Translations under genes and position numbers: made by a program
From: Liolophura sinensis
Taxonomy: Eukaryota > Mollusca > Polyplacophora > Chitonida > Chitonidae
Assembly: GCF_032854445.1 (NCBI RefSeq)
Contig: NC_088305.1
Span: forward strand, 2,547,001 to 2,611,000
Direction: 5' to 3'
DNA: 64,000 nucleotides
The notes under the pieces: model-generated
What the model was told of the DNA's origin: nothing
Databases searched by the model: none
Seen by the model: only the letters and a program-made list of their open reading frames with translations
In this document: positions 1 to 64,000 of the stretch, in pieces
Layout of the letters: every line of letters starts with the position of its first letter
How positions within the stretch are numbered: the stretch's first letter is position 1

Positions 1-144
1 TAGCCTAGAGGCATTTTAGATTTAAAAAAAAAACAACAAAAAAACTATGTACTCCAAGTTTCCAAACTTTCATTAAAATAAGCAAGAAAAAAATATTAAG
101 AACAATTAAAGCAAATGAAAAAACCGGCATATTTTCTCTCTGAC

Positions 145-3100
145 CTTCAATGGAGGAGATGGTGAATTGGTTGCCATGTCTCCGCTGAGGCGACGTCTCT
201 TCAGGATGCTGGCACTGGGTGACGCAGACGGTGAATAGAGACACGGCACTGTCACAGGATGAACCTTCTTCTTCTGAAGCATACGCGTCCATGGGCTGGA
301 GAAGCGCTGCATCTTGGAGAATCCCCTGGATGCTCCCGTGTGCTTTAAGATTCCCCGGGGAGACGTCTTACAGGATTCCCGATCTTTCCACAGGAGGTTT
401 TTCCGTTCCAACAACTTTGAGTCAGAACTTGGAGCAGCCAAATCAACCTTCCTCGATGGTATTGGCGAATCTGGATTGTTCTGTTCTTCATTCTTGGGCT
501 CGCCATCCATAACATCATCGGCGAATCTTACACGCCCTGGAGGCTTTATCTCTGTGAACATTTCCTTGCCATTATCTTGTTTGGAAAGGCTTTCAGGCAC
601 TGGGACACTTTTCATATTTTCCTCATTTCCTGCTTCTGTTGATGTCTCTATATCCACATCCACTGGCTGGACCCATTCCTTATCCTGGTTGACTCTCTCT
701 GCGTCTTTGTTCCCTGCGTCTTTGTCCCCTGCATCTTCCTCAGCAGCTTTGCCACAAGCATCAGCTTCTTCCTCAACATTCAATTTCTTCCGTGTCAAGG
801 ACAGTCGTTTCCCTTTAGTGGCGGACTTCGGAGAATCGCACGGCTCGGCACACTCTGCTTGTTTTGTTTTCTGCGCTGACCGTGTCCTTAGGTTGATGGG
901 AGACGTTTTAGCCACTTTGTATTTTGGCGGTGCACGTCGAGTTGGGGTGCAGGCAACATCACTGGAGGACTCTGGACGTCTTGTTTTTTCTTCTTCCCGT
1001 TCATCCATTTTCTCAGATTTGCTTTCACATTTGTTCTTGACCTCTTCCTCAGGCACATGTTTTCCTGACACGGAATCTTTAATCTGATCAACCTTAGCTT
1101 CCAAAAGCTGCTCACTGTCATTCGCGTCTTGCGGTTCTTTACTCTTTCCTGACAAGACATCCATCTTCACTGAGGAATCTTGAGAAGTAAAGGTAGAAAG
1201 CGGCACATTTTCCTCTGAATCACTGCCAAATGGATCTACCGTGGTTAGACTCTTCCTCGCCTTAGGCGTATCGGGGCGGGAATTTAAAGCCGATCCCTTT
1301 GCATCTCTTTTTACGATCAACGTACTCTGCCGTTGGGGTTCTTTCTGGATTATTTCTCTAGAATCTGGTGTTCTATCTGGTGATAGGTCCTCTGGAATAG
1401 CAGTGAGTAAGTTGTCCTCCGCACTGGAAAGTTTGTCAATGGCTGGTGTATCTTCAGTCTCTGTTCTACATTTGAAGGTCACCTCTTCATCACATGCATT
1501 TTCATCAAGCTTTTCCTGGCCACGCCGTCCTCTTTTAAGCCCTCGCCGAGGCGTCCTGTCCTCTGCGATCTTCTTCTCCACCAATTCCTCATTCTGTGAT
1601 TCCTTCAGAGCTTTTGTCGACCTTCGCCGAGGTCTGGCAGATTCAGAACCAGACAGATCAGTTGAGTCTTGACTCGACGTGTCAGTGTTTTCCTTCGCTT
1701 CTATACATGAGCGGCGGGTCTTTCGAACAGTTCTCTTCTTCTCTAAAGGCAACTTGTTTTGCGTGTTTTCAGACATCCCATCTGATTTTTTACCACAATG
1801 GAGAATTTTGCCCTGACTAGTTTCCAAACTTTCAGTAATTTTCACATCATCATTACTAGCAGATGCCACATCATCACTATTATCTGCGGATTTAACGTTA
1901 CCATTATCCGTAGGTCTCACATTTCCACTATCTGTAGGGTTCTTACAAGTATCTTCAGGGTTCACATTACCGCTATTATTGTCTTTACTGCGAGTTTCTT
2001 TGACAGACAACCTGGTTCTCAATCCTTGCTTGCTTTTTGCTGTGAGTGTTTGGACTGCTGGCATACTTTTCCTTCTTGCTCTTGTATTATGAACAACAGA
2101 TTCTGATTTCAGAGGAACATGGCTTTTCCGCCGTGATTTCGTCTCGGATGAATTGGAGAGCGTGGAGGCAAGTTCTGGGTTGTAAGTGTCTGGCACATTC
2201 TCCTCAGTGTTCTCAGTCTCTTGACTTTTCAAACACTCGTTGGAATTTGGTTCGGAATCTCTCTCCCCCTCTGTTGCTGATGTCGATGGTGCTACGGGAG
2301 AAAGTTCCGAAAACAATTCTGTGGAATTCTTCAAGGTCGGTGCAGCATGATCTGGATTGTATGGACGAACAGAGACTTCATTCTGTGTGGATGTGATAAG
2401 GTCTGGAGAACTGAACTCCTTACTATTTTCACTTTGCTCTCCTTTTACCGTTGCACCATTATTCTGTACATCACCGTCACTTTCCATTGCACTGTCTTTG
2501 TCTTTACCTTCACCTTTGCTTTCACTTGATTCAGAGATGACTGAAAATCCCTGGGAGAGCTGCACCTCAGGGGAAGTAACTTCTCCAGAAGTGTGAGAAT
2601 CCTGCTTGGACTCTGATGCATCTTTTTCAGGCATCACAATTCGTGCATCACCCCTAAGCTCCCCGCCAAAGCGCCCACTCTGCGGATGACTCAAACTGCG
2701 CCGCACTCTCGTCGCTGCCAGACATGCTGACTGTGTTGATTCTGGCTGCGACTGCACAATATCATCATTCTGTGAACGCCTTATTCTATGAGGGCTGAAT
2801 TTACGTATCTCCTCTCCGGACAATCTCTGAATCTTAACAACAGGAGATTTCGTTAACACGGCTGACAGCGAATGATCACTTGCATCATCAGCGTTTTCAT
2901 CAGACTGGCCATGGAATAGAGCTCGACTAGTGGGTGTTGTTGCCAAGGTAAAACTATCGTCCACAGACTTTACCGGTGTCTCCATCACAGTCTCCTTGTC
3001 AGGGTGGGCTGTCTCTGTTCTCTCTGGACTCAGCATATCTTGTGTGTCTTCCACCACAGAATCCATGTTCACTCGGGTCACCATGGATACAGAACAACTA

Positions 3101-3603
3101 TCATCGGAACAAGAAAACAGCTGGCCGAAACTCGAAGTCCTCGAACTGTCAAGGAAAGAAGATGCCACTGATGACTTCTCCTTCAATTTTTCTTCTTGTG
3201 TTACAGTTTTCTCATTTTTATTTGACTCTAACATGGAGGCAGATGCAGATTTGTCACTCTCCACCACCATGCTGGATTTACCTGTAGAATAGCTGGAGAC
3301 ATCAGACAAAAAAACACCCATCGCATCCTGTGGGTTGGGCTTCAAGAATAAGTTGGATCCTTGCGATGGAAAATCCACAGATACAGAATCAGATTTTTCC
3401 TTCTCTGCATTTTCTACTTTATCCATGTCGTTATCATCACACTTGTCCTCAGACGTTCCTTCCACAATTCTGGAGCGTTTGAACCCTGTGATTTGCCTAG
3501 CTTTTGGTTCAGCAGGCTCTTCGAAAACCTCGTCACTAAATCTGATAGAGCGCCTGCGCTTTGCACCTCTCATCACATCCTCTTGACCATGAGAATCTTT
3601 TGT
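145..3603 (-). CDS. RIF1: RIF1 giant exon 27: disordered region with PP1-docking motifs
   Basis: A single open exon of 1153 codons, starting after a TTTTGCAG acceptor and ending at donor AAG|GTCAGA. It encodes a low-complexity, Ser/Lys/Glu-rich, probably disordered linker, matching the family pattern of one very long exon between the HEAT array and the C-terminal domain. PP1-docking motifs are visible. RSIRF (3538-3552) fits the RVxF consensus near the start of the exon. Near its end are RVRF (within 523-537), a GILK (343-354) and a canonical SILK (199-210). RVxF plus SILK pairs are how RIF1 proteins bind PP1. Degenerate Asn/Asp-rich short repeats occur around 1830-1990. The DNA-binding C-terminal parts known in vertebrate RIF1 are not in the window and must lie in following exons. 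Confidence 0.92.
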
Positions 3604-6600
3604 CTGCAAAACAAAAGCAGTTCCACGTAGAGATGTGATTTTGGTCAACAAAAAAAAAGAGCTGGATTTCAGTTTGCTATGTCTAAACTACAGCACAGGG
3701 TCCAGTTTTTGTCACCTAATTTGATATCTCACATCTAAAAATCAGCATCACCACAACTAAGAGTTGGTGGAGCACACTACTGAAGGGGTGAATATCTCTG
3801 AATCGATTACTCTAGTTCATAACCATAAAAATATTTATTTTTTTGCCAATAAATACTTTCGCTGATGTTGCAAATGAAACAATGGATTTGTAAAAAAAAA
3901 ACAAAAAACCCCAAAAAACGAAATTCCGAGAAATTGGGCAAAAATCAAATGCCTGAGGAAAGACTGATCTGGGTTTAACATGACATTGGCAGTATTTTAG
4001 CCATATTGTGGTGAGAACATGTTAGGAATTGCCTCTTGACAGGAGAACACAATGTCTTAAATGATATGAGCCCATTCTGTTCTCTGGGCCCACAGGGGAG
4101 GGCTGAGGACCCATTCTGTTCTCTGGGCCCACAGGGCAGGGCTGTGGACCCATTCTGTTCTCTGGGCCCACAGGGGAGGGCTGTGGACCCATTCTGTTCT
4201 CTGGGCCCACACGGGAGTGATGTGGACCCATTCTGATCTCTGGGCCCACAGGGGAGGGCTGAGGACCAATTCTGTTCTCTGGGCCCACAGGGGAGGGCTG
4301 TGGACCCATTCTGTTCTCTGGGCCCACAGGGGAGGACTGAGGACCCATTCTGTTCTCTGGGCCCACACGGGAGGGCTGTGGACCCATTCTGTTCTCTGGG
4401 CCCACACGGGAGGGCTGTGGACCCATTCTGTTCTCTGGGCCCATAGGGGAGAGCTGTGGACCCATTCTGTTCTCTGGGCCCACATGGGAGAGCTAAGGGT
4501 TAATCACCATTTACCTGAAAGTTCACCCAGAGTCTTGAAGTGATATTCGTTTATCCCAGAAGTGAATCTTGAAAAAAACACTGACAGAGTCTACACTTAC
4601 CTGCTTCACATCCTGACTATCCAAAATAATCACCGAGTCACTCTGTGAGGCTTGTCTGAGGAGAGACGTCAGAAAAACACTAAACCTACTGGTGTATGGA
4701 AGACGATTTTGTATACTTAATGGAAAGAATAGCTTCACTGATAACCTCTAAACTGAAATATAAATTTGTTATTTTTGTTTCCTCATTACCCCAATATTTC
4801 ATGTGAATTTTCCATTAATGACTAGAAATGGTTGGAAATAATATCAACGGTTAACCTGTCATCTTAATCTATTGATAACGCTCTGAATTGAACAGACAAG
4901 CATGACAACTGGCTCAAAACAATTTTTCTTATAGGTTTTAAAATTATAACAAACAGTCTTTACATTTTTGACCTGGTTTGAGTTAATACGAACCTTGAGT
5001 GTTACTATACCAACTTATTTATAAAAAAAAACTTAAGTTTGATGACATACTGGACAGAAGATGAACAGTTTACCATTGCACTTCTGTTTTTCCAAGGAAA
5101 TTTAACATACGCACAATAGCATAGATAATGTTTCTAACAGCTATGACACTACATTTGTTTTACAACACGTAGAGATTTAATATGTATGAACTTACTCATT
5201 TTGTGTATCCGTGATGAAATGTGCTGACAAACTGACATCTTGGGATTGTTCCAGGTTGTTATACATGGCAGGCAGAGTGCTAACAGACAAAAGAAGTCAG
5301 TTAAAAATTACTCTAAAAACCTAAAAAATTCGACCACAAAAGAACATTTTATAGGCAAATAAATGTTATATTACCTCTGATGGTAAAAGTTATATTTTCC
5401 CAGTAGGATATTTGAACTACTAATTAGCTAACTACTTGAACAATTGAACTGTTATTGGTACAGAGGTTTCCAGGTTTTCAATTTGAGATAGCTAGCGCAC
5501 TCTGTTCAATTATATCTGTGTATGTATGAATGCTTGGAGTTAAACATTGTACTTAACAATGTTTCAGTTTTGTTATAACAAGGAGTCATTAGTGTGTGTA
5601 CATATACTGTGCTTTCTTGTGGGGCAGAGTGCTGCCACCACAGAAGTATCTTGCTGCAGACACCAGCCAAGACACCCTTCCCAGCCACATTATACCGACA
5701 CCAGGCCAACCAGCCCTGGAGCAGATTCCACAAGGGCATTTCTGACTTAAGTCAAAATCTGAAATACGATCTCAAACATTACTTTTGGGTTTTAGAAATT
5801 AAAACTTTGTGATTTGTGGAATGGGCCTCAGTTTCGTTACATCTCAGTGCTGAGTGCCAAGTGAGACCATAAACAGCTGGCGAGGCTCGCGTGCCTGTTT
5901 GCACAGTCTAATCCTAACACTGTGCATGTCTAAATACCGCCAGTAACATGCCAAAGGTCGGTGGTTTACCTTGGTTACTTCAGTTTGCTTCACCTATAGA
6001 ACTGACTGCCATTGCATAAGTGAAAATTCTTAAGCATGGCATTAATACAGCTGTCAACCAAATAAATTTATCCACAACACTGGCAATCTGTGTAGCAAGG
6101 CAATTGCGGAAATGGACAAATGTGAGGTGCCGCACCCCGTCTCTAGAGCAACCAATCAAAGGAGTAAATAAATTACCTTCTTTCTCTGAGCACCTCCTTC
6201 TGATGATCGGTCAGAATTGTTTTGTGTTTGGGAGATGGCGCTATTACAACAAAGTCCTGAAACAGTCACAATCAACCCAGGGGTTAACAATTTATACGAA
6301 AGGTCATAACGCACTGTCATACACACTAACATTGATTTATTTATTTATTTGATTGGTGTTTTATGCCGTACTCAAGAATATTTCACTTATACGATGGTAG
6401 CCAGCATTATGGTGGGAGGAAACCCACAACCATCCACAGGTTGCTGACAGACCTTCCCGCGTACACAATGACACTGGGGTAACTAGAAATGACATTGCTA
6501 CAGATGGCGAGCGAAAAAACAAAAAGGACACCCCAACTGATAGTGTCATGTTTTACTTTTGTTGCACTTCTGAGCACATGAAGAGTGCTGATTATATATA

Positions 6601-9600
6601 AACAGCTCCATGTAAACTGGTGCATATGCATGTTGATGCCTTATCTCTTGTATCTGGTTCCTTCCTTTACCGGACGTACAGTCTACACTGTACCTCACCC
6701 CGTCATTCCTTTACAGGACGTACAGTCTACACTGTACCTCACCTCATCATTCCTTTACAGGACGTACAGTCTACACTGTACCTCACCTCATCATTCCTTT
6801 ACAGGACATACAGTCTACGCTGTACCTCACCTCGGCATTCCTTTACACGACATACAGTCTACACTGTACCTCACCTCGTCATTCCTTTACAGGACGCACA
6901 GTCTACACTGTACCTTACCTCATCATTCCTTTACAGGACATACAGTCTATACTGTACCTCACCTCAACATTCCTTTACCGGACGTACAGACTACACTGTA
7001 CCTCACCTTGTCATTCCTTTACAGGACATAGTCTACACTGTACCTCACCTCGTCATTCCTTTACACGACATACAGTCTACGCTGTACCTCACCTCATCAT
7101 TCCTTTACAGGACGTACAGTCTACACTGTACCTCACCTCAACATTACTTTACAGGATGCACAGTCTACACTGTACCTTACCTCATCATTCCTTTACCAGT
7201 AACACCAAACTCATTCCTTTACATGTACCTCATCTCTCAAACCTGGCTCATTCCTTTACAGGACATACCTCATCCCTTATATCTGATTCATTCCTTTACA
7301 AGGCATATCGCTCAAACCCGATTCCTTACATTACAAGACATACCTTACACTTCTCATTCATTCTATTACAGGACATACCTCATCTCTCATATCTGACAAA
7401 GACAGGTTTTTCTTGGCTTTGCTAACTGACGTTGGCTTGCTGTCAATCTTTGGAGCTAGGGGTCTGGCTGGCGACTTCTTGATGTTTGGGGAGACGGCCT
7501 TGTTGAGGAAGCTCCCGCAGACTTTGCGAGGGGACGGCATACCTGGGAGATGTGGTTCTGGTGCACATGATCCTGCCTGCCAGACACACACAACAAAATA
7601 ATTTAGTTTTAGGAGAGTTTTTCTTTGGCAAGGGCCATAAGCTTACTCAACAGATGGCAGTGTTGCTATATATACATGTAATGGAATAAAATAATTTATA
7701 TGATTGAGGTTTTACTCAAGAAAATTGGACTTGAACAACGACAGACAACATTATAGTGGGAAGAAAACGGTATGAAACCCTAAACCATCCACAGGTTGCT
7801 GCCAGACCTTTCCACGTAAAAACCGTACCACAAAAACAAAATGGCTAACACCAGTCACAAAACTAAGTTCAATGATTGTCTCACTGACTTCAAGCCACTG
7901 TAAATATGAACCCTGTACCACTTTCATGGCCGAAAAGAAAATCACTGCCCTCCTTACATGTGGTTGGTTGTGTACAATATGTCCGGTCTACAGATCAGCC
8001 CACACTATATACGTACAACATGCTGGTTTTCAATTTGAAGGCTCTTCCAGACCCAAGCACTTAAGCTCCTTATTTCAAAGTTCGAAAAAGGCCATGAAAA
8101 GCCTGGGACCTTGAAAACACTGAAAAGCCTGCAACCTTGAAAATATTGAAAAGCCTGGGACCTTGAATATATTGAAAAGCCTGGGACCTTGAAAACATCT
8201 GAAAAGCTTGGGACCTTGAAAACATCTGAAAAGCTTGGGGCCTTGAAAACACTGAATAGCCTGGAAAGATGAGGGTAATAATTCTGCAGTTTTTTCACCT
8301 AGCTAAACTGACCGACGGGTATTTCCTCTATGACAGGTACATCTGACAGAATCCATCCAGGTATAATAATGGAGGAAACAATTTTCACCAGGCTAAATTC
8401 ACTAAAGGGCGTTTCCTCTACAACAGGTACATCTGAGGAAATCCATCCAGGTAAAATTATGCAGGTAACAATTCTCACCTGACTAAACTGACTGATGGGT
8501 GTTTCCTCTACAACAGGTACATCTGTGGAAATCTATCCAGGTAAAATCATGCAGGTAACAATTCTCACCTGACTAAACTGACTGATGGGCATTTCCTCTA
8601 CAATAGGTACATCTGTGGAAATCCATCCAGGTAAAATAATGCAGGTAACAATTCTCACCTGACTAAACTGACTGACGGGTGTTTCCTCTACAACAGGTAC
8701 ATCTGTGGAAATCCATCCTGGTAAAATAATGCAGGTAACAATTCTCACCAGGCTAAACTGACTGATGGGCATTTCCTCTACAACAGGTACATCTGAGGAA
8801 ATCCATCCAGGTAAAATAATGCAGGTAACAATTCTCACCTGACTAAACTGACTGATGGGCATTTCCTCTACAATAGGTACATCTGTGGAAATCCATCCAG
8901 GTAAAATAATGGAGGTAACAATTCTCACCTGACTAAACTGACTGACGGGTGTTTCCTCTACAACAGGTACATCTGTGGAAATCCATCCAGGTAAAATAAT
9001 GCAGGTAACAATTCTCACCTGGCTAAACTGACTGATGGGCATTTCCTCTACAACAGGTACATCTGTGGAAATCTATCCAGGTAAAATAATGCAGGTAACA
9101 ATTCTCACCTGACTAAACTGACTGATGGGCATTTCCTCTACAACAGGTACATCTGTGGAAATCCATCCAGGTAAAATAATGCAGGTAACAATTCTCACCT
9201 GGCTAAACTGACTGATGGGCATTTCCTCTACAACAGGTACATCTGTGGAAATCCATCCAGGTAAAATAATGGAGGTAACAATTCTCACCTGACTAAACTG
9301 ACTGATGGGCATTTCCTCTACAACAGGTACATCTGTGGAAATCCATCCAGGTAAAATAATGGAGGTAACAATTCTCACCTGACTAAACTGACTGACGGGT
9401 GTTTCCTCTACAACAGGTACATCTGTGGAAATCCATCCAGGTAAAATAATGCAGGTAACAATTCTCACCTGGCTAAACTGACTGATGGGCATTTCCTCTA
9501 CAACAGGTACATCTGTGGAAATCTATCCAGGTAAAATAATGCAGGTAACAATTCTCACCTGACTAAACTGACTGCTGGGCATTTCCTCTACAACAGGTAC

Positions 9601-12600
9601 ATCTGAGGAAATCCATCCAGGTAAAATAATGGAGGTAACAATTCTCACCTGACTAAACTGACTGACGGGTGTTTCCTCTACAACAGGTACATCTGTGGAA
9701 ATCTATCCAGGTAAAATCATGCAGGTAACAATTCTCACCTGGCTAAACTGACTGATGGGCATTTCCTCTACAACAGGTACATCTGTGGAAATCTATCCAG
9801 GTAAAATAATGCAGGTAACAATTCTCACCTGACTAAACTGACTGACGGGTGTTTCCTCTACAACAGGTACATCTGTGGAAATCCATCCAGGTAAAATAAT
9901 GCAGGTAACAATTCTCACCTGGCTAAACTGACTGACGGGTGTTTCCTCTACAACAGGTACATCTGTGGAAATCTATCCAGGTAAAATAATGCAGGTAACA
10001 ATTCTCACCTGACTAAACTGACTGACGGGTGTTTCCTCTACAACAGGTACATCTGTGGAAATCCATCCAGGTAAAATAATGCAGGTAACAATTCTCACCT
10101 GACTAAACTGACTGATGGGCATTTCCTCTACAACAGGTACATCTGTGGAAATCCATCCAGGTAAAATAATGGAGGTAACAATTCTCACCTGACTAAACTG
10201 ACTGACGGGTGTTTCCTCTACAACAGGTACATCTGTGGAAATCCATCCAGGTAAAATAATGGAGGTAACAATTCTCACCTGACTAAACTGACTGACGGGT
10301 GTTTCCTCTACAACAGGTACATTTGTGGAAATCCATCCAGGTAAAATAATGCAGGTAACAATTCTCACCTGACTAAACTGACTGATGGGCATTTCCTCTA
10401 CAACAGGTACATCTGTGGAAATCCATCCAGGTAAAATAATGGAGGTAACAATTCTCACCTGACTAAATTGACTGACGGGTGTTTCCTCTACAACAGGTAC
10501 ATCTGTGGAAATCCACCCTGGTAAAATGATGGGGGTCTTCTCTTTGACTTTCACCAGTATTGGTCTACAGAAGGAAAAAACATCCACAGTTAAATCAGTT
10601 TATCTCTAACTTCAAAACCTTCATGTGTATAAAAATGCAGTCTTTAAATTCATGTCAATATACCAAGTCTCCTTAATTCCACTTTTGCATGTTTCTTCTT
10701 GTTTTGCACCTATTCATGCAAACACCTGTACTTTGTTTTTTCCCTTTTTACACATTCACACAAAGCTGCAATGGGTTTACAGAGTATAAAGTGAAATTTT
10801 TGTACTTATTTGATTTTTTGAAACAAAAATTATTCATAAATATCACAATAATCTTTCATGAACAGTACAGTTAAAACAGTTCATTTTACATGTGAATGAA
10901 CTCAGCTTTGCTATGGAAAACAAAACCCAATGCTAAAAGGTAAACTTTCCTTTGATTGCATGGGGTGGGATGTGCTGGGGCAAATCAATCATATTAACAC
11001 GGGCAGGTATATACAATAAGTAATATTATTCATGATCAATTTTATCACCTGAAGTATTTATTTTTAGCGGAATTGCAACGTAATTCAGGTAGTTGAAGTT
11101 TGTGGATAATTTTCATTACTGTGTATACCCTAATTCCTCAACTTTTACACACATAAACGAACAACTTTCAGTGCAATTTATGCACATTTTTGATTTGGCT
11201 TTCGGGACAAAACTACATTGGTTGGGTTGGCCAATTTATGAACTTTTCTGAATGAAAAGTGTAATTTTATCAGTCTACACAGAATAATGCATTGAGAATA
11301 TGCTTGATTAAACACCTTGCAAACATGCGAAAACGTTGAAGAATGACAGTACCAAGCAATGTTAAAATGCAGTGATTTACCAAGTGTGTCAGAAAGTGAC
11401 ATCGCATCACTAAGGGCATCACCACACTGCTGTAACAGTCACAACTGGAAACCCTCCTATATTACATGAAAACATTCATCAGGCTAACACTTACTTCAGC
11501 GTTTCGGGATAAACAAGGGCCAAGGATTTACTGAAGGTAGAATTCCACAGAAGCACGGTCTGAGTCTTAATTTGTCTCCGAGAGTGAGGGAAGGTTACCT
11601 CCAGCAAGGGAGATAACTGGCAGAGAAAGTCTGTGTCGTAACCACCTGTGTAACGTGTCTGTAGACAGGTGGCGACATCCAGCCAAAGCTTCTCCAGCTG
11701 TAAAATAAAAAGTTGAAAGAATTAAAAATCTCATTACAGGAAAGAAACTGGGACCAAAAGATTTTGAAAAGTAAACATCACATGATAAAGAGCTGGAATA
11801 GAATAAAAAAAAACAACAAAAGTTGAGCCTTTCTCAGGTCACACATTTTGCTTGATTCTGATTGATTCATTCATTGTATAGCACTACCTAAAAGTCTTTG
11901 GTGAAGTTTAATTAATTTCTCATCATCAAAACTTGAGACTTGTTATCAATGTGGTGCTGAAAGCGCATTTTCACAAACCAAAACTTTAGCTGAAATATAC
12001 TACATAAAAACATGGATGAATACATAACCATTTCACCAGCCAATGAAGTTCACTTGGTCTAACCAGTCCTTTACAGAGAGTCTGTTTTCCTGTGCTTTTA
12101 TTCTATTCAAGGTTAACTTCCAGACAGCAAGATTGAAAAGCTTGAACTTCGGTATAAAATTACTGTTTTACTATGTCAATTCTTTAAGACCTTATTTAGG
12201 TGAACTACAGACCTTTTGTTGGAAGGAGGCAGGGTAGGCAGGTGCTCCTTTGCTGCTGGCTAACTGAAACAGCATGGCCATTGGTTGAGCAAGTTTGTCC
12301 ACCAAGCAGCCAATGATCTGTGAGGAGGTCACATGACTGAACAATACTGTCAACATTCCCACAATGCAACTCCACACTGAGAGAATCAAGGCTTGGTTCT
12401 TCTGTGGAAAAAAAACAAAACCAAAGCTACAACCAGATTCAGATCAATGCACATTTATATCAGTCATATTGATCATCTTTTTTCACTGTCCAACTTTAGA
12501 ACCAGAGATAAGATTATGGTCAAGAAAAAAATTAGATTTTTGTTCACTATGTTTAAGCTACCACACAGGGTCCAGTTTTTGTCACGTAATACAAAACACA

Positions 12601-15600
12601 ATTATTCAACAGATCATGCCAATAATTAATATTGCCATAAACAAGAAGTGCTGAAGCACACTACTGCAGTTGATAACGTCTGAATCGATAACCATAAACA
12701 AAATGTTTTTTTTTTCTTTCCAATACATACTTTCAGTTGTTGTTGCAAACAAAACTAGGGATTAGTAAAAAAAAAAAACAGCTATTTGTATCACATATCA
12801 GACTTATCCCACACAACTACCTATTATTAAACTATTATCATTTTTTTTTTCTTTTTCTCTCTCTAAACAAGATATTTCTGAAATGTATAAGAAATCGTAC
12901 CTGCTTTCCTGGTGTTCTGTTAGAAACAGTGGCCACTTCATGCAGAGACAGGATGATGTCTGCCAGTAACGTCACAAAAGAGTGGATGTTTTCCAGGGGG
13001 CGTTGCTTCTTCTTCATCCAGCGAGAAGGACTAAAGGTGGCTGATAACATAAGTAATAAAAAAAATATTAACCATCGAACATAAGAATTTTTCAGTCATA
13101 TGACGAGGACGAGCTAATAAGTGTGTCAACATGTACTGTGTCTTCTTGTGGCTGCGTGAGGACATGCCACCAAAGTGTTGCCGCGACTTAAGTATAATGC
13201 CGAAACCAGACATGACATCCCACGCAGTCACGTTATACAGACACTGGGCCAACCAGTCCTGTTTCCTTGTTTTAACCTCTCAGTGCCCAGCGCCAAGCAA
13301 GGCAGCAACAAGTACCATTTGGTAAACAAAGTCTTTGGTATGGCCTGACCCAGGTTTGATCATGCAGTCTCCGGCCTTTGAGGAGGATGCTCTAACCATA
13401 AGCCTACTAAGAGGCGGTCATAAAAACTGATGAAAATTCCAAGGGATTTTGAAGTCCGGAGTGAATACAGCTACATTACTTAGACAGAAACTGATTATAA
13501 CTATTTTCATTGATATTTAACACTGCATTCATGAATTTTTCACTTCATCTAAACCACTTGGCCATGTCGCTGTACTAATCGCATCACAAGCACTCATCCC
13601 TGCCCACTGAAAACAGTGCTAAAGTCTTACATGTACCTGTGAAAGCCCTGGGGGCTCCTAACGAGGAAAAGTCCACCTGTCCCAGAATCACCTCCATCAT
13701 CTGAGTCAGAGGGTCCAAAAAACTCAACTCCTGAAATAAGAGAAATTTGGATGTGTTTGATGTAAACTACAGCGATAGTGAGGTAACTTCTCCCATGCAA
13801 TGGTGACCCGCTGACTAACCAGATTGCCCACTGTTCTCTTGTAACAAACGAGAACATATCAGTTTGCAATGGTACAACAAACTGGCTACAGTGTTAGTTC
13901 AGGAAGTGTTCTCCGTAGCATGCCAGCAGCTGACACCGCAGGTACAACAAACTGGCTACAGTGTTAGTTCAGGAAGTGTTCTCCGTAGCATGCCAGCAGC
14001 TGACACTGCAGGTACAACAAACTGGCTACAGTGTTAGTTCAGGAAGTGTACTCCATAGCATGCCAGCAGCTGACACTGCAGGTACAACAAACTGGCTACA
14101 GTGTTAGTTCAGGAAGTGTTCTCCATAGCATGCCAGCAGCTGACACCGCAGGTACAACAAACTGGCTACAGTGTTAGTTCAGGAAGTGTTCTCCGTAGCA
14201 TGCCAGCAGCTGACACCGCAGGTACAACAAACTGGCTACAGTGTTAGTTCAGGAAGTGTTCTCCGTAGCATGCCAGCAGCTGACACCGCAGGTACAACAA
14301 ACTGGCTACAGTGTTAGTTCAGGAAGTGTTCTCCGTAGCATGCCAGCAGCTGACACCGCAGGTACAACAAACTGGCTACAGTGTTAGTTCAGGAAGTGTT
14401 CTCCGTAGCATGCCAGCAGCTGACACCGCAGGTACAACAAACTGGCTACAGTGTTAGTTCAGGAAGTGTTCTCCGTAGCATGCCAGCAGCTGACACTGCA
14501 GGTACAACAAACTGGCTACAGTGTTAGTTCAGGAAGTGTACTCCATAGCATGCCAGCAGCTGACACTGCAGGTACAACAAACTGGCTACAGTGTTAGTTC
14601 AGGAAGTGTACTCCATAGCATGCCAGCAGCTGACACTGCAAATTTTATGAATGTTTCACCATAAAATACTTGGTTCCTCTGATCATCTTTCAAAAAATTC
14701 TTTCTATGGACAAAAAAAATAAGGTTGGCCAGTAGACAAATCTTTCTTCTAAATTTTTATTATGGCTGGTGAAATTTTATATCTAAATGTTTCACAAAAA
14801 TCCGAATCGAGTCACATTCAGGAGGGCTAATCTAGTTACGTCCAATGACATATTTTTATTTATGGTGTCATACTAGTACGTTTTCAAAAAAGATTTTCAT
14901 TTTTTTTGGTTTGGTCCAACTTGATTTTTGCATACTTCTATCAGACGACTACAGAATAGAGTAACCAAAGAATAAGTAATATTGGTATTTCAATTACGTA
15001 CATGTACATTCATTAAAAGCATTACTCCTCCCTTCCCCCTCCCTGATCGTACACACCCACCTACCTGTGCTGAGGTAAAGTCAATAGCTGTGTGAATCCT
15101 GTGGGATAACTGCTCACAACTCACATTAGCCTCCGCGTTAGTCACCATTGAGGAGAGACGGGCAAATGTCCTGTACAGCTCAGACCAAGTCTTCAACATC
15201 ACCTTTGTGGTGCCCTGCCAAAGGTAGCACAAATTCAACTGTTCCATTTTATTCAGGTTCAATTCTTACAAAAGAAACAGGTGAAGCGAGATCATTTATA
15301 TCCAATGATAAATATGTGAAATGCAAGCACCAAGCAGGATGGTTTTCAAACTCACAAAACTGGATCAAACTTGATCAAATGTCAACTAAGAATTTGCAAA
15401 AAAACCAACAGCCAATCAAAATTAAGGAAATTGCCATACATGTAAACTGTAAGCACAATTTTCCCTGGTTCTGAACTGACCCTAGGCACCGAAACAAGCC
15501 TTCACACAAACTAAAAACCTGAAACCTTGGTGCCTGCCATACGACTAGTCATACGACTAAGCCCTTTTCTGTTTCCAGGTTGGCAATTCAATGCACTTCC

Positions 15601-18600
15601 CACTGAACCCGGCAATGGCATTAATTCAGATCTCTGACAATTTTTCTGACATGTTACATTCTTTCCCAGCAAACCGTGATGACGTCCTAATTAGAGATCT
15701 GGCACACCATGTATAGATGAGATGCAGAGCACCCATCTGGGCTTACATCCTCCCCAAATTACCACCAATCATTCAAATTTTTGGTGCAGAACTAGATTCC
15801 TTTCTTCAGAAGACAATAAAAGAAAGTCATCCATGAATACGCTAAATACAAATTCATTTTCAGAATTCAAAATCTGATGCCAAAAAGGTATAGTTAAGAT
15901 TCCCATTGATTTGATCTCCATTTAACTCTTCTGAGGTTTGGATGCAATCCTTCGATGGCCACAACACTAGTCTTCTGTATTCATACGGGACATACCTGAG
16001 CCAGGTGTGCCGTGAGAAGATGAGAGATGGGAAACATGAGGGCAGTGTACATACAGGTGAAGTCATGCTCCAGCACGTCTCCCTGGTTCACCTCATTTGT
16101 CTGGGGAGTCATAAAACACAGGAAGAATGTGTAAGTAATGAGAGACTGAGAAAATGTAGATACCGGTGAACTCATACAAAACAGGAATAGCACAATGCAC
16201 GTTCATGACATTGACCCTTTAAATAGGCTTCCTGTAATCAGTTTACTTTGGCCAATATAATGTGCCTTTTGTCACTCCCCGAGTGAACAAAAGACATCAT
16301 TTTAGCCCTAGAGCTCTATAATCTGTGATGTCAGGAGATGTATAGTCAGACTAAAAGCATCAAACAACTCACTGTTATAGACTGACACTTACCTATTAAG
16401 AAAGGGGGTTCAATCTGCCATCGTCTTTTGAAGTAAAAATACAAATGTAGTCATATCGTGAATCCCAAAAGGGGTGGCACACCAGCCCTATGGTTACTTA
16501 CACCAAAACAGGGTGTAGTAAAATAATCTGTTTTATGAAGCTTGCATCTCTAACGGCACAAACAGATCATTTTTAGCGTCATTTTCATAATAACTGAATG
16601 TATAAATTCCACGGGGGAAAAAAGTGCTTTAGTGGTTGAAAAGGTTGAAGATTTACAGTGGTTTAAGTGAGATCGGGCCTTTAGTGAACAGATTCTTACT
16701 CTTAGCTTACTCTTAAATAAGAGGGCATGTCAAAATTTATGTGTCAATTTCATACATTTAAAAACAATCACCTCTATAATGTGTTTTTCCAGGGGAGTGA
16801 AAATCAAACTCCACATTCTCCACAACTGGTCACTTGCCACAAACTGAGCGTGTCGGTCCAGGACTTGGAGAGTGAACTGTGAGAATTCCAGCACTGCTCC
16901 GTGGCTAACTCCAATCTCTACCAGCAGGCCAAACAGGGACATGTACCTGAGGAGTAATAAGATCAGGTTTGTGCAGACATACCTTGCTCTGCGGGCCTCA
17001 GTATCTCAATAGTGCTCAGTAAACGATCTATAACATCACATAATATAAACTGAAGCGCAGAAGTATGATCAGTGGGAGAAACATCATGTGGAATTATATC
17101 GGATTTATACCGGAATATTTCACACAATGCCAAGTCATTTTTCATAACTTTGGCACCCGCAGGGTGAATAATTGGTTAAAAAAATAAGTCAAGGAAATTA
17201 CAGGTGATTTCCTGTATCTGATGAACACCAATTAGACATTTTCTCTGTTTCTAATTTTTCTCTAATTTGCGATCTCATTTAATAATTAAGCCTTTGCCTT
17301 ATGTTTATCATATTTATTTGACTGGTGTTTTACTCCCTAGTTAAGAATACTTCCCCTATACCATGGCGTCCAACATTATGGTGGGAGGAAACCAAGCAGA
17401 GCCTGGGGGAAACCCACGACAATCCGCAAGTAACTGGAAGACATTCGCAAATACGCAAGTCGGCATGTAGCTGTACTTGAACTCACAGCGACCAGATTTG
17501 TGTGAGGTTCCTAAGTCATTAGGCTGCGCTTATCATACTAAGGAGGTGCGTCTTTATTTTTAATTTACTACATGACTTGCCATCAAACCTAAAAGAATTC
17601 GTAGAGGCAGTTCCGAACCAATGATCTGATAGCAGTACCTGACTGTGATTGTTGGTTCGCAACTCTCAGTGGGTCTCATACAAAAAAAAAAAAACAGTTT
17701 TAGAAGCTTTTAAACTACTTGGCAATAAAATTCTGTCAGGCAGTTCTGGAGATATGTTGCAGATAAGCAGTAGTCAACCAGACTTGCTATTAAGCAGAGT
17801 TAAACAAACAGGTAAGTCTAATAAACCAAATGTAATAAGTTATCAAGGTATTAAATTCTGCCAAGAATACGTCAAGTCATCCCCACTGATCAGGGAACTG
17901 ATACTCAGCCTTACTTCTCATTCTGCACACAGGACTCCAGGAGCTTGGGTGTGAGCAGAAGTTCGGTCAGGAAAATCACCGGCGTGCCCTGAAAAATACA
18001 TGCTGCGAGTTTCAAAACCACAAAACACACTCGTCAGAGCAGAAAGAATAACAGACAATGCCCGATCGTCCAGTTTCAAAAGTGTATCAAATACTGGGAG
18101 ACTTAAATTTTGAAGTGATATGGCACACATGTTCACTAAAATCTTCATCACTACTGTATGGTGCTAGATTACACGAGACGTTTAAAACAAAATCCTCACA
18201 GAATTATTGCACATCATAACTACAGAATTGTCATATGTGCTGGTCCCTGACAGGTCAGGGGGAGGCAGATCCAGGGTCAACCATGGGTTGGGTCAAACCT
18301 AAGACCTTGAAAGAGGAAGTTGTTACTTCCTTACACTTGGCATTTAGCTTTAAGGGGATAGTGTAAGGACTGGTTGATCTGTATTAGTATAATGGCCCGA
18401 GAGGGACAGCTTACTTGCCTTATGTATCACTGAAAAATGGTTTATAAAGGTAAACCTCACTCATTCACTCACTCACTCATGTCCCATTATTCTTCACTGT
18501 AAGTAGCTGGATCTACTTGCGCCTGAATGTGGAACCAAGAGGAATATTTCCTTCCAAGAATCAATTGTTTGTCAGTTTGAAAAGCACTATTCACAGTCTA

Positions 18601-21600
18601 ATTATTAGCTACATGTAAATAAACTGTGACGTATTTCATGTAAGCTTACATGAAGAACCTCCCCTCCTCCTATCTGATAGGCTGTAGAACATAGGGCCTT
18701 TCTGGGCAGACAACAAACTGCCTGGAAAAGTTTCTGAAATAAACAGAGAGGAATGTAATGAAAGATGCAAGCATTCTGAAAATTTATTATTATTTGATTG
18801 GTGTTTTACACCGTACTCAAGAAAATTTCACTTATATGAGATGGCCGCTAGCATTATGACGTGCTAACCATCTCGACCATGGAGCCCCTCCTCCTGCAAT
18901 ATGTGTACCCTACCGGTCTGAGCTTTCCAGTGTGGCCCTAATCAAATTGTAGCTTGGGTATTTTGTAAAGTGAATTCATTTGATTATTGAAACAGTGGTT
19001 CTGATTGGTTCACAGGTTTGACCTCTCCAGAGAGGGATCATCGGACAGGCTGGGAAAAGGTGTTTTTATGAACTAGTAATCTACACCATCAGCATGAGTA
19101 CCAATAACTACTGTATTTGGCGTAAAAATTCAACAAAAAGAGCATTTTCAGAGGCAAAATGAAAGTAAACTAATTGACCTATAATTCTGTAAAATCTTTA
19201 ATGGGTGGATGTAGTTAGGCCACCAACCTTTGCCAAGGTACATGTGAGACGCACTCATATGCACACCGTTCTGGTCAAGACAAAGTTGTCTGCATCAAAA
19301 GTTGTGCTAAAAGACCCAATCTTTATAAAATTAAACAAATCGTTTCTCTACACCCCATAGTCAAAATGTAGGTCACAGAGGCTGAAGGAATGGTTGAAGA
19401 ATTGGAGTAATTCAGTGAGGCCAGAGCTATGAGTGACACTCATTGGTTACTCACCAGCACTTTGCTGTAGTCCATGGTCTCGCTGAGAAGGATCAACTGG
19501 AATGTGTTCAGGAAGGACGTAAGAACGTCTCGGCTCTCCGACTTGGCCCCAGACTCCACAACATTTTTCACGTGAGCCACAAGAGAGTACCAGATGTGAC
19601 ACAACAATCCCTCTGGTGGGACAACAGAAAACAGCAAGCTAATGTCAACTACAGTTTACTACAGTAAATGTTTTGAATTTTTCAAAGCAGTCTGCTTATT
19701 TGGAAAGTAGCATAATATACTACTGGAAAAATATAAGTTTTAGAACCAAAAGTAATCTTTTGTATTACATTTATAAACTTCTAAAAATCAATTTCATGGG
19801 GCAAACTTTTAGATGCAAGGAATTTCAAATGCAAGAAAACCATTTTTTCTACAGCCGACTTTAAGGCAAAATATAAGGCTTTTAAACATGCTCTGTATTT
19901 CTAGGGATACAGAATCAATGCTGATTGGCTGAGTGTGGAGACAGGATTTCCTTAGTTAAACCTTGCAGCCTTGGTCACACTTGAATAAATATACCATACC
20001 TAAAATTCCGCTTAGTCAAGGCAAAGCCTGGATTTGCCTATCTCTTTAACCAGCCAATCAAAATCGATTCTGTATTCCTTTACATACATATTCATACACC
20101 AATCAGAGCCTATCTCTCTAACCAGCCAATTAGGATGTATCCCTTTACATACATATTCATACACCAATCAGGGCCTATCTCTCTAACCAGCCAATCAGAA
20201 TGTATCCTTTTACATACATATGCTTACATCAATCAGGGCATGTTGAGTAGCTAGGGCTACACCAACTTAAGTTGACATTTTACAGGCAGAATAAATCTTT
20301 ATTCAGTGCCAGGTGACAGGATATAAGTACAAATAAAAACAATATTTTTTATTGAATTTTTTTCACAAACTTTGGGTACTAAAGACATCAACACAAATCC
20401 AATATCGAGAATCAAGAAAACCCCTAAAATTAGACATTAAGAAATTAAAATGAATCAACTACTTCTTGATACTCAAGAATCAGTAAATCATCAAACCTTG
20501 TATATTTTGTCCCTGGCTGATTAACAACTCTTTGGCACAGGACAAAATGGTGGCTGACTGCTTCAGGAAGAAGGCTGGCCCTGTCATCACCTCTGTACTC
20601 AGGGGCTCTGTGGATAAAACACACTTGCCTCTGTAATGTGAGCTCTTCCAAAATACCTACAGGTTTGGTCAATTAATTTATTCATTTTATGAATTAAGGC
20701 TTAATAGTGCTATACTATCACATATCAATGGCCCAGAGGAAAATCCCAAAAGGGCCATGCTGAATTACCTCCCTTGAAGTCACACTCCTGTTTAAAAGTT
20801 TAAAGCAGCATTAGAGACCTAGTTTTATCACAGATTTTAATTTGTAAACTTAAAAGAACCAATAATCGATGTGTAAAACTGAGTGTAAAACTCAAGTTTG
20901 TAGTTAAAAAATGAATATCAGAGACCTTTAGTTCACTTGTAACTTCAAACTAGAATAGGCTTTTATTTGTTGATAAAAGTTACAAACAAGTTCTAACGGA
21001 AGGTCTCTACCTTCAGTTAAAACCCTGTTATACTGTGTTACACATTAATTCAGCTAGATGGGTGTTTCGGTGTCTTCAAAACACCTAATGCTAGGGAAAA
21101 TAGCTTGAAAAGGATAGGAAAAGAGAAACAAAAGTGAAACTCGCGCACCTAAATCTGACTAAATTTATGCACACTACTTTTCCAAGACTAATGACAAAAC
21201 ACCTTCACTTTTCAGGCCCTTTAACTCCTGGAAAGTTACCTGTACTTTCAATTCCAGTCTTTTCAAGGTTCAGTACGAACAAGGATGTAAATACACCGTG
21301 ACATATTACCAATAGAAACAGGACTTTTCCAAGTTAAACTATAAAACAGCCTGAAGTTCGAAGGGGCGTTTATAGATTTTCAAGGACCATCACAAACCCT
21401 TATGTACACACAAACCTTTATGTACTCCCATTACCAATGGAAAAGGGCACTCTTCCAGGTATGATTATACAACACCCTGGATTTCCAGGCTTTTCTAGGC
21501 CATGCCCTGACCCTGTTTTCACTGAAACACTTTACCTATGGAAAACTGGACGGGAGTGATGTCCTCGTCCGGGGGTATCTCCCCCAGCAGCCTGGCTAGC

Positions 21601-24600
21601 ACCTCACAGCCCTTAAGCTGGAGGGAGGGAAGGTCGGCAGTTGGGAGCCAGGGTTAGACAAGTTCAGCCTTGGAGTGATAGGACTCGTGCCTGCAGTCAA
21701 CATACCTGCAAGAAAATACAAGATGCAATGTGACTAAACTGCAAGTCCTATATCTTTAAAGTTACAGTGTAAAAATTACAGGTAAAGCAAACACTGCAAA
21801 GTAATCATTGGATTCTGTAAGACGGGTTGCAGGTTGGCGGTCACGTGACCACCCTTTCATGTCTAAAACAAAATGGGCCACCCAGTGTTAAAGCATTGGG
21901 GAAAAGGTCACTTCTTGCCACTTTGTCGCCACGATATGGCTGAAATATTGCCGCTGTGGCGTTAAGCCATAATCATTCATTCATTCTTGCCACTTTGCTA
22001 GCGACCAGTAAGGCCTATTTTCACGTCACTAAAGCTCTGCACAAATACTCAAGACATTCTGGAAAGCTGAAAATCATGCAATCCATTGGATACAAGATCG
22101 CTGGTAGCGATTCAAAAATAGGCATTTTCCAAGGCAATAAAGTTGAGAGGACCGTTTTCTTCACCCACCCATTGTTACTAAGGAGATCATGTAGTCTCCT
22201 AGCTTCTGATCCCTGTTAAAAAATAAACTATGTAAATATATTGTCACGTATTTCCTATAATTAATTACAAGTTCAAATATTTGCATTTTAAGGCAGGTTT
22301 TTGGGACTGTATTTGTATTGGTAGGTTCAGTTCATAATCCAGACTCCAGGAAAAGTTCTGTAGGCTCACACTAGGACTGCACTGAATGACCTCCCTTATG
22401 TCACTCTCCTGTCAAAAAGGTGCGTTTTAAGAGTAAGCTGTGCTTAGGTGGACCTCAGAGAATGACCAATTGCAAGTTTAGGAGTTAAATCGGCATAAGA
22501 TATTTGAAGACCTAGTTTAAGACAAATTTTAATTTTTGTAAACTTATTTGGAAAGCCTAGAAAAGATGTTATGTATTTTTTAAATCGATTATTACAAGAT
22601 TTTAAAACTCTGGATCTAGTTAAACAGCTTCGGTAAACTCAGGCTGAAAAACATTTACTTCACTTAAGATCTCCCGATATTTCTGCAGCTCTTTAAAAGG
22701 CTGATATAATATTCTTACATCTTGTTGCAAAGACAATATTTTCGTAGCCTAACCTACTTATTGTTTGCTTTAATAGATGAGATCCCACTTCTCGTAATTT
22801 CACAACTCATAGTCGCTGTCGTGTAACAAGCCAGATAATTCAGGGCAATTGTTAAACTGGTTATTCAAAATTGCATATTTGGGGGAAAATGTATACCGAG
22901 TCTGTCAGCAACATGCGGATGGTCGTGGGTTTCCCCCGGGCTCTGCCCGGTTTCCACCCACCATAATGCTGGCTGCCGTCGTATAAGTGAAATATTCTTG
23001 GGTACGGCGTAAAACACCAATAAATAAATACACTGCAGAGCTGTGATTTTTGAGTAATTTTAACTGGTATCACATACCTTGAATAAAAACTTGTGAAAGA
23101 ATATTTAAGTTAATCAAAACTAACCATACGAACCCTTCGCTTTTATTATTCCAGAACATTTCAGAAATGTTCTAAGAATATGTAAAAAAATTCTACACCG
23201 CTTATCAACAAAATATATAGCAAACAATCGTCAGTACCTATCCACTCATTTGGTGACACCATTTTGCAATGATCTAGCTATCTAGAGTGACGTCACAAAA
23301 CCTAATATCCAGCTAAAGAGTATCAGCTCTGTTCCTTTTAGATTGGCACTTGCTCAGGGCGATGTTCCTAGACACAAGAGTCTTGTTCTGCTTGTACTCA
23401 TCCTGCATGGGTTTAAGCATTTGGCCTGGCTAGCTGAACTGACTTTCACCAATTTACCCAACATAGCAGGACTTCTGATTCATAATAGACTCTTCATTCA
23501 GATTTTTGAGAAGATATTTTCGTAATAAAGCTGACTTTGCTAAGGAATAATAACAATATTTTTCTTCAGGCAATTACTTTCAAGAGGCCGTTTTCTTCAA
23601 AGTTTACCATCACAAGTTACCGCAGTATCTTGCCCAACATGTACACGTTGTGGCACGGCCCGCCAATGTCAGTTCCCTGCTCACAAATGTGTTGTCCAAA
23701 ATGCAAACACTTAAACTAACCGCAAAATCCAATTTATTGCATCATCATCTGTCTATCCACTACATGAAACCACATTGAGAACTGAAGGCTAATAGTTTTT
23801 TTTGACGTGACAGCCAATTATCACGTGATGCTGGCAGAGCTTGTGATTGTTCAAGTTCATAAAGGCTTCTAGAACATGGCTCCAAGTCTGTCAGTGCCAT
23901 ATCCCCAATGCTGAAGCTCATCTTCTCGGTTTTTCAAACCTTTGCAGAATTTTTTTTTACATATTTTTTCTGTGATAGCTGTATCCTGTATAATTTTCTC
24001 CATGTATATAGAGTGGCAGACTTTATGTTCACTCTAAGCTACGAGAAATGTAACACCCAGGTTGTGAACTGACCCATTCATTCACTCAACAGCTCCCTGT
24101 CACTTACGTTTCTCCCTCCACTCTCTCCTTCACTCAACACCACTCTCCTCTCCCAGAGGTACAGATGTCATACGATCCACTCAACAGCATACAGATAGAG
24201 TTAGCACCCTTATCACCCATGCACCCACCCGCCAATTTCTCCCCATTACTTGGTGTGCTCCACACACATCTGCAGGAAACACACACACACTCCTGGGTAC
24301 AGAGATTACCACACAGGCCAGTGTGTGTCAGGCACCTGAACAAGTGAACACCTGACAATGGTACTTACCGACCCTTGAGAAGGTGGGTGTGGTCAGACTC
24401 TGGGCCACATTCCCCCCTAACTTAGTGGAGCCCACACACATCTGCAGGAGAGGAACACGCACTCATGGGTACAGAGATCACCACACAGGCCAAATCAGGT
24501 GTGTCAGGCACCTGAACAAGTGAACACCTGACAATGGTACTTACCGACCCTTGAGAAGGTGGGTGTGGTCAGACTCTGGGCCACATTCCCCCCTAACTTA

Positions 24601-27600
24601 GTGGAGCCCACCCACATCTGCAGGAGAGGAACACACACTCATGGGTACAGAGATTGCCACACAGGCCAAATCAGGTGTGTCAGGCACCTGAACAAGTGAA
24701 CACCTGACAATGGTACTTACCGACCCTTGAGAAGGTGGGTGTGGTCAGACTCTGGGCCACATTCCCCCCTAACTTAGTGGAGCCCACACACATCTGCAGG
24801 AAACACACACACACTCATGGGTACAGAGATTGCCACACAGGCCAAATCAGGTGTGTCAGGCACCTGAACAAGTGAACACCTGACAATGGTACTTACCGAC
24901 CCTTGAGAAGGTGGGTGTGGTCAGACTCTGGGCCACATTCCCCCCTAACTTAGTGGAGCCCACACACATCTGCAGGAAACACACACACACTCATGGGTAC
25001 AGAGATTGCCACACAGGCCAAATCAGGGGTCCTCAGGCACCTGAACAAGTGAACACCTGACAATGGTACTTACCGACCCTTGAGAAGGTGGGTGTGGTCA
25101 GACTCTGGGCCACATTCCCCCCTAACTTAGTGGAGCCCACACACATCTGCAGGAGAGGAACACACACCTGCAGGAATAGAGCAGTTTAAATTTTATGTTA
25201 ATTTGGGAACACCATGTATTGTAATTTCTGGACAATATTTTGGTGCATCGAAAATTTCCAAGGCGTATCTTTACTGAATATAAAGGTCACTAAATGAATC
25301 AGGTAAGTTCATTGGGTCATTGACTCATCAAGTATTGATGGTGAAATGAACATCTTAGTTCGTTTAAAAACATTAAATGCGGCGAAAAATGTCGTGATAA
25401 GGGGGCAAAGATTACTATTAAATATTACCACTTGCATATCACTTGCAGACATTTTTTTAAGGGCATTCAAAATCCTGGAACTGTTTTTTCAGAACAATAT
25501 CAGCAATTAATTAAAGCTGTGCATCAACATCCTTTGCCAACTTGATTTTCACCTGCGCATGAAATCATAAATTTTACTTATTTTTCTTCTCATTATTAAA
25601 CCAAGCTGCATTTACCTGATCAAAATATAAAGACAATTTAGGTCCCAGACAGCGAGTAAACTGCCACCAGACGGCAAATTTCTTCTCTGCCACGGACTCA
25701 ACTTTGGCGTTGTTAATCTTGAACACTTGCATAATCAGCTTCACTCTTTTTGCATCGCAAATTATGTCTGAAACAAAATGCAGCCTAAATGTATCCACAG
25801 TCGCAGACTTATTATTACATGTACAACTGGTCAAAAATAGTTTGTTAAAAAATGTTTGTCTTTTCAAGGTATGGAACATTGCATAAATTGTTTAGTTTCA
25901 CAAAATCATTATATTGTCAAAATATATAAACAGAATATTGCACCGTTAAGTTTGAATGCCATAAATATTTTTCTTACCAAAGGTGGAAATGATATCCCAC
26001 CTGATGTTTTGTGTCTCATCATGTACACCTGTCACTCCAATAATCTTTATGGTACTTCACCATCACGGTGCAATTTCCTCTATACACACATTCACCTTAC
26101 TCACCGAGGAATAGAACACACGAGGAACAAGAAGAACATAAAACAACATAAAGAAGCTTTACCTGGATTAAGGGCGAAGTTTTCAATGAGGTGTTTCCAC
26201 GCCTGGAAGGCCTGACATTTCACCTGAGGGCAGGGACTCTTAAACCCTAACTCCACCAGGGGTAAGATGTGATTGATGAAGCTCCCACTGTGCAACACCT
26301 GAAAAAAAAAACAACACCACAGGCTTATGTATAAGGCATTACAGAAACTAAAGATTCTGAGATTCCCCCACTGAGTGTTGGGCAGAGGAGGTATAATACA
26401 TTTAGAACAAAAAAACCCACTAGACTGAACGTATGTATACACTGATGAAGTATCCCACATGAAGGGTAAAAAATCGTAACATTTAATTTTTGTGAGGTTG
26501 AATAACCTATATATTTCTGTTTTAAGTAGGCAACAACGCACACACGTAGAGAATCGTTAACACCAATTATCAATTTTAATCAATCAGGCGCAAGTTCTCT
26601 CTTAACCTGCCGACGTAGCTATGCTGCATACGTCACCTGAACCATATTTTGCCTTTTCACCATATGCAGCAAGGATACCCGCTCTATCGCCCGTTGTTCT
26701 AACATGGTGCATCCCATGGCCTTTCAAGAATTCTAGATATTGGGGACCAATTTGCAGAGTTACCAATCACGTCAGGTCCTTTAGGTCTGTTTCTACTCCT
26801 CTTGTGAAATAACTTATGTTATCACCATGTGATCCACACAAGCATGTTACAGGTATGTGATTATGGTTAAGAAAAAATTATCAGAGAGGTACCACAAGAG
26901 GTCCAGTCCCCGTTACCTAAGACAAAACAATTATTTGATATATCACTGCCAAAAATCAATATTACCACAAATAAGAGGTTATGAAGCACCCTCCTGAAAC
27001 ATCTCTGAATCGATTATTCTAGTTCATAAATGTAAAAAAACATAACATTTTTCTTCTAAAATAAATACTTTCTATTTCTGTTGCAAACAGATCCATGGAT
27101 CTGTGAAAAAAACGGATTTCCACCATATTTGCAGAAATATCACATGCTGGTCCTACCTTTCCCAGAATCTGTACAACAAAAGACCATACTGACAACACAT
27201 ACATCTCATTCTTGGACTGGAACAATTTTGTCATCTCAGATATCCATTTCTGAAAAGCAGCAAATTCGAAACTATAAACATCGTTTTTTCAATTTTCTCA
27301 AATGTATTTTAGGACTTTTAAGAACTCTCAAGAACCTGTTCGAGCCCAGACATTGCTGAGAAAAAACAACTAGCCTTTGGCAAATTACACCGACGGACCA
27401 ATGTAAACTTCATCTGAAAGTTTTTACGCTCCATTTTTTCCAAAAATCCTGCAGTCAAAATTGACCATGATTGAGAACTATGGAACACCTTGGATGTTTC
27501 TGACATTACAAACTTTTCTTATTCCACACCTAGTGTTTTTTATATTCGAATGGCTTGTCCTTCAGGTACATGTCCTTCTGCATGAAGTTAAGCTGGCTAC

Positions 27601-30600
27601 TGGCCCTTTCCAGCCAACATCAAACACAAATCAAATCCACCACTCACCGACTTGAGATCTGATATGAGCGACGTTGTGAACTCCTTATCCATCTGGACCG
27701 TAGACAGGACCTTCTGTAAGACGGCAAACGCCTTCTCTCTCACCTTCACGGCGTTGTGCACGAGCATAGGGAAGAGGAGCTTAGCCCAGCTCATGTACGC
27801 ATTTCCCATCTCCTTCGGGACTTGATCCTGAAGTCTGTACACACAATTCAATTATTTCATGTAGGTATACACAAAAGGTATGGGTTTTTTTATATATATT
27901 ATACCAAAGCCTTCTTGTCCTTTTCTTTGGGGGGGGGGGGATGTTGTTTTATTTGTTAATGCAGTGGTCGGTTCGTGCATTACATGTAAGCATTGTGCAG
28001 TCAAGCGTATCATTGACTATATCTGTCAATAGAATTCTCTTGAGGAAGAACCTAAATAGGGTTGCTAAACTTATCCAACTCAGCCTGTGATTTTATTAAA
28101 AGTAATTTTTCATTTGATTTCAATGTCCTTTCTTAAAATTTCTTTCACTGAAGAAACATACTTAAAACAAAAGTGTGATTAACATGATTAAGAAATATTT
28201 TATTTATTTAATTGAAGGGCGCTTTATGCCGTACAGCTACCAACAATAGGCAGTGCCTGGGAGAACCCACCAGCCTCTGCATGTTGTTGGCAGACCATCC
28301 AATGTAAGACCAGAGAGGAAGCCAGCCTCAGCTGGACTTGATTAATAAATATAAAATATGTCCCAAAATCTGAATTTTTTTTTTTCAGTTTTAACTGTAA
28401 AAGAGTAATATACTACAGTATTACTTTGATGCTTAAAAATTTAAATTTTGGCTTGTTAACTTGACGGAACACAGCTGTATTTGTAACATCACTCTATTGC
28501 AGAGGTCAGCAATACCTGGCTACAGTGTTGACAGCTTCAAACTCCACTGTTATGGACTGGCCTTTCCAGTGGTCCAAAGCATGCGCAACAGCATGCAGTA
28601 TGCCATCCACCTGAAAATACGCAACACCGTGTAAGGGGTATAATTTGTATGCAATTTCCTACTTCAAGACAAATTTCAACATATACATATTTTATTTTTC
28701 AAGTGACACATTTCGTTTGATTCTGATTCAACAATCCATCTGGTAGGGCAACTTAAGATCGTTTTGTGCAGTTTGATTAATTTCTTATCAGAAACACCCA
28801 AAGGGTTGGCATACAAAGTCAAACTTTTAGGCCTTTACGTGCTTCTTAAACTGCATTTTCAGAAACAAAATTTTAAGCGAACTACAAGATACTGTAAATA
28901 ACCATTTCGTCCATGACTAAGTTGCACATTTTTCAAGATTCTGGAAGTTTTATTGACTTTAGACATGTGCTTTGCGGGTAGGATAATATCCTACTGGGAA
29001 AATGTAAATTTTATCACCCGTAGTAATATCTCAAGACATTTCTGGTCCCCCAAAAAAGATTTTTTGTGGTCAAATTTTGAGGTCATTTAGAGTCTATGTC
29101 AGAATTATCACATTACAAGTCTAATTTATTTTTCAGTCCTGGCATTAACCTTGTATTTTTCGAAGGCATTAGCTATTGTATCAGCCAGTGTGAAATGAGC
29201 TTTGAACTGCAGGTACAAATACATTTCTGAATTCCCTTTAAGACACCTGTCTGTGTGGCTTAAAGGAATAGATCACCTTTTAACAGTGTGAGGTTTTCTG
29301 ACATTTCTTTAAAGTGAATAAAATATACATAATAATTCAAGTCCTACAGTAGACTTTATGGACGATACTTGACAAGCTGAAGCCGCAGAGCTGCGGGACA
29401 CCTGTATTTCTATAGTCAAGATAAATACATACACCCTGTAAGTATGGTTTTCATGAGGAAATGTATGTATGTAATGATTTTTAAGGTACATGACGAGGAG
29501 TCATCATCAGGTGTCCATGCATTACAATGGGCCTTTGAGTGCCAGTCCATGCTGCCTAAGTGCTGCCAAAGACACCCCACCCAGTCACATTATACTGACA
29601 ACAGGTTTCCTTGCTCTGAACTCTCATTGCCGAGCGGCAAGCAAGGCAGCAACATGTATCAATCTTTGTTATGACCAACCTGTTTTAGATCTGGTCTCTC
29701 TCGGCTTTGAAGCAGACGCTCTAAGCTGGACTTGAACTCGTGGCAGGTCGAGTCCATGTCTCCCCTAAAGTATCATGAACAAAATACCAGACCTGACACC
29801 TCACCCTGTCACATTATACTGACACCAGGTCAATCAGTCCTGTTTCCTTGCTCACCTCTCAGTGCTGAATGCCAAGCGAGGCAGTAAAAACAACTTTCAT
29901 ATGACCCGACTTGATCCTAGGTCTTCCAATTCAAGGTGGACGCTCTGACCATTAGGTCACCAAACAGGCTGTTTGGAATAAGATCATGTTACACGGCTAG
30001 CTAAATCTAACCTCCCTGTATTTTGGCTTGCTCATTATGATCCAAAAATCCTTTGTACAAAATACGAATTATATTTCAACTGCATTCACCAATCACAAAA
30101 ATGTAAAAGCAAAGAGCATGTCTATCCATTTAAAAAGAATCTATGATGTCGTTCAGCTTCAGCTTGTTGTATACAACCCAAAGTCTTTCATGAAAAAATC
30201 AAATATTTCAAGCAGCATGAAATGACCTACAAGTTGATCCACACTTCAAGTGTGCTGTAATTAGTCTGTACCTGTGTGGTGAGGAGGTGAGGAGGTAGGC
30301 ATTGCCTGGACATACACCACAGAGCCCGAGTACATGTCAGCTTGTCAACGGTCTTCTTCACACAGTCACACAAATCTGTCAGCACTCCCTTCACCTCCGC
30401 AACAGATAATACCCTGAAACATTTACATTTAATACCTTGCAAAGTTAACCCTCATCACTGTTTGTCAATTGTATACATCACAGCAAACCATATCCTCTGT
30501 TCACCACAGAGCAATTACCTCCCCTTACGTGAGATCACCCCAAAAAAGTGTTTGCTTGAAATAGCTAGGCTTGTCCGTCTCAGGACAAATAAATGCGAAA

Positions 30601-31761
30601 CTAATTTTGTTTTTTTTACATTGCATAAAATGGCTACTGTGTACCTGACAATATCTGGATCATGTAGACAGAAGCCCAGCACCTGGAGAGCTCCCTGCGC
30701 CACGCTGTCCCACTCCGTCCTGATATCATTCCTGAGGACTGCCAACACACGTTTGCCCTCTACTGTAACATCCTGAGTAAAGAGAGACAACTCCTCCTCT
30801 TTCAAATTCCTGCAACAAATATGCAGTTAACAATTCAAACTGATGCATGTTTATATGTAACAGACAAGTTGAATAATTTTAGAATGAAGTAGAAAGTACT
30901 GAAAAACCGGCCAATTCCAAAAAGCCAAGTCAAAAGTCTGCGATATAATTTTTACCTATTGCTTCCTTGAAATTGAAGTTTTTACCACCTTCAATGTTAA
31001 CTTAAAACGAATGTGTCAAAATGTAAACTTCCAGTGCCAAAAAGTAAGCACTGCTACAATTCTGACTGCATTCAGCAATGGTTAATAGGACTCGGCCTCT
31101 GATGAATGACATATCATGGGTAAGTATTGTTCGATTAGAAACTCCAGATACTTAAGAACTAGACAAGTTTACATGAGCAGTTCTTCTATAACCAAGGGAA
31201 AAAATTTAAAGATTTTCAGGAGTTTGAACAACATTTTTGAGGCAAATCTCTAATCAACTAACAACAATATATATATAACCAAATTCTGAGGCTGAAGTTC
31301 TCAGTATGACGAATAAGTAGCTCATCCTTAACAACAAAGTCAGCTAACAATGATCTAATCAGCAGACAGATGTAACCACTGACCTGCTGTAGTAGAGGCT
31401 TCATAATAGTAGGTTGGAGATATTTTTGTCATAGAATTATTGCCAGAATTATTCCAAAAAGATTGTGTGTACAAAAAAAATTCACATATGGAATATTTAT
31501 CAAGTTGAATGATATTTACTCAACAATATTTCACGTGCATGACAGCAGTCACGTTTAAGCAGAGTAACCGGAGTGAACCACCATCCTTTACCAGCTACCT
31601 TAAAAAAAACCCTGACTGGTCAAGAGGACAAAGCAACGCTATAGTCACCACACAAACCTGCAGATGATGTCATAGGCCTCGATCTTGTCATCCCGTTTTG
31701 CTGTCTTGGACTCTAATGTTGACAATAATGACATCAAATTTGCCTCTGCTCTGGACGCCAT
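145..31761 (-). CDS. RIF1: RIF1, replication timing regulatory factor 1 (27 coding exons traced, 3' end beyond window)
   Basis: RIF1 is a nuclear HEAT-repeat protein that recruits PP1 phosphatase to control origin firing and acts with 53BP1 in double-strand-break repair (family knowledge). Exons in transcript order, all GT-AG: 31658-31761 (ATG), 30645-30809, 30272-30413, 28516-28610, 27648-27834, 27157-27249, 26163-26298, 25616-25767, one of five copies of exon 9 (24369-25146), 21536-21705, 20497-20607, 19455-19612, 18650-18733, 17915-17988, 16772-16946, 15996-16100, 15065-15214, 13637-13730, 12901-13040, 12213-12401, 11495-11697, 10459-10564, 7379-7576, 6177-6256, 5196-5279, 4601-4655, 145-3603. 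Phases agree at every junction; the total closes to 2261 codons if one missing base is allowed in exon 10. Family-like stretches include LQVLGFCLHDPDIV, TRALWCMSRQCLP, AWKHLIENFALNPD, LLWNSTFSKSLALVYPETLK and LTDHQKEVL followed by LPAMYNNL. The N-terminal two thirds of the small exons form the helical HEAT region. The gene continues past the left edge, where AAG|GTCAGA is a splice donor. Exon borders are my reading by eye; one or two could shift. Confidence 0.95.
3640..3890. repeat. Dispersed intronic repeat family A, copy 1
   Basis: Shares with 12510-12770 and 26860-27120 an ordered set of words: a ...GGGTCCAGTTTTTGTCAC block, a CACAA(C/T)(T/A)AAGAG block, TCTGAATCGATTA, then an AATACTTTC...TTGCAAA block near the end. 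No coding potential and no terminal repeats that I can define; an old unnamed interspersed element. Confidence 0.6.
4069..4496. repeat. 39-bp minisatellite, 11 copies (RIF1 last-but-one traced intron)
   Basis: Eleven tandem copies of a unit containing CATTCTGTTCTCTGGGCCCA, with few substitutions. The unit length is a multiple of three, so long ORFs appear on both strands (for example 4022-4483 minus). They are repeat artefacts lying between RIF1 exons 26 and 27. Confidence 0.93.
5580..5745. repeat. Dispersed repeat family B, partial
   Basis: Contains the hallmark order of family B: a TGTACATATACTGTG...TTCTTGTGG block, GTGCTGCCACC, GACACC and CACATTATACCGACACCAGG. Short ORFs here (5506-5739) belong to the repeat. 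It lies in the intron between RIF1 exons 24 and 25. Confidence 0.6.
6336..6470 (-). mobile_element. SINE 3' region, antisense to window
   Basis: Reverse complement of the common SINE tail: TTGATTGGTGTTTTATGCCG, then AAGAATATTTCACTTATACGA, a CATTATGGTGGGAGGAAACC block and CATCCACAGGTTGCTGACAG. The tRNA-like head is not visible, so this copy is 5' truncated. Confidence 0.8.
6656..7200. repeat. 44-45-bp minisatellite, 12 copies, with degenerate tail to ~7390
   Basis: Units contain CATTCCTTTACAGGACGTAC followed by AGTCTACACTGTACCTCACC. The sequence decays into CATTCCTTTACA-containing fragments up to the donor of RIF1 exon 23 at 7379, so the array reaches the exon edge. It lies in the intron between exons 23 and 24. 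Confidence 0.92.
7693..7825 (-). mobile_element. SINE 3' region, diverged
   Basis: Matches the same tail with more substitutions and a small deletion; CATCCACAGGTTGCTGCCAG is intact. It lies just upstream of RIF1 exon 23 in transcript direction. Confidence 0.65.
8094..8268. repeat. 26-27-bp minisatellite, ~7 copies
   Basis: Tandem GAAAAGCCTGGGACCTTGAA units ending in AACACT, ATATT or AACATCT, immediately before the 90-bp exon-derived array and within the same RIF1 intron. Confidence 0.88.
8296..10535 (-). repeat. RIF1: 90-bp x ~25 minisatellite derived from the 3' end of RIF1 exon 22 and its donor
   Basis: About 25 head-to-tail copies of a 90-bp unit. The copy nearest the gene's 5' side is part of exon 22 (10459-10564). 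Each unit contains about 72 nt of exon sequence, the donor CAG|GTGAGA and the first intronic bases. Read on the minus strand it is an open 30-residue unit (ILPGWISTDVPVVEE, then PVSQFSQVRIVTC). Six donors (10459, 10369, 10279, 10189, 10099, 10009) precede the first in-frame stop, which arises where TGG becomes TAG (about 9973). Further TAG copies lie near 9790, 9710, 9530, 9070 and 8531. The copies at the low-coordinate end (8296-8460) are the most diverged. Confidence 0.92.
11165..11385. repeat. Dispersed repeat family C copy 1
   Basis: Defined by CAATTTATGCACATTTTTGA, CAAAACTACATTGGTTGGGT, a TTTTATCAGTCTACACAGAA block, AAACACCTTGCAAACATGCG and GTTGAAGAATGACAGTACC. It recurs at 37075-37215 and 45295-45440. 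Confidence 0.65.
12510..12770. repeat. Dispersed intronic repeat family A, copy 2
   Basis: Second copy of the element at 3640-3890, in the same orientation, lying between RIF1 exons 19 and 20. Confidence 0.6.
13085..13425. repeat. Dispersed repeat family B, near full length
   Basis: Runs from TTTTTCAGTCATATGACGA through TTCTTGTGGCTG, CCACCAAAGTGTTGCCGC, GTTATACAGACACTGGGCCA, ACCTCTCAGTGCCCAGCGCC, GGCAGCAACAAGTACCATTT and TTTGGTATGGCCTGACCCAG. No ORF and no recognisable protein; probably a non-autonomous element. Confidence 0.7.
13871..14640. repeat. 70-bp minisatellite, 11 exact-length copies
   Basis: Eleven copies, 770 bp in all, with only a few substitutions (CCGTAG/CCATAG, TGTT/TGTA, ACCG/ACTG). 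The unit begins GGTACAACAAACTGGCTACA. The near-identity suggests recent expansion or homogenisation. It lies in the intron between RIF1 exons 17 and 18, about 140 bp from exon 18. Confidence 0.95.
17311..17470 (-). mobile_element. SINE 3' region
   Basis: Begins with the A/T tail and GACTGGTGTTTTACTCC, then an AAGAATACTTCCCCTATACC block and GGTGGGAGGAAACCAAGCAG. It includes the GAGCCTGGGGGAAACCCACG segment missing from shorter copies. Confidence 0.75.
18786..18895 (-). mobile_element. SINE 3' fragment
   Basis: Tail segment (GATTGGTGTTTTACACCGTA, then CACTTATATGAGATGGCCGC), broken after about 100 bp. Confidence 0.65.
20040..20245. repeat. ~65-bp tandem repeat, 3 copies
   Basis: Three diverged units containing AACCAGCCAAT, TTTACATACATATTCATACA and CCAATCAG. 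They lie in the intron between RIF1 exons 11 and 12. Confidence 0.8.
22885..23032 (+). mobile_element. SINE 3' region, well preserved
   Basis: Runs from CAGCAACATGCGGATGGTCG through CATAATGCTGGCTGCCGTCG and GGTACGGCGTAAAACACCAA to an AATAAATA tail. It is among the least diverged tails in the window and lies in the intron between RIF1 exons 9 and 10. Confidence 0.82.
24369..25146 (-). repeat. RIF1: Five tandem copies of RIF1 exon 9 with both splice sites (176-bp unit)
   Basis: Unit of 176-177 bp. Each copy holds an intact 73-nt exon preceded by CTGCAG and followed by G|GTAAGTACC: 25074-25146, 24897-24969, 24721-24793, 24545-24617, 24369-24441 in transcript order. The exon reads MCVGSTKLGGNVAQSL and onward, fitting between YFDQ of exon 8 and GMLTAGTSP of exon 10. 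Copy 24545-24617 differs (MWV). Acceptor context varies: copies ending at 24793 and 24969 follow a GTTTCCTGCAG-like tract, the others a CTCTCCTGCAG tract. A degenerate partial unit lies at about 24240-24368. Because 73 is not a multiple of three, joining two copies produces TAA seven codons into the second, so one copy per mRNA is expected. Confidence 0.9.
26860..27120. repeat. Dispersed intronic repeat family A, copy 3
   Basis: Third and most diverged copy of the element at 3640-3890, ending next to the RIF1 exon 6 donor at 27157. All three copies lie in introns of the same gene and in one orientation. Confidence 0.55.
28198..28310 (-). mobile_element. SINE 3' fragment, diverged
   Basis: Recognisable by the TTTATTTA tail, a TTTATGCCGTA block and the CCTGGGAGAACCCACCAGCC and GTTGGCAGACC segments. 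The central part is partly deleted. Confidence 0.5.
29490..29965. repeat. Dispersed repeat family B, two adjacent copies
   Basis: One copy at about 29490-29760 and a second partial at about 29770-29965, both in the same direction, in the intron between RIF1 exons 3 and 4. Confidence 0.65.
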
Positions 31762-31770
31762 GGTAAAATG

Positions 31771-34411
31771 CTTTAAACAGAAAAAAAATGACAAAAATGT
31801 TAATTCACTAAAACATAGGGCAAAATTAAAATATTAGATGTTTGATCTTATGCGACCGACCCATCAAAATATCTAAATCATCCCCTCAGTGCCTAGATTT
31901 AATTCCTGCCAATTCTTCCTTTGTTAGGTGATGTAGTGTAGTCAGTGTATGGTCCATCAACTCAAAAGCTCACCCAGAAAACACCAAACAAACAGTATAC
32001 ACATATTGACATCCATGGCCTTTGAACTAGGGAACCCTTCCCTTAGAAATAAGCTGTCAAAATGTGGTATAAAGCAACACCGTTTCCTCATTTGAGCAGA
32101 AAACAAAGGGGCATAATCAAAATGAATGGTAGAATCGAAAAAATCAATTCAGGGACCATACATGTTTCACAAATATACAATTACATGTATCTCCATTACA
32201 CCTACAGCTGTAATACCTTTACATAGTTTGCCATCTTTGATTCTGACACACTTGTGTCAATATTTCTAATCCATGGGATGGAGAAGACAAGATATGACAA
32301 AACAGCTCTTCAAAGTGTCCAATTTTCCCATATATATACTTATTACTCTGAAAAAAGGTATATAAAAGCATGTCACTTCAAATTCTATATCTTTCTCCAC
32401 TGATTCGGGCCTCCCGATTTGGGTTTGGCAGGAAGTATCACATGCGTTCATTCTGACTTTCAACAATGCTCAGCAAGGATGTTTAATGCGAATGTTTAGT
32501 GGAACTGTTCACCTGTAAGTCAGTACATGACCGGCACTGGGTGCTACATTATCACAGAAGAAAAGGCTGACTGGGATTGATGCTCCCGCTATTTTGCTTT
32601 ACCCAAGAACCAAATTTATGGCATTTTGGATGATATCCTAGCTGCATACTGTTGTTTACAGGTAGGTATTTTTCGCCCGGCAATAACTATATGTGAAGTC
32701 CAAACTTAGTCCTGGATGACTTATATATACTGAAATGCAGGGACCACTGGCCATCCTTAGCCCAAGAGTTATGTCGACCCGGTATAATGCTTACAAAAGA
32801 GCTACCCACCCCGTTCAATTCTGATGCATGAGCATTGGCCTCTTCCTAAATACAAATATAGCACAGCAATTCGGAAAGCTAAAATATTTATGCACACTGT
32901 GCCACAATCGCTACTTGCCTTTACATCAACATTCTCCTGTAAATCTTAGACGAAGTCGAAAATAGGCTCGTATTTAGCAGGTTGCCGCATGCTGCCATGT
33001 TTCCAAAATATGGGTCAGCTAGGCGCACATGCGCAGCAATGGTTGCCCTTTCCATAAAATTTAGAATGAAACTGTTGCCAAGTACAACCCCACTTTTTTA
33101 CTACAAACTTAATTTGATATTTTGTACAAATTGTGTGGTCTGTCATTCTGCTCCATAGCCTTCAGACAACTGCATATTTGCACCTCCACAGTAACATGGC
33201 TTTCTGTCTGTCAGAACTGACATCCGGCTAATCAAAACAGACACATGATGAAAGGTCAATCACGCATTCGCATCTAGCAACAAACTGATTTATTAGGTCA
33301 CAGTGTCGACACGGCACATGAGCCAAAGTTACAACTGTGAATTATTTTGGATTTACCGCCCTTAAAGGCTACAGAATGTGGTAAAAATTGGCAGAGGAAC
33401 AGTGAATATCTTGGTGAACATAATTTATTGAAGTTTTGCTGGGTAAATCCATGTATTGGTTTCTTTTGCTCAGATTTTTGTGGTGCAGAGTTTCTACTCG
33501 CCAAGCTGTTTTTAAATACCACTGTTTTAACCTGGATGAATCCTCGGCTGTGATCTACGCCTTACCCCATATTAAAAGATCACAGCCGAGATCCTTGGCT
33601 ATGGATGACCACGCTTGAAGGGGCTGCGAGACGCTGCGAACAGTCATCCAGTGCTAGTCAGAACTATATATCACAGAGCCATACTGCATACAACTACTGG
33701 GTCTACCATTAAAGGTGGAATTCAGTGGTCAGTTTTCCAGCCTTACGTGAATAGGCTAATCAACAGTCAGAAACGACCTTTGGCTACGAAATCGGAAATA
33801 GTGTAACTTTCTCATCTTGAAGAACCAGGTTGGTCAGTTTTTTTTTGTTTTTTTATTTCTGCATCACGCAACACAGAGTACAGATCTGACCTTTACATAT
33901 GTCTCACCTTTTCCACAGTTTTCAAGACCACTCTACATTACAATAAATCCCATTTTTTCCAATTCCTTGTACTTCTCATTTCTGTCACCACGCACTGTCT
34001 TGTTGCCTTGCTCAACTCCCACAACTTCGCGCGAAATCACTCCCGCGGTAACAAAGATTGTTTGTGATTGGCCTATTCAACCCCACGTGACGAGAGGCTT
34101 TGGCGTTTTCTCTAAAATAATAAAACATTTCCGGTTTGGTGCTTTAGTAAAATAAATCGGAAACGGACACAATTTCCTCACTTCATCTATTACGTGAATT
34201 TTCTTGTTCTAAGACAACTCTTGTAATAGATAACAATGATTTTGTTAGTAGTAGGAAAAAGGGGCAGTTTTATGGAAACGTCTACGACAAGTAAAGCATG
34301 CCCTCCGTCTTTAGACTTCATTTCTATTCCCAGTTCGCTATTTTACAACAGTACTATTTTACAAGCAATCAGTCACCTACGTACATGTACTAGCCTCAAG
34401 AAGAAAGCAAC
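31771..34411. promoter_or_regulatory. Head-to-head RIF1/PSMD11 intergenic and 5' region
   Basis: There are 2.65 kb between the two divergent start codons. A TTTTTTCTGTTTAAAG acceptor directly 9 nt before the RIF1 ATG suggests an upstream untranslated exon in this interval. Promoter-like words are seen near 33023-33034 (GCGCACATGCGC, similar to paired NRF-1 half sites), at 34066-34071 (inverted CCAAT, GATTGG), at 34084-34091 (CACGTGAC E-box) and at 34129-34134 (TTCCGG, ETS core). Assigning any of them to a gene is inference. No coding exon or TATA box is evident. Confidence 0.4.
33543..33590. other. Perfect 14-bp inverted repeat (hairpin)
   Basis: CTCGGCTGTGATCT at 33543-33556 is followed after a 20-nt loop by its exact reverse complement at 33577-33590. 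It lies between the RIF1 and PSMD11 starts. It could be a structured RNA, a palindromic protein-binding site or the remnant of a small element. Confidence 0.75.
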
Positions 34412-53334
<18,923 letters not shown>

Positions 53335-55130
53335 AGCTCTGCAGCTGACACACACTGCCGCTACTGTTGGAGCGATTTCTGTTGAATTCTGAACTAGTGA
53401 GAGAGAGAGACTATGTTGAGGATGTTCGTGGATTTCTGTATGGACTTGACAAATAGCAATAGACGAACATGATGGGAGAAGCCAATGTTATCAGGCCTGA
53501 ACATTGCTTAGGCTGTCAGTAACATTGTGGACATGGCTCTTTAAGATCAGAAATAGGTGATGGATGAATGAGCTGTAGTAAAACGGATAAAGTGAAAAGT
53601 AAAAGGGTGGAAAAACCACCTGAAAACACAGCTGACTGTAGAGTCTTCACAGGTTTCAGTACACTATATCTGTTCACTGCTTGTCTGCATGGGTTATTTT
53701 CTGCTGTGGTATTTCTCTTGCCTTTCCTTTTGAACCTGACTTCTTCCTGAATGGGTATTTTACAGACTTGTTTGTAAGCATATTTGGTTACAGCTTTGCC
53801 ATATTTTTGATTTATTGCTTTCCTCAGTTATAGCTCTCTTCAATTATAGGTCTTTGTCACATATCATTATCAAATAATGGTAGGCTATGTTTAAGACAGT
53901 GTAACGCATCAATGTTTTGGTAACTGGAATGGTAAACATGGAGAATTACTGAAGGGTTATTTAGTCAATTGACCAGCTGGTGGCATTACCCTCTCCTATC
54001 TTTCCTAAAGAGCGACGGAACAAGTATCATTTACACTTACACATTTACACAGTTTCCGGCTTAACACCTGCAGTTGGTCCTGCTGCTATGTCTAAATTAA
54101 CACTAACCTGTTTTAACAAAACACCCACATTGCTGTCCTCTAACTTTGTGAATGTGACTTATTTGCAGGAAGTGTTTTGGAGGGGGGGAGGGGGGGGCAG
54201 TGTTTGGTCAAGCTGACAGTATCTGCCCTCAGCTGGCAATATCTCTCAGCTTAACCAGTTCATACAGTGGTCTATTAGACTCGACTGAGCCCCATGCAGA
54301 TATAAAGCTAGCAGCCACCCTGTTTTCCGTTATGAAAGCCTCAGAATTACATTGTATAGTTCATATTATATGATGTCTGATGTAATGTATTATTGTCTTC
54401 CTGAGTGTTGGATTTATTGATTTACAGTATTTCACCTAAAGTTTGGTAGGTAAAAATGCATTGTCAGAAGCACAAATAATGAGATTGTAAATAATGGTAT
54501 TATTTGATTGTGTTGCGCCATACTCAAGAATATTTCTCTTATATAGTGGAAACCTGGGTCAGGTCATAAGACTTCAAAATGATACTTGTTGCTGCCTCGC
54601 TTGGCACTCAGCACTGAGAGGTTAGAGCAAGGAAACAGGACTGGTTGGCCCAGTGTCAGTATAATGTGACTGGGTGGGATGTCATGTCTGGTGTCTTCAG
54701 CATGATACTTCAGTGGCTGCAGCACTTTGGCGGCATGGACTCTTCTTGCCACAAGAAGTACAAACACCTAATGACTCCTCGTCGTCTTATCACTGAAAAA
54801 TTGTTAGGTACAACGTTGAACCCCAGGCATTCATTCATTCATTCTTATACAACGGCAGCAAGCATTGTGGTGGGTGGACACCACGCAGATCTTGGTTGTT
54901 TGTCGTATAATTAAGACGGAGTTGTCTAAATTGCAGGTGTGTTTGATTTGATCTGACTGTTGTTTAAAGCCATACTCAGGATGTTTTTCAGTTATAACGT
55001 GGTCATCACTGTGGCTGGAGGAAATCGGGGTAAACCACTGACATTCGTTACGTAACAACAAACGTTCTAATACTGTATGTGATTTGCAGATACATGTACT
55101 TATACCATATGGTGGGAGGCTCGTGGTCCT
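53335..55130. other. Region downstream of PSMD11: 3' UTR and repeats
   Basis: The PSMD11 3' UTR begins at 53335. No canonical AATAAA was seen before the family B repeat at 54540. Only short incidental ORFs and a G-rich run at about 54180-54198 are present. No further gene is supported. Confidence 0.5.
54540..54850. repeat. Dispersed repeat family B copy, reverse orientation
   Basis: Contains GGGTCAGGTCATAAGACTTC, ACTTGTTGCTGCCTCGCTTG, CAGTATAATGTGACTGGGTG and a terminal ATTCATTCATTCATTC run. It lies downstream of PSMD11 at about the presumed end of its 3' UTR. Confidence 0.68.
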
Positions 55131-55136
55131 GAACAA

Positions 55137-56814
55137 ATGTTAGGCTGTGTAAATGATCACACAACTGTCACTGACTGGTTGCTACAGGGGCAAAAGTGGC
55201 TGTGCGGCTTCGTGCGTGTAAATACTCGTGGTCCTGAACAAATGTTAGGCTGGGTAAATGATCACACAACTGTCACTGACTGGTTGCTACAGGGGCAAAA
55301 GTCGCTGTGCGGCTTCGTGCGTGTAAATACTCGTGGTCCTGAACAAATGTTAGGCTGGGCAAATGATCACACAACTGTCACTGACTGGTTGCTACAGGGG
55401 CAAAAGTCGCTGTGCAGCTTCGTGCGTGTAAATACTCGTGGTCCTGAACAAATGTTAGGCTGGGTAAATGATCACACAACTGTAACTGACTGGTTGCTAC
55501 AGGGGCAAAAGTCACTGTGCAGCTTCGTGCGTGTAAATACTCGTGGTCCTGAACAAATGTTAGGCTGGGTAAATGATCACACAACTGTCACTGACTGGTT
55601 GCTACAGGCGCAAAAGTCGCTGTGCAGCTTCGTGCGTGTAAATACTCGTGGTCCTGAACAAATGTTAGGCTGGGCAAATGATCACATAACTGTCACTGAC
55701 TGGTTGCTACAGGGGCAAAAGTCGCTCTGGGGCTTCGTGCGTGTAAATACTCGTGGTCCTGAACAAAATGTTAGGCTGGGTAAATGATCGCACAACTGTC
55801 ACTGACTGGTTGCTACAGGCGCAAAAGTCACTGTGCAGTTTCGTGCGTGTAAATACTCGTGGTCCTGAACAAAATGTTAGGCTGGGTAAATGATCACACA
55901 ACTGTCACTGACTGGTTGCTACAGGGGCAAAAGTCGCTGTGCAGCTTCGTGCGTGTAAATACTCGTGGTCCTGAACAAATGTTAGGCTGGGCAAATGATC
56001 ACATAACTGTCACTGACTGGTTGCTACAGGGGCAAAAGTCGCTCTGGGGCTTCGTGCGTGTAAATACTCGTGGTCCTGAACAAAATGTTAGGCTGGGTAA
56101 ATGATCGCACAACTGTCACTGACTGGTTGCTACAGGCGCAAAAGTCACTGTGCAGCTTCGTGCGTGTAAATACTCGTGGTCCTGAACAAAATGTTAGGCT
56201 GGGTAAATGATCACACAACTGTCACTGACTGGTTGCTACAGGGGCAAAAGTCGCTGTGCAGCTTCGTGCGTGTAAATACTCGTGGTCCTGAACAAATGTT
56301 AGGCTGGGTCAATGATCACACAACTGTCACTGACTGGTTGCTACAGGGGCAAAAGTCACTGTGCAGCTTCGTGCGTGTAAATACTCGTGGTCCTGAACAA
56401 ATGTTAGGCTGGGTCAATGATCACACAACTGTCACTGACTGGTTGCTACAGGGGCAAAAGTGGCTGTGCGGCTTCGTGCGTGTAAATACTCGTGGTCCTG
56501 AACAAATGTTAGGCTGGGTAAATGATCACACAACTGTCACTGACTGGTTGCTACAGGGGCAAAAGTCGCTGCGCGGCTTCGTGCGTGTAAATACTCGTCC
56601 TGAACAAATGTTAGGCTGGGTAAATGATCACACAACTGTCACTGACTGGTTGCTACAGGGGCAAAAGTCGCTGTGCAGCTTCGTGGGTGTAAATACTCGT
56701 CGTCCTGAACAAATGTTAGGCTGGGTAAATGATCACACAACTGTCACTGACTGGTTGCTACAGGGGCAAAAGTTGCTGTGCGGCTTCGTGCGCGTAAATA
56801 CATGTACCAACTAG
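55137..56814. repeat. 105-bp minisatellite, ~16 copies
   Basis: Sixteen near-identical units; the forward frame reads a 35-residue unit (MLGWVNDHTTVTDWLLQGQK, then SLCSFVRVNTRGPEQ). Frame is kept for six units (55137-55787), then single-base insertions (AACAAAATG) at about 55766, 55872, 56084 and 56189 shift it, and it opens again at 56176-56814. One unit lacks 3 bp. There is no start context, splice signal or recognisable domain, so it is most likely non-coding satellite. Confidence 0.93.
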
Positions 56815-57295
56815 CAATGCGACTACTCCTGAATCCGAAAGTATCAGTGATCACTGGCATTGCCATCAAGGCCCTTCAGTGAACAGTCTGGTTAAGTTTG
56901 TGCAGACTATCTCCACCTTCACATTTTAAAACACGGTAAGGCCACACCAATTTGATTTCTTCTTTTACAAGCTGAATGAATCTTCTTTTTTTTTTTTTCA
57001 GGGACGGAGGGTATAGAAATAAAATGAAAATCACCTGACTCATGGGAAATGTGGGCTGTCTCAGCAATTTTTCCAGTTAAATATGTACTTGTACCACTGG
57101 AAAGTCTTGAACAACAGAAAAACCATAAAAACCTCGAGGGGACAAAATAAAAAAGTGCATTTACATTTTTTAGTGTCATTTTGCCCGTAAAACATGAAAT
57201 AAAATTACTGATGATGTGGCAAGATCATGCTTTGCGAATGATGTGGCAATATCATGCTTCGCAAATGATGTGTCATGCTATGGTGATAATATATC

Positions 57296-57915
57296 GGTAA
57301 CATGCTGCATGGATGGTGTGGCAACATCTTGATGCATGGATGGTGTGGCAACATCTTGATGCATGGATGGTGTGGCAATATCATGATGCATGGATGGTGT
57401 GGCAACATCTTGCTGTGTGGATGGCTTGGCCATATCTTGCTGCATGGATGGCTTGGCCATATCTTGCTGCATGGATGGCTTGGCCATATCTTGCTGCATG
57501 GATGGTGTGGCAATATCTTGCTGCATGGATGGTGTGGCAATATCATGATGCATGGATGGTGTGGCAACATCTTGCTGTGTGGATGGCTTGGCCATATCTT
57601 GCTGCATGCATGGTGTGGCAACATCTTGCTGCATGGATGGCTTGGCAATATCATGATGCATGCATGGTGTGGCAATATCTTGTTGCATGGATGGCTTGGC
57701 CATATCTTGCTGCATGCATGGTGTGGCAACATCTTGCTGCATGGATGGCTTGGCAATATCATGATGCATGGATGGTGTGGCAATATCTTGCTGCGTGGAT
57801 GGCGTGGCAATAGCTTGCTGCATGGATGGCTTGGCCATATCTTGCTGCATGGATGGCGTGGCAATAGCTTGCTGCATGGATGGCTTGGCCATATCTTGCT
57901 GCATGGATGGTGTAA
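57296..57915. repeat. 27-bp minisatellite, ~23 copies
   Basis: Units GCATGGATGGTGTGGCAACA plus TCTTGCT with GGC/GTG variants. Because 27 is a multiple of three and no frame holds a stop, ORFs up to 304 codons run through it on both strands; they are artefacts. Confidence 0.94.
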
Positions 57916-58894
57916 GCAACATTATGCAATGTGGATGATGTAACGTCAGGTTAAACATGAGCATGTAATCATGGTAATGGTAATACTTCCCTGGGCTCGG
58001 CCCGGTTTTCAGCCACCAAAATGCTGGGCGCCGTTGTTTAAGGCCTACGTGGACCAGGCCTACTAGTCTGTATAGAGTGGGTGATGCCTTGGCACGGTGG
58101 GGCAGTATATCTGGTGTTTTCAGCATGAGCGTCCAGTAAGCCAGTATTATACATCTACCGTCATTAGTGTCGCATGTACCGGTACACTGCATGTCATTTA
58201 CGACATTGATGACATTGCTTTACGGTAGTCAATGCACAGCTCAACCGACGTGCTCGTCAACAGATGTTGTGTCTATCATTATTAATATCGTCCAGTTTTC
58301 ACGTTACAATTTGGTCGACCCTCCCACATGGATACACTGGCTGTCGTAATAGGACAGAAGTAGTGTAGAGAACGACCTTAAACTCCAAGAAAACGGTATC
58401 GGCACATCGTTAAATCGGGGAATTATCGATATTGTTGGTATTCTGCTGAACTTAAATATTGGTTAATGCCAGTGGCGTGAAGTAAACATTGAATAACACA
58501 CAGAACAAGGAGCAGTTAAGTTTTATTTTAGCCTTTGGGCAGAAGGTGACAATAGTCTGCACTGCTGTCAAATCCAGGGAACTACAAGTCACTTTGTTCT
58601 TGTGCCGTTAGGACGCAAAAAGAGACTTAGTAAATGTGGAGTTGTCCATGTCCAGTTTGTATTGTGGTCTTCAGAAAGTCACTGGCATAAGATTAAGTTC
58701 TTTGTTTTCCCCATATACAGGTAACGGTTTTGTGTAGACAGTGTGCTGTCAACCACGCCAGCATTACAGTCGAACGTGTTGACAGCGTCTGATTTTATGT
58801 TCCTAGAAGGCGCACAATAGTGAACTTTTGGGTTTCTTAAAACTTTCATTAATAATCATTTATATGAGTGGCCATACTGAAAAAAAAAACATTA

Positions 58895-58985
58895 ACTTAT
58901 GCAACAGCAAGGCACAGCGTTAAAGTGCTCGACCCTGACGACATTTCACACGAGGTGGGAGTTCAATTCCGGTCTAGGGCAGGGA
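58895..58985 (+). mobile_element. tRNA-like sequence, probable second SINE head
   Basis: GGCACAGCGTTAAAGTGCTC and, about 30 bp on, a B-box-like GAGTTCAATTCCGG. It does not fold into a convincing complete tRNA by eye and is followed by pyrimidine-rich CATTTGTTTTCG/CATTCGTGTTCATT stretches (about 59010-59240), so I read it as a tRNA-derived element rather than a tRNA gene. Confidence 0.35.
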
Positions 58986-59264
58986 ATTCGCAGAATGCCG
59001 TAATCCCATTATTCCCATTTATTTCCATTTGTTTTCGTGTGTCTCCCTTTGGTTTCATTCGTGTTCATTCTTCTCTCAGTGGGGTACGTTTGCTTTGATC
59101 TGTGGTTATTTCTTTTCATTAATCTGTACACCTGCTTGCGCTTTCATTTGTGTTCATTTGCTTTTATTCATTTTCCATCACGTTCATTTGCTTTAAACGT
59201 GGGTTTTTGGGGGGTTGTTTGCTTTCGCGGGTTTTCATTCCCTTCCATTTGGGTGCGTCCACGT

Positions 59265-59405
59265 TTTTTGGGTCTACCAGCAACTTGCGGATGGTCGTGG
59301 TTTTCCCCTGTGTTCTGTCTGTTTTCCTTCCACCATAATGTTGGCCGCTGTCATATAAGTGAAATATTCTTGATTAGAGGTGTAAAACACCAATCAAATA
59401 AATAG
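59265..59405 (+). mobile_element. SINE 3' region
   Basis: ACCAGCAACTTGCGGATGGT through ATAATGTTGGCCGCTGTCAT to GTAAAACACCAATCAAATAA. An additional fragment of the same SINE (GGGCTCGGCCCGGTTTTCAG, ATGCTGGGCGCCGTTGT) is at about 57985-58035. Confidence 0.78.
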
Positions 59406-59409
59406 ATTT

Positions 59410-61550
59410 CGATTTATTGGATTTCTTTAAGCCTTTAGCCTTCGTCACGCTTAAACACATGTGTTCTACCGGTACCTAAAATCCAGCAATCACAAGCTTC
59501 ACCTGGACTTGCCTTTTAACTCGCATCAGCCAATCATCGACGATCCTGTGTCTCCTTTAAGGAATTTTAACAAACATGCAAGTAAACACAGCACATTACA
59601 GTAGGTACAAATGCTTTTAACTATAGAAAGCATCAGGCAACATAAAAGTAAGTAAGCAGTTTTTCTTCATTTTTATTTTATTTTATTTTTTTTCGTCGTC
59701 CATGGGAGATGACCACACGTAACATTATATATTATCTCGGTGAATCAATATCAAGTAACCACGTGACACATGACATGTGTATTGTGTAATAACAGTACCC
59801 GTTTTATCGATATCTTGGATGCCATAAGGAACAATCAGTTACATTTGCTATATTAAGGTTATATGTATACATATATATCATCGTATTTATATTCGGGGAC
59901 ATCACAGGCAATGTTTGTTAGAGGCGAGGCGACACCTTAGGTCACGTGGTGCAGGCTGTACAAGGTACAAGTCTAGTGGGAGAACAGTTTCCCTTTCACA
60001 TATATCGATTTGCCGAATAACAGCTCCGTGTATATGCATACGTGTATATGGATCGATTTGGGAACTTAAAAATACAACAGGAAGAAAACCGTTAACGCAG
60101 AAGTATGAAGATTTACGCATCGTTTTAGTGGAACAGGCGAGAAATTATGTCGTTGAAATTTAAAAAAAAAAAAACCCAACAAAAAAAATCCGCATATACT
60201 TCAAACAGGCTATACAAGGGGTTTAGACTTTAGTGGTCTTACAACAATAAATTGCTTACAGAACTGAAAGCATTGTACAGGAATAAAAATACATACTTCA
60301 ACATAAACAAACACTTCCAGGCAAAAAACATACAGGTACGCAATTTCGCGGAAAGAATCACGGTTTCCTTGTTCTTTTGGATCACAAATTTTTCACCTAC
60401 GCACCGTGCTGCACTGATGTCAAAATAAAACGGAATGTTTACATTTAGAAGCATAACTGCCATTAAGCCCTTTGTAATTTTGTTAGCATTGGCATATTTG
60501 TCAAAAACAACACAGCTCATCGATCATTCCCCAGGCATTTTACATGCGCCCCTCCCCCATCTCAACGCCTCAGGCAAGAAAAACCTGATTTTCCTTTAAG
60601 CAGGCCTCCTCAGAAGCAATTTGAAACAAAATCAGCGATTGGAAATCCAATAAAGCGAAATCCATTTATATGATGCATTGGCATAGGAAACACGTGTATT
60701 CCATGACCAGGCGGGCTGAACCGTTTAGCGTTGCTCCTTGTATGGGTCCATATCTTTTACCTCATGAAATGTGACGCTTTTCAAAGTTTATGCATTTATC
60801 ACATTGTTTAACAATTCAATATTATTATTATAGTGACACACCGTCAAATATCAGGAATACATGCCAGCATTTCGTACGTCCGATAATCTCATTGGTTATC
60901 TCTGAGTATGTACATTTCCATATAAGCCAATCAGACGAGTGTTGTCTGTTAGCATTAGGCCTATAACTACAACATCAATTCTGTATTAGTGCACTTCAAA
61001 TACAACGTATTGGTACACTTCAAATGGGCTACAAGGTATTGAAACACTTCAAATACAACTTATTTGTACACTTCAAATACAACGTATTGATCACATCCGA
61101 CATTCATTATCAATTAACGGCAGTTCACGGATTTGATAGAAGAAAAAATTAGACCTTTATCCCGAATGAAAACAATACAAAGCACATACTCAAAATGCTC
61201 TTCGCTTTGCTTTCAAGTAAGCTTAAAATTAAAAGTCCCGGAAAATGTCACTTTTAACTGCCCGGTAACTAAAACAAAATTGAATTATTTCTGTAAACTA
61301 TAAGTACCGGTAGGTCTAAAGTTTTCATCTAGTTTGTCACCGTACACAAAAGACCATGTCACAAGATTTAACACTTTCGTTGCGGACTTATCTTTAATTA
61401 AGCTTTGAGCAGTTAATAAACTGTGATGTTAGGAGAACTGAAAGCATAACTATGACGTGTGTACAGCGTCCGAATCTGAAAGTAGGGCTATACCACGCAG
61501 GCTATGGTGGTCTACGTTATGTAGACCAGCGTAGGCCCACACTCACTTAC
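59410..61550. other. Intergenic, no recognisable feature
   Basis: AT-rich sequence. ORFs up to about 93 codons match nothing I recognise. A few repeats of the words CACTTCAAATACAA and CGTATTG occur at 60985-61090. Confidence 0.5.
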
Positions 61551-61689
61551 AACAGTGACACATGTCTGTATTTAGTAACATCATAATGTCAAACAATTCA
61601 TGTAACATTTATCATATATTTATATATCATCTAATGTCACAGCCTGTTTGGTGCCGACAATTTTTGTCGTATACAATATGTGGCAGAAT

Positions 61690-61870
61690 GATGTTTTCGG
61701 GCCAGAAGGTCCGTCACCATGGGCGGGGGAACACACCGAGTTATCTGCCCTTCATACATATCCATGACCGGTGGTCTCCCCTTGACTGTTCGGTCTCTCC
61801 TCGGCGATTTACGCCACCGCCACGCCCGTGAGTTGTAAGTTGGTGAGTCGTTCGCAAATTCGGCCAGAGC
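61690..61870. other. GC-richer island, unassigned
   Basis: A locally GC-rich stretch open on both strands (61562-61831 plus, 61637-61879 minus) inside AT-rich DNA. Possible exon of an unrecognised gene or a regulatory element. I cannot assign a function. Confidence 0.25.
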
Positions 61871-62351
61871 TATATACACGTTTCTATCATGCTTAAATGC
61901 TGATTTTCGATTAATTGGAAAGATGTCCTGCTTTCATTTCAGGACATAGGCTAGGAATGGAGATGATTACTCTATAAATAAACCCATATTGTAGGCCCCT
62001 AATCATAACAGAATATTTCTCCTAAATAAGAAATCTTATATAAACCTACTAGGCTCTTTGTCGCTGTAAATGTTTTACCATGGTAGGCCTGTACATATGA
62101 TTAAAACTAAGATATGATCCGAGGAGTTAGGGCATCTGCAATTTAGAGAAGAACGGATTTTTTTATATACCAAACTAGGTGTAAAATCAGCAGGATCTTC
62201 AAATTCAGATTTTATCCATTAGACATACACTTTGGGGGGAGCCTCCAAACAAGAACATCAAAGCCATCATATATGTGTGCATCTCCTGTTAGGCCTACGT
62301 CACAGCGTATTGGCGCATTTGAGCGACGTTTTAATTGTAGCCTTCGCCCTG

Positions 62352-62542
62352 CATGTTAGTCCTTCACTATGCATGTTAATCCTCCACAATGCTCGTGTGA
62401 CCCCCAGACTGCATGTCTGACCTCAACAGTGCATGTTAAAACCCCAAAGTACATGTCAGACATCCACAGTGCATGTCAGACCGCCACAGTGCATGTCATA
62501 CCTCCGCAGTGCATGTCAGGCCTCCACAGCGCATGTCTGACG
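62352..62542. repeat. ~20-bp degenerate tandem repeat, ~10 copies
   Basis: Units like CCTCCACAGTGCATGTCAGA, increasingly regular towards the right. The array ends about 35 bp downstream of the ASB stop codon, so it would lie in that gene's 3' UTR. Confidence 0.85.
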
Positions 62543-62575
62543 GCTTCCGGTTCCGATCACGTAAGCCTACAACAG

Positions 62576-63835
62576 TTAGTCGATAGTGTCTTTAATACCT
62601 TTCACAAGGACGTAATCTTTCAAAGCACGGGGCATCGGTAAAGTTTCTACTTTTTGCAGAATGCGATGACCTATGTTTTTGCGGATGCACTTCCGGCAGA
62701 GTTGTTGTAGAGATGTGGCTGTGTGCATGCGCTTGCGCAGCCACTGCACTATCCGGTCTTGATCTGTCACCCTTGACGGTATGTAATTGGGGTAAAAGTG
62801 ACCTCTGGCCTTGAAATCCACGTATCCGTAGGATGCTAGTAGACGGCAGATAACGAAATGTCCCTTCTCCGCGGCTAGCTGGAACAAGGATTTGTAGGTT
62901 CCATCCGGGTAGTATTTTCCCGGTATATCAAGATCACAGTTATAAATAATCATCATGCGGACGATGTCGGACTTGTTGCTCATCACGGCCTCGAACGCCG
63001 CCGTCTCGCCCTGATGGTTGAAGATGTTATGGCGGCTACCGGCGGCGAGCAGTAGCTCAACCACCGACGTGTAGTTACGTCGAATGGCTATATGAAGCGC
63101 AGTATCGCCTGTCTTGAACTCTCTCCGGTCCAGATCACAGTTCGCTTGTATTAGTAGAGCCACGGTGTCTTTGTGGTTGTAGCAGACAGCTTCCATCAGT
63201 GGCGTCCGACCCCAGTAGTTCTGTACGTCAAAATGGCTGCCGGAGGATAGGAGGATATCGAGGATGTCGGCGCAGCCATTCCTGGCTGCATAGTGTAGCG
63301 CCATGTCGCTGTTCCGGTCCACCAGGTTGAGGTTACACTGCGCTCGGATTAGCCGCAAAACGGCGTCCGTTTTGTTGTTGCGCACAGCCTTCATCAGTGG
63401 CGTCTTTGACGTTATGTCTTGGGTGTTTACGTTGCCCCCGCGTCGCGTGATGACGTCTAGAATCTGACAGTAGCCGTCGTCGGCGGCGTAGTGGCAGGGC
63501 GAGTTGCCGAACGTATCCTTGGCGTCAATTTTGGCGCCAGCGCCCAGAAGCAAAAGAAGGCAAGCCATCTTATGTTGCAGCACAGCAAAATGGAGGGCGG
63601 TTCTTCTCAGTACGGCGGTCGTCAGATTCACGTCACATTTGGACTCGATAAGGAATTGGAGCATGTAAGTGTAACCTCTATATACGGCTAGGTGAATAGG
63701 ACACAGGTCCGCATGGTTTTTCTTACGGACGTCCACAAACTTAGCGTTTAAGTCGATCTTGTGCTGGGCCACCAGCCGCTTGAGAAGCTCTAGCTCGTTG
63801 TTAAAGACAGCATCATAGAACTCTAGTCCGGCCAT
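62576..63835 (-). CDS. Ankyrin repeat and SOCS box protein (ASB family)
   Basis: Predicted substrate-receptor subunit of a Cullin-5/Elongin B-C ubiquitin ligase (family knowledge); substrate unknown. It is 419 residues in one exon. The first in-frame ATG, at 63835, follows an in-frame TGA about 60 nt upstream. About nine ankyrin repeats are visible in the first 340 residues, with typical TPLMKAV, TALHIAI and ALHYAARNG helices and VxLLLxxG segments (for example LRRTALHFAVLQHK, WGRTPLMEAVCYNHKDTVAL, GDTALHIAIRRNYTSVVELL). The C-terminal 45 residues are a SOCS box: BC-box SLQQLCRKCIRKNIG followed by the Cul5-box-like LPMPRALKDYVL. GC content is higher than in the surrounding DNA. The base pair AG directly before the ATG could instead be a splice acceptor, so an upstream untranslated exon is possible. 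The ASB subfamily cannot be named. Confidence 0.93.
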   Translation of the reverse strand: MAGLEFYDAVFNNELELLKRLVAQHKIDLNAKFVDVRKKNHADLCPIHLAVYRGYTYMLQFLIESKCDVNLTTAVLRRTALHFAVLQHKMACLLLLLGAGAKIDAKDTFGNSPCHYAADDGYCQILDVITRRGGNVNTQDITSKTPLMKAVRNNKTDAVLRLIRAQCNLNLVDRNSDMALHYAARNGCADILDILLSSGSHFDVQNYWGRTPLMEAVCYNHKDTVALLIQANCDLDRREFKTGDTALHIAIRRNYTSVVELLLAAGSRHNIFNHQGETAAFEAVMSNKSDIVRMMIIYNCDLDIPGKYYPDGTYKSLFQLAAEKGHFVICRLLASYGYVDFKARGHFYPNYIPSRVTDQDRIVQWLRKRMHTATSLQQLCRKCIRKNIGHRILQKVETLPMPRALKDYVLVKGIKDTID

Positions 63836-64000
63836 CTGCGCTCGTAACACCAGCAACATCAACGCTTCGAGTGAGCCACACACACGCGTGGAATATCAAC
63901 ACTGTTTCTGTAATCATGCTCTTCCTCGCACAACCAAGCACGATAGGCAGCACGGACCTGACAGAAAACCACAGGTGATCTCAGCGCCCGCTCTCACTAT
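63836..64000. other. Upstream flank of the ASB gene
   Basis: 5' UTR or promoter of the minus-strand ASB gene. No TATA box or other clear element seen. Confidence 0.4.

Follow-up and report, generated by a model that had tools for sequence, protein, structure and literature searches.

Tandem repeats lying across splice boundaries have been described in amphioxus under the name of mirages, and amphioxus is the animal for which we located such arrays in the literature (PMC3087553; PMC3902484). The accessible parts of these two reports describe mirages in Adh3, the globin genes BflGb6 and BflGb9, troponin C, and PGBD5, with units of 150–160 bp in BflGb6, 157 bp in BflGb9, and 108 bp in PGBD5, and the mirages reportedly leave normal splicing undisturbed. 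The present study concerns a minisatellite at RIF1 exon 9 in the chiton Liolophura sinensis, located in a stretch of 64,000 nucleotides (the window; NC_088305.1, positions 2,547,001 to 2,611,000) whose numbering is used below. As far as the amphioxus systems are described in those parts, they share with the RIF1 array the tandem units across an exon–intron boundary, the authentic boundary at one edge, a similar unit size, and copies with splice-site-like AG and GT; additionally, the BflGb9 mirage and the RIF1 array both duplicate an exon's 3' end. In RIF1, the unit spans the exon–intron boundary, and the authentic boundary is that of the edge copy, copy 1. The RIF1 array differs in belonging to a mollusc and not to a cephalochordate, the term mirage being used here structurally and not taxonomically, and in that nearly the whole of a small exon is contained in the unit, so every copy is exon-like. 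Splicing, length variation, and somatic instability have been studied for the amphioxus mirages; the chiton array is described here from its sequence.

Three further systems are comparable in part, again as far as the accessible text of each source goes. Mutually exclusive exon clusters also contain exon-like copies in tandem that break the frame when included together; in the RIF1 array, joint inclusion is likewise unproductive, but copies 2–5 probably lack a true acceptor, have not diverged so as to encode different protein segments, and are part of a minisatellite. The models of intron gain by tandem duplication of splice boundaries (the Rogers model and the mirage model, Figure 7 of PMC3087553) likewise supply spare splice sites for new introns or exons, although the RIF1 array carries no sign of a recruited copy. 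In the earthworm metallothionein gene, exon-4 duplications yield extra exon copies reported to be missing from the final transcript, and minisatellites occur in introns; unlike the RIF1 array, the earthworm repeats are placed in intron 1, and their description does not have them crossing an exon boundary (PMC12783039).

Tandem Repeats Finder identified the 176-bp minisatellite at 24260–25167 on the minus strand (5.2 copies, 96% matches), and a five-copy array of this unit at 96% is not attributable to a chance match. A genome search, covering one haplotype, did not find a second locus of the 176-bp array elsewhere, whereas arrays as such are common in the surroundings, where 70 of them occupy 48,463 of 264,000 bases. 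The host gene on the minus strand is RIF1, with the array at its ninth coding exon: the Pfam family PF12231 (Rif1_N) was found at two places genome-wide, both within this gene, and the exon 7–9 peptide scored 56.6 bits against it (cut-off 23), compared with 55.1 bits for the exon 7–8 peptide alone. A PDB search with exon 8 returned a single, unrelated match (E 0.55). The earlier note was right as to RIF1, exon 9, the five copies, their coordinates, and the 73-nt length. It is extremely unlikely that an assembly error made the array longer or shorter than it is in the animal. Assemblers can misjudge tandem arrays, and exon 10 of this assembly contains a frame break, but the PacBio HiFi reads used (mean length 8,347 bp, 14x, according to the available part of the source) far exceed the 0.9-kb array, the copies differ at distinct sites, and a degenerate copy is present.

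Concerning the extent of exon 9, the sequence most likely contains an authentic exon of 94 nt at copy 1 (25074–25167, minus strand; VCVPLLQMCVGSTKLGGNVAQSLTTPTFSRV(G)), which enters in phase 0 and leaves one base over, based on the open frame from E1 to E9 and consensus splice sites. Exon 8 (25616–25767, minus strand) ends in ...SLYFDQ in phase 0, and the RIF1 frame is continuous through E1–E9 into exon 10 if exon 9 is 94 nt long. The outer acceptor ctctattcctgcag (25168–25181, minus strand; score 10.3) occurs at copy 1 only, and a branch-point-like TTAAC, identified as a motif match only, stands 31 nt upstream of it (25197–25201, minus strand). The 21 nt that follow the outer acceptor, GTGTGTGTTCCTCTCCTGCAG (25147–25167, minus strand), code for VCVPLLQ in copy 1, and the copies of these 21 nt form the 'acceptor' of copies 2–5. 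The earlier note had the repeat carrying the whole exon with its acceptor; what it took for the acceptor at copy 1 reads as the VCVPLLQ coding sequence, and the true acceptor probably lies 21 nt further upstream, beside copy 1 only. The donor gtaagt of copy 1 is at 25068–25073 on the minus strand (TCGGTAAGT, 8.8). The minisatellite unit, therefore, most likely consists of most of exon 9, the donor, and approximately 83 nt of intron 9; the acceptor of the exon is not part of it.

The score against human RIF1 rose from 284 to 313 once VCVPLLQ was added, and the human counterpart of this segment is presumably VCVPLIQ, while the tblastn piece spanning VCVPLLQ was weak by itself (E 1.4). The Rif1_N profile ends two residues into exon 9 (56.6 vs 55.9 bits), so it does not help in choosing between 94 and 73 nt. 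A yTnAy motif 15–50 nt upstream was found at 17 of the 22 mapped RIF1 acceptors and at none of the five inner sites; since the motif is also missing at five mapped acceptors, and copies 2–5 have CTGAT at 54 nt, this contrast is supportive, not decisive, as an argument against inner acceptors.

The 73-nt segments of the five copies lie on the minus strand at 25074–25146 (copy 1), 24897–24969 (copy 2), 24721–24793 (copy 3), 24545–24617 (copy 4), and 24369–24441 (copy 5, at the array edge), as placed by the copy alignment. Across the 73 columns, the only variable site is that which gives MWV instead of MCV in copy 4, as had been noticed earlier for one copy, and four of the peptides are identical while the fifth differs at one residue. 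The two versions of the pyrimidine tract were also confirmed, the alternative one being that of copies 2 and 3 and of a degenerate copy 6. This sixth copy, starting at about 24269 and absent from the earlier note, occupies approximately 24240–24290 (minus strand) and has a CTGCAG acceptor-like site and an MCV start followed by stops, with no donor.

The claim that all copies are splice-competent stands for the donors, which are identical (TCG/GTAAGT in 5/5 copies), and for the CTGCAG acceptor-like sites (5/5), and does not extend to the outer acceptor, the likely true one, present at copy 1 only. The inner acceptor-like sites score 9.2–10.6, compared with 10.3 for the outer acceptor and 5.1–13.6 for the gene's own scored acceptors; thus, the inner sites could be used cryptically, with copies 2–5 as frame-breaking cryptic exons. 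As had been predicted for two included copies, adding any of copies 2–5 to exon 9 gives a TAA, at the seventh codon of the added copy. Any single copy of the five keeps the frame open across the first 89 nt of exon 10, and if exon 9 is skipped, the third codon read in exon 10 is a stop.

A mutually exclusive cluster, in which exon 8 is spliced to one among five equivalent copies, would account for a frame that any one copy keeps into the start of exon 10 and two copies break. We regard this arrangement as very unlikely, given that copies 2–5 have neither the outer acceptor nor the codons for VCVPLLQ, that the five peptides are alike bar one residue, so the choice would change at most one residue, and that the sibling arrays at other exons, with units of 22 to 91 bp, are too short for whole exons. 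The main reading of the earlier note, an intact exon present five times and usable singly in the manner of such a cluster, is therefore unsupported as the leading explanation, the outer acceptor and TTAAC being found at copy 1 only; the scores of the inner acceptor-like sites, which fall among those of the gene's own acceptors, speak in its favour.

An array of poison exons is improbable, although less so: here, copies 2–5 would often be recognised, a sizeable TAA-bearing share of RIF1 transcripts would decay, and the copy number would tune the RIF1 level. The good donor and acceptor-like site at each copy and the stop created by exon 9 with any of copies 2–5 are consistent with it, and the branch-point contrast given above speaks against it, with the same reservation. 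The lower variation of the exon part is also of little help to it: variable columns numbered 1/73 in the exon part and 12/83 in the intron part among the five copies (P 0.003), but 1/73 and 5/83 without edge copy 5 (P 0.22). Purifying selection on the extra copies is not established by these counts, as its signal is present only with the edge copy included.

The arrangement of the copies suggests instead that the exon 9 array is probably a donor-side mirage, with the real exon at copy 1 and copies 2–5 leaving as intron 9. Copy 1 runs on into the upstream acceptor, and copies 2–5 do not. The founder unit would have covered nearly the whole of exon 9 together with the 5' splice site and some 83 nt of intron 9; short GT-rich stretches in the exon start and the intron may have let slippage or unequal exchange begin, and the same processes could then have spread and homogenised the copies. 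The spliceosome would join the outer acceptor to the first donor, that of copy 1, and copies 2–5 would be removed within intron 9, leaving most mRNA normal, while in a minor fraction of transcripts a 73-nt copy may be included, which would bring a premature stop. Expansion on the donor side would be tolerated because the real exon retains the sole true acceptor and the nearest donor.

The mirage reading is supported by RIF1 exons 22 and 23, an ABCB exon, and a NOP9 exon, which share the layout. In RIF1, a second exon-end array (90 bp x 24.9; 8295–10531, minus strand) has its gene-5' end as the 3' part of exon 22 (10459–10564, minus strand; ...VPVVEETPVSQFSQ before gtgaga), the first part of which comes after an exon matching human RIF1. 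A third array (6662–7379, minus strand) has a 44-bp core at 6662–7196 and degenerate copies that reach the donor of exon 23 (7379–7576, minus strand; ...SDMRDE before gtatgt), an exon proposed from an open frame and splice sites only. The peptide of exons 21–22 matched one unrelated Pfam family weakly, and the frame is not kept between exons 18 and 19, where the gene model must lack an exon or a boundary. The ABCB-type exon has an array of 91 bp x 35.6, and its peptide matched Pfam ABC_membrane (2.6e-14) and ABCB1 in the PDB (2.6e-24). The NOP9 exon lies on another chromosome-size contig and has a 73-bp array (PUF_NOP9, 1e-11). The peptide before a 22-bp array (73521), which we took to resemble ABCB, gained no support for ABCB from Pfam and PDB searches.

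Whether arrays are in excess at RIF1 donors is a matter of the null chosen. Three of the 22 donors are inside arrays, which is the chance level if the 17% array cover of the gene is used (P 0.75) and an excess against a founder-unit null (P 0.007; P 0.056 without exon 23). None of the 21 acceptors is inside an array (P 0.019), a count that treats the exon 9 acceptor as lying outside, even though the called interval includes the first base of the exon. A donor motif of at least 9 bits occurred in 9 of 70 array units, compared with means of 3.1 in shuffles and 2.7 in non-array segments, and nine was reached by 0/200 of each. One of these nine is the RIF1 exon 9 array, scored via an opposite-strand site (the true donor has 8.8), and three others (189839, 154232, and 142293) have no exon support.

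The acceptor-side screen gave 29 candidate peptides from 11 of 85 arrays, and none of the ten peptides compared with Pfam, representing 10 of the 11 arrays, passed the cut-off; one weak, chance-like YqgG match (E 0.017) appeared. The donor-side screen gave 11 peptides from 7 of 85 arrays, eight of which, covering all seven arrays, were scanned with Pfam: NOP9 passed, an amino-acid-transporter match stayed below the cut-off (15.5 vs 25.6 bits), and the other six had none. Two hand-chosen peptides were added to the donor-side scan, from the ABCB exon, which passed the cut-off, and from RIF1 exons 21–22. As the automatic donor screen missed the RIF1 exon 9 and ABCB 91-bp arrays, and donors were inspected harder by eye, the donor–acceptor contrast is not a fair count.

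These data carry an amphioxus curiosity into a mollusc, within a conserved DNA-repair and replication-timing gene. With several further cases in 314 kb, three questions come within reach of testing: a possible preference of minisatellites for 5' splice sites, the reason why this analysis found no acceptor-side cases, and the way in which spliceosomes pass over surplus sites. It is a long shot that minisatellites in this chiton repeatedly start at 5' splice sites, as genome-wide donor-side mirages that arose in molluscs independently of amphioxus, and that some, such as that of RIF1 exon 9, yield near-complete cryptic exons whose number sets the loss to decay; if true, the number of copies would act on gene dosage like a dial, and the arrays would be a lasting supply of new exons. 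For annotation, array copies can pass for intact exons.

Exon 10 (21536–21705, minus strand) has an internal frame break in the assembly, which was absent from the earlier note, and the reading frame of E1–E10 as assembled consequently ends at a stop after 425 codons, even if only one copy of exon 9 is included.

The minisatellite lies in RIF1, since Pfam Rif1_N has two matches genome-wide and both fall on the minus strand of the window. Ten exons with consensus splice sites were mapped, with 358 codons open up to exon 9 in a frame that aligns with the human RIF1 sequence. The earlier note had named the gene and numbered the array exon as exon 9, and both assignments stand; it is the ninth coding exon. 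Tandem Repeats Finder placed the array at 24260-25167, with a 176-bp period, 5.2 copies and 96% matches. On the minus strand, the 73-nt segment named in that note was found five times, and its 73 columns hold a single variable site. In 5/5 copies the donor is TCG followed by GTAAGT, and the tract ahead of CTGCAG comes in two versions; a degenerate sixth copy follows. In the whole genome (632 contigs, 609,464,459 bases), the 176-bp unit gave at least six matches, every one within the array or at its edge, the count being a lower bound as the search ignores very common words. The genome paper (PMC11068029) describes the assembly as built from HiFi reads (mean 8,347 bp, 14x); in a subsequent correction its authors changed the species name to Liolophura sinensis (PMC12441733).

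The start of exon 9 most likely differs from the one proposed earlier, which was the CTGCAG site present in each copy (the inner sites). A second, outer acceptor, ctctattcctgcag followed by GTG, lies 21 bases upstream of it, beside the gene-5'-most copy (copy 1) only. The intervening 21 nt are in frame and encode VCVPLLQ, aligned opposite VCVPLIQ in the human protein; the local alignment scored 313 with this peptide and 284 without it. TTAAC occurs 31 nt upstream of the outer acceptor, and a TTAAC-like motif was found at 15-50 nt in 17 of 22 mapped RIF1 acceptors and at 0 of the 5 inner sites. Simple scores failed to tell the sites apart (outer 10.3, inner 9.2-10.6, other scored RIF1 acceptors 5.1-13.6). 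In our reading of the sequence, exon 9 would comprise 94 nt (25074-25167), and its first 21 nt, once copied into the intron, would be a chance acceptor look-alike.

With a single copy, translation enters exon 10 in frame. The predicted stop upon double inclusion was confirmed: when one of copies 2-5, whichever it is, follows exon 9, TAA appears at the seventh codon. Skipping exon 9 gives an immediate stop. Exon 10 (window 21536-21705, minus strand) breaks the frame internally as assembled, so that exons 1-10 stop after 425 codons, and its parts matching human GTPRMNLS and IPSIQLLG lie in different frames; this break may be an error or an allele.

The array anatomy, the frames and the sibling arrays were observed directly, and we infer the remaining steps. 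GT-rich stretches may have given rise to the array, either through slippage or through unequal exchange between them; the outer acceptor would pair with the first donor, copies 2-5 would be spliced out together with intron 9, and occasional inclusion of a copy would lead to a premature stop. The exon parts of the copies were less variable than the intron parts when edge copy 5 was included (P 0.003), and this contrast was gone without it (P 0.22); therefore, a function of the extra copies is unsupported. The same structure is described for amphioxus mirages, minisatellites spanning an exon-intron boundary, in PMC3902484. Among the papers listed by a literature search with incomplete journal coverage, none described arrays at splice boundaries in any animal but amphioxus. 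The available text on an abalone gene places a minisatellite within an intron with no mention of boundary spanning (PMC6905558), and minisatellites have 0 occurrences in the available text of a comparative chiton genome paper (PMC12005716).

In the 264 kb around the window (contig C11:2347001-2611000), 70 arrays (period ≥15, ≥3 copies, score ≥150) cover 48,463 bases, about 18%. Five scattered 10-kb pieces, at a slightly looser limit, held 13 arrays (5,792/50,000 bases). RIF1 carries two further exon-end arrays: 90 bp x24.9 at window 8295-10531 (minus strand), copying the end and donor of exon 22, and a 44-bp array after exon 23, whose degenerate copies extend to the exon 23 donor. The length of the exon 22 unit is divisible by three and the frame stays open across several units; splicing from a donor further along this array would therefore add residues to the protein without a frame break.

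Elsewhere, a 91 bp x35.6 array (C11:2415653-2418889, pieces L015-L016, minus strand) copies the 3' portion of an ABCB-type transporter exon together with its donor; the exon peptide matches Pfam ABC_membrane (2.6e-14) and solved ABCB1 chains (2.6e-24). On another contig (C9, L033:1-932, minus strand), a 73-bp array copies the final bases of a NOP9 exon (match 1e-11) along with its donor. A 71-bp array follows an amino-acid-transporter-like exon with a family match below threshold. In all of these arrays (RIF1 exons 22 and 23, ABCB-type, NOP9 and amino-acid-transporter-like), the 5'-most copy is the authentic exon. A 22 bp x45.4 array (C11:2420521-2421525, L016, minus strand) follows a possible transporter exon ending in TFAYYYI, for which Pfam and PDB gave no support.

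Strong donor motifs (at least 9 bits) occurred in 9 of the 70 units, including the exon 9 array through an opposite-strand site, against means of 3.1 in shuffles and 2.7 in non-array segments, and 0 of 200 in either control reached 9. At 7 bits, 18 units compared with means of 12.1 and 9.8 (reached by 5 and 2 of 200); at 8 bits, 13 with 6.3 and 5.8 (1 and 1); at 10 bits, 6 with 1.4 and 1.5 (1 and 0); and at 11 bits, 3 with 0.5 and 0.7 (2 and 5). Within RIF1, the outcome for an array excess at donors varies with the null chosen. Any donor preference would likely reflect tolerance by selection.

Among the other repeats, ACACCAATCAAATAAATAAATA, presumably a short-element tail of the kind found in mollusc genomes, gave six matches with at most 3 mismatches, at window 6338-6359 and five other places.
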